Positions 1 through 64,000 of a DNA stretch of 64,000 bases are shown piece by piece. The notes under the pieces are model-generated. The model saw nothing but the letters and a program-made list of their open reading frames with translations. It was not told the origin of the DNA and made no database searches. Source of the stretch: Campylobacter concisus (GTDB taxonomy: Bacteria > Campylobacterota > Campylobacteria > Campylobacterales > Campylobacteraceae); the NCBI RefSeq assembly GCF_003048875.2, contig NZ_CP049264.1, positions 930,001-994,000 on the forward strand. Direction: 5' to 3'. The translations under genes and the position numbers were made by a program. The number at the start of each line of letters is the position of its first letter. Within the stretch, counting starts at the first letter, position 1.

Positions 1-509
1 TAGAAGAGGGCATCTTAAACTACAAAGCGAGCCAAAAAGAGTTTTATCCAAGCATCACACTAGGAGCCAGCCTCAAAAGCAGCACCGACAAAAAAGAGGA
101 AGCCTTTAGTCTTAAATTTCTAAATGGCAACATAGCTCTGAATTTGCCATTTTTAAACTACCACAAGCTAAAGTCAAATTTAAAAGTTAGCGAGGCAAAT
201 TTCGAGCTTGCAAAGTTAAACTACATAAGCGCTCTAAATAGCGCATTAAACGAGATAGACGCATTTTACAAAGGCTACCTTAACGACGAAGCACTACTTG
301 CTAACTACCAAGAGCAGATAAAAAACTACGAGGAAATTTCAAAAATTTACGATCTAAAATACTCCTACGGCAAGGTTGAGCTAAAAGAGTTTTTAGAGGC
401 TAAAAACAGCGAGCTAGAGGCTAAAATAGGGCTTTTAAAAGCAAAATACACGCTTTTACAAGATGAGCTAAATATCTACAAAGCCATGGCAGGCAAATTT
501 AATAGGTAA
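1..509 (+). CDS. TolC-family outer membrane efflux protein, C-terminal part
   Basis: The reading frame is open from the left edge (first full codon at position 3) to a TAA at 507-509, giving about 168 residues, so the start lies outside the window. The segment has the look of the C-terminal half of an outer membrane factor: a short beta-strand-like stretch (ITLGASLKS; NIALNLPF) followed by long amphipathic helices rich in Lys, Glu, Leu and Ala, with KYSYGKVELKEFLEAKNS matching the typical turn 'Y..G..sl.ell.a...l..a' of the family. Such proteins form the exit duct of tripartite RND or ABC exporters. The partner pump genes would be upstream, outside the window, so the substrate cannot be stated. 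Family call is by pattern recognition. Confidence 0.8.
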   Translation, partial: EEGILNYKASQKEFYPSITLGASLKSSTDKKEEAFSLKFLNGNIALNLPFLNYHKLKSNLKVSEANFELAKLNYISALNSALNEIDAFYKGYLNDEALLANYQEQIKNYEEISKIYDLKYSYGKVELKEFLEAKNSELEAKIGLLKAKYTLLQDELNIYKAMAGKFNR

Positions 510-513
510 ATTT

Positions 514-1005
514 ATGATCTCAGCTTGGGACTACGAGGCAAAAGCATGCAGCAGTGATGGCAAATTTAGCGCCAAATTTGAAGGCTGTGAGGTCGCTATG
601 GGCGCTCCAACCCTTGGTGAGCTAAGGCTTTTTATAAATAGCGAGCACTGTTTAAATTTAAAAAATAAATTTTCAAACCACGCAAAAAGACTATTAAATT
701 TGGATCAAAATTTAGTTAAAGATGACGATGCGCTTCAAATTTTACTTAGCGAAAGGGCGACTGCTTGCTTTTTATTTTCAGACGACTCCAAATTTCTAGC
801 TTTTTCTGAATGGACGGCAGATAAAATGCAGATCGTAAAGGTAGTACGCCTAGCTGATATGAGCATAAAAACCGTCGGAAAGCCAAAAAGAGTAGTGGAA
901 TTTCTCTCATTTAATGATGGCTTGCTTGAAATTTTAGACTCGCCGATCTTTATGCCAAAAAACTACACACTAGATATCCGCACGCTTTTTGAGGATAAAA
1001 TTTAA
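514..1005 (+). CDS. Conserved hypothetical protein, 163 aa
   Basis: This ORF begins with ATG only 4 nt after the efflux-protein stop, so it is probably the last gene of that operon. The product is soluble-looking with no signal peptide or membrane segment. It has two Cys in the first 30 residues and a middle part consistent with a small alpha/beta fold (CFLFSDDSKFLAFSEWTADK). I do not recognise the family. Codon use and the AAATTT-rich style match neighbouring genes, so it is likely a real gene rather than chance. Confidence 0.65.
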   Translation: MISAWDYEAKACSSDGKFSAKFEGCEVAMGAPTLGELRLFINSEHCLNLKNKFSNHAKRLLNLDQNLVKDDDALQILLSERATACFLFSDDSKFLAFSEWTADKMQIVKVVRLADMSIKTVGKPKRVVEFLSFNDGLLEILDSPIFMPKNYTLDIRTLFEDKI

Positions 1006-1828
1006 TTACGCACTTTAGCTTGAAAATAGTTTTAATGCGTGTTTTCACAACAAATTTAACTACTTTTAGTTTTAAGTTGCCTTTGAATGGCAAATTTAAC
1101 TCTTTACTCCAAAATTTAACCCACAAGATCAATATTTGGCGCACAAAAACAGATATCACGCATTTATTCTATTCTATGCTACTCTTAAATTTAACACACA
1201 AGATCGCCTTATTAGCTTTTTATAAAAAAATCGCTTTGGATTAAATTTGCATCCAAAAATGCCATCTAGCGAGCGCTTTATTTACATTTATCGTCGCTTT
1301 TGCAAGGTCGGTGCTCTGCGTTTAAAAGCAAGAACCACAAACTTCAAAGATAGCTCTTGCTCACATTTTCAAAATAGGGTAGATCAAATTTTAAGTTATA
1401 TATAAGATAAATGTAAATTTCACAATTTTTGAAAAGTGTAAAATTTAACTAATTTTCTTACAAATATTTTTACGCCAAATTTAATGGATAAATTTAGATC
1501 ACACAAAAGATAAAATGCAAAACATAGCCAAATCTAGCCATTTAAAACTTGTAAAAGAGCAGAATAAAGATTTTAAAATATCAATTTGAAAATTACAGTT
1601 TTCAATACAAAATATATAAAATACCTTGCGTTTTACCTTTTGTCATATTTTGGCATTGCAATTATGGTTGATTTTAAATTTGTTTTTATGCTTGGCGACT
1701 TGAACTTGAAATGGTTAAATTTTCAAGTTTGGTTCAAAAGCAAAACTTGCATTTGAAAAATCAAATAAACAGATGTTCTTTGTGCCTGTCAAATTGCAAT
1801 GAGTAAATTTGCGGATTTTTTATAAAAC
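1006..1828. other. 823-bp gene-free region
   Basis: No reading frame here looks like a protein: the short open frames on both strands are AT-driven and lack recognisable domains. The region lies between the 3' ends of a plus-strand and a minus-strand gene. It holds a 19-bp near-identical direct repeat (1112-1130 and 1187-1205) and a 9-bp inverted repeat AACTTGAAA/TTTCAAGTT at 1703-1729. It may be the remains of decayed genes; nothing further can be supported. Confidence 0.5.
1112..1205. repeat. Pair of 19-bp direct repeats
   Basis: AAATTTAACCCACAAGATC at 1112-1130 recurs at 1187-1205 with one change (C to A at the tenth base), offset 75 bp. Both lie in the gene-free region. The AAATTTAA part is common in this genome, but the CACAAGATC tail is not. 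Function unknown. Confidence 0.5.
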
Positions 1829-2326
1829 TTACCTTTGATGTTTCTTTGGGTGGTCAAAAAACAGAGCTTTTGCACTGCCCTCTTTTAGCTCTTTAAATTT
1901 ACATTCAAACTCAATGCAAAAAATGCCTGAAGTTGGGATATTGTCAATCGATGAGTCACTTAGATATTCGCAAATTTCAGTTATGCTTGGATTGTGCGTG
2001 ATGATGAAAATTTCATCTAAACTTTTGTCTAAATTTCTTACGAACTCCAAAAGATCCTCAAAGCTTATGTCGTAAAGCTCGTCCTTTATCTCTATGGATT
2101 TTTCTTTAAATTTTAAAGTTTTAGCGATGATTTTTGCTGTTTGCTCACATCTTTTAGCGCTGCTTGAAAAGATAGCTCCTGGCATCACATAATACATTTT
2201 TAGCCTGCTAGCCATAAATTTAGCGTCCTCTTTGCCTTTTGGACTAAGCTCTCTTAAAGCGTCTTTTGCGCCATCTTTGTTCTCATCAACTGCTTTTGCG
2301 TGCCTTATGAAGTAAATTTTGCTCAT
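1829..2326 (-). CDS. SixA-type histidine phosphatase family protein
   Basis: The product begins MSKIYFIRHAKA, carrying the RHA/RHG catalytic motif of the histidine phosphatase (phosphoglycerate mutase-like) superfamily. It has SSSAKRCEQTAKI as the second motif and IITHNPSI with the second catalytic His. Length (about 165 aa) fits SixA-like phosphohistidine phosphatases rather than glycolytic mutases. I chose the ATG at 2326 because the upstream gene's TGA overlaps it (ATGA) and AAAGGAGA lies just before it; a start 10 codons earlier has no such support. It is the last gene of a four-gene minus-strand operon. The substrate is not evident; Campylobacter relatives are annotated only at family level. 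Confidence 0.85.
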   Translation of the reverse strand: MSKIYFIRHAKAVDENKDGAKDALRELSPKGKEDAKFMASRLKMYYVMPGAIFSSSAKRCEQTAKIIAKTLKFKEKSIEIKDELYDISFEDLLEFVRNLDKSLDEIFIITHNPSITEICEYLSDSSIDNIPTSGIFCIEFECKFKELKEGSAKALFFDHPKKHQR

Positions 2327-3135
2327 GATCTCTCCTTTGAGAAATTCTTTATCCAACTAAGCTCTTCCTCGCTAAATCCAGCCTTTAAGCGGTCTTTTTC
2401 GTTGATCTCTCTCATACTTTTAAATGAATTTGGATATAAATTTAATATGATGTCAAAGTAGCTTTTCTCATCGACGCCCTCTTTTTTGCAGGCAAATTTA
2501 AACCACTTATCACCCTTATAAACGTGAGAGACTTCCTCTTTTAAGATGACTTTTAGGCACTCTATGAGCTCTTCTTGCCCGCCCTCAGCTTCTAGTCTTT
2601 TGATGATGTGAGCGTTTGCATCAAGCCCGTTTGCCTCCATATATCTTGGCAGTAGCGCCATGCGGCTAGTAAGCCTATCTGAAGTCTTTTGAAGTGCGAT
2701 AAAAAGGCCGTCATGCACGCTTAGCTCGCCATATCTGCCGCCCTGCTTTGTGAGTAAATTTTCTATCATGCAAAAGTGCCTGATCTCATCCTCAGCTACC
2801 TCCAGCCAGTCCTCGTAAAACTCTCTTGGCAGCCCTCTAAATCTATAACAAGCATCAAGCGCGATGTCGATAGCGCTAAATTCGATGTGAGCAACCGAGT
2901 GGATAAAATTTAGGTTTTTATCTTTTGGCTTTACCTTTTTGTTTAGCTCTTTCATGCTAACAACGTCGCAAAATTTAGCGTAGCATGGGGTAGTTAGCTC
3001 ATTTGGAGCAGAAATTTCGTCAAAACAAATATCTAAATTTGATCTAAATTTCTCGTAAAATAGCTCAAATTTTAAAAATTTAAGCCCCACGTCGCCTTCG
3101 TTTAAAATGTCCCAGATCTCATCAAAAAATCTCAT
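2323..3135 (-). CDS. DUF455 family ferritin-like protein
   Basis: The 270-aa protein has the DUF455 pattern: an N-terminal region with TTPCYAKFCDVVSM, then a ferritin-like helical bundle. Candidate di-iron ligands are Glu85 (HIEFSAIDIALD), the EDEIRH motif at 115-120 and KEEVSH around 199-204, which give the E...ExxH...ExxH arrangement of ferritin-like oxidases. Its biochemical role is not established; the family is often noted as MiaE-like or of unknown function. The 5' end overlaps the rhomboid gene by 14 bp and the 3' end overlaps the SixA-type gene, so translation is probably coupled through the operon. Confidence 0.8.
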   Translation of the reverse strand: MRFFDEIWDILNEGDVGLKFLKFELFYEKFRSNLDICFDEISAPNELTTPCYAKFCDVVSMKELNKKVKPKDKNLNFIHSVAHIEFSAIDIALDACYRFRGLPREFYEDWLEVAEDEIRHFCMIENLLTKQGGRYGELSVHDGLFIALQKTSDRLTSRMALLPRYMEANGLDANAHIIKRLEAEGGQEELIECLKVILKEEVSHVYKGDKWFKFACKKEGVDEKSYFDIILNLYPNSFKSMREINEKDRLKAGFSEEELSWIKNFSKERS

Positions 3136-3697
3136 CTGCTCTCTTTAAGTAAAATTTAGCATACAAACAGCCAATGCCCCAGCCTATAAAGTGCGCGTAC
3201 CATGCGACATTTATGCCCATAAGTAGCGGCAAAAAGCTCATGGCAACAACGATGGCAAAGTAGCCAAACCACGCCTTTTTATCAGAGTATAGCACTGAGG
3301 TCGCCAGCATGCCAAAGAGCATACACAAAGCGCCGCTTGCACCGACTAAATTTATAAATTTCTCATTTTCAAATGCAAAATATATATAAATAAAGCTTAA
3401 AATTTGCGTCAAAACGCCGCCAACAATATAAAAAATGATAAATTTTTTCGTGCCAAGATATAGCTCGCTCATCGTGCCAACTTGATATAAAAAGAGCATA
3501 TTCATGAGCAGGTGAGCTGTGCCTGCGTGCATAAAGATAGATGTGAGGGGCTGAAATATATAGAGTTTTTCTAAAAAATATATGTTTAAGCCAAGCGCAA
3601 GCCATAGCTCACGCGAGTGCAGAAAGGTGAGACTAAAAAATGCAGCTAAATTTAAAAGGATAAGCGCAAATGTAGCTGGGCTACTTAGCTTTGCCAT
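3122..3697 (-). CDS. Rhomboid family intramembrane serine protease
   Basis: A six-helix membrane protein with rhomboid signatures: HLLMN in the second helix region, GASGA with the nucleophile Ser about residue 121, and AHFIGWGIG carrying the catalytic His of the last helix. These form the Ser-His dyad that cuts substrates within the membrane. I start at ATG 3697; a TTG three codons earlier is possible. The start lies inside the end of the NlpC/P60 gene and the 3' end overlaps the DUF455 gene, so the three form a compact operon. The natural substrate is unknown; the adjacent exported lipoprotein is a conceivable but unproven relation. Confidence 0.88.
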   Translation of the reverse strand: MAKLSSPATFALILLNLAAFFSLTFLHSRELWLALGLNIYFLEKLYIFQPLTSIFMHAGTAHLLMNMLFLYQVGTMSELYLGTKKFIIFYIVGGVLTQILSFIYIYFAFENEKFINLVGASGALCMLFGMLATSVLYSDKKAWFGYFAIVVAMSFLPLLMGINVAWYAHFIGWGIGCLYAKFYLKRADEIF

Positions 3698-4373
3698 ATC
3701 CAGCAAATCTGTTTGCCGCTAGGCAGCTAGCGTTTGAGCACCTTACAACGTAGCTATTTATCTCTTTGTCGCCCTTTAGATGCGTGTTTTTTTGTTTTAA
3801 ATTCATATAGCTGTGGATGATCCTGCCGCCAGAGTTGTGGATAAATTTCACCGTCTCGTCTGGAAGTATGGCTGTCACGATACCAACGTGAGTGACGTTT
3901 TTCTTATCTTTATTTTTTTGTATGCCTTTGCCAAGGGTGTTTGAAAAGAAGATAAGATCGCCTTTTTTGGGATTTTTATGAGTGATTAAATTTTGGCTTT
4001 CATAGAAGTTATAGATGGCTTTTGACTTCCTGCCGCCCTTGCTGTAGTAGTTATTGATAGTTTTTTCATCAAAATACATATTTTTATATTTTGCATTTAC
4101 TATAGATACAAAGCCTGAGCAGTCGCCCCCTGCTCTAGTGTTTAAGTATTTTTTAAAAAATGAACCAAATTCTTTATCTGCTCTGCCGTCATCTTCGTCT
4201 AAAAGCTCACCAGAAGTTTGTCTGCTAAAGTCACTATTTGTAGAGGCGGTTTGATTGTAGTCATTTTGTGGGATTTTAGGCTCATTTGAGGTGAAAGAAC
4301 AACCTGTAAAAAGTGCAACGCATAGTGCAAAAAATATTCTTTTATTTATTAAACTTAACATATTTTTATCCAA
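3681..4373 (-). CDS. NlpC/P60-type cell-wall hydrolase lipoprotein
   Basis: The N terminus has a signal peptide ending in a lipobox-like LFTGC (Cys25), so the protein is probably lipidated. The C-terminal half carries the NlpC/P60 papain-like fold: DCSGFV with catalytic Cys85, THVGIV with His162, and FIHNSGG as the third polar residue. The motif KKGDLIFF just before the His is typical. Such enzymes cut peptide cross-links in peptidoglycan. It is the first gene of the minus-strand operon with the rhomboid protease, DUF455 protein and SixA-type phosphatase, and is divergent from murA, which makes the cell-wall precursor. Confidence 0.82.
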   Translation of the reverse strand: MDKNMLSLINKRIFFALCVALFTGCSFTSNEPKIPQNDYNQTASTNSDFSRQTSGELLDEDDGRADKEFGSFFKKYLNTRAGGDCSGFVSIVNAKYKNMYFDEKTINNYYSKGGRKSKAIYNFYESQNLITHKNPKKGDLIFFSNTLGKGIQKNKDKKNVTHVGIVTAILPDETVKFIHNSGGRIIHSYMNLKQKNTHLKGDKEINSYVVRCSNASCLAANRFAGYGKAK

Positions 4374-4459
4374 AATAATTAATTTTCGTAATTTTAACTC
4401 TTAAATGTAAATAAAGCGAAAATAGCGCCCTGTTTTCTTTACTCTAAGTTTAAAAACAA

Positions 4460-4465
4460 TATAAT
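4460..4465 (+). promoter_or_regulatory. Likely -10 box of murA
   Basis: TATAAT lies 35 bp before the murA ATG in a T/A-rich intergenic stretch, with AAGG at 4487-4490 as ribosome binding site. Campylobacter sigma-70 promoters often lack a clear -35 box, and none is seen here. The 126-bp gap also must hold the divergent promoter of the NlpC/P60 operon. Confidence 0.55.
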
Positions 4466-4499
4466 CGGCAAAAAATATATTTTCTTAAGGCAAAAAATA

Positions 4500-5768
4500 A
4501 TGATGCACTATCTAAAAATAGAAGGCAATGCCAAATTAAGCGGCGAAGTAAAGATCAGCGGAGCCAAAAATGCCGCCCTACCTATCATCGCCCTAACCCT
4601 ACTTGCTAAAAATAAGATAAATTTAACAAATATCCCAAATGTCGCTGACATAAAGACGCTTTGCCAGTTGCTAGTTAATCTTGGGGCAAAGTGCGAATTT
4701 AAAGATGAAAACTCACTAAGTATCGACACGAGCAGCGTAAATTCGACCACGGCAAACTACGATATCGTTAGAAAGATGCGCGCTTCTATCTTGACGCTTG
4801 GTCCGCTTCTAGCGCGCTTTGGACACTGCGAAGTGAGCCTTCCTGGTGGCTGTGCGATCGGACAAAGGCCAATAGATTTGCACCTAAGCGCACTTGAGAA
4901 AATGGGCGCAAATATCGAGATAAAGCAAGGCTATGTCGTCGCAACCGCGCCAAATGGCCTAAAAGGCGCAAAGATAGTTTTTGATAAGATCACCGTAACT
5001 GGCAGCGAAAATATCATCATGGCAGCAGCCTTAGCGCATGGCACGACAGAGCTTTTTAACGTCGCACTTGAGCCTGAAGTGGTGCAAATTTGTGAAATTT
5101 TAGCAAGAAGTGGCGTTAAGATCGAAGGCATAGGCACGAGCGAGCTAAAGATCACTGGTAGCGGTCAAAAACTGCTTGAAATTTGCGATATCGAGGTCAT
5201 CCCAGATAGGATCGAAGCTGGTACATACCTTTGCGCTGGAGCTATCACAAATAGTAAAATTTCAGTCACAAAGGCAAATGCTGCGCACATGACAGCCATT
5301 TTAAATAAATTTGAAGAGATGGGCTTTGGCATCGAAATAGACGGCGATAAGATCACGATTTTGCCGACAAATGAGATAAAACCAGTCGAGATAAGAACGA
5401 CTGAATATCCAGGCTTTCCAACCGATATGCAGGCTCAGTTTATGGCACTTTGTCTTGCAGCAAATGGCGTTAGCACGATAGATGAGAGGCTTTTTGAAAA
5501 CCGCTTTATGCATGTTAGCGAGCTAGCTAGAATGGGTGCTGATATCCGCTTAAATGGTCACATCGCAAGCGTTTATGCTCCTGCAAATTTAAATGCAGCT
5601 GATGTCATGGCGACTGACCTTAGAGCAAGCTCAGCGCTGATACTAGCCGCTCTTATCGCAAATGGCGAGAGTTTGGTGCATAGAATTTACCATCTTGATA
5701 GAGGTTATGAGAGGCTGGAGGAGAAATTTAAAAGCCTTGGGGCAAAAATAGTTAGGCTTGAGGAGTAA
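4500..5768 (+). CDS. murA: UDP-N-acetylglucosamine 1-carboxyvinyltransferase
   Basis: MurA transfers enolpyruvate from PEP to UDP-GlcNAc, the first committed step of peptidoglycan synthesis, in the cytoplasm. The protein has the family length (422 aa), the N-terminal SGAKNAALP with the conserved Lys/Asn, and [11 protein letters not shown] with the catalytic Cys118, the residue attacked by fosfomycin; sensitive-type Cys is kept rather than Asp. [15 protein letters not shown] and the C-terminal DLRASSALI are also typical. Two ATGs lie in tandem at 4500 and 4503; spacing from AAGG slightly favours 4500. moeA follows 2 nt later. Confidence 0.97.
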
Positions 5769-5770
5769 AA

Positions 5771-6931
5771 ATGCTAGTAAATGATGCACTAGAGGCTTTA
5801 AAAGCTAAATTTAAACCAAAAAATGAGAGCGAAATTTTACCTATCAGCGAGGCTCTTGGTAAGACCTTAGCAAATGACGTGATAGCGGTCAAAGACCTGC
5901 CCTGCTTTGATAACTCAGCGCTTGATGGATTTGCTGTTAAATTTGATGAGAAAGATAAACCTTATAAGATAATCGCAAGTGCCTTTGCAGGCGATAAAGA
6001 GCAGCTAGCTATCGGCAAAAACGAGTGCGTGAAGATAATGACTGGTGCAAAGATGCCAAAGGGCTCTGACACGGTCATGAGGTTTGAAGACTGCGTGGTT
6101 GAGGGCGAGTTTGTAAAAGCGCCAGCTAAGCTTAAAAAAGGCGAAGCTTACCGCTTTAAAGGCGAAGAGACAAAAGTTGGTGAAATTTTACTAAAAAGTG
6201 GCGAAATTTTAAGCACAAGAAGTGTGATGATGCTAGCAGCTCAGGGCATAAGCTTTATAGATGTGAAAAAGCAGCCTAGTGTTGGAATTTACTCAAGTGG
6301 CAACGAAATCATCGAGCCTTGGCAAAGAGCTAGCGAGGATGAAATTTACAATGCAAACGCACTTGGCATCACCGCACTTTTAAGCTCAATCGGCCAAAAA
6401 AGCTCATATCTTGGTATCATAAAAGATGAGCTAAATGCTGTAAAACAGGCGTTTTTAAACGCTGCAAACTACGACATCGTTATCTGCTCTGGTGGAGCAA
6501 GCGCTGGTGAGGCCGACTTTATGAAGATAGCCCTAAGTGAGCTTGGATATAGCGAAATTTTCTCGCATCTTGACATAAGGCCTGGCAGACCTTGTAAGGC
6601 TTATGAAAAAGATGGCAGACTTGTTTTTATCTTGCCTGGCAACCCTATGGCTGCTTATCTTTGCACGATGATGCTTGTTTTGCCACTTCTAAAAAGCGAG
6701 TGTTTTGTGACGCAAAAAGCTATAAATAGCGAAAATTTAAAGGTAAAATCAGGCAGAGCAAATGCGGTTTTTGGCAATGTAGCTGATGGCAAATTTGTAG
6801 CAACTGACGGCGGAAAATATGGCTCAGGCATGATAAACCATATATTAAAGAGTGATTTTGTGTTGATAACTAGCCCTGATCAAGGTGAAATTTTACAAAA
6901 TAGTGAAATTTCACTTATAAAACTTCCATAA
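5771..6931 (+). CDS. moeA: Molybdopterin molybdenumtransferase MoeA
   Basis: MoeA inserts molybdenum into adenylylated molybdopterin, completing molybdenum cofactor needed by formate dehydrogenase, nitrate reductase and similar enzymes. The 386-aa product shows the MoeA layout: N-terminal CFDNSALDGFAV, the MoaB/Mog-like core with SGNEI and SGGASAGEADF, and LPGNPMAAYL before the C-terminal beta-barrel domain. The start follows the murA stop by 2 nt with AGGAG just upstream, so the two are co-transcribed. The stop lies 3 nt before the -35 box of the downstream tRNA promoter. Confidence 0.95.
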   Translation: MLVNDALEALKAKFKPKNESEILPISEALGKTLANDVIAVKDLPCFDNSALDGFAVKFDEKDKPYKIIASAFAGDKEQLAIGKNECVKIMTGAKMPKGSDTVMRFEDCVVEGEFVKAPAKLKKGEAYRFKGEETKVGEILLKSGEILSTRSVMMLAAQGISFIDVKKQPSVGIYSSGNEIIEPWQRASEDEIYNANALGITALLSSIGQKSSYLGIIKDELNAVKQAFLNAANYDIVICSGGASAGEADFMKIALSELGYSEIFSHLDIRPGRPCKAYEKDGRLVFILPGNPMAAYLCTMMLVLPLLKSECFVTQKAINSENLKVKSGRANAVFGNVADGKFVATDGGKYGSGMINHILKSDFVLITSPDQGEILQNSEISLIKLP

Positions 6932-6934
6932 TCC

Positions 6935-6963
6935 TTGACAAATGAAAAACAATCTGATAAAAT
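6935..6963 (+). promoter_or_regulatory. Strong sigma-70 promoter of the tRNA-Gly gene
   Basis: TTGACA (6935-6940) and TAAAAT (6958-6963) are separated by exactly 17 bp, near the textbook sigma-70 consensus, and end 18 bp before the tRNA 5' end. The clear -35 box is unusual for Campylobacter mRNA promoters and fits a stable RNA gene. Confidence 0.8.
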
Positions 6964-6981
6964 GCGGACTTCATTTTGATT

Positions 6982-7056
6982 GCGGGAATAGCTCAGGGGT
7001 AGAGCACAACCTTGCCAAGGTTGGGGTCGCGAGTTCGAATCTCGTTTCCCGCTCCA
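6982..7056 (+). tRNA. tRNA-Gly (anticodon GCC)
   Basis: The 75-nt sequence folds as a complete cloverleaf: acceptor GCGGGAA pairs with TTCCCGC, D arm GCTC/GAGC, anticodon stem CAACC/GGTTG with loop TTGCCAA (anticodon GCC at 7014-7016), T arm GCGAG/CTCGT with loop TTCGAAT, discriminator T and an encoded CCA. It reads glycine GGC/GGT codons. It lies between moeA and flgA, and an open frame continuous with flgA runs straight through it. Confidence 0.97.
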
Positions 7057-7928
7057 TCTTTTTTATACTCATTTTTTTGTTTTCCACAAAACTTTTTGCA
7101 AATGAAGTCAGCATCTATCCGATGTATTGCGTTGTAAATGATCAAATTTCACTTAGTACTTTTGGCTTTGAAGGCGAAGACAATGAAATTTTAAACCTAG
7201 AGGGCAAAAGAGCTGCCAAGATAGATAGTAAAAAACTCTATGAAATTCTAACAGCAAATTTTAAAACATATAATGACAAAAGTGGTGGTAGCGTGGCTTT
7301 TGTGAAAAACTGCTCTATAATGGATGAAATTCAGATGCAATTTCTAAGAGAGATCAGCAACGAGTACCCAGGCATCAGCGTGAGTGATCTTAGTATCAGT
7401 CCGCAAAACAAACTCCCTGCAAATTTTAAAGACTTAGTTTTTAAAAATATATTTTTAAGCGATCAAAATAGCCAAAAAGGCGTTTTTAGAGTCTCTTTTG
7501 AGGATGTTGATCTAAGTTTAAAGAGCCTTTACTTTAAATTTAGCTTTAATGCCAAAATGCCAGTTTTTATAGCTATAAATTCAATGAATACAAACCACAT
7601 TTTAAGCCTGCTTGACTATCAACCAACGATGATCGAGTTTAGCAAATGGCCGCGTGACGCACTCTTTGGACTTAGCGCCTCAACGCTTGTCACAAAAGTG
7701 CAGATAAGAAGCGGAGAAATTTTAACCAAACGTCAGTTTAACGCCATAAGTTTAGTCAAAAAAGGTCAAATGCTAAATGCAGTTTTAAGCGAGGGTGGTG
7801 TCAAGATAATAGCCGAAGTAAAGGCGCTTGAGGATGGAAATTTAGGCGATATGATAAAGATAAGAACAAGAGAAAATAAAATTTTACAGGCCACGGTTTC
7901 AGGCAAAGATGAGGCAGTTATCAGATGA
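7056..7928 (+). CDS. flgA: Flagellar basal body P-ring formation protein FlgA
   Basis: FlgA is a periplasmic chaperone needed to assemble the FlgI P-ring around the flagellar rod. The C-terminal part (VTKVQIRSGEILTKRQFNAI, then GDMIKIRTREN) is the SAF-type domain of FlgA, and a hydrophobic leader IFFILIFLFSTKLFAN with a signal-peptidase-like end is present. The start is unresolved: after the tRNA the frame has no ATG or GTG before the leader, only ATC 7056, ATA 7065, ATT 7071 and TTG 7077, and TTG would cut most of the leader. The only in-frame ATG (6942) lies within the tRNA promoter. I give 7056 as the outer limit. The stop overlaps ubiX by 4 nt. Confidence 0.85.
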   Translation: MFFILIFLFSTKLFANEVSIYPMYCVVNDQISLSTFGFEGEDNEILNLEGKRAAKIDSKKLYEILTANFKTYNDKSGGSVAFVKNCSIMDEIQMQFLREISNEYPGISVSDLSISPQNKLPANFKDLVFKNIFLSDQNSQKGVFRVSFEDVDLSLKSLYFKFSFNAKMPVFIAINSMNTNHILSLLDYQPTMIEFSKWPRDALFGLSASTLVTKVQIRSGEILTKRQFNAISLVKKGQMLNAVLSEGGVKIIAEVKALEDGNLGDMIKIRTRENKILQATVSGKDEAVIR

Positions 7929-8476
7929 AAAAGGTAGTTTTTGCAGCCACTGGAGCAAGCGGGGCTGGGCTTTTTCTAAAGCTAGTAAATGCCGCCAAAG
8001 ATAGCTGTGAGGCGCATGTCATAGTTAGTAAAAATGCCATGAAAGTTTTAGAGGCTGAAGAAAATTTGAGGCTAAATTTAAATGATCTTGGCGTAAAAAT
8101 TTATGATGATTTGGATCTTAGCGCTGGTCCAGCATCTGGCTCATTTGGCACGGATGCTATGATCATAGCGCCCTGCTCTACCAACACGCTAGCAAAGGTC
8201 GCAAACGGCATAAGCGACACACTCATCACAAGGGCCGCAAGTGTCGCGCTAAAAGAGAGGCAAACCCTAGTTTTGGGCGTTAGAGAGATGCCGTTTTCTG
8301 CGATCGCGCTCTCTCAGATGCAGCTACTCTCATCTCTTGGAGCTACCATCGCTCCGCCAGTTTTAGGCTACTACGCAGGCATAAAGAGCCTTTCTGATAT
8401 GGAAAATTTCATCATCGGCAAGTGGCTTGATGCCTTAAAAATCGAAAATAATCTTTACAAAAGGTGGCAAATTTGA
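7925..8476 (+). CDS. ubiX: Flavin prenyltransferase UbiX
   Basis: UbiX joins a dimethylallyl group to FMN, giving the prenylated flavin used by UbiD-type decarboxylases in quinone synthesis. The 183-aa protein begins with KKVVFAATGASGAG, the FMN-binding start of the family, and has APCSTNTLAKVANGISD and a late REMPFSAIALSQM segment typical of UbiX. ATG overlaps the flgA stop (ATGA), and its own TGA overlaps the TTG start of coaD, so flgA-ubiX-coaD-tmk look translationally coupled. Confidence 0.93.
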   Translation: MKKVVFAATGASGAGLFLKLVNAAKDSCEAHVIVSKNAMKVLEAEENLRLNLNDLGVKIYDDLDLSAGPASGSFGTDAMIIAPCSTNTLAKVANGISDTLITRAASVALKERQTLVLGVREMPFSAIALSQMQLLSSLGATIAPPVLGYYAGIKSLSDMENFIIGKWLDALKIENNLYKRWQI

Positions 8477-8943
8477 AAAAATCTTGCATCTATCCAGGGA
8501 CCTTTGACCCCATAACAAACGGCCATTTAGACGTTATCATAAGAGCTACAAAAATTTTTGACAAAGTAATCGTCGCAGTTGCAAAAAGTGACAGCAAACA
8601 GCCGATGTTTGACCATAAAAAACGCATAGAGATGGCAAAAGAGGCAGTTTGCGAGCTTGGCAATGTAAGCGTGCTAGGTTTTGACAACCTACTTGTTGAT
8701 TTTGCAAAATCACACGACATAAACACCGTAATCAGGGGTCTTCGAGCGGTTAGTGACTTTGAGTATGAGCTACAAATAGGCTACGCAAACGCTGCACTTT
8801 GGGATGAATTTGAGACGGTTTATCTTATGCCAAGCTTAAATAACGCCTTCATCTCAAGCTCGATCGTCCGCTCAGTCTTGCGCCACGACGGCGACGTGAG
8901 CAACCTAGTGCCAGCAAAAATTCTAAAAAATTTAAAGGCGTAA
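8473..8943 (+). CDS. coaD: Phosphopantetheine adenylyltransferase
   Basis: CoaD makes dephospho-CoA from phosphopantetheine and ATP, the penultimate step of CoA synthesis. The product shows YPGTFDPITNGHLD with the T/H-x-G-H nucleotidyltransferase motif (His18 from this start), VIRGLRAVSDFEYE and ISSSIVR. I choose TTG 8473 because AAAGGTGG sits 6 nt before it and it overlaps the ubiX stop; GTG 8464 lies inside that ribosome binding site. From TTG the protein is 156 aa, a normal length. Confidence 0.95.
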   Translation: MKKSCIYPGTFDPITNGHLDVIIRATKIFDKVIVAVAKSDSKQPMFDHKKRIEMAKEAVCELGNVSVLGFDNLLVDFAKSHDINTVIRGLRAVSDFEYELQIGYANAALWDEFETVYLMPSLNNAFISSSIVRSVLRHDGDVSNLVPAKILKNLKA

Positions 8944-8944
8944 A

Positions 8945-9532
8945 ATGTATGTTTTGTTTGAAGGCATTGACGGCGTTGGCAAGAGTACGCAGATAGAAAT
9001 TTTAGCTTCTAAATTTAGCGATGCCATCGTCACAAAAGAGCCTGGTGGCACAAAGCTTGGTGAAAATTTACGTGAAATTTTACTAAGCTCAAGCATAAAA
9101 ATAGGCAAAAGAGCTGAAATTTTACTCTTTTTGGCTGACAGGGCTGAGCATTTTGAAAAGCTGGTTGCTCCAAATTTGGGTAAGCTCATTTTAAGCGACA
9201 GAGGCTTTATCTCGGGCATTGCCTACGCTTTGGCAAATGATGAAAACTTAGATGAAAACGTGCTTTTAGAGCTTAATAAATTTGCACTAAATGATAAATT
9301 TGCAGATAAGATAGTCTTTTTTGAAGCAAGCCATGAGCTAATAAGCTCACGCTTAAAAACAAGAGGCACAAGCGATAAGATCGAAGCTCGTGGGCTAGAG
9401 TATCTTTTAAAAGTGCAAAGCCTGATGAAGCAAATTCTTATCAAAAATGGCTTTGAAACACTTTTTATAGACGCGTCTAAAAGCATAGAGCTAATTTCAA
9501 AAGAGATAGAAAATTTTATAAATTTTAAGTAA
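8945..9532 (+). CDS. tmk: Thymidylate kinase
   Basis: Tmk phosphorylates dTMP to dTDP for DNA synthesis. The P-loop GIDGVGKST is at residues 7-15, followed by TKEPGGTKLGE, the DRx motif SDRGFISGIAY, and the lid region around RGTSDKIEARG. Length 195 aa is usual. The start follows coaD by 1 nt, and hisS begins 31 nt downstream after its own ribosome binding site, so the operon may continue. Confidence 0.95.
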   Translation: MYVLFEGIDGVGKSTQIEILASKFSDAIVTKEPGGTKLGENLREILLSSSIKIGKRAEILLFLADRAEHFEKLVAPNLGKLILSDRGFISGIAYALANDENLDENVLLELNKFALNDKFADKIVFFEASHELISSRLKTRGTSDKIEARGLEYLLKVQSLMKQILIKNGFETLFIDASKSIELISKEIENFINFK

Positions 9533-9563
9533 AATCACAAAAAAATAAAAAAAGGATAATGCG

Positions 9564-10790
9564 ATGATAACGGCACTTCGTGGCATGAAAGATATGCTTC
9601 CAGCTCGCGCAAAACTTTACGCACAGATAATAAAAACCTGCGAGGAAGTCGCAAAAAACTACGGATATGAGCAAATTTTGACCCCGCACCTCGAGGAGAC
9701 GGCGCTTTTTAAAAGAAGTGTCGGCGAGAGTAGCGACATCGTGGGCAAGGAGATGTATCAGTTTGAAGACAAAGCCGGCAACGACGTTTGCTTGCGTCCT
9801 GAGGGCACAGCTGGCGTGGTTAGAGCCTTTATCGAGGCAAAACTTGACAGGGCAAATGTGACAAAACGCTGCTTTTACCATGGCTCGATGTTTCGCTACG
9901 AGCGCCCACAAAAAGGCCGCTTAAGGGAGTTTCACCAGTTTGGCTGTGAGTGCTTTGGCGAGGGCAGCGTCTATGAAGATGCGAGCATTATCTTAATGGT
10001 GAGTGAAATTTTTAACAGACTAAATATCAAAACAACCCTAAAAATAAACTCACTTGGCGACGAGAGCTCAATGAAGTCTTACAAAGAAAAACTTGTTAAA
10101 TTTCTAGATGAAAATGACGATAAAATTTGCGAGGACTGCAAAAGACGCAAGCTTTTAAACCCTATCCGCGTGCTTGACTGCAAGGTTGAGAGCTGCCAAG
10201 AAATTTATAAAAATGCTCCAGTGATCACTGATAGCTTAAGCGATGAGGCGCAGGCTGATTTTGCAAAACTGCAAGAAATTTTAACGGCAAATGGCGTTAA
10301 ATTTGAGATAGACACCAAGCTCGTTCGTGGGCTAGACTACTACTGCAAGACGGCGTTTGAATTTATCAGCAACGAGATCGGCTCACAAAGCGCAGTCGCA
10401 GGCGGAGGCAGATACGACAGGCTCGTTGAATATCTTGGCGGTAGAGCAAGTTACGGTGTTGGCTTTGCGATGGGCGTTGAGAGGATAATGGAAATTTTAG
10501 GTGAAGCTGGGGATGAGCGAGAGGGAGTTTATCTTTGCGCGCTTGATGCGGCGAATGTTGATTTTATATATAATCTTGGCTCAAAACTTCGCAAAAAATA
10601 TCAGGTTGAAATTTCTTATGAAGCTAAAAAACTTCAAAAACATCTGCAAAATGCCGACAATAAAAATGCAAAAATTTTCCTTTGCGTGGGCGAAAATGAG
10701 ATGAAAGAGAATAAAATTTGGTATAAAAATTTAGAGACCAAAAACGAAAAAACGATAAATTTAGATGAGCTTGAAAAGGAGCTGGGATGA
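9564..10790 (+). CDS. hisS: Histidyl-tRNA synthetase
   Basis: A class II aminoacyl-tRNA synthetase that charges tRNA-His. The 408-aa product has motif 2 FRYERPQKGRLREFHQFG, the histidine-specific RGLDYYCKTAFEF and AVAGGGRYDRLV, and motif 3 GVGFAMGVERIM, followed by a C-terminal anticodon-binding domain. AAAGGA lies before the ATG. The stop overlaps the speA start by 4 nt (ATGA). Confidence 0.96.
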   Translation: MITALRGMKDMLPARAKLYAQIIKTCEEVAKNYGYEQILTPHLEETALFKRSVGESSDIVGKEMYQFEDKAGNDVCLRPEGTAGVVRAFIEAKLDRANVTKRCFYHGSMFRYERPQKGRLREFHQFGCECFGEGSVYEDASIILMVSEIFNRLNIKTTLKINSLGDESSMKSYKEKLVKFLDENDDKICEDCKRRKLLNPIRVLDCKVESCQEIYKNAPVITDSLSDEAQADFAKLQEILTANGVKFEIDTKLVRGLDYYCKTAFEFISNEIGSQSAVAGGGRYDRLVEYLGGRASYGVGFAMGVERIMEILGEAGDEREGVYLCALDAANVDFIYNLGSKLRKKYQVEISYEAKKLQKHLQNADNKNAKIFLCVGENEMKENKIWYKNLETKNEKTINLDELEKELG

Positions 10791-12622
10791 ATGATTTTGG
10801 ACTTAGCATTTGGGGTAATTCAAATTTTGTGATAGAAGATGGCAAAGTCTGCATAAACGAAGCTAGCAAGCCAGCGATCATCGACATCGTAAAAGAGATA
10901 AGAGACGATGGCTATAGAGGGCCGCTACTGCTTCGCTTTCCGCACCTTATCCAAAAGCAGATCGAGCAGATCCACGCAAGCTTTGCAAAGGCAAAGAAAG
11001 AATTTGCCTACAAAGGCAGCTTTAACGCCGTTTTCCCGCTCAAGGTCAATCAATATCCTGGCTTTGTAAAAAACCTAGTTCGCCTTGGCAAACCCTACAA
11101 CTACGGCCTTGAGGCTGGTAGCAAGGCTGAGCTACTTCTAACTATGGCTTATAACAACGACAAAGCGCCTATAACAGTAAATGGCTTTAAAGATAAAGAG
11201 ATGATAAACATAGGCTTTATCGCCGCTGAAATGGGGCATAACATCACACTAACGATCGAGGGCTTAAACGAGCTTGAAGCGATAATCGCCATCGCAAAAG
11301 AGCGTTTTAAACCAAAACCAAAGATCGGACTTAGGGTAAGACTGCACTCGACAGGCTCAGGACTCTGGGCAAAAAGTGGAGGCATACACTCTAAATTTGG
11401 CCTAACATCAACCGAGCTAATAGAAGCTGTAAAGATGCTAAAAAAGGCAAATTTACTTGAAAACTTCACAATGATACACTTTCACATCGGCTCTCAAATA
11501 AGCGAGATCCATCCGCTCAAAAAAGCACTCATCGAGGCTGGCAACATCTACGCTGAGCTTAGAAAAATGGGCGCCACAAATTTAAAAGCTATAAATTTAG
11601 GCGGCGGACTTGCGATCGAGTACTCGCAGTTTAAAGAGGAGAGCAGCAGAAACTATACGCTAAACGAATACGCAAACGACGTTGTTTATATGCTTAAAAC
11701 CATAAGCGAGCAAAAAAAGGAGATAGAGCCAGATATTTTCATAGAGTCAGGTCGCTATATAGCCGCTTCTCACGCACTTTTGGTCGCTCCTGTGCTTGAA
11801 CTATTTTCTCAAGAATACACCGAAGAGAAGCTAAATTTAAAGAAAAACAATCCAAATTTAATAACCGAGCTAGTTGATCTTTACAAGTCAATAAAGCCTT
11901 CAAACGCCCTAGAGTACCTGCACGACGCCATCCACCACACTGAGAGCATCCTCACGCTTTTTGATCTAGGTTATGTCGATCTGCAAGATAGATCAAACGC
12001 AGAGGTGCTTTTAAGGCTCATTAGCAAAAAAGCTGTCGTGATGCTTGGCAACAAGAGCAACTCAAGCGATCTAACTAAAATTCAAAAAGAAGTTCAAGAG
12101 AGATACCTGCTAAATTTCTCGATCTTTCAAAGCTTGCCAGACTTTTGGGGACTAAAGCAAAATTTCCCTATCATGCCACTTGACAGGCTCGATGAGCGCC
12201 CTACTTTGCCAGCTTCGATCTGGGATATCACTTGCGATAGCGACGGCGAGATCAGCTATGATGACGAGAAAAACCCACTACTTTTGCACGATGTGGATGT
12301 GGAGAAGGAGGATTATTTCTTGGGATTTTTCCTAGTTGGCGCATATCAAGAGGTGATCGGCATGAAGCATAACCTCTTTACTCATCCGACAGAAGCTACC
12401 GTGGAGATAACAAGCGATGGCTACAAGATCACAAATTTACTAGAGAGCCAGTCAATCCTTGATATCATGGAGGACATGGACTACGATATCTACGAGATCC
12501 AAGACACTCTAAATGAGCGCTTAGAAAAATCAACTCTGATAAACGAAACACAAAAGAAGCAAATTTTGGGCGAACTTTATCTATTTTTAAATGACAATAG
12601 CTACTTAAAGACAATCAACTAA
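10787..12622 (+). CDS. speA: Biosynthetic arginine decarboxylase
   Basis: SpeA converts arginine to agmatine, the start of a polyamine route, using pyridoxal phosphate. The 611-aa length fits the large biosynthetic type, with PLP lysine in NAVFPLKVNQY (Lys86), HIGSQISEIHPL, INLGGGLAIEY and a late CDSDGE motif with the active Cys-Asp pair. It overlaps hisS by 4 nt. No other polyamine gene is seen nearby, so the later steps must be encoded elsewhere. Confidence 0.95.
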   Translation: MNDFGLSIWGNSNFVIEDGKVCINEASKPAIIDIVKEIRDDGYRGPLLLRFPHLIQKQIEQIHASFAKAKKEFAYKGSFNAVFPLKVNQYPGFVKNLVRLGKPYNYGLEAGSKAELLLTMAYNNDKAPITVNGFKDKEMINIGFIAAEMGHNITLTIEGLNELEAIIAIAKERFKPKPKIGLRVRLHSTGSGLWAKSGGIHSKFGLTSTELIEAVKMLKKANLLENFTMIHFHIGSQISEIHPLKKALIEAGNIYAELRKMGATNLKAINLGGGLAIEYSQFKEESSRNYTLNEYANDVVYMLKTISEQKKEIEPDIFIESGRYIAASHALLVAPVLELFSQEYTEEKLNLKKNNPNLITELVDLYKSIKPSNALEYLHDAIHHTESILTLFDLGYVDLQDRSNAEVLLRLISKKAVVMLGNKSNSSDLTKIQKEVQERYLLNFSIFQSLPDFWGLKQNFPIMPLDRLDERPTLPASIWDITCDSDGEISYDDEKNPLLLHDVDVEKEDYFLGFFLVGAYQEVIGMKHNLFTHPTEATVEITSDGYKITNLLESQSILDIMEDMDYDIYEIQDTLNERLEKSTLINETQKKQILGELYLFLNDNSYLKTIN

Positions 12623-12633
12623 AAAGGACAAAA

Positions 12634-13812
12634 ATGCAACTAGCAAACAGAATGCAAACATTAAGCGAGTCAATCACAATCGCGATCAGCACAAAAGCCA
12701 AAGAGATGAAGGCTGCTGGCATCGACGTGATCTCGCTTTCAGCTGGTGAGCCTGACTTTATGACTCCAAAAAAGATAAGAGAAACTGTAAAAAACGCACT
12801 TGATAACGATAGCAAAAGCGGCAAATACACGCCAGTACCAGGTTTGCCTGAGGTCATAGAGGCCATTAGAGCAAAGCTAAAAAGAGATAACGGACTTGAC
12901 TACAAAGCAAATCAAATCGTCACAAACATCGGCGCAAAGCACTCACTTTTTAATGTATTTCAAGCGCTTATCAACCCAGGCGACGAGGTCATCATCCCAT
13001 CTCCATACTGGGTGAGCTACCCAGAGATCGTTAAATTTTGTGGCGGCGTGCCTGTCTTTATCGAGGCGGACGAGAGCACAAATTTCAAAGTCACAGCCGA
13101 GCAGCTAAAAAAAGCGATCACACCAAAAACAAAAGTCTTTTCACTAAATCACCCGACAAACCCAACTGGAGCCGTATATACAAAAGAGGAGATCGCGGCA
13201 TTTGGCGAGGTTTTAAAGGGTACTGACATCATCATCACAAGCGATGAAATTTATGAAAAAGTGATCTACGGCAAGAAATTTCACGCAGTAGCCTCAGTGA
13301 GCGAGGATCTTTTCAAAAGAACGGTCACGATAAATGGCCTAAGCAAGTGTGGAGCGATGCCTGGCTGGAGATTTGGCTATATCGCAAGCTCGATGGACTG
13401 GCTAATTGCTGGCATCAAAAAGCTTCAAAGCCAAAGCACAAGCAACATTAGCTCGATCGTGCAAATAGGCGCTATCCCGTCACTTCTAGGCGAAACTGAT
13501 GACGATATCGAAAACATGAGAAAAGAGTATGAAAAAAGACGCGACGTGGCAGTTGAGATGATAAACGCTATCGCTGGGCTAAGCGTAGTTAAGCCTGATG
13601 GCGCGTTTTATCTATTTGTAAAATGCAAAGAGGTAGATAGTGACTCACTTAGATTTTGCAAAAAAATGCTTGAAGAGGCGAACGTAGCGACCGTGCCAGG
13701 TGTGGGCTTTGGTATGGAGGGATACTTTAGAATTTCTTTTGCGACAGACATCGAGAGCATAAAAAAAGCGATCGAAAGGATCGCAAATTTTGTAAAAAGC
13801 TACAAAATTTAA
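12634..13812 (+). CDS. aspB: Aspartate aminotransferase family protein
   Basis: A fold-type I PLP aminotransferase of 392 aa that interconverts aspartate and oxaloacetate; relatives in Campylobacter are called aspB or aspC. It has GKYTPVPGLPEV, the NHPTNPTG signature, SDEIYEKVIY with the PLP-contact Asp/Tyr, and the Schiff-base Lys in NGLSKCGAMPGWRFGY. The usual Thr before GWR is Pro here. AAAGGA precedes the ATG. The TAA shares one base with the thiS ATG, tying it to the thiamine genes; whether amino acid supply is linked to thiazole synthesis is only a context inference. Confidence 0.92.
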   Translation: MQLANRMQTLSESITIAISTKAKEMKAAGIDVISLSAGEPDFMTPKKIRETVKNALDNDSKSGKYTPVPGLPEVIEAIRAKLKRDNGLDYKANQIVTNIGAKHSLFNVFQALINPGDEVIIPSPYWVSYPEIVKFCGGVPVFIEADESTNFKVTAEQLKKAITPKTKVFSLNHPTNPTGAVYTKEEIAAFGEVLKGTDIIITSDEIYEKVIYGKKFHAVASVSEDLFKRTVTINGLSKCGAMPGWRFGYIASSMDWLIAGIKKLQSQSTSNISSIVQIGAIPSLLGETDDDIENMRKEYEKRRDVAVEMINAIAGLSVVKPDGAFYLFVKCKEVDSDSLRFCKKMLEEANVATVPGVGFGMEGYFRISFATDIESIKKAIERIANFVKSYKI

Positions 13813-14015
13813 TGATCAAATTCAGTGTAAATGGCAAAAATTTCGAGCTTGAAAATGATATAAATGTTTATGAATTTTTAGCTCAAAATGGCTATGAACT
13901 TAAACTTATAGCCCTTGAGCGAGACGGAGAAATTTTGCCAAAAAAGCTTTGGCATGAGCGCTTCATGAGTGAGGGCAAAGCTTATGAGATCGTCACTTTA
14001 GTTGGCGGTGGATGA
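13812..14015 (+). CDS. thiS: Sulfur carrier protein ThiS
   Basis: A 67-aa ubiquitin-like protein ending IVTLVGGG; the terminal Gly-Gly is adenylated by ThiF, converted to a thiocarboxylate and donates sulfur for the thiazole ring. The N-terminal beta-grasp start (IKFSVNGKNFELENDINVY) is typical. The start shares one base with the aspB stop, and the 3' end overlaps the extended frame of thiF, so this is the first member of thiSFGHE. Confidence 0.93.
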   Translation: MIKFSVNGKNFELENDINVYEFLAQNGYELKLIALERDGEILPKKLWHERFMSEGKAYEIVTLVGGG

Positions 14016-14022
14016 GGAGAAA

Positions 14023-14874
14023 ATGATAGAAATTGTATTAAATGGCGCAAAATTTAAGGTGCCAGTAAAAAGCCTTAGCGAGTTAAAAGAGCTTGCGCTT
14101 GGCGATAAAGAGAGTGAAATTTATAAATTTTTAGAGAAATTTAACGCAACAAAGCCAGATATTTTTATCGTTGATGGCTTTGCTATAAAAGAAGATAGCG
14201 AGCTAAAAGATGGCTCAAACGTCGTATTTATAAGGCGTGGCGTGATGCCTGAGCGTGAAGTTTTACGCGCGATGATCGCCTCACGAAACAGCCCTGAGCT
14301 AAATTTAGCCCTAAGTAAAGCGGTGATCGGCGTGGCTGGACTTGGCGGCCTTGGCTCAAACATCGCGCTAAGCCTAGCTAGAGTTGGAGTAAAAAAGCTA
14401 GTGCTTGCCGACTTTGACGTCGTGGAGCCAAGCAACCTAAACCGCCAGCAGTATTTTGTCCGCCACATCGGCTTAAAAAAGACGCAGGCGCTTAAAGAGC
14501 TGATAAATGACGTCAATCCCTTTGTCGAGGTCGAAACTCACGATATATTTTTAGATGAAAAAAATGTAGCTAGCGTCTTTGGCGAGTGCGAAATTTTATG
14601 CGAAGCCTTTGACAACGTCGCTGGCAAGGCGATGATACTAAACGAAGCTGGCGCAAGCCTAAAAGATAAAAAGATCATCGGCGCCTCTGGCATGGCTGGA
14701 TACTTTAGCTCAAATCTCATAAAAACCATAAAATTTGCCAAAAATGTCTATCTTTGCGGCGACCTCACAAATGAGGCGAAGATCGGTCAAGGGCTCATGG
14801 CGCCGCGCGTCGCAGTCTGCGCAAATCACGAGGCAAATTTGGTCATTAGACTGCTTATGGGCTTGGAGGCGTAA
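14023..14874 (+). CDS. thiF: ThiF adenylyltransferase with N-terminal ThiS-like domain
   Basis: ThiF activates the C terminus of ThiS with ATP. The first ~70 residues resemble a beta-grasp ThiS-like domain (IEIVLNGAKFKVPV ... GSNVVFIRRG) without a terminal Gly-Gly. The E1-like part follows, with the nucleotide loop GLGGLGSN at about 106-113, DFDVVEPSNLNRQQ and GASGMAGY. The paired CxxC zinc motifs of E. coli ThiF are not evident. I choose ATG 14023, preceded by GAGGAGA; a GTG at 14002 would overlap thiS. thiG begins at the next base after the stop. Confidence 0.9.
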   Translation: MIEIVLNGAKFKVPVKSLSELKELALGDKESEIYKFLEKFNATKPDIFIVDGFAIKEDSELKDGSNVVFIRRGVMPEREVLRAMIASRNSPELNLALSKAVIGVAGLGGLGSNIALSLARVGVKKLVLADFDVVEPSNLNRQQYFVRHIGLKKTQALKELINDVNPFVEVETHDIFLDEKNVASVFGECEILCEAFDNVAGKAMILNEAGASLKDKKIIGASGMAGYFSSNLIKTIKFAKNVYLCGDLTNEAKIGQGLMAPRVAVCANHEANLVIRLLMGLEA

Positions 14875-15639
14875 GTGCAAAATGATAGTTTGATCCTTGG
14901 CGGCAAGGAGTTTCAAAGCCGCTTTATCCTTGGCTCTGGCAAGTACTCGCACGAGCTCATCGACTCAGCCATAAATGAGGCTGGCGCGCAGATCCTAACC
15001 CTTGCTCTTAGGCGCATAAACGAGAGCAAAGAGCGAAATATACTTGACTTTATCCCAAAAGGCGTGACGCTCTTGCCAAACACAAGTGGCGCTAGAAACG
15101 CCAAAGAGGCCGTTCGTATCGCCCAGCTCGCACGTGAGCTTGGGTGTGGGGAGCTTGTTAAGATAGAGATCATCACTGACTCTAAATTTCTCTTTCCAGA
15201 CAACGCTGAGACGATAAAAGCGTGCGAGGCGCTGGCAAATGACGGCTTTGTGCCGATGCCATATATGTTTCCAGATCTAAATGCTGCAAGAGCGATGCTA
15301 AGTGCGGGAGCAAGCTGCATAATGCCTCTAGCTGCACCTATTGGCTCAAACCAAGGGCTAGTTTTTAAAGATATCATTGAGATTTTGATAAATGAGCTTG
15401 ATACGCAGATCATAGTTGATGCAGGCATCGGCAGGCCATCACAAGCGTGCGAAGCTATGGAGATGGGAGCGGCTGCTATCATGGCAAACACCGCCATCGC
15501 CTCATCTAAAAATATCCCGCTCATGGCAAGAGCCTTTAAAGAGGCCATCATCGCTGGTCGAAACGCCTATCTAGCAGGGCTTGGCGCAAAGAGCAAAAGC
15601 GCAAATGCCTCATCTCCGCTCACTGGATTTTTAGACTGA
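14875..15639 (+). CDS. thiG: Thiazole synthase ThiG
   Basis: ThiG condenses deoxyxylulose phosphate, dehydroglycine and ThiS thiocarboxylate to the thiazole phosphate moiety. The 254-aa TIM-barrel protein has [25 protein letters not shown], the Schiff-base Lys in [20 protein letters not shown] and [10 protein letters not shown]. The start is GTG, directly abutting the thiF stop; no separate Shine-Dalgarno is clear, which suggests translational coupling. Its TGA overlaps the thiH ATG by one base. Confidence 0.96.
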
Positions 15640-16793
15640 TGAAATTTACAAGAACCGACCACATGCAGCTGTTACCTCACATGCAGGATGTTGGCAGCGA
15701 CATTATGGATGAAATTTTAAAAGAGCGAGCTAGCTACAAACCAGAAATTTACAGCGAAGCGGACGTAAAAGCAGCTCTTAATGCAAAGCACTGCTCGCTT
15801 GAAAATTTAAAAGCCCTGCTCTCGCCTGCTGCAGCGCCATTTTTAGAGCAAATAGCCCAGCTAGCTCAAGCAAAGACAAGGGCAAATTTTGGCTCAAACA
15901 TCACGCTTTTTACACCGCTTTACATAGCAAACTACTGCGATAATCTCTGCGTTTATTGCGGTTTTAACGCCAATAATAAAATAAAAAGGGCAAAGCTAAG
16001 CGACGAGGAGATCACAAGGGAGCTAAGAGAAATTTCAAAGAGTGGCTTGGAGGAGATTTTGATCCTAACTGGCGAGAGTGAGACTAACTCAAGTGTCGCT
16101 TACATCGCAAACGCCTGCGCTTTGGCAAAGAAATTTTTTAAAGTCGTTGGAGTTGAAATTTACCCGCTAAACTCTGAGGACTACGCCCTGCTTCACAAAA
16201 GTGGCGCAGACTACGTGACCGTCTTTCAAGAGACCTACAATCCCACAAAATACGAAAAAATCCACCTTGGCGGCAATAAAAGAATTTTTCCATACCGCTT
16301 AAATGCGCAAGAGCGAGCGCTTCTTGGAGGCATGAGAGGAGTTGGCTTTGCCGCACTTCTTGGTATAGATGACTTTAGACTTGACGCCTTTGCGACCGCA
16401 CTTCACGCAAGCTTAGTTCAAAAAAAGTATCCGCACGCCGAGATCGCATTTTCATGCCCAAGACTTCGCCCTATCATCAACAACGACCGCATCAATCCCC
16501 GTGACGTGGGCGAGCACGAGCTTTTACAAGTGATCTGCGCTTATAGAATTTTCATGCCAACAGCTAGCATAACGATCTCAACTAGAGAAAAGGCAAAATT
16601 TCGCGACAACGCCGTAAAGATCGCCACAAATAAGATAAGTGCTGGCGTAAAAGTAAGCATCGGCGCTCACGGCGAAGAGAAAAAGGGCGACGAGCAGTTC
16701 GAGATAAGCGACAGCAGAAGCGTGGATGAGATAAAAGCAATGATAAAAGTAAACGGCCTAGAGCCCTTGATGAGCGAGTATGTCTATGTTTAA
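15639..16793 (+). CDS. thiH: 2-iminoacetate synthase ThiH (radical SAM)
   Basis: ThiH cleaves tyrosine to dehydroglycine (2-iminoacetate) and p-cresol, feeding ThiG. The radical SAM cluster motif is CDNLCVYCGF (CxxxCxxC), followed by LTGESE and a C-terminal ISTREKAKFRDN segment typical of ThiH. This is the oxygen-sensitive route, in keeping with a microaerobic or anaerobic lifestyle; aerobes mostly use ThiO. It overlaps thiG by 1 nt and thiE by 14 nt. Confidence 0.95.
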   Translation: MKFTRTDHMQLLPHMQDVGSDIMDEILKERASYKPEIYSEADVKAALNAKHCSLENLKALLSPAAAPFLEQIAQLAQAKTRANFGSNITLFTPLYIANYCDNLCVYCGFNANNKIKRAKLSDEEITRELREISKSGLEEILILTGESETNSSVAYIANACALAKKFFKVVGVEIYPLNSEDYALLHKSGADYVTVFQETYNPTKYEKIHLGGNKRIFPYRLNAQERALLGGMRGVGFAALLGIDDFRLDAFATALHASLVQKKYPHAEIAFSCPRLRPIINNDRINPRDVGEHELLQVICAYRIFMPTASITISTREKAKFRDNAVKIATNKISAGVKVSIGAHGEEKKGDEQFEISDSRSVDEIKAMIKVNGLEPLMSEYVYV

Positions 16794-17400
16794 AATTCTC
16801 TGCGTGGCCGACTTTGAAAGCTATGAGGGCGATGACTTTTTAAAGAGGATACAGCTACTTTGCAAGGCTGGCGTGGATGAAATTTTGCTTCGTGCAAAAA
16901 GGCTAGACGAGACTGATTTTTACGATCTTGCTAGGGTTGTGGCTCAAATTTGTGAAAACTACCGCAAGAAATTTATCATTAATCAATTTTTTGACGTAGC
17001 TTGCAAGCTAAAGAGCGACTTTTGGCTCACTTCGGCGCAGCTTGATTTTTTTAAAAATCACAGCATTTTTTTAGAAGAATTTAGAAAAACAGCTAAAATT
17101 TACGCCCCAGCTCACGACCTAGAGCAGGCTAAAATTTCAGCCTCTATCGCTGACGTGCTCGTTGCTTCTCATATATTTGCCACCTCTTGCAAGGCAGGCT
17201 TAGAGCCAAAAGGGCTAAATTTTATAAGTGAGCTAAAAAGCTTAGATAAAGAAATTTACGCACTTGGCGGACTAGATAGCGGGAACTACAAAGAGGCCAT
17301 AAAAGCAGGCGCAAGCGGAATTTGCTTTATGAGCTTAGCAATGAACGGCGATATGGAGCTTATAAAAAAGATAGTAGAGAGCAAAAACGAGCAATTTTAG
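16780..17400 (+). CDS. thiE: Thiamine phosphate synthase-like protein (divergent ThiE/TenI)
   Basis: Position and fold identify this as a ThiE/TenI family TIM barrel: DEILLRAKRL (usual Q.R.K strand), KKFIINQFFDVA, IFATSCK (usual F.T.TK) and IYALGGLDSGNYKEAIKAGASG. ThiE joins the thiazole and pyrimidine phosphates. It is divergent: the usual DGVHLGQ-type segment is replaced by SDFWLTSAQL, so some pyrophosphate-site residues are missing or changed. It could be a genuine divergent ThiE or a TenI-like protein. It ends the thiSFGHE run. Confidence 0.75.
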   Translation: MSMFKILCVADFESYEGDDFLKRIQLLCKAGVDEILLRAKRLDETDFYDLARVVAQICENYRKKFIINQFFDVACKLKSDFWLTSAQLDFFKNHSIFLEEFRKTAKIYAPAHDLEQAKISASIADVLVASHIFATSCKAGLEPKGLNFISELKSLDKEIYALGGLDSGNYKEAIKAGASGICFMSLAMNGDMELIKKIVESKNEQF

Positions 17401-17468
17401 CTTTATTTGCATAAAATTTTACATATTATTTTATATATAAAACTACGTAAGATTAAATTTATAGACTA

Positions 17469-17489
17469 TTCTTGCTACTCTTGCAAGAA
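17469..17489. terminator. Possible hairpin between convergent genes
   Basis: TTCTTGC and GCAAGAA pair over 7 bp with a 7-nt loop, located 12 bp after the end of the large minus-strand gene and 69 bp after thiE. There is no clear T-run on either strand, so factor-independent termination is uncertain. Confidence 0.35.
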
Positions 17490-17501
17490 CCAAGATGAGC
17501 T

Positions 17502-20500
17502 TTACAACAGATCAACTTGCACGCCGTCTTGGATCTCGACAAAAACGGTGTGCTTTGAATTTATTGTGTTACCATTGATAACTTCTTGGCGATTAAAGGT
17601 TGCTTTATAGACTTGATTTACCGCGTCACCATCGCTTGTGACATCTACTTTGTTGTACGTATCGCCAACGACGCTATGTTTATTATTTAGCGTGGTGATA
17701 TCTGCTTTTGTGGCTTTTACAAAATCATGCGTAAGCTGCACCAGGTCTTTACTATCGCCTATAACTTTTAGCACGGTATTTACGCTCTCGCTGGCTGCAC
17801 TATTGCTCGCATCTCTTGTATTTCTACTATCTACGATGTCAAAGATGCCATTTGGACTAAATTTTATAGAAACAGCTTGATCTGCACTGCCAAGTTGTAC
17901 TTTTTCAAAGTTATTTATCTTTTTAACATTGTCTAAATTTGAAAAATCAACATCATCAACCACTATAAGCGTATCTACTCCGCCTTTGCCGTCTATCGCC
18001 CTACCCTTGCTATAAACAAAAGCATCATCTAGGTTGCCGCCCTTTACATCGCCTTCTTGTTTTAGATAGATTGGGTCTCCAAAATTTGCCTCGCTATATT
18101 TGCTCGTATTTATCTCGTATGAATTTGTAGTGCCTATCTTTTTTATAAAATCATTTTGAATGAGCGCTTCGACATAGTTGTTACTAAAGAGGCGAGTACC
18201 GCTATGCTCTGATCCTACTAAAGTGTCTATCGGATAAGGTCCACTAGCTGGCGCACTATTTTTTTGCATTATGTATAAAGATAAATTCATCTCGCCAGTT
18301 CCGTCCATATACTCCATATCAAATTTATAAAAGCCAGCCTTATTAAATGTAAAATCCCTGCTCCACCATTGACCATTTTTGCCATATGATACTTCTGTGG
18401 ACGGATTTATAAATGTTGTTGCACTTCCAAATTTTTGTGTATTGCCATTTATGGTTAGCTCTACATAGTTGTGTAGGTCGGCTGCTCTTACTGAGTATGT
18501 CCCAGGAGCATTTACATATATCCAACCATCCATTTTCATGACAAGGTCAGAGCCAACAGGGTTTGACTCTCCAAGCGTGTAGTTGCCAGGCTTGCCTTTT
18601 AATGTGCCATTTGCAAAGCTTATATTTTCTCCCGTGCCAGCAGTCGTATCTACGCCGTTTATAAATTTCTTTGGTGCGTATGGATTAGATGCGTTATACA
18701 AGGCATCACTGCCATATCTACCCACTCTTGCTAGATCTTCTGCATGCATATTGCCCTGATCAGACAGGGTCTTATAGTGCGTCCCAGAGGCAAACTGCAC
18801 AACGTCATATGTAGTAGAGGCACTTGGAGAGTAAATTTTAATATAGTCTTTATAGATGGATTTGCCCCCTCGCTGCGAGTAAACACCAGAATCGCCACCA
18901 ACTCTAGCCCTCCACGATGGATCTACGTAGTTATAAAACCACATATCAGCATCAAGGCCGCTATTGCCGATAAAAGTTACTGTGCTAACAGAGACGTTTC
19001 CTGCGGTGTCGGCATTTTTTATCATGAAATTTGCTCCGGTGCTGTTTGCTGGCAGGGCAAAATTTTCAGAGTAGCTGTGCGTATCATCAAGAGCTGAGCT
19101 TTTATGGACGGAATTTAGCAGATCGTAAAGATCTACTTTGTTTATGGTGTTTTTATTTAGCGTGTTGTTGCCACTAGCATCGGTGCCAACACTACCTGAG
19201 ATATCTACACTAGTTACATGTGAAGTTGCCGTTGGAGTGCCGATCGCATCAGGGGTGGCGTCTAGGTCTACATGAACCATTAGGTCATCATCCTTTGTGT
19301 CATCACTCTTTAAAACGGTCGCTCTTATGTTTGAGTATCTCTCATCTAGCTTTATACCAAGGGCCTCAAAGTCCATATTTACACGCTTATCTGCGCCGAC
19401 TGTTAGATCTATATATGTTTGCCCGCTTGGTAAAATTTTGGCATTGCCATGATCATCCTCAAGTGCTAAACGAAGCTTTGTACCAGGGTCGCGGTCCACG
19501 CCAAATATAATATTTGGCTGTTCGTCATTAGTAAGTGAGATGTTGTACTCTTTTATAGTTTTTGTCTCATCATCAAAATTATTTTTCTGGATAACCTTCT
19601 CGTAGTCCTCTACCCTAAGGTATTTAGCGATATTTATAGCTCCGCCATCTATCTGCGTGGCAAGCTTGACGTCATCTATGTAGCTTAAAATTCCAAAGTC
19701 AAAGAGTCTGCCGCGAACGCCATCAGTTGTGGTGACCTCGTTTGGTGTCGTGATAGTAGCTCTAACAGGCGTAGAGTGATCGACCGAGATAGGGACATTT
19801 GGTATGCTAAATTTACCATCCACGATAGGAAGTGGTGCTGAGCCGTCACTTGGCAAGGCGGTTAGTCCATCGTCGCTTATTGTGTATTTAACCGTTGTAG
19901 TTACAGCTGGTATGGTCGGAGTTGAGATAGTGACGCTTACATTGCTTCCTGGTTTTGCGTTGCTAGGTACGTAGATATCAAGGTCGCTTTGGGTTGATGG
20001 TGAGCCAGAAGGGGTTGTGATGCTATCAATTAGCCCGTCTCCGTCATTATCCCTTGCAAACTGCACCTTTATGCTGTTATCTACGGTGATCTCGTCTGTG
20101 ACTGGGTCTGCTTTGTTGCCAGCTTTGTCGGTAAATGTGGTCGTGAAATTTGTCGTAACGCCATAAAGTTTTGTCGTGGTCTCTATGGTGCCATTATTTA
20201 CACTAATAGCTACACCATCATCTCTTGTGGCACTATATGTGCCGGATGCGTTTTGAGAAATTTTAATGGTTATCTTATCTGTTTTGCCGTCGCTTCCTGC
20301 GATATCTATCTCAAATTTATCGCCATCTCTTGCGTCGTTTGGAATTTTCATCTTTATAGAGGTCTTCACGCCATCAGGACTAAAGCCACTCTCTTTACTA
20401 GTTAGCACGCCGTCTTTATCGCTATCTTTTGCAAACTGCACGTGCGGAGACCTAACAGGTGCGACCGTATCGCTTGAAATTTCACTCACACTTGAAGCTT

Positions 20501-22202
20501 TTAAAGCTCCAGTCGTGCCATCAATGATCGTCGTGCTTAGCTTTTTTCTGCTTGGATCAGTTGAGCTCGTAGGGTCAGTAACTGTGATCTTGCCATTTTG
20601 GATAGAGATAGTCTCGCTACCTCCATCAAGCGTGGCAGTAAGTCCGTCAGGTGCGATAGTATAGGTCTTTGTGACGCTTGTTGGTGTGCTAGCTGGGTCA
20701 TCGACCTTTATGCGGATCTTGTCGCCAACTGCGGCGTTGTTTGGCACATAGATATCGATAAGCGACGCCGTGCCACCACTTTTAGCTAGTTCGGCTGCAT
20801 TTATAATGCCGTCTTTGTTCTCATCAAGGGTAAAAACGGCGATCGGATCGTTATTATTTGCGATAGTTATCGTATCTGTCGCACCTGGGTTGCCTGACTT
20901 GCTTATCATTTGGATATTTACATTTGTTGGCATTGATGATGAAATTTTAACAGCACTTGCCACGTTAAAGCCAACATTTCCGCCGCTCTCACTTGTGAGT
21001 GGATAGCTCTCGCCACTATCTTTATCCACAAGCGTGCCACTAGATGTTTTAACAAGCGTCTTTTCATGCAAAGTGCCGTCTGGATCAGTAGTAGTGAGCT
21101 TTATCTTGTTGCCTATTTTCATATTTGGTGATAAAACGATCTTCGCATCGTCACTTGGCGTACTGCTGGCTGGATTAAAGCCATTTTCGCTAGCATCTAT
21201 CACGCCATCGCCGTTTAGGTCTTTTCCTAAAACCACCTTTGTAAAGCTAAGAGCTGGCGTAACAGTATCAACGCTTGCGGCTGCCTTTGCTGGAGCTGAG
21301 CTAGCGCCATTTGCTAGTGTAATGCTAGAGCTTACATTAAACGGGGCATTTGGCGTGATAGCAACGCTTGGGATGATAAATTCTTTTTGATCTGGATTTG
21401 TTGCATTTGGCGTGATAGGCAAAATTTCGCTTGGATTGTTTTCATTTATCACGCTTGTGCCTGCAGGATCTACTTTGTAAGAAAGTGTGGTTTTTACGCC
21501 GTTATTTACAACTTCTAGCGTCACTTTGTCGCCTGGCTTGAAGTCATTGTTAAAAGCAACAGCCATGCTTGTGTGATTAGGATCGCCGCCTGCTTCTGCG
21601 ATATTGATATAACCATCGCCGTCAAGGTCTTTTAAAAGTGAAATGCTAGGCGCTGGTATAGCTGGAGCGCTCTCTTTTTGCTCAACCACTACTGGCGCTG
21701 CTCCACTAATAGAACTAACTGGCATTGCTGGCTCGCTTGAGATAATGGCTGGCAGTTCTAGCGTACCACCGTCAAACCAAACTACGTTTGAGATGTGCCC
21801 TTGCGTGTCAAAATTTGATCCATTTATGCTTGCTGCGTCGCTACCATGACTTGAGCCATGAGAGTGGTGGCTAGAGCCTTGAGCGCTTTCGTCGCTGCTT
21901 TTACTACTAGACTCTTCGCTCTCGCCAAAAATCCTTCTCTTGTCTTCTTCTACTTGCGCTTCATTGCCTTGGGCGTCAAATTTTGCATTTGATAGCTCTT
22001 TTGTGATGATGATAGTTTGTGGTTCAAGTAGCGTGATAGGCGCAGCGTGGTCGAAATTTACAACGATAGTGTCGTTGCTGCTTTGCGTGATGATCTCATC
22101 GCCCAAAAATATCTCGTCGCCCTGCTTTAGCAAGATCAACTTTCCGTTTCGTTTTACAAAAACTTTTCCACTTATCTTTGCGACGACACCAACGCTTTGC
22201 AT
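17502..22202 (-). CDS. Giant retention-module, Ig-like repeat and PA14-domain surface protein
   Basis: A 1566-aa protein with no N-terminal signal peptide. Residues 1-75 (VGVVAKISGKVFVKRNG, LLKQGDEIFLGDEI) resemble the retention module of LapA-type type I-secreted adhesins. A Ser/His-rich stretch follows (about 97-120). Five units of about 130 aa each open with a calcium-loop-like motif: DLDGDGYIN 192, DLNGDGVID 328, DENKDGIIN 460, DSDKDGVLT 593, DNDGDGLID 718. Residues ~1080-1315 look like a PA14 domain (DGWIYVNAPGTYSVRA, NKAGFYKFDMEYMDGTGEM). The C terminus has GKGGVDTLIV and INNFEKVQLG, as in type I secretion targets. No ABC exporter or LapD/LapG gene is in the window. A surface adhesin is the likely role; the ligand is unknown. 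Confidence 0.8.
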   Translation of the reverse strand: MQSVGVVAKISGKVFVKRNGKLILLKQGDEIFLGDEIITQSSNDTIVVNFDHAAPITLLEPQTIIITKELSNAKFDAQGNEAQVEEDKRRIFGESEESSSKSSDESAQGSSHHSHGSSHGSDAASINGSNFDTQGHISNVVWFDGGTLELPAIISSEPAMPVSSISGAAPVVVEQKESAPAIPAPSISLLKDLDGDGYINIAEAGGDPNHTSMAVAFNNDFKPGDKVTLEVVNNGVKTTLSYKVDPAGTSVINENNPSEILPITPNATNPDQKEFIIPSVAITPNAPFNVSSSITLANGASSAPAKAAASVDTVTPALSFTKVVLGKDLNGDGVIDASENGFNPASSTPSDDAKIVLSPNMKIGNKIKLTTTDPDGTLHEKTLVKTSSGTLVDKDSGESYPLTSESGGNVGFNVASAVKISSSMPTNVNIQMISKSGNPGATDTITIANNNDPIAVFTLDENKDGIINAAELAKSGGTASLIDIYVPNNAAVGDKIRIKVDDPASTPTSVTKTYTIAPDGLTATLDGGSETISIQNGKITVTDPTSSTDPSRKKLSTTIIDGTTGALKASSVSEISSDTVAPVRSPHVQFAKDSDKDGVLTSKESGFSPDGVKTSIKMKIPNDARDGDKFEIDIAGSDGKTDKITIKISQNASGTYSATRDDGVAISVNNGTIETTTKLYGVTTNFTTTFTDKAGNKADPVTDEITVDNSIKVQFARDNDGDGLIDSITTPSGSPSTQSDLDIYVPSNAKPGSNVSVTISTPTIPAVTTTVKYTISDDGLTALPSDGSAPLPIVDGKFSIPNVPISVDHSTPVRATITTPNEVTTTDGVRGRLFDFGILSYIDDVKLATQIDGGAINIAKYLRVEDYEKVIQKNNFDDETKTIKEYNISLTNDEQPNIIFGVDRDPGTKLRLALEDDHGNAKILPSGQTYIDLTVGADKRVNMDFEALGIKLDERYSNIRATVLKSDDTKDDDLMVHVDLDATPDAIGTPTATSHVTSVDISGSVGTDASGNNTLNKNTINKVDLYDLLNSVHKSSALDDTHSYSENFALPANSTGANFMIKNADTAGNVSVSTVTFIGNSGLDADMWFYNYVDPSWRARVGGDSGVYSQRGGKSIYKDYIKIYSPSASTTYDVVQFASGTHYKTLSDQGNMHAEDLARVGRYGSDALYNASNPYAPKKFINGVDTTAGTGENISFANGTLKGKPGNYTLGESNPVGSDLVMKMDGWIYVNAPGTYSVRAADLHNYVELTINGNTQKFGSATTFINPSTEVSYGKNGQWWSRDFTFNKAGFYKFDMEYMDGTGEMNLSLYIMQKNSAPASGPYPIDTLVGSEHSGTRLFSNNYVEALIQNDFIKKIGTTNSYEINTSKYSEANFGDPIYLKQEGDVKGGNLDDAFVYSKGRAIDGKGGVDTLIVVDDVDFSNLDNVKKINNFEKVQLGSADQAVSIKFSPNGIFDIVDSRNTRDASNSAASESVNTVLKVIGDSKDLVQLTHDFVKATKADITTLNNKHSVVGDTYNKVDVTSDGDAVNQVYKATFNRQEVINGNTINSKHTVFVEIQDGVQVDLL

Positions 22203-22252
22203 CTTTCATCCTTTAAATTTAAAACTAAAACATCCATTTAAATTTTCACGCG

Positions 22253-22258
22253 ATTATA
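22253..22258 (-). promoter_or_regulatory. Likely -10 box of the giant surface-protein gene
   Basis: TATAAT on the minus strand lies 50 bp before the ATG at 22202, with AAAGGAT as ribosome binding site about 5 nt before the start. The upstream sequence is T-rich without a clear -35 box, as is usual in Campylobacter. Confidence 0.5.
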
Positions 22259-22495
22259 GCCAAAAGTATTACAAAATAAATAAAGTAATTTTATATAAAA
22301 AATTGTCATTTTACCGCTCTTTTTTGTATCTAAAACTTAGTGTGATTGCCTGATGATACGCTATTTTTACAATTATATAAAAGAGCAAATTTAAATAAAT
22401 TTTAGCAGTAAGAAAATTTCTATATCACAAAGTAAATTTTAAAACTATTTTGTTATCAAATTTTATTTATTTTGAAAAATTTATGTTTGAAATTT

Positions 22496-22515
22496 CCCAC
22501 GCCAAAAGACGTGGG
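22496..22515 (-). terminator. Probable terminator hairpin after mfrE
   Basis: CCCACG and CGTGGG (6 bp, 8-nt loop) lie 8 bp past the mfrE stop; flanking AAATTT words can extend the stem. Only short T runs follow, so the call rests on the GC-rich stem and position. Confidence 0.5.
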
Positions 22516-22522
22516 ATAAAAT

Positions 22523-23380
22523 TTACGCTATCTTGCTAGCGTCGATGATGTTTAGATCAAGACCTAAGTCTTCCACAGATAGGCCAAGTGCAAGACCTAC
22601 AAGCTGAGAGAGGTGGATGATAGGTTTTCTAACATCTGAGTGGTTCTCATCTTGATATCTCTCTTGATAGATGTCAAGTTGCATTTGGCAAAGTGGGCAT
22701 GGAGTGACAACTACGTCTGCGCCATTTTGATCAGCGTTATTTACGATCTGGCTTGACATTTTTCTTACTGATTTTCCAGCTGGATAGCTAGCGTGGAAGC
22801 CGCAGCAGTCAAGTCTTTTCTCAAATGGCACGATAGTAGCACCAAGTGCGCTTACAACAGTTTCAAAGCTCTTTGGATTTACTGAGCTTTCTTTGTTATG
22901 TAGATCTTTTTCAGGTCTTAGGCTGTGGCAGCCGTAAAATAGCGCTACTTTTAGACCGCTAAGTGGTTTAACAACCTTTGCTCTTAGCGTATCGACATTT
23001 TGGTAAAGCTCCCAAAGAAGGCTTGTTACCTCAGATGTACCGTTATATTTCATATTGCCTTCAGCTAAAAATGTATTTATACGATCTTTTGCACCCTTGT
23101 CAAGCGTGCTTTTAGCCCTTGTTAGAGTTAGCATACAAGTTGAGCATGTCGTAAGCATCGGCATATTCATCTGCTCTGCAAGCGCTATATTTCTAGCATT
23201 TGCTACAAGTGCAGCCATAGGATCGACGTCTTGTGCTTGTTGAGCACCACAGCAGCTCCAGCCCTTTATCTCGTGAAGCTTCCAGCCAAGTACTGGAGCG
23301 ATGGCCTCAAGCGACATCTTAGCCTCTTTAGCTGCTTGAGTGAGTACGCATCCTGGGAAAAAAGCGAATTCATTTTGCAT
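22523..23380 (-). CDS. mfrE: Methylmenaquinol:fumarate reductase subunit E (CCG-domain protein)
   Basis: This 285-aa protein has two cysteine-rich CCG domains like HdrB of heterodisulfide reductase: FPGC...GWSCCGAQQ with Cys43-Cys44, and YGCH...RLDCCGFHA...PCPLCQ. In Campylobacter and Wolinella the subunit, formerly SdhC or SdhE, anchors the MfrAB catalytic pair at the periplasmic face and passes electrons from methylmenaquinol. It has no obvious membrane helix. It is the third gene of mfrABE, 2 nt after mfrB. Confidence 0.9.
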   Translation of the reverse strand: MQNEFAFFPGCVLTQAAKEAKMSLEAIAPVLGWKLHEIKGWSCCGAQQAQDVDPMAALVANARNIALAEQMNMPMLTTCSTCMLTLTRAKSTLDKGAKDRINTFLAEGNMKYNGTSEVTSLLWELYQNVDTLRAKVVKPLSGLKVALFYGCHSLRPEKDLHNKESSVNPKSFETVVSALGATIVPFEKRLDCCGFHASYPAGKSVRKMSSQIVNNADQNGADVVVTPCPLCQMQLDIYQERYQDENHSDVRKPIIHLSQLVGLALGLSVEDLGLDLNIIDASKIA

Positions 23381-23382
23381 AA

Positions 23383-24348
23383 TTACTCCTTACTAGCAGC
23401 TTTGCGAGCCGCATTTATCATTTTTACTAGATCGTCATGACCTTCTATGTCTTCTTCGCCAAATACATGAAGCGGATTCATCTTGCCAGCAAGCATTAAG
23501 TTTGCAGCGATGTCTAGTTTGCCCATATTTTTGATAACGCCTTCTGAACGAAGTGCAAGTCTAACCTCATTTAGTCTGCCTGAGCCTTCAACTAGATCAG
23601 TCAAAAACGCCTCAGCGTGATCTGGTCCCATGCCCTCATTAAAGCCTTTTTGTATAGCCATGATGCGAAGATCAGTTATGTCGCCGCATGCGCTTATGCC
23701 TTTTGGACAGCGATCAGCACACTCTTGGCATTTTACACACATCCAAAGGCCATTATCGATAGCTGGTTTTAGGTGTGGCATAGGATCTTTGCTACGTGAG
23801 TCAAAGGCAGCTCTATAAGCATGAACAAATACAAATGGCTGCATATAATCACTCGCGTCTGCTTCAAGTTTATTACACTCGCTAGCGCATGCACCGCAAA
23901 GTATGCAGTCCCATTCAAGTGCGACTTTGTCGTACTCTTTTTGGCTTTGCTTACAGCCTTTTGCAGCGCTAAATTCTGGCTTAGCAGTGATGCTTGGTTT
24001 GATCTTGCGTAAATTTTCGATACTTGGCTCCCAATCCACCATAAGATCTGAAATAACCTTAAAATTTCCAAGTGGTGAAATTCTAATAGTATCTGGATTG
24101 CCATACTCAGCCAAAAGCTCGTTCATCTTTGTATCGCAAGCTAGATATGAGTGACCATTTACTCTAACAGCGCACGCACCGCATATCGCTGAGCGGCAAG
24201 ATGCTGTGAAATTTAACGTCGCATCCTTTTTTTGTTTGATGTTAAAAAGCACCGTTAAAAGAGTTTTGCCTTTGATCTCTTCATTTGTTAGCTCATAAGT
24301 TGATTCATATTTTTTAGTTCCGTCAAAACGGTCGATAATAATTTTCAT
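23383..24348 (-). CDS. mfrB: Methylmenaquinol:fumarate reductase iron-sulfur subunit
   Basis: A 321-aa iron-sulfur protein of the succinate dehydrogenase/fumarate reductase class. The [2Fe-2S] ligands are in CRSAICGACAVRV with LACDTK; the ferredoxin part has CILCGACASEC and CVKCQECADRCPKG for the [4Fe-4S]/[3Fe-4S] centres. It carries electrons between MfrE and the FAD of MfrA. It lacks its own signal peptide and is presumably carried across the membrane with Tat-signal-bearing MfrA. It lies 9 nt after mfrA. Confidence 0.93.
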   Translation of the reverse strand: MKIIIDRFDGTKKYESTYELTNEEIKGKTLLTVLFNIKQKKDATLNFTASCRSAICGACAVRVNGHSYLACDTKMNELLAEYGNPDTIRISPLGNFKVISDLMVDWEPSIENLRKIKPSITAKPEFSAAKGCKQSQKEYDKVALEWDCILCGACASECNKLEADASDYMQPFVFVHAYRAAFDSRSKDPMPHLKPAIDNGLWMCVKCQECADRCPKGISACGDITDLRIMAIQKGFNEGMGPDHAEAFLTDLVEGSGRLNEVRLALRSEGVIKNMGKLDIAANLMLAGKMNPLHVFGEEDIEGHDDLVKMINAARKAASKE

Positions 24349-24357
24349 CCTAGCTCC

Positions 24358-26196
24358 TTACTCTGGCTTCTTGCCGTCAAGTGAAAATATGCCTGTCACA
24401 ACGTCTTTGTAGCTAAGTTCAAGCTTGCCGTCTTTTAGTGTGACTATGCTGTGTTTTAAGAAATTTACATCATCTCTTTTTGGATAGTCCTCTCTTGTGT
24501 GAGCACCACGGCTCTCAAGACGATTTTGCGCTGCAAGACATGCTGCACGAGAAAGAAGTATAAGGTTGCCAAGCTCGACATAGTCAGTAAATGCTGTGTT
24601 CATGACTGGGTTTTGATTTGGCACTTTAAGGGTGTCATATTTTGCTTGGATAGCTTCTAGGTTTTTAGAGAGTTGGTCTAGTTTAGCACCAGTTCTAAAG
24701 ATACCCATTAGATCCCAGTTATTTTTACCAAGCTCTTCACGAAGTGCGTACATATCATTTACGCCGCCCTCACCTGTTGCTATAGCTTTAAATTTATCTT
24801 GCCACATTTTTGCTAGCTCAGAAGTTTTCTTACCGCTTGCAAATTTTGCATTTTGAGCGTAAGCACCAGCACCTTTGCCAGCTAGATCGCCAGTTACAAC
24901 TGCGTCAGTTAGGCTATTACCGCCAAGGCGGTTTGCACCGTGGATAGATACGCATGAAGCCTCACCACCTACATAAATTCCAGGGATTTTTGTGCTCATA
25001 TCATCAAATTTAGCTACCTCTATGCCACCCATTGAGTAGTGAGCTGTTGGGCGGATAGGCACTGGTTGCTCGATAAGGTCGATATCTTGGAAAAGCATCG
25101 CAGTGTGGCGAATTTTTGGAAGCTTTTTCATGATAGTATCTTTGCCAAGGTGACGAACATCGCAAAGTACATAAGCGCTCATACCCTCGCCAAAGCCTCT
25201 ACCCTCGCGAATTTCTGTCTCGATCGCACGAGCGACGACGTCACGAGGAGCTAGCTCCATCTTTTCGTGATAGTTTTTCATAAAGCGCTCGCCCTTGTTG
25301 TTTAGCAAGTAACCACCCTCGCCACGAGCTGCTTCTGTGATTAGCGTGCCGCCATTTTGAACGCCAGTTGGGTGAAACTGAAGCATCTCAGGGTCTTCAA
25401 AACCAAGACCTACTTTAAGCGCAGCAGCGATGCCATCGCCTGTTGCTATAAATGGAACTGATGTGCGGTTATAGAAAATTCTAGTGTATCCGCCAGTTGC
25501 AATGACTAGAGATTTGCAAAGAACTGGGTAAATTTGACCATCTTGGATGTTGCGAAGAACGACGCCTTCAACCTTACCATCCTCAAGACCGATCTCAAGT
25601 AGCTCGTGATCCATTAGAAATTTAACGCCAGCTGTGATAGCGTCGTCAAGACAGGCGTGCATCAAAACGTGACCAGTTTTATCAGCTGCGTAGTTACAAC
25701 GTTTTTTGCTAGCGCCACCCATGAAACGAAATGCCACGTCGCCGTTATCTTTACGAGAAAAGAGCATGCCGTTGTAATCTAACTCGTGGATGACTGCGCC
25801 TGCTGCCTCGCAAAATTTCACAACTGCATCTTGATCAGCAAGATAAGCTGCACCTTTTACGGTGTCATACGCGTGAAGCTTGAAGCTGTCGCCGTTACTA
25901 AAGTCAGTAACGCCGTTTATACCACCCTCTGCCATACAGGTCGCGTTACGTGATGACATCATCTTTGTAGCGACAACGACGGTTGAGTTTGGATATTGCT
26001 TGCGAACGGCTGTTGCTGCACGAAGTCCAGCACCGCCAGAGCCGATTATTAGCACATCAACAGATGGCAAGCCATTTTCATTGCCCTTTGGTAACTCGCC
26101 AGCAAAAACATTGGTCGCACCAGCTGTTGTAGCTAGCGCACCTACGCTGATACAGGCGCTTTGTAGAAATTCTCTTCTGGTAAATTTTTCACTCAT
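24358..26196 (-). CDS. mfrA: Methylmenaquinol:fumarate reductase flavoprotein, Tat-exported
   Basis: The 612-aa flavoprotein begins with a twin-arginine signal (TRREFLQSACISVGALA) ending near VFAGEL, which marks the periplasmic Mfr enzyme and separates it from cytoplasmic FrdA/SdhA. The FAD loop is VLIIGSGGAGLRAA; HPTGVQNGGTLITEAARGEGG and RPTAHYSMGGIEV carry substrate and FAD residues. The enzyme reduces fumarate (and, in C. jejuni, mesaconate and crotonate). Family assignment rests on the Tat signal plus the mfrB-mfrE neighbours. AGGAAG precedes the ATG. Confidence 0.93.
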   Translation of the reverse strand: MSEKFTRREFLQSACISVGALATTAGATNVFAGELPKGNENGLPSVDVLIIGSGGAGLRAATAVRKQYPNSTVVVATKMMSSRNATCMAEGGINGVTDFSNGDSFKLHAYDTVKGAAYLADQDAVVKFCEAAGAVIHELDYNGMLFSRKDNGDVAFRFMGGASKKRCNYAADKTGHVLMHACLDDAITAGVKFLMDHELLEIGLEDGKVEGVVLRNIQDGQIYPVLCKSLVIATGGYTRIFYNRTSVPFIATGDGIAAALKVGLGFEDPEMLQFHPTGVQNGGTLITEAARGEGGYLLNNKGERFMKNYHEKMELAPRDVVARAIETEIREGRGFGEGMSAYVLCDVRHLGKDTIMKKLPKIRHTAMLFQDIDLIEQPVPIRPTAHYSMGGIEVAKFDDMSTKIPGIYVGGEASCVSIHGANRLGGNSLTDAVVTGDLAGKGAGAYAQNAKFASGKKTSELAKMWQDKFKAIATGEGGVNDMYALREELGKNNWDLMGIFRTGAKLDQLSKNLEAIQAKYDTLKVPNQNPVMNTAFTDYVELGNLILLSRAACLAAQNRLESRGAHTREDYPKRDDVNFLKHSIVTLKDGKLELSYKDVVTGIFSLDGKKPE

Positions 26197-26631
26197 TGAT
26201 AACTTCCTATTTTAATAAGTTTATTAGCGTCAAAAAACGCACCGCCAGTTCATTTCTTAATATTTTTTAAAATAACTATATTAATAAAAAAATTAATAAT
26301 GAAACTTTACATAAAATTTACTTAAAAGAAACATAAAGATTTATTTTAGGTTATATAGTGAGATTTAATAGCTAAAATCATTTAGTAAAAAACCATTTTA
26401 TCGTATTTGTAGCTACTACTTATAAATTTATTATTTCGATAAAGATAAAAAAATAATATTATCTCGCAATATATTAATAAAAAAAATAGATAAGATGTTA
26501 TAAAATAGCCAATTTTACGCATCTTTGAGGATATTACTTAAAATTAAATAAATAATTAAAACTAATAAATTTAAATGGGATAAAAATCGTATGATTATCA
26601 AAAATCATATAAATTTGTAAATTTTTGATAG
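26197..26631. other. 435-bp AT-rich intergenic region
   Basis: Lies between the mfrA start and the 3' end of a hypothetical gene, so it should carry the mfrABE promoter. Long A/T runs give many weak -10-like words and no single convincing one. A 7-bp hairpin lies at 26590-26609. No coding frame is supported. Confidence 0.45.
26590..26609 (-). terminator. Possible terminator of the 140-aa hypothetical gene
   Basis: TATGATT and AATCATA pair over 7 bp around a 6-nt loop, 23 bp after the stop codon of the minus-strand gene, and in that direction the stem is followed by CGATTTTTAT. The stem is AT-rich and weak. Confidence 0.4.
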
Positions 26632-27054
26632 CTAGAGAGTAAAATAATAGATAGCCCCATAGTGTCTGACTGAGAAAATGAAGCTTAAATTTATATCAAA
26701 TATCTCAATGTCATCAAGTGACGGATACCAGACATCGCTAAAAAATTTAGAAAGGTCATCAAAATGCAAAATATCAATGTTCTCAAATTTATTAAAATTT
26801 ATGCAAATTTCATTTGGCGTGGCGATGTTAAGCTTGCTAAAAACGGCTTTTATATCAAAATTTGCTTCGTCTGCATTAAAGCCATCAAGCCTGCTAAATT
26901 TATCCATCTTAAAAAACTCATCTATATCATCTAGGCTAAATTTATGAAGTAAATTTTCTCTTATCTTTATGCACTCACCAGCCGGCAAGCTCCTAACGAT
27001 CGGCATCTCAAAGCCATATTCTTTGCGGAAATTTTCTAGTTTTATCTGATCCAT
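26632..27054 (-). CDS. Hypothetical protein, 140 aa
   Basis: A soluble acidic protein (many Asp/Glu/Phe) with no signal peptide or membrane helix. I do not recognise a family. It begins MDQIKLENFRKEYGFEMP and contains repeated short hydrophobic/acidic stretches such as FNKFENIDILHFDDLSKF. It follows oorC by 40 bp, separated by a 26-bp perfect palindrome, and no good Shine-Dalgarno precedes the ATG. Codon style resembles the neighbours. Confidence 0.55.
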   Translation of the reverse strand: MDQIKLENFRKEYGFEMPIVRSLPAGECIKIRENLLHKFSLDDIDEFFKMDKFSRLDGFNADEANFDIKAVFSKLNIATPNEICINFNKFENIDILHFDDLSKFFSDVWYPSLDDIEIFDINLSFIFSVRHYGAIYYFTL

Positions 27055-27064
27055 TTTGGGAGGT

Positions 27065-27090
27065 TTTGGCTAAATTTAAATTTAGCCAAA
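27065..27090. terminator. 26-bp perfect palindrome between oorC and the next gene
   Basis: The 26 bases from 27065 to 27090 form a loopless perfect palindrome with arms TTTGGCTAAATTT and AAATTTAGCCAAA, ending 4 bp from the oorC stop. In the oorC direction the stem is followed by ACCTCCC rather than T residues, so it may be a processing or attenuation stem rather than a strong terminator. Confidence 0.45.
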
Positions 27091-27094
27091 TTTT

Positions 27095-27646
27095 CTATTT
27101 TAAAAGCTCTTTTGCGTATTTTAGGCCTAGCTCGTAAGCTTTGGCGTTTGCCTCTTTGACCTTAGCTGGCACGCTTGCTAGCATCTCTTCACGCACTAAA
27201 TTTTCATCCATGCACCTACTCATCGCCACAGCCACACCAAGAGCCACGACGCTTTGAGTGATGACGTTACCGACCTCGTCTTTTGCGATAGAAATGATAG
27301 GGATTTCATAAATTTTCCAGCGCTTTTTGTCCTCGTCGCTTACTTTTACCAAATTTGGCTCGACAACGATCGCACCACCCTCTTTCACGCCACTTTTAAA
27401 GGCGTTGTAGCTTATCTGCGCAGTGGCAAGCATAAAGTCTATCTCGCCCTCGTTTGCATAAGGGTATAAAATTTCTTTCTCGTCAAGTATGATATCGACC
27501 TTCGTTGGGCCGCCACGCACCTGAGATGTGTAGGTAGAGGCCTTGACGCCGTATCCGCCTGCTTTTATCTTGGCAGCTGAGAGGATCTCGCCAGCTAGTA
27601 TGACGCCCTGTCCGCCAACGCCGACAAATCTTAGTTGTGACTTCAT
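27095..27646 (-). CDS. oorC: 2-oxoglutarate:acceptor oxidoreductase, gamma subunit
   Basis: The gamma subunit (183 aa) of the four-subunit 2-oxoglutarate:ferredoxin/flavodoxin oxidoreductase, with the family start LRFVGVGGQGVILAGEIL and STYTSQVRGGPTKVD. The complex converts 2-oxoglutarate and CoA to succinyl-CoA and CO2, replacing the NAD-linked dehydrogenase in epsilonproteobacteria. It is the last oor gene; the start overlaps the oorB stop by 4 nt. Confidence 0.93.
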   Translation of the reverse strand: MKSQLRFVGVGGQGVILAGEILSAAKIKAGGYGVKASTYTSQVRGGPTKVDIILDEKEILYPYANEGEIDFMLATAQISYNAFKSGVKEGGAIVVEPNLVKVSDEDKKRWKIYEIPIISIAKDEVGNVITQSVVALGVAVAMSRCMDENLVREEMLASVPAKVKEANAKAYELGLKYAKELLK

Positions 27647-28488
27647 GCTAGCTCCTCAAAATTTATCGCTTCATTGCTCATAGCAGCCTTTCTTACCTTG
27701 TCGTAAGCCTTGGTGTATTCTATTTTTTCTTCATCTTTATGCAGCACGCCAAGTGGGAAAATGCCCTCTTTTTCCTCGTCACTTAGCATGTCAAATTTAA
27801 CCTTGCTCGTCGTGCGACCCTTTATCCACTCTAAATTTTTCACCGCCTCGCCCATTTTGTTCTTGCGGCCTAAATTTATGTGGCAGTTTGAAAATACATC
27901 AAAAAAGCTGTATCCATCGTGGCTAAAGCCCTCTACAAAGATCTTTGTAAGCTTCTCTGGCTCGATGACGCTACCACGCGCGACAAAGCTAGCGCCTGCG
28001 GCAGTTGCGAGCTTACAGGCATCAAAGCTAGGATCGATGTTGCCGTATTGCGCTGTGACCGTCCACATGCCCTTTGGCGTGGTTGGGCTGGTTTGCGAGT
28101 TTGTTAGCGCGTAGATGAAGTTGTTGATTAGGATGTGATTGAGCCCGATATTTCGGCGGCATCCATGTATCGTGTGGTTGCCTCCGATCGCTAGTCCGTC
28201 GCCGTCGCCAGTTACCACGATGACGTGCTTGTCTGGATTTGCCATCTTTACGCCAGTCGCGTAAGCTACGGCTCTGCCGTGAGTTGTGTGGATGGTGTTG
28301 CAGTCAAGATATCCGCTAAAACGGCCAGAGCAGCCTATGCCTGAGACCACGCAAACGTCGTTCATGTCCCAGCCCATGGTGTCGATAGCGCGTATAAGCG
28401 CCTTTAGTATTACGCCGTCGCCGCAGCCCCAGCACCAAAGAGTAGGCATTTTATCTGTTCGTAAATATTTATCGTAATTAAAAGCCAT
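27643..28488 (-). CDS. oorB: 2-oxoglutarate:acceptor oxidoreductase, beta subunit (TPP-binding)
   Basis: The 281-aa thiamine-diphosphate subunit: WCWGCGDGVILKAL with cluster-type cysteines, GIGCSGRFSGY, THGRAVAYATG and the TPP motif VTGDGDGLAIGGNH. It overlaps oorA by 11 nt and oorC by 4 nt. Its need for thiamine diphosphate links it functionally to the thi genes at 13812-17400. Confidence 0.95.
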   Translation of the reverse strand: MAFNYDKYLRTDKMPTLWCWGCGDGVILKALIRAIDTMGWDMNDVCVVSGIGCSGRFSGYLDCNTIHTTHGRAVAYATGVKMANPDKHVIVVTGDGDGLAIGGNHTIHGCRRNIGLNHILINNFIYALTNSQTSPTTPKGMWTVTAQYGNIDPSFDACKLATAAGASFVARGSVIEPEKLTKIFVEGFSHDGYSFFDVFSNCHINLGRKNKMGEAVKNLEWIKGRTTSKVKFDMLSDEEKEGIFPLGVLHKDEEKIEYTKAYDKVRKAAMSNEAINFEELA

Positions 28489-29608
28489 AAATTTCTCCTA
28501 TCTTCGCCTCGATCTCGCTTGGGCTTATCGGTCTGCCGTTTGCTTTTAGCAGTTTTGCAAAGTCATCTCTTAAGATGATCTTTGAAATTTCGCCACTATA
28601 TTGACCTAAATTTAGCTCGCAGACCAAAATTTTATTAAATTTATCTGATATCTCTTTTAGCTTTTTAGCTGGAGCTGGAAAAAGTGTGAGTGGCTTAAAC
28701 AGCCCTACTTTTAGCCCTTTTTCGCGTAAATTTAATATCGCTTGCTTAGCCGAAAGCGCCACGCTACCAAAAGCGATGATGCAAATTTCAGCGTCATCAA
28801 GCATAAACTCTTCAAATTTCTCGCACTCATCAGTGTGTAAATTTATCTTGTTAAACAGCCTATTCATCGAGTATTCAACGATCTTGCCATCTTCTGTTGG
28901 AAAGCCAGTAGCGCCGTGATGAAGCCCAGTTATGTGGTAGTGATAGCCTTTAAAGAAAGGATTTAGCGTGGCTGGCTCGTCTGGTGCTGCCTCATATGGT
29001 TTATACTCTTTTGGCTCGCCACTAAATTCTCTTCTTTTATAAATTTCTAGCTCGCTGATTTCTGGCAAACTAACCCTTGCTTGCATGTGGCCTATCGTCT
29101 CATCAAGTAGCAGCATAACTGGCGTCATAAACCTAGCTGCGAGATTAAATGCACGAACCGTCTGCGTATAGCACTCCTCTAGGCTGCTAGGCGCTAGCAC
29201 TATCATATTTACATCGCCATGAGTTGGGTTTTTAGCCTGCAAGATATCGCCTTGTGCGACGCGGGTAGGCAGACCAGTTGATGGGCCACCGCGCATGACA
29301 TTTACGATGACAAGTGGTATCTCAGCGATAAAGCCAAGGCCTATTTGCTCAGCCTTTAGTGAAATTCCAGGTCCAGAGCTAGCAGTCATCGCTTTAGCAC
29401 CGCTCGCACTTGCGCCAAGTGCTACGGAAATGCCAGCTATCTCATCTTCCATCTGTATAAAAGTGCCGCCATGTTTTGGCAAAAGCACGCTTAGCTCGTG
29501 GGCGATCTCACTACTTGGAGTGATAGGATATCCGCCAAAGAAGTTACAGCCACACTCGACCGCAGCCATTGCTACTAGGGCATTTCCAGTTGATACTACC
29601 TCTCTCAT
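28478..29608 (-). CDS. oorA: 2-oxoglutarate:acceptor oxidoreductase, alpha subunit
   Basis: The 376-aa alpha subunit with GYPITPSSEIAHEL, MEDEIAGISVALGAS and TASSGPGISLKAEQIG, which mark the pyrimidine-binding domain of 2-oxoacid oxidoreductases, and a C-terminal domain with CELNLGQYSGE. The IxPITPSS form with the 2-oxoglutarate type arrangement, plus the separate small OorD and context with icd, support KGOR rather than pyruvate oxidoreductase. Confidence 0.94.
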   Translation of the reverse strand: MREVVSTGNALVAMAAVECGCNFFGGYPITPSSEIAHELSVLLPKHGGTFIQMEDEIAGISVALGASASGAKAMTASSGPGISLKAEQIGLGFIAEIPLVIVNVMRGGPSTGLPTRVAQGDILQAKNPTHGDVNMIVLAPSSLEECYTQTVRAFNLAARFMTPVMLLLDETIGHMQARVSLPEISELEIYKRREFSGEPKEYKPYEAAPDEPATLNPFFKGYHYHITGLHHGATGFPTEDGKIVEYSMNRLFNKINLHTDECEKFEEFMLDDAEICIIAFGSVALSAKQAILNLREKGLKVGLFKPLTLFPAPAKKLKEISDKFNKILVCELNLGQYSGEISKIILRDDFAKLLKANGRPISPSEIEAKIGEIYGF

Positions 29609-29916
29609 GCGCTCTCTCCAAGTTTTGCAAATTTATTTGCCTTTACGGCTGCAGCTCGCTCTTTACTTTCAGGCGTTAGCTTTGCAAATTTAAAGCCTTT
29701 ATCAGCCACATAAATGGCAAAATCAGGGCAGTGAAGCTCGCAGTCACGGCATCCTATGCATGAGTCAGCATAGACCACCTCTATCATCTTGCCAAGCACC
29801 GCCTTTGGCTCAAGCCTCATACCTAGCACGCCTGCTGGGCAGTAGCTCACGCAGACATCACAGGCCTTACACCTGCTCTCATCGACCCAAACTGGGACAT
29901 TTTCTTTTACGATCAT
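29605..29916 (-). CDS. oorD: 2-oxoglutarate:acceptor oxidoreductase, delta subunit (ferredoxin-like)
   Basis: A 103-aa ferredoxin-like subunit with two [4Fe-4S] motifs: CKACDVCVSYCPAG and CIGCRDCELHCPDF. It passes electrons from the TPP subunit to the external acceptor. It overlaps oorA by 4 nt and starts 8 nt after mdh, so icd-mdh-oorDABC reads as one operon. Confidence 0.94.
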   Translation of the reverse strand: MIVKENVPVWVDESRCKACDVCVSYCPAGVLGMRLEPKAVLGKMIEVVYADSCIGCRDCELHCPDFAIYVADKGFKFAKLTPESKERAAAVKANKFAKLGESA

Positions 29917-29924
29917 ATATCTTC

Positions 29925-30818
29925 CTACTCTAAGTTTTCTTTTAAAAATTTGATATTTTTTCTAATCTCAGCTTCGCTTTTGTTTAGCTGCTCTTGCTCG
30001 TTTTCGTCTAAATTTAGCTCTAAAATTTCTTTTAAGCCATCGCGCCCAAGCCTTACTAGCCTGCCGCAACTTAGCTCATCATCTATTAGCACGCTAGCGC
30101 TTATTATCTCGTCGCTCTTACCAACGATCATCTCGCACATCTTCACAGCAGCAGCCGCTGGTGCGTAGTAAGCTGAAGTGCCAAGCAGTTTAACGATCTT
30201 TGCACCGCCAGTGCTTGTCTCTTTTTTGAGCACTTTTAGCTCATTTTCATTTAAATTTTCGCTTATGTTGCTAGCTGATACGATCATCTCGTCATTGTGA
30301 GCGCCGACGATCTTTGCTCTTAGCTTGCTAGGGTCCTTATCTTTTAAAAGCGCTAGCTCATATCTGCACCTTGCGCTATCTAGCTCGCCAGCCATGCCGA
30401 TCACTTTGTTTTTGCTAAAACCGCTAAATTTATGAGCCGTCCAGACCATCACATCAAGCGGATTTGTGACGACTATTATCACTGCGTTTTTGGCAAATTC
30501 AGCTATCTTTTGCGCAGTTTGCTTTACGACAACGGCGTTTTTAAGTAGAAGATCTTCTCTTGTTTGACCCTCTTTTCTTGGGCTTCCAGCTGTGACTATG
30601 ACGATGTCACTGCCTTCAATTAGCACAAAATCATCGCCACCACAAACGCTAGTTTTAGCGTTAAAGACGCAGCTTGACTGCGCTAGGTCGATCGCTTTTG
30701 CGCGCGCCACGTCGCCAAATATATCTACAAGCGCGATCTCATCGCAAAGCTCTCTCATGCAAAGCGCATAAGCTATGCTAGCACCGACGTTTCCAGCTCC
30801 AACTACACTTATTTTCAT
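29925..30818 (-). CDS. mdh: Malate dehydrogenase
   Basis: A 297-aa NAD-dependent dehydrogenase of the LDH/MDH family that interconverts malate and oxaloacetate. The Rossmann loop GAGNVGASIAYAL is at the N terminus. The substrate loop AGSPRKEGQTREDLL has Arg at the specificity position where lactate dehydrogenase has Gln, supporting malate. The active His lies in VGAHNDEM. It follows icd by 3 nt and precedes oorD by 8 nt. Confidence 0.93.
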   Translation of the reverse strand: MKISVVGAGNVGASIAYALCMRELCDEIALVDIFGDVARAKAIDLAQSSCVFNAKTSVCGGDDFVLIEGSDIVIVTAGSPRKEGQTREDLLLKNAVVVKQTAQKIAEFAKNAVIIVVTNPLDVMVWTAHKFSGFSKNKVIGMAGELDSARCRYELALLKDKDPSKLRAKIVGAHNDEMIVSASNISENLNENELKVLKKETSTGGAKIVKLLGTSAYYAPAAAAVKMCEMIVGKSDEIISASVLIDDELSCGRLVRLGRDGLKEILELNLDENEQEQLNKSEAEIRKNIKFLKENLE

Positions 30819-30821
30819 CTC

Positions 30822-32996
30822 TTATCCTATTATTTGATTTAAAATTTCACTTGGTCTCATGACCTCATTAGCTCTTGCTTCATCTAGCAGGTAGTATCCC
30901 CCAAATTCCACGCTTGCACCATCTTTTTCTCTGATCTGCTTTAGAATTTCGCTCTCATTTTTCTCTAGCTCGTCTGCTAAATTTTCAAAAATTTTACTTA
31001 AAATCCCGCCACTTTTTGCCATCTCTCTTGCCCAAAAAAGTGCCAAATAAAAGTGCGACTCTCTAGTATCAAGAGTGGCATTTGGAGTTTTATTTTCGTC
31101 CAAATAGCTAGCAACAGCTCTATTTAGCGCGTCACTTAGCTCTTTTGCCTCTTTTTTTTGCCTAAAAAACGCTAAATGTTCAAGCGAAGCACTAAGCGCC
31201 AAAAACTCGCCTAAGCTATCCCAAAGCAGGTGATTTCTCTCTTTTAGCTCTTTTACAAGCGTCGGAGCCGTTCCGCCAGCTCCTGTCTCAAACATCGCTC
31301 CACCAGCGAGTAGTGGCACAACTGAGAGCATTTTTGAGCTGCCACCTAGCTCAAATATCGGGAAAAGATCGGTTAGATAGTCTCTTAAAACGTTGCCAGT
31401 GACGCCTATGACGTCTTTGCCAGCTCTTATTGCTTCAAGCGATCTTATAGTCGCTTGCTCGTAGTTTAAAATTTCAAATTTCACGCCAGCACTAGTAAAA
31501 TTATCTCTAAATTTTTCAAATTTAGCTATCAAATTTCTATCGTGAGCGCGGCTGCTATCTAGCCAAAATATAAGCTCATCTTTTGAAATTTCGCCTCTTT
31601 TTAAAGCAAGCTCAAACCACGCATTTATCGCGTCTTCTTTGGCCTGCGTCATCCGAAAAATGTCGCCACTTTTAACGCTAAATTTAAAGACACTCTCGCC
31701 AGCTTCGTTACAAACAACAAATTCTCCGTCCTCTTTTGCGATAAAAGTCTTATCGTGACTGCCGTACTCCTCGGCCTTTTTAGCCATTAGCCCCACGTTT
31801 GCCACGCTGCCAATGTTGCTCACATCAAGCGCACCATGCTCTTTAAAGTCCGCCACGCAGGCCTCATAAACTCTAGCATAAGTCCTATCTGGGATCATGC
31901 AAAGTGAGAAATTTAGCTCGCCGTCCTTATCTTTTACCTTGCCAGAGTTTCTAATTAGCGCAGGCACGGAGGCGTCGATGATGACGTCATTTGGCACGTC
32001 AAAGTTGCTGGCACTTTCATTTAGTGCCCAAATTTTTGCCTTTTTGCTCAAAATTTCATCAAATTTAGCCAAAATTTCATCTTTATTTTTAAGCTGAGAA
32101 ATTTTAGAAAACATATCTTTTAAGCCGTTTTTTGCCTCAACGCCGTGAGCCTTAAACTCCTCACCAAATAACTCAAAAACCTCTTTAAAATAGCTCTTTA
32201 TCGCATGCGCAAAGATGACTGGGTCGCTAACCTTCATCATCGTGCATTTTAGATGAAGGCTAAGGGTTAAATTTTCTTTTAGCGCAGTCTCAAAACAGCT
32301 TTCATAAAATTTATCTAGCTCATCTGAGCTTAAAAAGGTAGCATCCACGATCTCGCCACTTTGAACGGCAAGCTCTTTTAAAAGCTCCTTTTTGCCATCT
32401 AAACTTATAAAATTTATATAAAATTTCTCATCTTTGCTAGCGATGATTGAGCGCTCATTTTCGTAAAAATCGCCCTTTTGCATGTAGCAAATTTTAGTTT
32501 TATTTGCCTTGTCCCAGCTGCCGTTGCTATGTGGGTGCTTTTTGGCAAATTCTTTAACCGGTGGCAAAACTCTTCTGTCTGAGTTTCCTTGTCTTAGCAC
32601 CGGATTAACAGCGCTACCAAGCACTTTTGCATATTTTTTAGCGACCTCTTCGTCGTAGTCTGTGATGATCTCATCTGGATAAAATGGCACGTTTATGCCC
32701 TTGCTTCTAAGCTCCTCAATAGCAGCTTTTAGCTGAACGAGCGTGGCTGAGATGTTTGGCAGTTTTATGATATTTGCCTCTTTGTGCGCGGTTAGCTCGC
32801 CCAAAAGCTCTAGCTCGTCAGCCTTGTTTAGCCCAAGCTCTTTGCTAAAAAGAGATAAAATTCGCCCAGCTAGGCTTATGTCAGCCCTAGTTATGCTAAT
32901 GCCAGCGCGTGATAAAAAACTCTTAACGATAGGAAAGAGAGAGTAGCTTGCAAATAGCGGTGCTTCGTCGGTTTTTGTCCAGATAATGTCACTCAT
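30822..32996 (-). CDS. icd: Isocitrate dehydrogenase, monomeric NADP-type
   Basis: A 724-aa protein, the size of the monomeric ~80 kDa NADP-dependent isocitrate dehydrogenase, which is unrelated in length to the ~410-aa dimeric enzyme. Recognisable segments are MSDIIWTKTDEAP, LRQGNSDRRVLPPVK, ASVPALIRNSGK, IPDRTYARVYEACV, GNVLRDYLTDLFP and MFETGAGGTAPTLVKE. It makes 2-oxoglutarate, the substrate of the downstream Oor complex. It is the first gene of the operon. Confidence 0.95.
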   Translation of the reverse strand: MSDIIWTKTDEAPLFASYSLFPIVKSFLSRAGISITRADISLAGRILSLFSKELGLNKADELELLGELTAHKEANIIKLPNISATLVQLKAAIEELRSKGINVPFYPDEIITDYDEEVAKKYAKVLGSAVNPVLRQGNSDRRVLPPVKEFAKKHPHSNGSWDKANKTKICYMQKGDFYENERSIIASKDEKFYINFISLDGKKELLKELAVQSGEIVDATFLSSDELDKFYESCFETALKENLTLSLHLKCTMMKVSDPVIFAHAIKSYFKEVFELFGEEFKAHGVEAKNGLKDMFSKISQLKNKDEILAKFDEILSKKAKIWALNESASNFDVPNDVIIDASVPALIRNSGKVKDKDGELNFSLCMIPDRTYARVYEACVADFKEHGALDVSNIGSVANVGLMAKKAEEYGSHDKTFIAKEDGEFVVCNEAGESVFKFSVKSGDIFRMTQAKEDAINAWFELALKRGEISKDELIFWLDSSRAHDRNLIAKFEKFRDNFTSAGVKFEILNYEQATIRSLEAIRAGKDVIGVTGNVLRDYLTDLFPIFELGGSSKMLSVVPLLAGGAMFETGAGGTAPTLVKELKERNHLLWDSLGEFLALSASLEHLAFFRQKKEAKELSDALNRAVASYLDENKTPNATLDTRESHFYLALFWAREMAKSGGILSKIFENLADELEKNESEILKQIREKDGASVEFGGYYLLDEARANEVMRPSEILNQIIG

Positions 32997-33059
32997 TTTA
33001 GCCCTTTTGTTTTTTTGAAATTTATCACGTTTTTTATTAAAGCTAGTTGTATTTTAGCC

Positions 33060-34004
33060 CTATTTTGCGATATTTTGATTGTGCTCGCTTAAGGTTTTTG
33101 AAAAAATGTGTTTTTTTGCCTTTTTATCAAGCACAAAGTATAGATAATCGCTCTTTGCAGGGTTTATCGCCGCTTTTATCGCACTTATAGAGACACAGCA
33201 GACTGGACTTGGCGGTATGCCGTCGTTTAGATAGGTGTTAAACTCGCTCATATCGCTTCTTATACGCTCAGCCGTGATCACATCGTGCGAGTAGATGCCA
33301 TAATTTAGCGTGCCATCCATCTGCAGTCTCATGCCCTTATCTAGGCGGTTGTAGATGACTGAGGCGACAAGTGGCATCTCAGCGTCGTTTGCGGCCTCTT
33401 TTTGGATGATTGAAGCGATGGTTAAAATTTTAAACCACTTTTTCTCGTTGTATTCGCCAAAAATTTTCCTACTGATCTCGCTTTGCGCCTTTTTAGATGA
33501 ATTTACGAGGTAATAAGCTAGGTGCCTTTCGCTGATGCCAACTGGAATTTTATAAGTATTTGGCATTAAAAAGCCATCGCTCGCTGGCGCAAGGGCGTTA
33601 TACTCGCTATTTAGTTTAGCTCCGTCAAGTCCAAGCTGGGCAGCGATTTGATTTAAAAAAACGATCGTCGTTTCACCAGGTATGAGCGTGATCTCGGTCA
33701 TCGCAGCCTTTGCTTTGGCAAGTCTCTTTAAAAAATCAATCCTTGAAATTTTATCTTTGCCTATCTCGATCCAGCCAGACTGAGGCGAGCCGATGAAGCG
33801 CATGGCATACTTGTCGATCGCACTTAAGTTAAAGTTGCGATTAGCTAAATAAGATATAATCTCGCCCACACTTCCCTTTGGCACAAAGACGACTTTGCTC
33901 GTGTTTATGGGGCGTGCCAAATATACAAAAAGACTTAGGACGACGATGAGTACGATATCAAAGAAAATATCTAGGTATGGCTTTTTTATAAAATTTTTTA
34001 TCAT
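33060..34004 (-). CDS. mltG: Endolytic peptidoglycan transglycosylase MltG
   Basis: MltG cuts nascent glycan strands in the periplasm and helps set strand length. The protein has one N-terminal membrane anchor (IFFDIVLIVVLSLFVYL), then the YceG-like domain with DGFLMPNTYKIP, the catalytic Glu in IASIIQKEA, ASVIYNRLDKGMRLQMDGT and YNTYLN-like EFNTYLNDGIPPSPVCCVS. I prefer ATG 34004 (MIKNFIKKPYLD); a start 13 codons earlier exists. Either start overlaps the 5' end of the divergent AsmA-like gene. Confidence 0.92.
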   Translation of the reverse strand: MIKNFIKKPYLDIFFDIVLIVVLSLFVYLARPINTSKVVFVPKGSVGEIISYLANRNFNLSAIDKYAMRFIGSPQSGWIEIGKDKISRIDFLKRLAKAKAAMTEITLIPGETTIVFLNQIAAQLGLDGAKLNSEYNALAPASDGFLMPNTYKIPVGISERHLAYYLVNSSKKAQSEISRKIFGEYNEKKWFKILTIASIIQKEAANDAEMPLVASVIYNRLDKGMRLQMDGTLNYGIYSHDVITAERIRSDMSEFNTYLNDGIPPSPVCCVSISAIKAAINPAKSDYLYFVLDKKAKKHIFSKTLSEHNQNIAK

Positions 34005-36543
34005 CTTGATTCTTTCGCTTCTTTTGCTTTTAAAATACGGCATAAAAATTAACGATTTCGAGTTTTACGGCGTAAAATTGGAGCAATTATATATAAAGTT
34101 AGATAAAAAAATAATTGTAAGAGCAAAGCAGATCAAGCTACCAAGCTTCAAAAAAGACATGGCGCAAAAAAGTAGCGATGAGAGACTTTTAAACCTTAGT
34201 CAGGGCGTTGATTATCTTGATACATTTTTTCAAGAAATTTTGCTTGAGAGTGTGCAAATAGGCAATGATTTCAAGATCAAAATTTTATTTTTAGATGATA
34301 TATTTTTCGTTGATAGCCCTTATCTAAACATCGATATCAAATTTCAAAAAGAGCAGCAAGATGGCATAGATCGCTTCATAGTAAAAAATTTAAGTCTTAA
34401 AGATTTTAACGTAAGCATCAGCGGCGAGGGCAGTGCAAATTTTGACAAGGATGACTATAAATTTGATGGAAATTTCACCTCGCACGAGCTAAATGGCAAG
34501 CTTAGCTTTGCCTTAAAAGATACGCTTTTAACCTACAAGGCCTATGACGTAAATGCTGGCAGCATCAAGGACTTCATCGCTGAGCTTGATAGCCGCATAC
34601 ACCTAAACAGCGAGGTTAAAAACTGGATATATGGCTACATCGTGGCTGATGACTATCATCTAAATGAGATAAACGGCAAGGCTGACCTTAAAAAGAATGA
34701 TCTTTTCTTAAACGAGCTAAACGCGACTGCAAATGCCAAAAATTTACTTGTTAAATTTGATAAAGGCTTGCCAGCTGTAAATGTCGCTGAGGCAAACATC
34801 ACGCTTAATAACTCGAAGCTTAAATTTGACCTTACAGCGCCTGTTTATAAGGGCAAAAATCTTGATGGCTCAAACGTCGCGATAAACAACATCTTTGATG
34901 AAAAAAGTGCAAATTTAGAGCTTTTTATAAAGACAAATTCTATTTACGATGAGGCGATAAATGAGATACTAAGAGCTTATAAGATCAACGTGCCAGTTAG
35001 GCAGCTAAGCGGCAAAATGGATGCTAGCTTAAAAATTTTGATAAAGCTTGACGAAAAAAGCTTAGAAAATTTTGATGAAAAAAGCGTCATCGCAAATGGC
35101 GATTTTAAGATAAGTGATGCGGTTTTAGATATCGCTGGGAGTAAATTTAACGCTAAAAGTGCCCTTGTAAAGCTTGTAAATACTTCTACGCTAAACATCG
35201 ATGCAAGCGGCTTTGGGCTTGATTTTTTCAGAGCAAATGCAAAAGCAGATATAAATTTACAAAAAAGCACCGGTGAGATAAAAGGCGTCATAGAAAGCTT
35301 TGATCTAAAAGAGAAAAATGATGAAATTTTAGCCTTTAAAAATGAGCCATTTACAGCACTTCTTGACTTTAGTAAGCCAAGTGAGACCACGCTTAGCATT
35401 GAGCCTTTTGGACTAAATTTAAGCTTTGGCGATGAGAGCATGATAGCTACAAAAAACAGCAACTTCATCATGCAAAACTCCCCACTTTTAAAGCAAAATG
35501 GCGTGCTTGGCTTTGATGATGTGAGCATAAAGAGCAAGGACTTTGTTAATCTTGAAATTTTGGCAAAAGGGCTTAAATTTGACATGCCGTTTTTGGATAA
35601 AAATGGCTCAAAATATGATAGTGACGACTTTTTGATCACGGTCTCAAAGGCTGGCGTAAAGGTGCAAAGTGCGAGCAAAAAACTCTCTTTAAATATCGCC
35701 GAAAAAGGCATAGAAGCTAAGAGCAACGACCTAAATTTGCTTGTGCTTGATGACAACAGCACAAAAGAGCAAAGCACGCCACTTGAGCTCTTTGCAAAAA
35801 ATGGCGACATCATCTTAAAGGACTTAAACAAAACCTTGCCATTTACCAGCTTTAGCGCCGAGAAAAAAGGCAAAAGCACCTCGCTAAATGGGCTAGCAAA
35901 GCAAGGCAGAGTTGGATATTTTAGCGATGAGAAAAGCATAAATTTAGACGCAACTGATATAAGCGGTGAGTTTATCAATGGTCTTTTAGGCACCAAGAGC
36001 TTTGAGGGCGGTAAATTTCGCCTAAAAATGCTTGGGGAGAGCTCTAAAAATTTCAAGGCTGAGGTGAGATTTTTTGGCACGTATCTAAAAGACTACATCT
36101 TTTATCAAAGGCTTTTAAGCTTTTTAAACTCGGTGCCGTCGCTTCTTAGCTTTAAAACGCCTGACTTTAATGACAAAGGTTTTACTGTAAAAAACGGCAA
36201 AATTTTACTTACTAGAAAGGGCGACTTGATCGAGTTTTTAGCGATTGAGATGATAGGCACGAGCGCAGATATCGGCGGACGTGGTACGATCGATCTAAAG
36301 AGCAAAAAGATAAACATCGACCTTGAGCTAAAGATACTAAAAGACGCAAGCGGCATCATCGACAAGATCCCACTTATCAACCAAATCATCCTTGGTAAAG
36401 ACCGCTCGCTCTCAACCGTCATCGCTATACGTGGCACGACTGAAAAGCCCGAGTACTCGACGCAGATATTGCAAGACGCCCTGCTCTCGCCACTAAAGAT
36501 AATAAGAAACGTTCTGCAGGCTCCGTTTTTGATATTTGAGTAA
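33946..36543 (+). CDS. Large AsmA/DUF3971-like membrane-anchored protein
   Basis: An ~865-aa protein with one N-terminal membrane helix (GFFIKFFIILILSLLLLL) and a long periplasmic part built from beta-rich stretches. The C-terminal region (SFLNSVPSLLSFKTPDFNDKG, GRGTIDLKSKKINIDLELK, PLINQIILGKDRSLSTV) matches the AsmA/YhdP C-terminal pattern. AsmA-like and YhdP proteins are thought to bridge inner and outer membrane for phospholipid transport. I choose ATG 33946, with AGGA 5-8 nt upstream; it lies inside the mltG coding sequence on the other strand. No operon partner follows. Confidence 0.8.
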   Translation: MSTISKKISRYGFFIKFFIILILSLLLLLKYGIKINDFEFYGVKLEQLYIKLDKKIIVRAKQIKLPSFKKDMAQKSSDERLLNLSQGVDYLDTFFQEILLESVQIGNDFKIKILFLDDIFFVDSPYLNIDIKFQKEQQDGIDRFIVKNLSLKDFNVSISGEGSANFDKDDYKFDGNFTSHELNGKLSFALKDTLLTYKAYDVNAGSIKDFIAELDSRIHLNSEVKNWIYGYIVADDYHLNEINGKADLKKNDLFLNELNATANAKNLLVKFDKGLPAVNVAEANITLNNSKLKFDLTAPVYKGKNLDGSNVAINNIFDEKSANLELFIKTNSIYDEAINEILRAYKINVPVRQLSGKMDASLKILIKLDEKSLENFDEKSVIANGDFKISDAVLDIAGSKFNAKSALVKLVNTSTLNIDASGFGLDFFRANAKADINLQKSTGEIKGVIESFDLKEKNDEILAFKNEPFTALLDFSKPSETTLSIEPFGLNLSFGDESMIATKNSNFIMQNSPLLKQNGVLGFDDVSIKSKDFVNLEILAKGLKFDMPFLDKNGSKYDSDDFLITVSKAGVKVQSASKKLSLNIAEKGIEAKSNDLNLLVLDDNSTKEQSTPLELFAKNGDIILKDLNKTLPFTSFSAEKKGKSTSLNGLAKQGRVGYFSDEKSINLDATDISGEFINGLLGTKSFEGGKFRLKMLGESSKNFKAEVRFFGTYLKDYIFYQRLLSFLNSVPSLLSFKTPDFNDKGFTVKNGKILLTRKGDLIEFLAIEMIGTSADIGGRGTIDLKSKKINIDLELKILKDASGIIDKIPLINQIILGKDRSLSTVIAIRGTTEKPEYSTQILQDALLSPLKIIRNVLQAPFLIFE

Positions 36544-36596
36544 AAAGCGTTAAGCATAAAATAATTATTGTTTAGTATAATTGCGACGAAGTTCAC

Positions 36597-36616
36597 GGCG
36601 GAACTTATTATCCGCC
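36597..36616. terminator. Possible bidirectional hairpin between convergent genes
   Basis: GGCGGA and TCCGCC pair over 6 bp with an 8-nt loop, 53 bp after the AsmA-like gene and 3 bp after the stop of the minus-strand Abi-like pseudogene. T-runs are poor on both sides. Confidence 0.4.
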
Positions 36617-36618
36617 AC

Positions 36619-37179
36619 TCATTCTAAGTATCTTGCCAGATCTTCATCAAAACAAAACAACGCATCATTAATGAAATCTTCTAACATTTGCGGATCAATG
36701 CCTACTAAAGTTTTACCAACACGAGTTGAAATTCTCGGCGTTTGATCGTCATTTAGCTTATAAAGATTTTCAAAATGAAATGCTCGATTTCGAATTTTAA
36801 CAGCAAGGTCATATAAAATCTTTACTTTTTGATAGTTTAAAAGTTTATTTTTGCGGTTAAATTTAGAATACTTTTTAAAATCAAGCTTATCAAGATTGAC
36901 GATATCATTGTGGATTTTGGCTTCATCGATGATTTTTGCCCAAAATCCAAAAGTTTGCTTTGAGACAAAGAGATCATCTATCTCAAAGTAGCCGCCAAAA
37001 GAGCTTAAAATATCTACCTTGTTATTATCCACTAAAGCCTTAAAATCTAAATTTCTAATGGCAATTTATAAATACCAAGCTTTTAAGCCAGCCTGTACTA
37101 GCAAAAAGTTCTTTTTATGCTCTTGCTCGTTTTTATAGCTCTTTAGGCGTTTGATTGAGAAAAATTTAACACTATCCAT
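36619..37179 (-). pseudogene. Abi/HEPN-like gene broken by one in-frame stop
   Basis: Reading from ATG 37179 gives MDSVKFFSIKRLKSY... up to a TAA at 37066-37068, then the same frame continues IAIRN...RNRAFHFENLYK... to a TGA at 36619. Residues around the stop read L-stop-IAIRN; changing TAA back to GAA gives LEIAIRN, which fits the conserved LEI.LRN helix of Abi_2/Abi-like proteins. The RNRAFH motif later on is a HEPN-type R(x4)H RNase motif. So a ~186-aa abortive-infection-like protein appears inactivated by a single base change. A GTG at 37032 could still start a C-terminal fragment of 137 aa. The family call is by motif only. Confidence 0.65.
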
Positions 37180-37198
37180 AAAAAATCAATAAATTCAT

Positions 37199-37230
37199 AA
37201 AATTTTACGCATTATAATACGTAAAATTTT
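37199..37230 (-). terminator. Inverted repeat at the end of hypA, possible terminator
   Basis: AAAATTTTACG (37199-37209) and CGTAAAATTTT (37220-37230) are perfect 11-bp arms around a 10-nt spacer, overlapping the hypA stop codon. In the hypA direction the second arm ends in TTTT. The same stretch lies upstream of the Abi-like pseudogene and contains TATAAT on the plus strand, so it could instead be an operator. Confidence 0.45.
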
Positions 37231-37570
37231 ACTTCATCTCAAGGCGCATAAGATACATATCCTCGCCGTCAGTCACCTTTAAATTTTGGCTTTTACACTT
37301 TGGACAAGTAAAGTCATTTTCGCTAAGCTCCCCGCCAAATCCACAGTCCAAACACTCTACGACAATGCCTTGTAAATTTATGACAAGCTCAGCGTTTTCG
37401 CAGATCGTGCCAGCCTTATAAACATCAAAGGCACTCTCTAGATAGTGTGGCTCCACTCCGCTTAAGCGACCAACCTTTATCTCGATCTTGCTTATCTCTT
37501 TTGCGTTTTCTTTGGCAGCATTTTTCTCGCAAAGGCTAACTAAATTTTGAACGATACTAAGCTCGTGCAT
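37229..37570 (-). CDS. hypA: Hydrogenase nickel incorporation protein HypA
   Basis: HypA delivers nickel to the hydrogenase large subunit with HypB. The 113-aa protein begins MHELSIV, with the N-terminal His2 nickel ligand, and has the zinc site CLDCGF...CPKC. It is the last gene of the hypBCDEA operon; its start overlaps the hypE stop by one base. In Helicobacter HypA also serves urease; no urease gene is seen here. Confidence 0.95.
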   Translation of the reverse strand: MHELSIVQNLVSLCEKNAAKENAKEISKIEIKVGRLSGVEPHYLESAFDVYKAGTICENAELVINLQGIVVECLDCGFGGELSENDFTCPKCKSQNLKVTDGEDMYLMRLEMK

Positions 37571-38562
37571 TAGCAGATCCTTGGTAGCAGCTCGCCCTTT
37601 GGCGGCTCGAGAAATCTTCTTGATTTATAGGCGTTTTCGATGATGACACGCTCGTTTTTTGCCTCCATTACCTCGCCTATTATCATCGCGTTTTTATCAA
37701 ATTCTCTTAAAATTTTAAGTGCCTCTTCAGCCTGGCTCTCATCAACAGCCATTACAAAAGTGCCCTCATTTGCAAGCTCATAAGGTTCAAATCCAAACAG
37801 CTCACAAACGCCCATCACTTCGTCTGCGACCTTGATATTTTCTTCAAAAACTAAGATGTCAAATTTGCTAAATTTAGCCCACTCGTTTAGCACCGCACTT
37901 AGTCCACCCCTTGTCGCATCACGCATAGTTTGTGGCTTTATGCCAGAGCTAAGCAGCTTTAAAACAACCTCTTTTAGGCTCTTGCAGTCACTTTTTAGAT
38001 CAAGCCCAAGCTCAAATTCCTCTCTTGCAGCTAGCACCACGCCGCCGTGTCTGCCAACATCTCCAGAGATTAAGATTTTTGCTCCTGCTTTTAAATTTTT
38101 AAGCTCCACGCCTTCGCAAACTATCTCGCCGATGCCTGCTGTGTTTATAAAAATTTTATCGCATTTGCCCTTTGGCACGACCTTCGTATCGCCGCAAACC
38201 ACGCTCACTCCGCTATCTTTGCAAGTTTTTGCAAGCGAGCCAAGCACCTTTTCAAGCTCCTCTATGCTAAGCCCCTCTTCGATGATGAGCGAGCAGCTTA
38301 GGTATTTTGCGCTTGCTCCAACCATCGCAAGGTCGTTTATCGTGCCACAAGCCGCGATCTTGCCGATGTCGCCGCCATTAAAAAAAATGGGAGTTACCAC
38401 AAAGCTATCGGAGCTAAATGCGATCTTGCCGTTTAAATTTAGTATCGCTGAGTCGTTGCTCTGTCTTAAAATTTCATTATCAAAAATTTTAAATATCGTC
38501 TCGTTTATAAGCGAGTTCATCTCCTCGCCGCCGCCGCCGTGGCTTAGCATTATCTTTTTCAT
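37570..38562 (-). CDS. hypE: Carbamoyl dehydratase HypE
   Basis: HypE dehydrates the carbamoyl group placed on its C-terminal Cys by HypF, giving the thiocyanate that supplies CN ligands of the NiFe site. The 330-aa protein has the PurM-like start LSHGGGGEEM, DATRGGLSAVLNEWA and ends in PRIC with the required terminal Cys. AAGGA lies before the ATG. hypD is 8 nt upstream. Confidence 0.95.
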   Translation of the reverse strand: MKKIMLSHGGGGEEMNSLINETIFKIFDNEILRQSNDSAILNLNGKIAFSSDSFVVTPIFFNGGDIGKIAACGTINDLAMVGASAKYLSCSLIIEEGLSIEELEKVLGSLAKTCKDSGVSVVCGDTKVVPKGKCDKIFINTAGIGEIVCEGVELKNLKAGAKILISGDVGRHGGVVLAAREEFELGLDLKSDCKSLKEVVLKLLSSGIKPQTMRDATRGGLSAVLNEWAKFSKFDILVFEENIKVADEVMGVCELFGFEPYELANEGTFVMAVDESQAEEALKILREFDKNAMIIGEVMEAKNERVIIENAYKSRRFLEPPKGELLPRIC

Positions 38563-38570
38563 TAAATTCC

Positions 38571-39659
38571 TTAACCAACTCTTGCGTATTTAAAATATGC
38601 CGCACAAGCGCCCTCGCTTGATACCATGCACGATCCTATCGGATTTTGTGGGTTACAGACCTTGCCAAAGACCTTACAATCAGTCGGTTTTGCCAGCCCC
38701 CTTAAAATTTGCCCACAAATGCAAGCCTTGCTCTCGCCAGCGCTCTCTACACTGCAGTCAAACTGCACTCTAGCGTCAAGATAGGCAAACTCATCTTTTA
38801 GCTTCATGCCGCTTTGCGCTATCTCGCCAAGGCCTCTCCAGACAAAGTCGCACGGCTCAAAGTACTTAGCTATGAGCTCTTTTGCCTTGACGTTGCCCTC
38901 TTCTTTGACCGCTCTTGCGTACTCGTTATAGACTTCATAGGTGCCTGCGTTTTGCTGACGGACTAAATTTAGCACACTTGCCATGATGTCAAGCGGCTCA
39001 AAACCGCTAATGGCGATGGGCCTTTTAAATTCACTCGCTAATTCTTTGTAAATTTTACTGCCCGTGATGACGCTCACGTGACTTGGTCCCAAAAATGCGT
39101 CTATCCTTACGTTTTCATCGCTCATTATAGCTCTAACTGGCGCTGGGACGGTCACGTGATTTATATGAAAGTATAAATTTTTAATGCCCTCTTGCACCAC
39201 TTTTTCAACCAAATTTGCGCTCATCGGCGTCGTTGTCTCAAAGCCAATGGCAAAAAATATAACCTTTTTGTCTGGATTTTGCTTAGCGATATTTAGTGCA
39301 TCAAGTGGCGTGTAAAGTGCCCTTATGTCGTGTCCTTCGCCGCGAAGCTTTTGCAAGCTTGTCTTTGAGCCAGGCACTCTTAGCATGTCAGCTAGCGTGC
39401 AAAAGATAACGTTATCCATGCTGGCTAGCTTACAGGCCTCGTCTATGCGGCTCTTTGGCATCACGCAGACTGGACAGCCTGGGCCATGGACGAAATTTAT
39501 ATGCTCTCCAACCAAGCTTGGCAGTGCAAATTTCATAATGCTATGCGTATGGCCGCCGCAAATTTCCATGATATTTAGCGGTTTTACGCTCTCTTTTTGT
39601 ATCAGTTTTGAAAGGGCTAGGATTAAATTTTTATCGCGAAAGTCATTGATAAGATCCAT
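38571..39659 (-). CDS. hypD: Hydrogenase maturation protein HypD
   Basis: HypD is the iron-sulfur scaffold that, with HypC, holds the Fe(CN)2CO unit. Diagnostic segments are MEICGGHTHSIMKF, HGPGCPVCVMP, GFETTTPMSA and the late Cys cluster region CDFVWRGLG...CICGQILRG. I use ATG 39659, which shares TGATG with the hypC stop; a TTG one codon earlier is also in frame. Confidence 0.95.
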   Translation of the reverse strand: MDLINDFRDKNLILALSKLIQKESVKPLNIMEICGGHTHSIMKFALPSLVGEHINFVHGPGCPVCVMPKSRIDEACKLASMDNVIFCTLADMLRVPGSKTSLQKLRGEGHDIRALYTPLDALNIAKQNPDKKVIFFAIGFETTTPMSANLVEKVVQEGIKNLYFHINHVTVPAPVRAIMSDENVRIDAFLGPSHVSVITGSKIYKELASEFKRPIAISGFEPLDIMASVLNLVRQQNAGTYEVYNEYARAVKEEGNVKAKELIAKYFEPCDFVWRGLGEIAQSGMKLKDEFAYLDARVQFDCSVESAGESKACICGQILRGLAKPTDCKVFGKVCNPQNPIGSCMVSSEGACAAYFKYARVG

Positions 39660-39898
39660 CAAATTTTCCCCGCGTCCATATCCTCAGCGATCTTTTGATA
39701 GACCTCCAAGCTCTCAAGCGCAAACTGCGTGTCGATCTTTTGCATGGCGTATCCAACGTGGATTAGCACGTATTCGCCAACTTTTACCTCTTCAGATATG
39801 AGATCTAGGCTTACCTTTCTAGTAACGCCCAGAGTCTCGACGGTAGCGACGTTGTTTTCGTCTATTTCTATTACTTTTGAAGGGATCGAGAGGCACAT
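39659..39898 (-). CDS. hypC: HypC/HybG/HupF family hydrogenase chaperone
   Basis: A 79-aa chaperone starting MCLSIPSKVIEI; Cys2 carries the Fe(CN)2CO group between HypD and the immature large subunit. VGEYVLIHVGYAMQKID is the conserved beta-barrel part. It shares one base with both hypB and hypD boundaries, so translation is coupled. Confidence 0.95.
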   Translation of the reverse strand: MCLSIPSKVIEIDENNVATVETLGVTRKVSLDLISEEVKVGEYVLIHVGYAMQKIDTQFALESLEVYQKIAEDMDAGKI

Positions 39899-40710
39899 TA
39901 TCTTAGCTCTTTTTTAAATTCCAAATAACTTATCCATTTATCGATGCCCTCGCCTGTTTTGCTATCTACTACAAAGATATCGACCTTTGGATTTAGTTTT
40001 CTAGCGTCGTTTTTCACTCTCTCGATATCAAAGTCGAAGTGCGGTGCGAGCGAAGCTTTAGTGATCAAAAGCACGTCAGCAGCCCTAAACATCACTGGAT
40101 ATTTGCTAACCTTATCATCGCCCTCTGGCACTGAAAGAAGCACAGCGTTAAAGTGCGAGCCAACGTCGTAGCTTGCAGGACAGACTAAATTTCCAACATT
40201 TTCTATAAAGACTAGATCAAGCTCGTTTAGTGGCAGATGATGAAGCCCCTCATGCACCATAAAAGCGTCCAAGTGGCAGGTCTGGCCTGTGCTTATCTGA
40301 TGAGCTTTTGCGCCAGCTTTTACTATGCGGTCGGCATCTTGATTTGTTTCTAAATCACCCTCGACAACGCCTATTTTAAATTTACTAGCCTTTATCGTAG
40401 CCTCTAAAAGCGTAGTTTTGCCAGCGCCTGGGCTACTCATCAAATTTACACAAAGTATCTTTTTCTCATCAAGATGCGCTCTGTTATGAGCGGCCTCTTT
40501 GTCGTTTTCAGAGAGAATTTTCTCTATCACGTCTATGGTTTTGCTCTCGTTTAGCACAGGGTGTGCATGAGCCTCGTGGCTATGCTCGTGTGCGTCATGA
40601 GCGTGATCTGTATGCCCATCGTGAGTGTGTGGGTGTGAGTGAGTGGTACCATCAGCGTGAGTGTGAGTGTGGGCGTGATTACCCATTGAACAACCGCAGT
40701 CTTTACACAT
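39898..40710 (-). CDS. hypB: Hydrogenase nickel incorporation GTPase HypB
   Basis: HypB is the GTPase that drives nickel insertion. The N terminus has the CKDCGC nickel site and then a His-rich segment with 16 His between residues 12 and 50, able to store nickel. The GTPase part has the P-loop SSPGAGKTTLLE, EGDLETNQDADR and FIENVGNLVCPA. GGAT lies before the ATG. It heads the hypBCDEA operon, 123 bp downstream of the GDYXXLXY gene. Confidence 0.95.
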   Translation of the reverse strand: MCKDCGCSMGNHAHTHTHADGTTHSHPHTHDGHTDHAHDAHEHSHEAHAHPVLNESKTIDVIEKILSENDKEAAHNRAHLDEKKILCVNLMSSPGAGKTTLLEATIKASKFKIGVVEGDLETNQDADRIVKAGAKAHQISTGQTCHLDAFMVHEGLHHLPLNELDLVFIENVGNLVCPASYDVGSHFNAVLLSVPEGDDKVSKYPVMFRAADVLLITKASLAPHFDFDIERVKNDARKLNPKVDIFVVDSKTGEGIDKWISYLEFKKELR

Positions 40711-40833
40711 TTTATTATCCTTTTTTATTAATTTTCAGAGATTTTAACGCTTAAATTTAAAAATAAAATTAAAATTTAAGGGCATTTTATGCAAATGAGA
40801 TAAATTAACCCGTTTTTTAATCATCCTTTAAAT

Positions 40834-41466
40834 TTACCTTTGATCTTGCAAGCGAACTGGCTCTTCAAAGCTCTCGTTATCATCTGTGTAGCCATTTTCG
40901 TCAAAATTTTCATCATTGCTTCTTTTTTTACCATTTGGCGTGATGATGAGATCTTTTAGCCTTGCCCTACCATCATCCATCACCATCAAAACAGCAACAG
41001 TATCCACATCTTGATCCATCATCTCTCGCTCAGTTTGCTTTGCCTTTTTAGTTGGCATGTAAAACTCTTCGATGCCATATTTTACAAATAAATATCCATC
41101 AAATTTGCCAGCTAAGAAAAGAACGTCTTTTGGCTTAGTAAAGCTAAATTTATCAAAAGCGTAAGTGGCATTAGCATCTTGCTTTAAAATGGCGTAAATT
41201 TCATCATTTTTTGAGATATTTCTATCATATATATATATCTCAACGCCAGTTTTTTCATCAAATTTAGACTGCTGCAGATTTGAAAAATCTGAAAAATCAT
41301 AGCTCAAGCTCACGTAGTTTCCGCGAAAGAGATCCCTTGGATCGTAGAGATTTACCCTCACTTTTACCTCTTTTCCAAGGTAAAGTGGCATGAGCGCGTA
41401 TGCAAGCATCGCAATTATTAGTAAAATTTGAAAGATTATAGCTAGTATTAGTGATCTTATCTTCAT
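40834..41466 (-). CDS. GDYXXLXY-type membrane-anchored protein
   Basis: A 210-aa protein with an N-terminal membrane helix (LILAIIFQILLIIAMLAYALM) and the family motif region DPRDLFRGNYVSLSY, a variant of GDYxxLxY with Asn in place of Asp. Proteins of this family sit beside DUF2157 proteins in many genomes, as here (4-nt overlap with the upstream DUF2157 gene). The function is unknown. The acidic C terminus (residues ~170-205) is low complexity. Confidence 0.8.
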   Translation of the reverse strand: MKIRSLILAIIFQILLIIAMLAYALMPLYLGKEVKVRVNLYDPRDLFRGNYVSLSYDFSDFSNLQQSKFDEKTGVEIYIYDRNISKNDEIYAILKQDANATYAFDKFSFTKPKDVLFLAGKFDGYLFVKYGIEEFYMPTKKAKQTEREMMDQDVDTVAVLMVMDDGRARLKDLIITPNGKKRSNDENFDENGYTDDNESFEEPVRLQDQR

Positions 41467-42725
41467 TTTGTACGTCCTTTTTTAGCAGCAACTGCGAGCA
41501 CGACGAAGGCAAAGATGATAAATAGCGCCGTAGCCCCTAAATAATCGCCTATTAGCTCAAAGTATCTAACCACAGCAACTAAGAATATCATGCATAGTCC
41601 AAACGTTAGCTCGCCATTTTTGATAAGCACGGCTGCAACGATGATGTTTGCTAGCGAGAAGAAGATATTTGCATATCCCATGCCCAAGCTAAAGACAAAT
41701 GGCAACGCAAAGAGTATCAAGCCAAGAAGCAGGCCGCTTTTGTTTTTTTCTTTGAAAAATAGCGCAATGCTAGCGATGCCAAATACGGCAAAAACCTTGC
41801 CAAAACTGCTATAAAAAAATGCTTTTGCAAACCAAAATTTATCTTCTTCTAGCTCGTAGATATCGCCATTTGCATAAGCTATCAGGCAAACGATCAAGAT
41901 AACGATGCCAAGATACTTGCCAAAGCCTTTTACAAGGTGCGCCAGCCTATCTCTAAAGCCAGCTAACGTGCTAAAGAGCGCGACAAGTAAAAGCGCGTAT
42001 GAGAGCGACAAAGTAGCAGCCATCGGCGCTCTAAACATAAGATCATAGCCATAAAATTCATTAAACCCGCTGATCCTAGCGCAAAGCGAAACGATGTAGA
42101 AAAATATATCCGCTAGAAGCACAATCGCAAGAAAAATAGAGTCACTTTTATAAAGCGTGTAGGCGCCAAGGACTATAAAGACGATAAATTCATAAGCAAA
42201 CTCGCCGCCCGTGCCCTTTAAAACAAACCAGATCGTCGCAAAAACAAGGCTTTGAGCCACTAGCAGACCCTTTTTGCTAGCAAAAGAGAGAGCCATAGCT
42301 CCAATGCTCCAGAGCAAAACTCCGCCACTTGGCTCGTCGCTAATATTATAAATTTGAGCGATAAGCGCTATGGCAGCTCCGTAGCAGAAATTTCCCAAAA
42401 AGAGCGTGGCTGTGCCAAGCTTATCTTTGTCTTTTTTAAGATAATAAACTCCGCCAAAATTTAAAAGAGCAAGCACTCCAAAGATGATGACAAGGCGTCC
42501 CATCCTTGGTATCTCCTCCCAGTAAGCTCCAACAAGGGTAAAAAATGCCAGCGCGAAAAAGAGATAAGCAACCAACTTTAAGATAAAGCTAGTCTTTTCG
42601 CTATGAGCGTTTATATCTATATCATATAAATTTGCTATCTTTAAAGCGGTGGCCTTATCGACCACATCCTCTTTTTGCCAGCGATCTAGCTCTTTGGCTA
42701 GAAAATTTCTATTGTAAAAATTCAT
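41463..42725 (-). CDS. DUF2157 domain membrane protein
   Basis: A 420-aa protein with a short cytoplasmic N-terminal part (LAKELDRWQKEDVVDKATA), typical of DUF2157, followed by about ten or more hydrophobic helices. No catalytic motif is visible. It forms a two-gene unit with the GDYXXLXY protein and separates nikR from hypBCDEA. The role is unknown. Confidence 0.82.
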   Translation of the reverse strand: MNFYNRNFLAKELDRWQKEDVVDKATALKIANLYDIDINAHSEKTSFILKLVAYLFFALAFFTLVGAYWEEIPRMGRLVIIFGVLALLNFGGVYYLKKDKDKLGTATLFLGNFCYGAAIALIAQIYNISDEPSGGVLLWSIGAMALSFASKKGLLVAQSLVFATIWFVLKGTGGEFAYEFIVFIVLGAYTLYKSDSIFLAIVLLADIFFYIVSLCARISGFNEFYGYDLMFRAPMAATLSLSYALLLVALFSTLAGFRDRLAHLVKGFGKYLGIVILIVCLIAYANGDIYELEEDKFWFAKAFFYSSFGKVFAVFGIASIALFFKEKNKSGLLLGLILFALPFVFSLGMGYANIFFSLANIIVAAVLIKNGELTFGLCMIFLVAVVRYFELIGDYLGATALFIIFAFVVLAVAAKKGRTK

Positions 42726-43086
42726 CTTTCATTCTCTTTAAATGACATTTTTTTGTGGCTAATGATAGCATACAAGTGCCAAAAATGCTAGAACAAAAAT
42801 AAAGCAAAAAAGGGAGAAATTTAAAAAGCCAAAAAACTTGGGCGGGCTTTTGCAAATTTAGCTTTAGCCAAAGCCCAAGTAAAAAACAAACGGTCATCAA
42901 ACTTTCGCCACAAAAAAGATATCAGGCACGCAAGAAATAGCAAAACCCAATAACAATTTGCAAAAATGGATCACAAAAACTGCTAAAAACTACCAAAAAG
43001 ACAAAATAAGACAAGCTCTGCAGCCAAGAGAGCGCTGCTAACTATTTACAAAAAACCTAAATTTAAGAGCCAAAAAAGCTTTTAGC
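42726..43086. other. 361-bp intergenic region downstream of nikR
   Basis: Contains the nikR terminator hairpin at 43050-43098 and presumably the promoter of the DUF2157 gene. The remainder is A-rich sequence with repeated CAAAAA words; no gene is supported. Confidence 0.5.
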
Positions 43087-43098
43087 TTAAAATTTAGG
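43050..43098 (-). terminator. Rho-independent terminator of nikR
   Basis: In the nikR direction CCTAAATTT(T)AAGC pairs with CTTAAATTTAGG (9 perfect bp plus a bulged extension) and is followed at once by six T residues (43055-43050). The stem starts inside the nikR stop region. Confidence 0.8.
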
Positions 43099-43500
43099 CA
43101 CAGCGGCCTTTGTAAGTTTAGAAAACTTAACACCCTTTAAGCCAGCAATCCTGTCAGCAAAGCGCTCTATCTTGCTAGCCTCACCTCTTATCGAGATCGT
43201 TTCTAAGCAGTTGTGGTGATCGACATGAACGTGATTTGTGCAGATGATCTTCACATCAGAGTCATGCTCGATATCCATTTTTTTATTCACCAAATCGTTG
43301 TGATGATGCACATAAATGAGCGTCAAAACCCCAATCAACTCCTCGTTAGCGTCCTTCCAGCTGTCGCTTACGATCTTTTCACGGATCAAATCCCTTGTAA
43401 ATTCACTCCTAGAAGCGTAGCCTTGTTCGCTAACTTTTCTATCTAGTTCGTCTAGTAATTGACTAGGCAAAGAAACACTAAAACGTATAACACTATCCAT
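43087..43500 (-). CDS. nikR: Nickel-responsive transcriptional regulator NikR
   Basis: A 137-aa ribbon-helix-helix repressor. The N terminus ([31 protein letters not shown]) is the DNA-binding domain; the C-terminal ACT-like domain has the nickel ligands in [11 protein letters not shown] (two His and Cys98) and an upstream His in EHDSD. I use ATG 43500, with AAAGGAG 6 nt before it, not the ATG 13 codons earlier that lies in the operator-like palindrome. It follows hypF closely, so the regulator lies in the hydrogenase gene set it may control. Confidence 0.94.
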
Positions 43501-43530
43501 TTTTTGCTCCTTTCTCGTTTGATTACCGTT

Positions 43531-43543
43531 TATAATCATTATA
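43531..43543. promoter_or_regulatory. 13-bp palindrome upstream of nikR
   Basis: TATAATCATTATA has 6-bp arms about one central base and lies 31 bp before the nikR ATG, in the 45-bp gap after hypF. It resembles the AT-rich half-sites (TATTATT-like) bound by Helicobacter NikR and also contains a -10-like TATAAT, so it could be an autoregulatory operator or a promoter. Confidence 0.45.
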
Positions 43544-43545
43544 CA

Positions 43546-45789
43546 TCACTTATTAGAAAATGTGGATAAATAATAATAAATTTGCCCTAAATTTACGTTA
43601 GAATCGTTACTGCAGAATTTTTTATTGATATAAAATTTCAAATTTGCTTCAGTAAATTTTTTGTAAATAAGCTCAAGCAAAGTCTTATTTTGAAAAACTC
43701 CACCGCTTAGCAAAATCTCTTTTTTCTCATTTTTAGAAATTTCAAAAATAATATCAGCCATGCCATTTATAAATGCCGTTGCAGCCACTCTTGGCTCATC
43801 TTTTAAAGCACTTTTAAAGGCCTCTTTAAAGCCGATAACTCCGTCATTTAGGCTAAATTTGTAACACACATCTAAATTTTTATCATAAAGCGCCTCAAGC
43901 CTCATACCACTCTCGCCCTCAAAACTCGAGTGAGAAATGCCACATATTATCGCACCAAATGCGTCAAATATCCTACCAACCGAGCTAGTTTTTACTAAAT
44001 TTAGCCCCTTTTGCTCCATCATCTTGAAATTTCGAAGCACCTTTTCATCAAAATTTACTAAAAATTTACGCCCTTCGTCCTCAAGCTCATACTTCAAAAT
44101 AATAGAATAAGCGATGAGATAGATATTTTTTATGCTATTTTCGCCGCCAAATAAGCTAAATTCATCAAAGTGATAAACTCTCTCGTAACTCTTTTTATCC
44201 AGCCTAAAGACCTCGCCACCCCAAATTTTGCCGTCCTTCCCGTATCCAGTGCCGTCAAAACAAAAGCCAAGATACTCTTTGTCTGGCAAATCATTTTCAA
44301 AGACAACACTTAGCAAGTGCGCGTAGTGATGCTGCAAATGAACTAGCTCAAAGCCCTGATCCTTCGCCCATTTTGTATTTAAAAAATTTGGATGCAAATC
44401 GGCTATGACCTTATCTATTTTTAGATCATAAGTCGTTTCAAAAAGGGTGAAAATATCCTTAAACCTATCAAAAGTCGCCACATTTTTTAGATCGCCGATA
44501 TATGGACTAACTATCAAAAGCCCGTCTTTGTAGATGCAAAATGAGCTTTTTAGCTCCGCTCCAAGGGCTAAAAATGTCCCTTTTTGCTTGAAATTTGTAT
44601 GGATGAAATTTGGATTTAGCCCACGGCTTGTCCTTGTAAAAATCACTTCATCGCCAACGCAAAACGCGATACTATCATCACTTGGCGAGTAAATTTCGCG
44701 GTCGTGATCAAGGTAAAAGTCTATGACATCACCTAGTTTTTCTCTTAGCTCGCTCTCATCTTTTATCACAACCTCGCCTGAGATGTTTGCGCTAGTTGCG
44801 ATGATGTCGTGCTCTAAATAATCAAATAGTAAAAGATGTATGCCACTAAATGCGAGCATGACGCCAAGCTTATTTAAATTTGGCGCGACGCTTTTTGCGA
44901 TATTTGAGCCGTTTTTTGCTTCAAGCAGGACGATAGGCTTTAAATTTGAGCTAAGAAGCTTCGCCTCTGCGTCTGAAATTTGCGCTATTTTTCTAGCGTT
45001 TTGCAAATTTTTACTCATCAGCGCAAAGGGCTTGCTTGGGCGGTGTTTTCTAGCTCTTAGCTCGCAAACTGCGGCTTCATTTGTCGCGTCACAAACCAGA
45101 TGAAAGCCACCAAGCCCTTTAATGGCTAAAATTTTACCCTCGTTTATGAGCCTAGCCGCCTCTTTGGCTGCTTCGTTCTCGCTAGCTAAGACTTTGCCAA
45201 ATTTATCTTTTAGATATAGCTTTGGCCCGCAGTTTGGGCAAGAGATCGGCTCTGCATGGTAGCGGCGGTTAAGCGGGTCTTTATACTCGCTCTCACAAAA
45301 CTCGCACATCTTAAACTCATTCATCGTCGTATTTACCCTGTCGTAAGGCAATGCTTTGATGATAGAAAATCTCGGTCCGCAGTTGGTGCAGTTTATAAAT
45401 GGGTATTTGTAGCGTGGATTTGTAGGGTCATAAAACTCGCGCAAGCAGTCATCGCAAAGTGCGTAATCAGGCAAAATGGGCGCTTGCTTGGTAGCCGACT
45501 TTGAGGCTACGATCTCAAGTTTTTTATAAATTTTATCTATCTTAAATTTATGCAGTTCATCGATCCTAGCAAGGGCTGGTAGTTTCTCATAAAGCTCTTT
45601 TTCAAAAGCCAAAAAGCTGGCCTCTTCGCCGCTAAAATTTAGCTTCACGCCCTCATCATCGTTGTAAATTTCGCCAATAAGCTTAAATTTGTCCGCCAAA
45701 GTATAGACAAAAGGTCTAAAACCAACGCCTTGAACTAAGCCTTTGATCTCATATCTAAAGCTTGATCTCAACGCCAAATCCGGGGTCAA
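43546..45789 (-). CDS. hypF: Carbamoyltransferase HypF
   Basis: HypF makes carbamoyl-adenylate from carbamoyl phosphate and transfers the group to HypE. The ~747-aa protein has an acylphosphatase domain (GLVQGVGFRPFVYTLA), two zinc fingers (CDDCLREF...CTNCG and CEFCESEY...CPNCG), a YrdC-like domain (LAIKGLGGFHLVCDA) and a Kae1-like domain (HHYAHLLSVV, FDGTGYGKDG, LSGGVFQNKTL). The start is not ATG: TTG at 45789 or 45771 are options, both overlapping the hydE-like gene. Confidence 0.94.
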   Translation of the reverse strand: MTPDLALRSSFRYEIKGLVQGVGFRPFVYTLADKFKLIGEIYNDDEGVKLNFSGEEASFLAFEKELYEKLPALARIDELHKFKIDKIYKKLEIVASKSATKQAPILPDYALCDDCLREFYDPTNPRYKYPFINCTNCGPRFSIIKALPYDRVNTTMNEFKMCEFCESEYKDPLNRRYHAEPISCPNCGPKLYLKDKFGKVLASENEAAKEAARLINEGKILAIKGLGGFHLVCDATNEAAVCELRARKHRPSKPFALMSKNLQNARKIAQISDAEAKLLSSNLKPIVLLEAKNGSNIAKSVAPNLNKLGVMLAFSGIHLLLFDYLEHDIIATSANISGEVVIKDESELREKLGDVIDFYLDHDREIYSPSDDSIAFCVGDEVIFTRTSRGLNPNFIHTNFKQKGTFLALGAELKSSFCIYKDGLLIVSPYIGDLKNVATFDRFKDIFTLFETTYDLKIDKVIADLHPNFLNTKWAKDQGFELVHLQHHYAHLLSVVFENDLPDKEYLGFCFDGTGYGKDGKIWGGEVFRLDKKSYERVYHFDEFSLFGGENSIKNIYLIAYSIILKYELEDEGRKFLVNFDEKVLRNFKMMEQKGLNLVKTSSVGRIFDAFGAIICGISHSSFEGESGMRLEALYDKNLDVCYKFSLNDGVIGFKEAFKSALKDEPRVAATAFINGMADIIFEISKNEKKEILLSGGVFQNKTLLELIYKKFTEANLKFYINKKFCSNDSNVNLGQIYYYLSTFSNK

Positions 45790-47227
45790 AATTTGTTTTT
45801 ATATTTGGGTTTAGGTGCTTTTTTATCAAGTTGCTAACTACCTTATTATAAAATAAATCCCCGCTTAAAGTAACATTTTTGATGTTAAATTTATCTCGTT
45901 TTTCATAGCTAAAATCGCTCAGAAAATGTGCCAAAGACTCGGTGCAACCAAAGCTGATATTCTTCTCTCCAGCGCCAGCAAGGATAAATGAAATGATACT
46001 TTTTACAAACTTAACCCCGTCTAAACCAAAGTCATCTTTCATTTTGTAATCTATCCTAACGCCCTTTTGACCGCTAAAATCGCTTGCCATAAGGAGAAAA
46101 TTCTCCCCTGCTTTTTTAAACTCACTGCTTAAGCCAAGCAAGCGTCCAGCTATGCAAAATAGCGAGAAAAAGCTAGCATTTGAGCTAAATTTACCGCTTG
46201 GCAGGGCGTGCTCTTTACTAAAGTTTTCAAGTAGCCTTTTGCCGCCATCCTCAGCCCTTATGAGCTCATAAATTTCTTCAAAGCTGCTAAATTTTGGTAA
46301 AAATAGAAGCTGCGTTTTGCTTGATTTTGAAAGCAGGCAAATTTCATCATCGCCAAATTTGCTAAATTTAAGCCCCAAAGCCACTTCGCCAAAACTCTCA
46401 AGCTCAAATTCCTCATCTTTTGTGTAAAAAAATGGGCTTAAAAGAGCGCTATTTTCAAGCAAAATTAGCCTTAAAAGGGCGTTTTTTTGCTCCTTTACAG
46501 TAACGCTTAAAAAGCTAAAGCCATCTTGATTTAGCTGCTCGCAAAGGGCGTAAAGAAAAAGGTCATTTGGCGCCATCACGTCAAAAAATAGCGGTGCGTC
46601 CTCGTGGTTTTGCCTGTAAATGGCTGTCGTTTTTAGTGCCAAAAGTGGCTTTTCAAAGCTAGCAAGCGCGATCTGCGCCCTATCATCGGCGATGAAAATT
46701 TTAGGTAGCTGTTTTAAATTTACAGGCATCAAGAAATTTGCATCAAATTTCACCCCAAGAGAAATTTCATATAAATTTTCATCTTGCTCTACGCAAATGC
46801 CCTTGCCGTTTTTTAATAAATTTAGGCAGGCTTTTAGCTTTTCATTAAAATTATCAAGCGTTATCTCGCCATCAAATTTACTCAAAGCAAGCACGCCACT
46901 TTCATTTAAAATAGCCTTGCCATTAGCCAAAAATGCCGCCGCTTGAGATGGGCTAAGCGTGCCAAATTTTATCTTTTTAATTTCACTTTCCTCGTCAAGC
47001 TCATCTGCCACATCGACCTCGCTATGCTTTATAAAAAGGCTATAGGGCAAGATGACGCTTGCTCTGTCTGCTAGGGCGCTAAGCTCATTGGCAGAGCCAC
47101 TTACTTTTAGGCAAATTTGATCATTTTTACAGCTTATGGAGTGTCTAAACTCCCCAGCTAATGAGCGTAAAAATGGCGCCAAAAAGGCTGGGTCTTTAAA
47201 GCAGTCAAATTTAAAAGCAAGTATCAT
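45755..47227 (-). CDS. hydE: HydE-like hydrogenase accessory protein (reduced HypF relative)
   Basis: A 490-aa protein between the hydrogenase protease and hypF, the place of hydE in Wolinella and Helicobacter hyd operons. Parts recall HypF: the N terminus resembles an acylphosphatase-like strand pattern, and near the end LSGDLFYNKVVSNLIKK parallels LSGGVFQNKTLLELIYKK of the adjacent HypF. The zinc-finger cysteines and clear YrdC motifs are absent. It is therefore probably a degenerate paralogue with an accessory role in maturation. Overlaps: 4 nt with hydD, about 35 nt with hypF. Confidence 0.65.
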   Translation of the reverse strand: MILAFKFDCFKDPAFLAPFLRSLAGEFRHSISCKNDQICLKVSGSANELSALADRASVILPYSLFIKHSEVDVADELDEESEIKKIKFGTLSPSQAAAFLANGKAILNESGVLALSKFDGEITLDNFNEKLKACLNLLKNGKGICVEQDENLYEISLGVKFDANFLMPVNLKQLPKIFIADDRAQIALASFEKPLLALKTTAIYRQNHEDAPLFFDVMAPNDLFLYALCEQLNQDGFSFLSVTVKEQKNALLRLILLENSALLSPFFYTKDEEFELESFGEVALGLKFSKFGDDEICLLSKSSKTQLLFLPKFSSFEEIYELIRAEDGGKRLLENFSKEHALPSGKFSSNASFFSLFCIAGRLLGLSSEFKKAGENFLLMASDFSGQKGVRIDYKMKDDFGLDGVKFVKSIISFILAGAGEKNISFGCTESLAHFLSDFSYEKRDKFNIKNVTLSGDLFYNKVVSNLIKKHLNPNIKTNFDPGFGVEIKL

Positions 47228-47766
47228 TTTAAACCTTTTTTGGCGTAGTCATCGAGGGTGTCATTTAAGGTGAAATTTGCCACCTTTTCGCACTTAAAAT
47301 CAAGCTCTTTTAAGTGATCAAGTAGCGTTTTTTCTAGGATGTTAGAAGCTTTTATCACTTCATCTGAGAGGCTAAAATTTGATGACTCTATGCGGCTAGG
47401 CACGATGCCTAAGATTTTGGTTGTCGGTCTATCGCCTGCAAGCTCCATTAGATGAAGGGTTTGAAGCATCTCGATCTCGTGAGCCGAGCCGTCCCAGCTG
47501 ATAAAATTTGGCACGTTTAGAAAATCAAAAAAATAAACATCGCCCACGCTTGCGCCATTTGCGCTAATGCAATCAACGACAATAAGATAGTCAAATTCGC
47601 TTATAATGTGAGTTAGAGCGAGGGCTAAAGTGCCCCCGTCCATTAGAATAAGCTCGTTTTTAGAGCTTGTAAATTTATAGTTTTTAGCCATCAAATTTAC
47701 AAAATGAACACCTATGCCCTCATCAGCAAACATCACGTTGCCAATGCCAAGAACAAGCACTCTCAT
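47224..47766 (-). CDS. hydD: Hydrogenase maturation protease HydD
   Basis: The HyaD/HybD-type endopeptidase that trims the C terminus of the large subunit after nickel insertion. It begins VLVLGIGNVMFADEGIGVHF with Glu16 as nickel-sensing ligand, then MDGGTLAL and VVDC, and a His in the HEIEMLQTLHLMEL segment. The 180-aa length is usual. It shares one base with hydC and overlaps the hydE-like gene by 4 nt. Confidence 0.93.
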   Translation of the reverse strand: MRVLVLGIGNVMFADEGIGVHFVNLMAKNYKFTSSKNELILMDGGTLALALTHIISEFDYLIVVDCISANGASVGDVYFFDFLNVPNFISWDGSAHEIEMLQTLHLMELAGDRPTTKILGIVPSRIESSNFSLSDEVIKASNILEKTLLDHLKELDFKCEKVANFTLNDTLDDYAKKGLK

Positions 47767-48446
47767 CAGTGTTCTTTTACAAATTTATAGCCACTAATGA
47801 TGGCGTCCATCGCTCCATTTTTGCCTTTAACGGCGTTAAATATCGCCATATAAACGTGAATTGGCACAAATATCATGATAATCCACATGCAAATTCTATG
47901 TATCGTTCTAACATTTGCTAGTCCGCCCATAAGCTCTTCAAAGTATCTTGCTGGCTCGTAGATCGCTCCGCCAAGTCCCTCGTGATAAACGTGAGCGTAA
48001 AGCACTAGACCAGTTAGGCAAATGAGCGCCAAGATGACGTAAAAGAAAAAGTATGAGGCAAACTGCAATGGGTTATAAACGCCCCTTAAATGCGGGTGCG
48101 GCCCCATAAAGATGTAGTACTTTATCTGCGCTATCCAAACTTTTGGACTTAAAAAGTCAAGCACACTCATCCACTCTTTTTTGCTGTGTTTATCAAAGAC
48201 AAATAGATAAAATTTAAAGATAAACGCCGCTATTAGCACAAAGCCAGCGACCTGGTGCGCCAAACGCCACTTTGCTTGCATGAAATTTGTAGGCTCGCTC
48301 GTGATCTCTGGGCTCATAAAGACATAAGAGATGTAGTAGCCGCTCACAACCAAAAGCGTGATAGCTACAAATCTAATCCAGTGTGTCAGCCTAACGCCGA
48401 TGGAGAATTCATATTCGCTGATCCTGTCAGGATTTTTATGTGACAT
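47766..48446 (-). CDS. hydC: NiFe hydrogenase cytochrome b subunit
   Basis: A 226-aa di-haem cytochrome b membrane anchor that moves electrons from HydA to menaquinone. It starts with RLTHWIRFVAITLLVVSGYYIS (first haem His), and has four hydrophobic helices with further His in LAHQVAGF, HVYHEGL and IHRICMWIIMIFVPIHVY. It follows hydB by 9 nt. Confidence 0.93.
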   Translation of the reverse strand: MSHKNPDRISEYEFSIGVRLTHWIRFVAITLLVVSGYYISYVFMSPEITSEPTNFMQAKWRLAHQVAGFVLIAAFIFKFYLFVFDKHSKKEWMSVLDFLSPKVWIAQIKYYIFMGPHPHLRGVYNPLQFASYFFFYVILALICLTGLVLYAHVYHEGLGGAIYEPARYFEELMGGLANVRTIHRICMWIIMIFVPIHVYMAIFNAVKGKNGAMDAIISGYKFVKEH

Positions 48447-48455
48447 CTTTTCTCC

Positions 48456-50174
48456 TTACAAATTTGGATTTATCTTATAAGTACTCAAATCATTTCCCTT
48501 CGTGTCCATAACATGCACGGCACACGCGATGCAAGGGTCGTAAGAGTGAATTTTTCGTATTATCTCAAGTGGTTTTGAAAGATCAGCGATCTTCATACCA
48601 ACTAAGCACGCCTCATAGCTGCCCATTTGACCTTTGGCGTCTTTTGGAGAGGCGTTCCAAGTGCTTGGCACGACTGCTTGCCAGTTTGAGATGACGCCAT
48701 CTTTTATGCGGCACCAGTGGCTTAACGCGCCTCTTGGAGCGTTGCCTTGAAAATTTCCTTTATATTCTTTTTTGTTATCTATTACATATTTTGTGCAGGT
48801 CTCTTGATCTGTCTTTAAATTTTCGATTAAGGCATTAAATGCGTCCATCGTGTGCTCTGCGACAACTTTTGCTTCAAGCATACGAGCAGCAGTTCTGCCT
48901 AGAGTTGAAAAGACTGCACTTAGTGGCAAGCCACTCTTTGATAAGAACTCATCAACTACCTTTTTAATTCTCTCGTTGCCTTTAGCGTAGTTTATGACGA
49001 TGCTTGCGATCGGTCCTACTTGCATAGGCATGCCGTCATATCTTGGCGCTTTGATCCAGCTATATTTGCCCTTTGTGTCAAAAAGCTTGCTATGAGCTAG
49101 CTTGCCCTCGCCGTCTATGCTCTCGCCATCAACAAGGCCTGTGTAGTTTGCCTCTGTCTCGCCGTCATAAGGGTGAAGCGCTTTGTCATTTTTATACCAA
49201 GCTCTTGTCGCCTCTTCTGTGATCTTATCTTCATCTATGTCATAGACCTTGCTAAGATCGCCATTTAAGATGATGCCACCTTTAAATAGATGGTCATTTT
49301 TGCCTATCAAAAACTCATCGTAGCAGAATAAATTTGATACGCCAACATCGTTTAGAACGCTTGGCTCGTTTGCATAAGCCTTAGCCGCCATCAAAATGTC
49401 TGGATAGTAAGCTCTATCTACAAATTCTTTGATCTCAGCAAATTTGCTCATATATTCGCCCATTCTAGCTGGATCCATAAGGTCCATCACACAGGTCACG
49501 CCGCCAACTGTTAGGCTTTGTGGGTGTGGGTTTTTCGCGCCAAAGATAGCCATCATCTGAGCTGCTGTTCTTTGGATTCTAAGGCACTCAAGATAGTGAG
49601 AGAGGACGATTAAATTTTGCTCTGGAGTAAATTTATATGTGCTATGTCCCCAGTATGCGTTGGCAAATGGTCCAAGGTTGCCCTTTTTAACAAAGGCTTC
49701 AACCCTCTCTTTTACCTCTTTTAGCTTGTCAGCTCCCGTAGCAAATGGCGTGCTTGTGTATTTAAACGCCTCTTCGCTAGCTTTATGCACGTCTGCGCTT
49801 AATGCAGAGACGACGTCCGCCCAGTCAAGGCCGTGGAGCTGATAAAAGTGCACGATGTGATCGTGAAGATAGAGGGCTGCGTTCATAAGCGTTCTAGTTA
49901 GTTCTGCGTTTAGCGGTGGCTTGATACCAAGTGCATCTTCGACAGCTACAATGCCTGCACGGTAGTGTGAATATGTGCAAACGCCACAAATTCTTTGCAT
50001 GAAAAAGCCAGCGTCCCTTGGGTCTCTATTTTTTACTATCTGCTCTAAGCCTCTCCAAAGAGTTGAGCCAGAGTAAGCCTCCTTTACAACGTTGTTTTCA
50101 TCAACTACAACTTCTATTCTTAAATGCCCCTCGATACGTGTTATAGGGTCTATTACTATTCTTTTTTCGCTCAT
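48456..50174 (-). CDS. hydB: NiFe hydrogenase large subunit
   Basis: The catalytic subunit of a membrane-bound uptake hydrogenase. The nickel ligands are in RICGVC (Cys63, Cys66) and DPCIACAVH (Cys548, Cys551). HydD should cut after His554, removing the last 18 residues. DPITRIEGHLRIEV at the N terminus is typical. The 572-aa length matches Wolinella/Helicobacter HydB. The gene starts 9 nt after hydA. Confidence 0.96.
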   Translation of the reverse strand: MSEKRIVIDPITRIEGHLRIEVVVDENNVVKEAYSGSTLWRGLEQIVKNRDPRDAGFFMQRICGVCTYSHYRAGIVAVEDALGIKPPLNAELTRTLMNAALYLHDHIVHFYQLHGLDWADVVSALSADVHKASEEAFKYTSTPFATGADKLKEVKERVEAFVKKGNLGPFANAYWGHSTYKFTPEQNLIVLSHYLECLRIQRTAAQMMAIFGAKNPHPQSLTVGGVTCVMDLMDPARMGEYMSKFAEIKEFVDRAYYPDILMAAKAYANEPSVLNDVGVSNLFCYDEFLIGKNDHLFKGGIILNGDLSKVYDIDEDKITEEATRAWYKNDKALHPYDGETEANYTGLVDGESIDGEGKLAHSKLFDTKGKYSWIKAPRYDGMPMQVGPIASIVINYAKGNERIKKVVDEFLSKSGLPLSAVFSTLGRTAARMLEAKVVAEHTMDAFNALIENLKTDQETCTKYVIDNKKEYKGNFQGNAPRGALSHWCRIKDGVISNWQAVVPSTWNASPKDAKGQMGSYEACLVGMKIADLSKPLEIIRKIHSYDPCIACAVHVMDTKGNDLSTYKINPNL

Positions 50175-50183
50175 TTTTTCGCC

Positions 50184-51329
50184 TTATTCTTTATCTTTAC
50201 TCATACAAGCTAGTGCAGCGTGAGCTGCTATGCCAACGCCAGCAAGTGCTAAAATGCCAATGCCGATCTTATCACTTACATTATCAGCGCCAAGCCCCAA
50301 AACAGTGTCAAATAGTCTATCAGCCATCGGCTCTTCAAATGGCCCCATCGTATCCCAGAAGTCTGGCTCAGAGCAGCCTATACAGCCGTGACCTGCTTGA
50401 ACTGGCCATGATGTGTGTTGATTAAATCTCTCGCGTGAGCAGTTGTTAAATGTATATGGACCTTTACAGCCTACTTTGTATAAGCAGTAGCCATTTTTTG
50501 CGCCCTCGTCGCCAAAGCTTTGGACAAATTCGCCTGCGTCAAAGCGGCCACGTCTTTCGCAAAGATCGTGAATTCTTAAGCCGTAAGCCCATTTTGGTCT
50601 GTTATAAACATCAAGTGCAGGCAAAGTGCCAAATAGCAAGTAGTGAAGCACGTTGCCAACGATGTTTTTCTCACTTGGAGGGCATCCTGGCACATTTATG
50701 ACTGGCTTATCAGTCACTTTTGAAAGACCGACAGAATTTGTTGGATTTGGCTTAGCTGCTTGGATACCGCCAAAGCTAGAACAGGTGCCAATAGCAAAGA
50801 TAGCAGCTGCATTAGCAGAGGCATTTACGGCGTGAGTTTTGCCGCTTGTGCCGTGAGGTCCGACTGTTAAAAAGTGCTCAGTAGCTCCTGTTGGCACGCC
50901 ACCCTCAACTAGCAAGATATATCTGCCTTTATATTTTTCTATCGCATGCTCTAAATTTTCTTCAGCCTGCCAGCCAGCAGCTGCCATGATAGTTTCGTGG
51001 TATTCAAGGCTTATGTAGTCAAATATAAGGCTATCTATACTTGGAGCGTCAGTTCTTAGTAGGCCCTCGCTACAGCCAGTGCATTCTGCCATGTGAAGCC
51101 ATATCACAGGGAGCCTATCGCTTAGCTCAGCAGCACGAGCAACCATCGGTGTCATCGCGCTTGGCAATGCCATAAAAGCTGTCATCGCACCAGCCCACTT
51201 CATAAAATCACGCCTAGTAAAGCCCTTATCTTTTAAAAGCTGCGCAATACTAGTGTCATTTTTCATCTTAGGCAATGCACTAAGTTCGCTTAAGCGTCTA
51301 TTGATCTTTTGACGCAAGTCATTATTCAT
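50184..51329 (-). CDS. hydA: NiFe hydrogenase small subunit, Tat-exported
   Basis: The iron-sulfur subunit carries a Tat signal (FTRRDFMKWAGAM, Arg39-Arg40), so the HydAB pair is exported to the periplasm. Cluster ligands include ECTGCSE (Cys83, Cys86), GTCSSFGG, NVPGCPPSE and a C-terminal C...C set. A C-terminal hydrophobic helix (GIGILALAGVGIAAHAALA) anchors it beside HydC. AAGGAG precedes the ATG. It is the first gene of the hyd operon. Confidence 0.96.
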   Translation of the reverse strand: MNNDLRQKINRRLSELSALPKMKNDTSIAQLLKDKGFTRRDFMKWAGAMTAFMALPSAMTPMVARAAELSDRLPVIWLHMAECTGCSEGLLRTDAPSIDSLIFDYISLEYHETIMAAAGWQAEENLEHAIEKYKGRYILLVEGGVPTGATEHFLTVGPHGTSGKTHAVNASANAAAIFAIGTCSSFGGIQAAKPNPTNSVGLSKVTDKPVINVPGCPPSEKNIVGNVLHYLLFGTLPALDVYNRPKWAYGLRIHDLCERRGRFDAGEFVQSFGDEGAKNGYCLYKVGCKGPYTFNNCSRERFNQHTSWPVQAGHGCIGCSEPDFWDTMGPFEEPMADRLFDTVLGLGADNVSDKIGIGILALAGVGIAAHAALACMSKDKE

Positions 51330-51674
51330 ATAAGCTCCTTCATTTGAAATTTGTTTATTTTGTATCTTATCTTTTTTAAAGAAGACAAATATTATTTTAT
51401 TCTATTAATAATTATATTTAAATAAATTTTAAAATAAAATTTTAAACGCCTTGTTATCAATAATCTTAAAATATGCTAAAAAATAATATTTAGTGAGAAT
51501 TTATCCCATTTTTACAAACTGCTAAAGAAAAAAGATATTTTTCTGAAAGTAAATATCAATTCAAATTTTTAATAATTTTTAAAAAATATAATTTAGTATA
51601 TTTAAGAAGAATGGGCTTTGAAGTATAAATTTTTAAAAGCCTAAATGGGTTAAATTTAGGCTTTTAAATTTGCA
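51330..51674. other. 345-bp region between hydA and flgH
   Basis: Holds the hydA leader and promoter (a -10-like TATAAT on the minus strand at 51411-51416 is the best of several weak candidates), a dyad GATATTT-N10-AAATATC at 51534-51557, and the flgH terminator at 51632-51668. No gene is seen. Confidence 0.5.
51632..51668 (-). terminator. Strong terminator hairpin of flgH
   Basis: A perfect 15-bp stem (51632-51646 with 51654-51668, containing AAAAGCCTAAA/TTTAGGCTTTT) with a 7-nt loop, 6 bp after the flgH stop. The outer A/T part supplies the T-rich tail. Confidence 0.75.
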
Positions 51675-52382
51675 TTAAAATGGCCAGATAGCCTCCATAA
51701 GCCTTGTGCCCCAAGGTTTTTTAGTTGATTTGTCTAGCTCGCCCTCAGTTTTATACAAAATTTTGGCGTCAGCTATGTATTTTGAGTCGATTTCGTTGTT
51801 TTGCGAGATGTCGTAAGGTCTGATGACGCCACTTACTTGCATGATCTGTTTTTCGCCGTTTATAAGTAGCTCGCGGCTGCCCTCGATGAAGTAGTTGCCG
51901 TTGTTTAAGATCTTGATGATCCTAGCTGAGATGGTTGCGGTAAATTTCTCGCTTCTGTTGCTAGTGCCACTACCTGTAAATTTATTGCCGCCACCTGCTT
52001 TAAAGCCGATGTCACCGTATTTGTTTAGATTATCAGCCACGGTTGAGAGCGGTGCGGCTCCAGCTGTGAAAACGCCACCGCCAAGCGAAATGGTGCTATC
52101 TTTGTTGGTGCTTTTGCTGCCGCTTGAAATTTGACTTGCATTTTCTGAGATGACGATGGTTACGATGTCATTTACATTCATCGCCTTTCTATCTGAAAAA
52201 AGAGGATTTTCGCCCTTGCCAAAGAGACTGCCGGCGTTGCTTTGACCGCTGCCACTATCTTTTGAAGGGAGTTGTTCGACATAAACTGGAGGTTTCATAT
52301 TGATGTGAGGATCTGCACTTGGGGTGCAACCTGTGTAAAAAATGCCCGCAAATGTGACGAGCCAAATCTTTTTATAGTTCAT
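51675..52382 (-). CDS. flgH: Flagellar L-ring protein FlgH
   Basis: FlgH forms the outer membrane ring of the flagellar basal body. From ATG 52382 the protein starts MNYKKIWLVTFAGIFYTGC, a lipoprotein signal with the lipidated Cys, and contains SLFGKGENPLFSDRKAMNVND, IVISENASQISSG, GGGNKFTGSGT and the C-terminal GEKQIMQVSGVIRP typical of FlgH. A start 14 codons earlier is possible but lacks a signal-peptide-like opening. It is divergent from pta with a 67-bp gap; its partner flgA is at 7 kb. Confidence 0.94.
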   Translation of the reverse strand: MNYKKIWLVTFAGIFYTGCTPSADPHINMKPPVYVEQLPSKDSGSGQSNAGSLFGKGENPLFSDRKAMNVNDIVTIVISENASQISSGSKSTNKDSTISLGGGVFTAGAAPLSTVADNLNKYGDIGFKAGGGNKFTGSGTSNRSEKFTATISARIIKILNNGNYFIEGSRELLINGEKQIMQVSGVIRPYDISQNNEIDSKYIADAKILYKTEGELDKSTKKPWGTRLMEAIWPF

Positions 52383-52449
52383 AAAATGCCTTAAAATAAG
52401 TATCTTTGTGCTAAGATTAAGCAATTTAAGTTCCCAAAAAGGTCACAAA

Positions 52450-53817
52450 ATGAAAAGTTGTTACATTTTTTCAGACAAAAATCTAGCATATTTGCAGGAA
52501 ATTATAGCTACAAAATTCAAAAAAGTTGAGATCTTTAAGATAACTCCAGACGAAAACGACAAAAAAAATCTAATAAATTTAAATGAAAAGGAGTTTTTTT
52601 TAAAATTTATAGATAAATTTGAAGAGCTAAAGGAGAGAAGCGACTTTGTCATAGTCGTTGGCTGTGAGGGCTTTAGCGTCTTTGGCAAGAGCGAGCTAAA
52701 TTTAAAGCTAGCTAGAAATTTAAACGCGCCTGTTTTTGACGAAAACGCAAGCGAGCTAAAGGCGCTAAATTTAAACTCAAAGCTTCTAATAACTGATAAA
52801 TTTGATGAAATTTTAAGCTATGAGCACGAGATCATCACGCCATTTAAATTTCAAAGCTTGCTTCTAAAAAGAGCTAAAGCGGCAAACAAAACCGTCGTTT
52901 TGCCTGAAAGTGATGATGAGAGAATTTTAAAAGCAGCTCACATCGTGCTAGAAAAAGGTGCGGCAAATATCATCTTGCTAGGCCTTGAGAGTGAAATTTC
53001 AAAAAAGGCAGCCACTTTGGGGCTAAATTTAAGCAAAGCCAAAGTGCTAAACCCAGCACAAAATGAGCTAACAGACAAATTTGCAAAGAAAATTTATGAG
53101 CTAAGAAAGCATAAAGGAATGGATGAAGACAAGGCAAACGCGCTTGCAAAAGATAAAATTTACTTTGCCACGATGATAATACATGAAGGCATAGCAGATG
53201 CCTTGGTAAGTGGCGCTACGATGAGTACGGCTGATACGATCCGCCCAGCCCTTCAGATCATAAAAACAAAGCCAAATGTAAGCGTGGTAAGCGGGGCATT
53301 TTTCATGGCGCTTGAAGAAGAAATTTCACTCTTTGCAGACTGCGCCGTCACGCCAAATCCAAGCGCAGACGAGCTAGCTAGCATCACGCTAAGTAGCGCT
53401 CAAACAGCAAGTGCCTTTGGACTTAATCCAAAGATCGCCATGCTAAGCTACTCAACAGCTGATAGTGGCAGCGGGGCCGATGTGGAGTTTGTAAAAGAGG
53501 CTGCCAAAAAAGCAAGCGAGCTTGATGCAAATTTAAAAATAGCTGCACCAATTCAGTTTGACGCGGCAGTTGATCTAAGCGTGGCTAGCAAAAAGATGCC
53601 AAATTCTGATGTGGCTGGGCAGGCAAATGTATTTATATTTCCAAATTTAAACTGCGGAAACATCTGCTACAAAGCAGTTCAGCGAAGTGCAAATGCCCTA
53701 GCGGTGGGTCCTATCCTTCAAGGGCTAAAAAAGCCAGTAAATGACCTAAGCCGTGGCTGCCTCGTCGAAGACGTGGTAAATACCATCTTAATAAGCGCGA
53801 TACAAGCAGGAGAGTGA
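52450..53817 (+). CDS. pta: Phosphate acetyltransferase
   Basis: Pta interconverts acetyl-CoA and acetyl phosphate. The product from ATG 52450 (455 aa) has a short N-terminal regulatory-like part and the catalytic domain with [55 protein letters not shown] and [18 protein letters not shown] lies before this ATG. ackA follows 1 nt after the stop, the usual pairing for acetate production or use. Confidence 0.94.
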
Positions 53818-53818
53818 T

Positions 53819-55012
53819 ATGAGAATTTTAGTTTTAAACTCAGGTAGCAGCTCGATAAAATTTCAGCTTTTTGAAATGCAGACAAAAACAAGCCTAGCAA
53901 GCGGTCTAGTCGAGCAAATCGGCAGCTCTAGCTCAAGGGCGGTGCTAAAGGCAAATGGCGAAGTTTATGAGATAAAACGCTTCATAAAAGACCACCACGA
54001 CGGACTTGAAGCGATGAACGAACTCTTTACCACCTCGCATACGCTGCACGATCTAAGCGAGCTTGACGGCATCGGACACAGGATAGTGCATGGCGGCGAG
54101 AGCTTTTTTAGCTCGATGATCGTTGATGAAAGCGTCATCAAAAAGATCGAGGAGATAAGCCCACTAGCCCCACTTCACAACCCAGGGCACCTTGCTGGCA
54201 TCAAAAACGCGATGAAAGAGAGCAAAAATGTGCCTCACGTGGTCGTTTTTGACACAGTGTTTCATCAAAGCATGCCAGAGTACGCCTACCGCTATGCCCT
54301 ACCCTACGACGTTTGCAAGACTCATCACATCAGAAAATACGGCTTTCATGGCACTTCGCACAGATATGTCTGCAAGCAAGCGGCAAAAATGCTTGGCATA
54401 GAGTTTGATAAATTTAACGCTATCTCGCTTCATCTAGGCAACGGCGCCTCAGCTTGTGCTGTGCAAAATGGCAAAAGCATCGACACTTCGATGGGTCTTA
54501 GCCCACTTGAAGGGCTCATAATGGGCACAAGAAGCGGCGATATGGACCCAGCCGTGGTCATCTATCTGCTAAATATCGGCGTTTTAAAGTGGAACGAGAT
54601 CGATAATTTTTTAAACAAAAAGAGCGGACTTTTTGGAATTTGTGGCTCAAGCGACATGAGAGAGGTCGTAGCTAAGATGCAAAACGACGAGCGCGCAAAG
54701 CTTGCATTTGAGATGTTTTGCTACCGAGTGAAAAAGTATATCGGCTCATACTACGCCATTTTAGGGCGTGTTGATGCGCTCATATTTACTGGCGGTATCG
54801 GCGAAAATGCGCCAAACACAAGGCAAAAAATTTGTGATGATCTAAAGCATCTTGGTATCCACATCAACCACGAGCTAAATTTCTCAAACGAGCGAGGCGA
54901 GAGGTGCATAGATGAAGAAGGCGCTAAGATAAAAACGCTCATCATCCCAACCAACGAAGAGCTTGAGATCGCCATAGAGACAGCCAGAGTGATAAAAGAG
55001 AGAACGCTTTAA
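53819..55012 (+). CDS. ackA: Acetate kinase
   Basis: AckA makes ATP and acetate from acetyl phosphate. The 397-aa protein shows [50 protein letters not shown] and a late [10 protein letters not shown], all acetate kinase signatures. It is co-transcribed with pta; xerH begins 2 nt after the stop. Confidence 0.96.
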
Positions 55013-55014
55013 GC

Positions 55015-56079
55015 ATGAAATTCCCGCTTGACTGCAAAGATAGTTTTGAAAACTCATTTATATTTTGGCTAACTCGCTATGTCAAATTTAAACTTAGCTC
55101 GCTTTCAAACAAGGAGCTAAGAGATCCAAAGGCGCTTGCAAGTGTAAATTTCGCCCTAAGCCGCGAGATAAAAAACATAGAGCAGCTTGATGGGCTGGTA
55201 AAAAGCGCTAGAAATGCAGGACTAACTGGCATAAATACCTACTTTAATCCGCTTAAAAAGATATACGAGACGATGAAATTTTATGAGCTTAGCAGCCTAA
55301 AGCAGATCGATGAAGAGTTGCTAAGTGAAATTTTAGCAAGCACGACTGGCGGACTAAGTGATGCGAGCAAGAAAAACTACAGAATTTCAGTGATAAATTT
55401 CTTTGCCTTTTTAGACAAACAAAACGAAGAAGACGGCAAGGCTCATGTTTTTGATATAAATTTAAAAAACTGGGGCGGCGTTAGTGGCAACAAAGGGCAA
55501 AAACTGCCTGAGTTTATGGGCGAAGAGGAGGTTAAGAAATTTCTTGATGCGATCGAGCAGAGCGACTTTAAGCAAAACTCAAACCGCAATAAGCTCATCA
55601 TAAAAATCATCATCTTTACTGGCATTCGTGTGAGCGAGGCGCTAAATTTAAAGAGAAAAGATATCACTGAAGATGGTGATCTTTTTATCATTAGAATTCG
55701 TGGCAAAGGCAACAAATACCGCATCGTAATGATAAAGCGCCACCTCATAGAAGCGCACCTAGACGCGATCGCGATAAACTACATCAATAAAGAGGGCTAT
55801 CTTTTTATAAATAAAAAAGGCACGAGGCTCACACAAGCTTATGTTAGCCGTATCGTGGAGCAAATTTTATTTAAAGCTGGTATCAGAAAAGAGAAAAACG
55901 GCGCTCACATGCTGCGCCACACCTTTGCAACGATGCTTTATAAAAAGCAAAAAGACCTTGTGCTCGTGCAAGAAGCTCTTGGGCATGCAAGCCTAAATAC
56001 CTCACGAATTTACACGCACTTTGATAGTGACAAGCTAAAACTAGCTGCCAAAGTGGCTGAGGACTTGGCAAATGAGTAA
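55015..56079 (+). CDS. xerH: Tyrosine recombinase XerH
   Basis: The single-recombinase chromosome dimer resolvase of epsilonproteobacteria. The 354-aa protein has a core-binding N-terminal domain and a catalytic domain with the Arg in FTGIRVSEAL, RGKGNKYR (Lys), HMLRHTFATML (His and second Arg), LGHASLNTSRIYTHF (His and the nucleophile Tyr). Length fits XerH better than XerC/D (~300 aa). It follows ackA by 2 nt. I could not identify the difH recombination site in the flanks. Confidence 0.9.
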   Translation: MKFPLDCKDSFENSFIFWLTRYVKFKLSSLSNKELRDPKALASVNFALSREIKNIEQLDGLVKSARNAGLTGINTYFNPLKKIYETMKFYELSSLKQIDEELLSEILASTTGGLSDASKKNYRISVINFFAFLDKQNEEDGKAHVFDINLKNWGGVSGNKGQKLPEFMGEEEVKKFLDAIEQSDFKQNSNRNKLIIKIIIFTGIRVSEALNLKRKDITEDGDLFIIRIRGKGNKYRIVMIKRHLIEAHLDAIAINYINKEGYLFINKKGTRLTQAYVSRIVEQILFKAGIRKEKNGAHMLRHTFATMLYKKQKDLVLVQEALGHASLNTSRIYTHFDSDKLKLAAKVAEDLANE

Positions 56080-56115
56080 ATTTAAATCAAATTGTATAGA
56101 TTATTGGGAGAGAAA

Positions 56116-56694
56116 ATGAACGCAAATTCTATCATTTCGTTATTACAAGACAAGCTACCAAAGGACTTTGCCCTGCTAAAAATGCTAGAAAATAAACTAG
56201 ACGCACTTGATGAGAAAAGGCTTGATGAGCTGGCGCAAAAGATACCGATCTTAAATTTAAAGTCGCCTATCTTTGTCTTTTGGGTGGGGAGCTTCATCTT
56301 TGGTGCGCTTGGCGTAAAGCACTTTATGACGAGGCAAATTTAGCTTAAAGCCCAAGCAATCCAAAGGCAAACGCCTATACACTCTCAACTTTATAACGAG
56401 GCAAATTTGGCTTGGAGCGCTAAAACTAGCCATTTTTTTAGCCAATGCCGTCCTTTTTATTTTCATAATCAGTGCGACACCTAACCCAGTTGCAAACGTT
56501 ACAAACGAATATCTGCAAAATACCATTAGACTAATCGGAGTAAATACCTTTATAGCTGGTATCTTGGGCGTTGTCATACCCATTTGATAATTGCCTATCT
56601 TTCTAATCAGCAGTGCCGTAAGAAAGCAAATTTAGAAAAAAATTTAAAAGCTATAGACAAGCAAGCTCAAAAACTACTTTGCCTCGCGATATAA
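56116..56694 (+). pseudogene. Broken TM2-like membrane protein gene
   Basis: From ATG 56116 (GGGAG upstream) the frame reads MNANSIISLLQDKLPKDFAL...FGALGVKHFMTRQI and stops at TAG 56341. The last 26 nt before and across that stop recur 67 bp later (56388-56413) as ...FITRQIWLGALKLAIFLANAVLF, in the next frame. Near 56585, IPI-TGA can be restored to IPIWIIAYLSNQQCRKK by adding one G, after which the frame runs to a TAA at 56692-56694. Removing 67 bp and adding 1 bp gives a continuous 170-aa protein with a GALGVxxF TM2-type motif and several membrane helices. So it carries an insertion/duplication, a nonsense change and a one-base deletion. Confidence 0.75.
56321..56413 (+). repeat. 26-bp near-identical direct repeat inside the broken TM2-like gene
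   Basis: The 26 bases at 56321-56346 and 56388-56413 differ at two positions (ATGAC/ATAAC and TTTAG/TTTGG). The repeats are 67 bp apart, flanking a 41-bp stretch of unknown origin that interrupts the gene. Confidence 0.8.
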
Positions 56695-56850
56695 AATTTA
56701 AAACCCCTGCTTATATAACGCAAGATGTGGCTTGCCTTTATGCCTCTTTTGTATTAGCCGCTTTCAAAAAGGCGGCAAGACATTGAGCTTTTTAAATTTA
56801 AAATTTTAAATTTGATATGAAATTTAACCTGCTCGCAAAGTCAAATTTGA

Positions 56851-57303
56851 CTATTTTTTTGCCTTTTGCTCTTCTAAATTTTCCATAGTCTTATTTGCCT
56901 CTTGCTCTTTAAACTCTTCAAAAAGCTCATCATACCTAGCCTTAGCATTTTCGTATACGCCAGATGGCAAGGTGATATTTAGATCGTCCTTTAGGCTTAT
57001 GACGTCATCGCAGGCGTTTTGATAGCCAAGGTCGCAGCTTTTCATAAAATAGCTCACGCTAAGCTCGATATTTGAGTGCTTTTTTAGATCACTATCCATC
57101 TGCTCGTTTATCTCTTCATTTACAAACATATCGCCCAAAGCCTCGCACGAAAGCACATCTTTTTGCTCACAACCATCGTAAAAAATTTCATACGCAGTTG
57201 CGTAGTCTCCGGCGCTTCTAGCCTCATTGCCCCTGTCGTAGTCATCGATGTCAAAGCTAGAAGCTAAGCTTAAGATTAGAGCTAAAAAAACTATCTTTTT
57301 CAT
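56851..57303 (-). CDS. Secreted Sel1-like repeat protein
   Basis: A 150-aa protein with a signal peptide (KKIVFLALILSLASSF) and about two Sel1-like/TPR-like repeats, each with paired Cys: FYDGCEQKDVLSCEALGDM and SCDLGYQNACDDV, the pattern of Helicobacter cysteine-rich Hcp proteins. The Lys/Glu-rich C terminus is a coiled coil-like tail. Its start overlaps the murF stop by 4 nt. The role is unknown; periplasmic location near wall-synthesis genes is suggestive only. Confidence 0.75.
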   Translation of the reverse strand: MKKIVFLALILSLASSFDIDDYDRGNEARSAGDYATAYEIFYDGCEQKDVLSCEALGDMFVNEEINEQMDSDLKKHSNIELSVSYFMKSCDLGYQNACDDVISLKDDLNITLPSGVYENAKARYDELFEEFKEQEANKTMENLEEQKAKK

Positions 57304-58724
57304 ATAAAACTCGGTGCGTCGTTTGAAAATAGTATAAGATCGCCAGCATGCGTGTTTTGGGCTAAAATTTCTTGCATTTTGTTCTTGTCCTTTAGGATGA
57401 TGATCTTTGGCTTTACGATATGTTTTAGTAAAGTTTGCGCGTTTAGCGAGCTTGTGATGATGACTAGGTCGAAAATTTCATTTATTACCTTGGCCAAATT
57501 TGCATTTTGCTCCGCATCGCTCTCAACGATACCAGGCGTTAGCAGCACTTTTCTGCCAGCGTAGGTGCTTACTAGCTCGTAACTTGCGCTCATGCCTGAG
57601 AAATTTCCATTGAAGCTATCGTCTATTATCAGCTTGCCGCCAGCCTCGATCTTGCTTAGGCGGTGCTCGACGTTTTTCATCTTAGATAGCGCACTATCTA
57701 TCGCTTCATCGCTCATTTTTAGGTATCTTGCCACCTTGATGCAAACGGCTAAATTTGTAGCGTTAAATTTACCAAGAAGCGGCGAGGCGTAGTTTTTGCC
57801 ATCAAGCGTAAATGAAATTCCATCTAAATTTGCATTTATATCTTTTAGGTTCTCATCGTAAATTTCTATATTTTCGCTTGCCTCTTTTTTTGTCGAGCTA
57901 TGCAAAAATGCCATTTGCAAGCGAGCGCTTTGAAGTGCTTCAAGCTTTGTCGCGCGGATGTTATCAAGCGTTTTAAAGTACTCAATGTGTTGCGCGCCGA
58001 TCTCGCCAACGATGACGATTTGTGGATTTAGAAATTTAGTGATCTCTAGGATGTCGCCCTTTAGTCTAGCGCCTGCTTCTGCGATGTAAATTTGCGTTTG
58101 CTCGCTTAAATTTTCGTTGATATCTTTGATGATGCCAGCCATTGTATTGACGCTGCGTGGCGTTTTATAGCAAACAAGGCTATCTTTTAAAATTTCAAAG
58201 AGAAAATTTTTTATGCTCGTTTTGCCGTAGCTTGCGGTGATTAGGATGATCTTTAGCTCTTTGTTTGCGCCAAGTTTTTTAAGTGCCCTGTTTTTAAAGC
58301 CTTGAAATTTGATCTTTTCTAAAATTTCACTAAAAAATAGGCTCACGACCAAGACAAAAAGTGGCATAGGAGCCAAAAACGCCTTGTGGATGATGAAATT
58401 TAAAGCGTAGTTTAAGATGATAGCGCAAGCAAGGATGGCAAAAAAGTGCTTGATCCTGCCTGTAAAGACTAGCTTTTTATCAAGTTTTTTATGCCAAAGA
58501 TAAAGAGCTGGCAAAAGCGCAAAGTAAAAATAGATAAAAAACCACTTGCCAGTCGTGTAAAATAGCACCAAAGGCACTATAAAGAAAAAGACGTGCCAAG
58601 CGGGCTTTGTGAAGTGAAAGAGCACGCGCTCAGGCCTATATGAAAACCACTGAAAGCAAGTGATCACATAAAAAGCAAGCGCAAAGATAAATAAAACTGT
58701 GCTTATGCTTAAAAATATACTCAT
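57300..58724 (-). CDS. murF: UDP-MurNAc-tripeptide:D-Ala-D-Ala ligase with membrane N terminus
   Basis: MurF adds D-Ala-D-Ala to the UDP-MurNAc tripeptide. This 474-aa form has several hydrophobic helices in the first ~130 residues, then the Mur ligase core: the ATP loop is ILITASYGKTSIKNF (Tyr in place of the usual Gly), then KTPRSVNTMAGI, EAGARLKGDI and NGNFSGMSASYE. The membrane start is a feature of the Campylobacter-type enzyme. ddl, which makes its substrate, is three genes upstream in the same operon. Confidence 0.88.
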   Translation of the reverse strand: MSIFLSISTVLFIFALAFYVITCFQWFSYRPERVLFHFTKPAWHVFFFIVPLVLFYTTGKWFFIYFYFALLPALYLWHKKLDKKLVFTGRIKHFFAILACAIILNYALNFIIHKAFLAPMPLFVLVVSLFFSEILEKIKFQGFKNRALKKLGANKELKIILITASYGKTSIKNFLFEILKDSLVCYKTPRSVNTMAGIIKDINENLSEQTQIYIAEAGARLKGDILEITKFLNPQIVIVGEIGAQHIEYFKTLDNIRATKLEALQSARLQMAFLHSSTKKEASENIEIYDENLKDINANLDGISFTLDGKNYASPLLGKFNATNLAVCIKVARYLKMSDEAIDSALSKMKNVEHRLSKIEAGGKLIIDDSFNGNFSGMSASYELVSTYAGRKVLLTPGIVESDAEQNANLAKVINEIFDLVIITSSLNAQTLLKHIVKPKIIILKDKNKMQEILAQNTHAGDLILFSNDAPSFI

Positions 58725-59506
58725 CTTATCTCCTCGATCCCGCTCTCATCGTCATCTAGCACGACATTTTTTGCTTCATTTGGCTCAAAGTTTATCCCTT
58801 TTTCTATCTCGTCGCTTATAAATTTAGCGTGGAGCAAAAAGAAAAAATGATCGCCACCAAGCGGGAAAAATGAGCTATTTTTGATAAGTCTATCTATGCT
58901 CTCGCCGCTTGTTACAGGCGTTGCCTTGTCATTTTCTCCCCAAAATATAAAAGCCCTGCCCCCAAAGTCAGCAAAATGCTTTGTAAAATCCTCATCAACG
59001 ACGTTTTTTAGGGTTTCATACATCACTCTGCTCATGCCGCTCACATCTTTTGTGGCAAAGAGTTTGTAAAATTTACCAAAGCCAAATATCTTTAAAATTT
59101 TAAAAATTGCTATCTTTGCTCGCACGATAAATGGCTTTTTGACGACTATACCAGCAGAGCTTAAAAGCACTAGATATGGTGGTTTTAGAAGCGTTGCGAC
59201 CTTGCCGCCAAAGCTATGTCCTGCGATGATGTCTGGTTTTATACCAAGCTCAGCGCAAAAATTTGCAACGATTTTTGCGTAGTCACTTGTTCTTAAAGGC
59301 TTAAAAATGGAGCTTTTGCCAAAGCCTGGCATGTCGATATAGACGTGACAAAACTCGCTTAAATAGTGTCCAAAAGCCTTTTTCATTATCTCTTTGTTTG
59401 CGCCCCAGCCATGCAAGAAAAGCACTACTTTTTTACATTTTGGATTTACAACTTCGTAGCTGATCTCGTACTCGTCTGAGCCGTATTTGACTGCCCTACT
59501 CGCCAT
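58721..59506 (-). CDS. Alpha/beta hydrolase
   Basis: A 261-aa protein with LFLHGWGANKE (oxyanion hole), the nucleophile Ser in GHSFGG, an Asp in FWGENDKATPV and the last His in GGDHFFF, a full catalytic triad. The substrate cannot be stated. From ATG 59506 it overlaps the antitoxin-like gene by 11 nt and murF by 4 nt. The same gene lies beside murF in C. jejuni, from memory. Confidence 0.85.
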   Translation of the reverse strand: MASRAVKYGSDEYEISYEVVNPKCKKVVLFLHGWGANKEIMKKAFGHYLSEFCHVYIDMPGFGKSSIFKPLRTSDYAKIVANFCAELGIKPDIIAGHSFGGKVATLLKPPYLVLLSSAGIVVKKPFIVRAKIAIFKILKIFGFGKFYKLFATKDVSGMSRVMYETLKNVVDEDFTKHFADFGGRAFIFWGENDKATPVTSGESIDRLIKNSSFFPLGGDHFFFLLHAKFISDEIEKGINFEPNEAKNVVLDDDESGIEEIR

Positions 59507-59726
59507 CGTTTTCTCTCTTTTTAGCAGCGTAAATGCTCTCAAGCACGCTTACTGCTTCGCAAAGGCGCTCGTACTCCTCCATATTTAAAAGGACAGCTTC
59601 AAATTTATTGTTTTTAACGATGACAGCGCGCTTTAGCTCGCTAGCTCCCACACGAGAAAGGACTGAGCTAAAATTTCTAACCACCTCGGTTGCTGTATAA
59701 ATTTCATCTTTTGTAAAAGTTACCAT
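59496..59726 (-). CDS. Phd/YefM-like antitoxin, no toxin partner
   Basis: A 76-aa protein with the Phd/YefM N-terminal fold: YTATEVVRNFSSVLSRV, then RAVIVKNNKFEAVLLNMEEYERL, which matches the pattern 'i...ar.nfs.vl..v...g...it..nk..avll...ye.l'. Such proteins bind operator DNA and neutralise Doc- or YoeB-like toxins. No toxin gene is next to it: the downstream gene is a hydrolase and the upstream one is ddl. It may be a domesticated regulator or an orphan antitoxin. Confidence 0.8.
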   Translation of the reverse strand: MVTFTKDEIYTATEVVRNFSSVLSRVGASELKRAVIVKNNKFEAVLLNMEEYERLCEAVSVLESIYAAKKRENDGE

Positions 59727-59739
59727 TGTCGCTCTTTAT

Positions 59740-59751
59740 GTAAAATTTTAC
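59740..59751. promoter_or_regulatory. Palindrome GTAAAATTTTAC upstream of the Phd-like gene
   Basis: A perfect 12-bp palindrome 14 bp before the antitoxin-like ATG, followed by a half-site GTAAAAT. Phd-type proteins bind palindromes in their own leader, so this is a candidate operator; the sequence is AT-rich and may be chance. Confidence 0.35.
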
Positions 59752-59790
59752 GTAAAATATCACAAACTACTTTATATATCGCTAAATAAA

Positions 59791-60831
59791 CTAGAGCTTG
59801 CCGCTACCTTTTACCGAAGTGATCGAGTTTATAAATTTATAATCAATCTTTATCTCACGCTCTTTTGGGAGTGAGTTTGCAAGGGCGTTTAGCGTGCTCT
59901 CAAAGTCCTCAAATAGATAGTTTGCAAGGCTTCCTGGGTTTGGATTGATCTCGTTTAGATAGACCTCGTCATCTATCACGAAAAAGTCACATCTAATGAT
60001 CGCTCCGTCAAATCCACAATCATAAATTTTAGAAAAGTTAAATTTAAGCTTTTGTTTTAGCTCTTCAGAAATTTCCGCCTCTTTTACCTTATTTTCATTT
60101 GAAAAACTAAGATATTTTTGCTCGTAGTCAAGAAATTCTTTCTTTTTTGGCTCTTCGACGATAGAAAATTTGATCTTTCCATCGATCTTGCAGCCAGCTA
60201 AGTTATACTCTTTGACGCCTTTTATAAAAGGCTCTACCAAAACATCTTTGTCAAATTCAAACGCCACGTCTTTTGCGTAGGCAAGCTCACTATCATCATG
60301 CACGACGCTCACGCCGATGCTGCTGCCTAGCCTTGCTGGCTTTAATATAATAGGATAGTGAAATTTTGGCTCGCTTTGTCGAGTTAGCATCTCATAGTCA
60401 AGCGCCTTTACACCAGCCTTTTGCGCTAGAAATTTAGTAAGCTCTTTGTTGTAGCTAAGCGCGCTTGCTTCAAGCCTTGGACCTATGTATTTGACCCCGT
60501 AAAAGTCAAAAAGTGCCGCTATCTTACCATCTTCGCCGTCCATGCCGTGGATCAAATTTATAACGACGTCACATTCAACTTTGTTTGCGCCAAAAAGTGA
60601 GTGCGCGTAAAAGCCGCCCTTTGCTAAAGATAGCTTCTTTGAGTTTTTGTATTTGCCAGAGCTAAAGAAATTTGCCCTCATATCTTTTTGCTCGATCAGG
60701 TAAAAGTCCCTATTTGCATCGCAAAATATAAATTTTAGCTCCTGTTTTAGGACGTTTTTTAAAACTATCGCGCTTACTATGCTTATCTCATGCTCAAAAC
60801 TCTTTGCCCCAAATATCACGCCTAAATTCAT
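59791..60831 (-). CDS. ddl: D-alanine--D-alanine ligase
   Basis: Ddl makes D-Ala-D-Ala for MurF. The 346-aa ATP-grasp protein has [42 protein letters not shown] and the metal site INPNPGSL near the C terminus. It lies 11 nt after ruvA and is separated from the antitoxin-like gene by 64 bp that contain a candidate operator. Confidence 0.95.
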
Positions 60832-60842
60832 CTTTTTTATCC

Positions 60843-61400
60843 TTATCCTAGTTTTTTAAGTGCCTCTTTTATAAGATCGCTCGTGTTTTCACTCTTACAA
60901 TCAGGCAAAATTTTCACTATCTTCTCACGCTTAAAGCCAAGCGCTTCAAGTGCCAAAAGCGCCTCATTTTGGTAGCTTGGCACGCTCTCGTCGCTTATAA
61001 GCTTAGCATCACTTAGCTCGGCTATTATTCGTCTAGCTGTCTTTGGTCCGATGCCTGGCACGCTTTTAAAGGTGTCTGCGTCACCGCTTATTATGGCGTT
61101 TGTAAATGCCTGCGAGCTAAGACTTGAGCAAACCGCCATCGCTGTGCTAGCTCCGATGCCATTTAGCTTGATAAGCATCTCAAACATCTTTTGCTCATTT
61201 GCATCTAAAAAGCCGTAGAGTAAATTTGCGTCCTCTCTTATGATCTGCGTTATGGCAAGCTCGGCCTTTTCGCCTTTACTAAGTTTTGCTGAGCAAAAAA
61301 GCGAGATAAAAATCCCATAACTTACTCCGCTATTTGTCTTAAGTATGGCAAATGCAGGCTCTTTTTTTGTAACGACGCCTTCGATTGCTTTTATCATCAT
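60843..61400 (-). CDS. ruvA: Holliday junction DNA helicase subunit RuvA
   Basis: RuvA binds four-way junctions and guides RuvB branch migration. The 185-aa protein has the OB-fold start [13 protein letters not shown], two helix-hairpin-helix segments ([13 protein letters not shown] and [16 protein letters not shown]) and the C-terminal domain [12 protein letters not shown]. Two ATGs lie in tandem; the first overlaps the stop of the FapA-like gene. Confidence 0.95.
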
Positions 61401-63328
61401 TTAACCTTTTGTTCCATGAAATTTATATCCGCGTAGTCTTCAAGCTTGTTTGACTTTTTGATCTTGTACTCAACCTCGCCGCCGTTATCAAATTTATCTA
61501 GCGTGATGACGTGAGCGGTCTCATTTTGTTTTGAGACGTAGGTGACATTTTGCGGAGGATCGACGATGACAAATCTTATCTCATTGAGCTCGATCCAGTT
61601 GCCTCTGTTTATCACTTTGGCTGAAAAGATGCCATTTTGCATGATCTCAAGCTCATCTTTTAGATCAGCCAAAAGCTCTTTTTTCTCTTTAAATATCCTA
61701 AGCAAGGTGTTATATTCATTGACTAACCCTTGATACTCTTTTAGCTTTTTCATAAATGTAACTGGCGGTATCACTTTGGCTTTTGAGAGCTCCTCGATCT
61801 TAGCTTTTATCGTATAGATCGAGTCTTTGTTCTCGTTGATGACATTTTTCTTGCTCTCTATGTTTTTTAGAAGCGTAGCTAGCTCAGACTTGGTGCTTTC
61901 GATCTTACTTAGCTGATCTTGCGTAGCCTCCGCACTTTCTGGCATCTTGCTAGCGTCAATTATAAATTTATTATCAGTGCCTCTTAGGTATCTAACGTCT
62001 ATTAGATGTGAGGCTGTGATGGTGCAGTTTGAGCCAAGCGTGTCTATCTGGATGTTTTGAGCTGTTATAGAGCCACCAACTACGCTATTTATCTTTACTC
62101 TTTTTGCTATGACAGTGCCACCTTCTAGCCTATCTATCTCGACGCTTTCAGCCTCTACCTTGCCGATGTGGATAGAAATTTTGGCGTGTTTGGCGTAAAT
62201 TTTAGCCTTTTGGTGAGTTTGACCGCCGATATTTACATCGTTTGCCTTGACCATCGCATTTGCGCCGACGTTTCCTTTTACCTCGATCTCATCAGCCTCC
62301 ACGATGATGCCAGTGCCGATAGCGTCTTTTATAGTGTCAGTCTCGCGAACTACTAAAGTGACGTTTGTGTCGGTGCCTGCTTGGATCGAGCCAGTTGTTT
62401 TAAAATTTGCTTCATTTATCTCTATGCGCTCTTCTATGTCAAAAGAGCCGTTTTTCTCGACCACGTAGCCTGCTTTTTTAGCGATATATTTTATACTTTC
62501 ATCATTTTCTACGCGCTCGATATTTTCGCTTATGCTTATCTCTTTTTCGCTCTCTTCTTTTGGCTTTGCAACCTCTATGAGCTTGCCTCTTACATCGCGT
62601 CCATTTGCGCCCTCGTGTGACTTTTTCTCCTCCATTATCACTTCATCTTTTGCCACACCAAAGACAAAGCCTCTATCAGCGTAATCAACCTTATCTTCTT
62701 CTTTTATATCATCAAGCTTATCTTTGTAGTAGTAGATGATCTTAGCATCGATCGCTTTTTTAGGGTTGATGCCTTGGGTTAAATTTAGCGTGTAGTCCTT
62801 GTCGAGCTCGCCTTTTACGTGGATTATCGAGGCGATTTGCTTTAGCTCCTCTTTTAGCTTGCCGATCCTTATGCCTATTAAAATTTGAGCCTTCATAAGC
62901 TGCTTGGCGATGTATTCGTAAAGCTTATCTTCGTAATGCTGCTCGTATTCGCACTCTTTGCTCGCTCTAACCTTTGCGATGACCTTTGTTATGGTTGAAT
63001 TTACGCCGATGTCGATCTTTGGTAGCTTTGGCGTGGCATTTAGCCTAACGTCAAAAAACTCCACGTCATAGACCTGCTCGATCTCTAGCGTCTCGTCAAG
63101 ATAAAATGTGTTGTCATCAAAAAAGCTTAAATTTTCTTCAGGGACAAAAACTGGCTCGACGTTGTCTTTATTTTTGTAGTAGGTTAAGATATTTGAGAGT
63201 TTGTAATCTATAAATTCTACCGGCACGCTATATTGCTTGCTTAGCTCTTTAAGCGATAGATAAGGCGTTGAAGTTTGAATTTGCGTTGGCGGTAAAAATC
63301 TCTCGTTTTCTTGCACGTTCTCGCTCAA
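61397..63328 (-). CDS. DUF342/FapA family protein
   Basis: A 643-aa protein with the FapA (DUF342) architecture: an N-terminal part, a central beta-helix-like region with repeated short strands ([39 protein letters not shown]), and a long coiled coil ([20 protein letters not shown]) near residues 480-590. FapA-like proteins are linked to flagellar assembly in Vibrio and occur widely with unknown role. It is the first gene of the minus-strand wall/recombination operon and is divergent from murJ. Confidence 0.85.
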
Positions 63329-63450
63329 ATTTGATCCATTTCACATAAAATTTTGGCTCTTATTATCTCTAAAACTTTATTAAATTTGGGTTATGTAAGC
63401 TTTAAAGCATCTTTTGTTACTATTGCGTTTTTAAATTTACTAGGTGGGCG

Positions 63451-64000
63451 ATGTTTATAAAAGGCTTTTTCTCAAACTCAGTTGGCATCATGACTTCAAG
63501 GATTTTAGGGCTTATAAGAGACCTTTTAACGGCTTCTATCCTTGGTGCTGGCATATTTAGCGACCTCTTTTTTATAGCATTTAAGATACCAAATTTATTT
63601 CGCCGCATCTTTGGCGAGGGTGCCTTTACGCAGGCATTTTTGCCAAATTTTGCAAATAGCAAGAAAAAAGCGATCTTTCAGGCTGAAATTTTCATCAAAT
63701 TTCTACTTTTTATAGGCGTTTTGACGCTTCTTGTAAATTTATTTACGCCCTACTTTATAAAGATCATCGCAAGCGGTTTAAGCGAGCAAAATATCACAGA
63801 CGCAGTGCCACTTGTGCGTATAAATTTCTACTATCTAGCGCTTGTTTATATCGTCACTTTCATGGGTGCGCTACTTCAGTATAAGGGGCACTTTGCAACG
63901 ACTGCATTTTCTACTGCACTGCTAAATTTAGCCATGATCGCTTCGCTACTTTTGGCTCGTGGCAAGAGCGAGAGTGTGGTCGCACTTTATCTTAGCTTTG
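63451..64000 (+). CDS. murJ: Lipid II flippase MurJ, N-terminal part
   Basis: The frame opens at ATG 63451, preceded by TAGGTGG, and stays open to the window edge (183 residues). MFIKGFFSNSVGIMTSRILG, FKIPNLFRRIFGEGAFTQAF (the conserved MurJ/MviN loop) and successive membrane helices identify the lipid II flippase, which moves the wall precursor across the membrane. It is divergent from the FapA-like gene with a 122-bp shared promoter region. Confidence 0.93.
   Translation, partial: MFIKGFFSNSVGIMTSRILGLIRDLLTASILGAGIFSDLFFIAFKIPNLFRRIFGEGAFTQAFLPNFANSKKKAIFQAEIFIKFLLFIGVLTLLVNLFTPYFIKIIASGLSEQNITDAVPLVRINFYYLALVYIVTFMGALLQYKGHFATTAFSTALLNLAMIASLLLARGKSESVVALYLSF

Follow-up and report, generated by a model that had tools for sequence, protein, structure and literature searches.

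In published Lap systems, cutting by LapG is the step that releases biofilm adhesins. The cut falls between the alanines of a [T/A/P]AAG site that lies downstream of a targeting helix (PMC13090378), and replacement of the di-alanine by di-arginine blocks cutting by LapG orthologues (PMC6890996). MhPA14 binds sugar in a calcium-dependent manner, with an Asp-Asp pair that coordinates both the calcium and the sugar (PMC6650083), and SiiE of Salmonella enterica is described as a protein of 53 domains with its own dedicated exporter (PMC5466336). For Campylobacter, we found no paper on a Lap system in the literature searched, though, of 48 genomes from the genus, 45 have LapG and 45 have LapD. Retention modules occur in 46 of the 48, and the two that lack them are also the two good genomes in which neither LapG nor LapD occurs; seven genomes were sampled from the family's other genera, and LapD was not found in them.

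The gene described here lies in a 64,000-nucleotide stretch of a Campylobacter concisus genome, the whole of which we call the window. On balance, we think it probable that its product is a retention-module adhesin exported by type I secretion, with the LapA/MpIBP architecture and in a LapG-insensitive variant. The parts of the gene are the following, with the basis for each assignment in brackets.

17502..22202, minus strand: whole adhesin gene (1566-aa ORF)
21954..22202, minus strand: LapA-type retention beta module, residues 1-83 (NCBIfam NF033682, residues 3-83, below its cut-off)
21783..21953, minus strand: linker rich in Ser, His and Glu, residues 84-140 (sequence comparison)
19719..21650, minus strand: five Ig-like extender units, residues 185-828 (AlphaFold2 model and unit identities)
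21594..21629, minus strand: calcium-type loop 1, DLDGDGYINIAE, residues 192-203 (motif)
21186..21221, minus strand: calcium-type loop 2, DLNGDGVIDASE, residues 328-339 (motif)
20790..20825, minus strand: calcium-type loop 3, DENKDGIINAAE, residues 460-471 (motif)
20391..20426, minus strand: calcium-type loop 4, DSDKDGVLTSKE, residues 593-604 (motif)
20016..20051, minus strand: calcium-type loop 5, DNDGDGLIDSIT, residues 718-729, position 12 not acidic (motif)
18258..18959, minus strand: PA14/GLEYA-fold domain, residues 1082-1315, without the Asp-Asp pair (Foldseek and a weak GLEYA match)
17505..18050, minus strand: C-terminal type I secretion region, residues 1385-1566 (motif likeness and sequence reading)

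The original prediction, of a giant surface adhesin with Ig-like repeats headed by calcium-type loops and then a PA14-fold module, was right about the class of protein. It overlooked the likely N-terminal LapA retention module, the part that sets how such a protein is exported and held, and the lap operon, and the word giant overstates a length of 1566 aa, short for an adhesin of this class; another open frame of this kind in the genome runs to 3810 aa.

Of 36 other genomes of the genus, 12 have a close orthologue (83-98% identity), and in all 13 loci compared, the window's own included, the adhesin gene is downstream of the same gene (22523-23380 in the window). The gene on the 3' side varies, being thiE-like in the window (16780-17400) and at two other loci and an HtpG-like frame, judged by eye, at the remaining ten (L014 and L017-L025 compared). 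Besides the group of the window's protein (A) there are three paralogue groups, B (646 aa), C (1759 aa) and D (1548 aa, in other genomes), and the retention module, the PA14-like domain and the C-terminus are common to all of them. An alignment-based scan of contigs showed paralogues on three Campylobacter concisus contigs, and a contig scan with the single protein as query gave no match. Near tandem paralogues B and C is a 1213-aa protein (L005:6340-9981) that by eye resembles an S6-type autotransporter.

The N-terminus matches the retention_LapA model (NF033682) over residues 3-83 and model positions 2-82 of 145 (E=3.4e-7), at 30.5 bits against a 50-bit cut-off; two paralogues score 36.8 and 42.5 bits. 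A retention match under the NCBIfam curated cut-off counts against the explanation that we favor, as does the low model confidence in the retention region and linker (pLDDT mostly 21-57). Groups A, C, and D have an overall identity of 33-35%, and the core residues of the module (GDEIFLGD and neighbors) are kept in all three. At the other end of the protein, the terminal motif is like the one in other adhesins of the genus that have a retention module; residues 1385-1566 contain one degenerate RTX-like turn, seen by eye, and gave no match to a C-terminal RTX nonapeptide array (Pfam HemolysinCabind).

A complete lap-type operon is present in the same genome (C1:587184-596870), encoding a TolC family protein, LapG (E=5e-68 to NF045674), LapD (N-domain E=9e-37), an LssB-type ABC protein (E=1e-282), HlyD (E=7e-119), a DUF5416 protein, a LuxR-type regulator, and a second LapG. 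This second LapG-like protease (G000:C1:596387-596716; L013:6244-6870) adjoins the LuxR-type regulator at the 3' end of the operon, and by sequence reading the Cys, His, and Asp of the expected catalytic triad are kept in both LapG proteins. Given the likely retention module, the lap operon, and 13 retention-module matches in the genome, the window's protein is probably a type I-secreted, outer-membrane-plugged adhesin. Ten GGDEF matches in the genome, of which LapD's own is weak, make c-di-GMP signaling plausible. Two LapG matches occur in 18 of the 48 genomes of the genus. We considered whether the second LapG is dedicated to the window's adhesin and rejected this as a simple link, since there is a single LapG in genomes with an 84% orthologue, and two occur in several genomes where no close homologue is present. 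Elsewhere in the source genome, a 23-kb region (G000:C1:1937298-1960148) holds six retention-module matches, including the 3810-aa open frame, and is apparently an island of Lap adhesins.

It is in the linker that the protein departs from the canonical arrangement: in place of the LapG targeting helix and the [T/A/P]AAG site there is an acidic stretch rich in Ser and His, and the GHxSN-type motif that follows the site position is retained. Of 59 other retention modules taken from the genus, 57 have [T/A/P/S]AAG, 55 of them in the form LE[E/A/S][T/S]AAG, compared with 0 of the 28 members of groups A-D, which have no conserved alanine pair either. LapG insensitivity is predicted because the targeting helix and [T/A/P]AAG are both missing. 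A PA14-like adhesin from another genome (L065), with 43% identity to the window's protein across the PA14-like and C-terminal parts, has ETAAG, so a PA14-like head alone does not go with loss of the site. In a 76-column tree, each TAAG-less group is supported at 98-100 and B+C+D at 74, with A not joined to them. A single origin of the TAAG-less modules was considered and set aside on this topology, which is compatible with one loss or with two. The two exceptions among the 59 modules are L044 and L064. In L044 (G000:C1:1823505-1823849), an in-frame TAA stop upstream of its TAAG interrupts the frame of the retention module. L064 (L064:427-963; G000:C1:1952626-1952850) is a stand-alone retention module of 178 aa, without an adhesin body or TAAG and with a C-terminus that resembles the secretion motif; it may be what a deletion left behind, or it may act as a pore plug.

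The DxDxDG loops that had been placed at residues 192, 328, 460, 593, and 718, spaced 136, 132, 133, and 125 apart, are confirmed. The pattern D.[DN].[DN]G occurs at these five sites and nowhere else in the 1566-aa protein, and 5000 residue shuffles gave a mean of 0.31 motifs and a maximum of 3, never reaching five. That every repeat has a candidate calcium site holds, on motif reading, for four of the five: loops 1-4 are complete 12-residue loops of EF type, each closing with Glu at position 12, but loop 5 is incomplete, with Thr in the closing position and no acidic residue there. The 12-residue DxDxDGxIxxxE loop of EF-hands and dockerins is present and complete in 4/5 cases, and paired helix-loop-helix or twin dockerin segments are absent, there being one loop per Ig unit, about 130 residues apart; a Pfam EF-hand search gave E=0.43 and 0.87 only. 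Each loop does head a unit modeled as Ig-like, as proposed: the units are beta-sandwiches in the AlphaFold2 model (pLDDT mostly 70-88; structure models were built on alignments of 7-8 rows), with a short helix exiting loops 2-4, and they are 21-32% identical to each other. The best PDB matches of the repeat model in Foldseek are generic Ig/MG folds and not RTX extenders. A direct sequence search of solved structures returned nothing useful, and HMGB matches among solved structures were taken as chance.

All 12 of the 12 orthologues at the same locus have five units, and the first loop motif is lost in one of the 12 (L023). We saw no repeat-number phase variation among the orthologues and no homopolymer phase variation in them or in the window's gene; a single A7 is the longest homopolymer in the gene or its upstream region. 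Calcium-loop-headed Ig repeats are also found in TAAG adhesins of other genomes of the genus (L030 and L029), with a period of about 115 and a match to Pfam Big_13 in L030, and such repeats are therefore not limited to the window's adhesin.

The predicted PA14-like module after the repeats is supported by Foldseek matches to MpAFP/MpPA14 and MhPA14 (prob 1.00, E~1e-6, TMt 0.5-0.58), and the C-terminal half also matches the Flo and Epa yeast lectins with probability 1.00, its top PDB matches including sugar-bound MpPA14. The C-terminal model is weak as a whole, with a mean pLDDT of 55.8; in the core of the domain (residues ~1219-1314), block means are 65-89 save for a low-confidence gap near 1259-1278. 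Pfam PA14 has no match to the domain, and GLEYA matches are weak. Carbohydrate binding, mentioned at the outset as a property of such modules in other proteins, agrees with the fold but is weakened by the absence of the D-cis-D calcium pair of PA14 lectins. No DD dipeptide occurs in the domain of the window's protein or of three orthologues checked, the strand where the Asp-Asp pair is expected reads RAADLHNYVELTING, and in paralogues DD pairs are confined to other, scattered positions. With the pair absent, the case for a lectin role is weak, and the head may have another ligand or another binding site.

These features suggest a course for the adhesin that parts from the canonical one at its last step. 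The ABC-HlyD-TolC exporter encoded elsewhere in the genome would secrete the protein C-terminus first, and the folded N-terminal retention module, by homology, would stay in the periplasm, plug the TolC-like pore, and anchor the adhesin. Outside the cell, calcium in the loops that head the Ig-like units would stiffen the stalk, beyond which the modeled PA14-fold head would be displayed. With falling c-di-GMP and active LapG, TAAG adhesins of the same cell would be shed and this one, judging by the difference in its linker, would not be; it is probably held on the cell permanently. More tentatively, and with slightly less than even confidence, we suggest that one exporter serves two sets of adhesins and so gives both transient and permanent adhesion: eight or nine with TAAG, open to shedding by LapG, and a LapG-immune set, made up of the window's protein and its paralogues, that bears the PA14-fold head and stays attached at any c-di-GMP level.

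Instead of escaping LapG, the adhesin might be an ordinary substrate with a diverged site, cut elsewhere in the linker by LapG1 or the second LapG and released like the others. The operon does encode two LapG proteins with Cys-His-Asp kept in both, some members have isolated AA pairs in the linker (DAAS, GAAP), and a LapG of different or second specificity in the genus could count against insensitivity. However, the orthologues have no AA pair in common and such pairs are absent from groups C and D, a single LapG is present in genomes with the 84% orthologue, the targeting helix is gone as well as the site, and published LapG orthologues require the di-alanine, di-arginine blocking the cut (PMC6890996; PMC13090378); we consider this alternative unlikely. 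It is more improbable still that the protein is freely secreted, that is, shed or lodged in a surface layer because a decayed retention module no longer plugs the pore. The retained GDEIFLGD core and GHxSN-type motif argue against such decay, even if the 30.5-bit retention score and altered linker would agree with it and an S-layer RTX protein has been reported from C. concisus and relatives (PMC3758288).

A further proposal concerns only the head and is compatible with the anchored, LapG-insensitive adhesin: that, like MpIBP and MhLap, it is a calcium-dependent lectin adhesin whose PA14 head binds glycans, whether host or bacterial. Sugar-bound MpPA14 and the yeast Flo/Epa lectins, matched in Foldseek, point in this direction, as does the published calcium-dependent sugar binding of MhPA14 (PMC6650083). 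The missing Asp-Asp pair, in the window's protein and at the corresponding place in the paralogues, makes it doubtful.

From its sequence, the window's adhesin is best read as a known kind, the LapA-type retention-module adhesin, in a variant without the release site. SiiE resembles it in type I secretion, predicted here, and in tandem domains of bacterial Ig type, which bind calcium in SiiE and are candidates for doing so here; the BIg structures 2yn3 and 2yn5 are among the Foldseek matches of the window's protein. The retention arrangement of SiiE differs from the LapA type, and SiiE is not known to have a PA14 domain or a Lap system. MpIBP/MpAFP of Marinomonas primoryensis and MhLap of Marinobacter hydrocarbonoclasticus have the same order of N-terminal anchor, Ig-like extender, PA14-fold domain, and C-terminal type I signal, and PA14 and RTX-adhesin extender structures (PDB 6x7z, 5j6y, 6m8m, 6xi3, and 4p99) are among the top Foldseek matches of the C-terminal half. 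Their extenders are calcium-stiffened, as the loops suggest for the window's adhesin. Compared with these proteins, it is far shorter, with five units instead of many, has neither the LapG site nor the D-cis-D sugar site, and has a weak RTX tail. The LapA/LapG/LapD system of Pseudomonas fluorescens and the FrhA/CraA system of Vibrio cholerae share with it a retention module, here matched below the cut-off, and, in the genome, a LapEBC-type exporter, LapG, and LapD, but the targeting helix and [T/A/P]AAG are absent here, and the source genome has a second LapG in the operon along with its 13 retention-module matches. The canonical adhesins of the same genus (L030, L065) resemble the window's adhesin in the retention module and in the secretion motif at the C-terminus, and carry the TAAG that it lacks. 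With the anchor apparently kept, the cut site missing, and many cuttable adhesins in the same genome, this locus offers a built-in comparison for the contribution of the release step.
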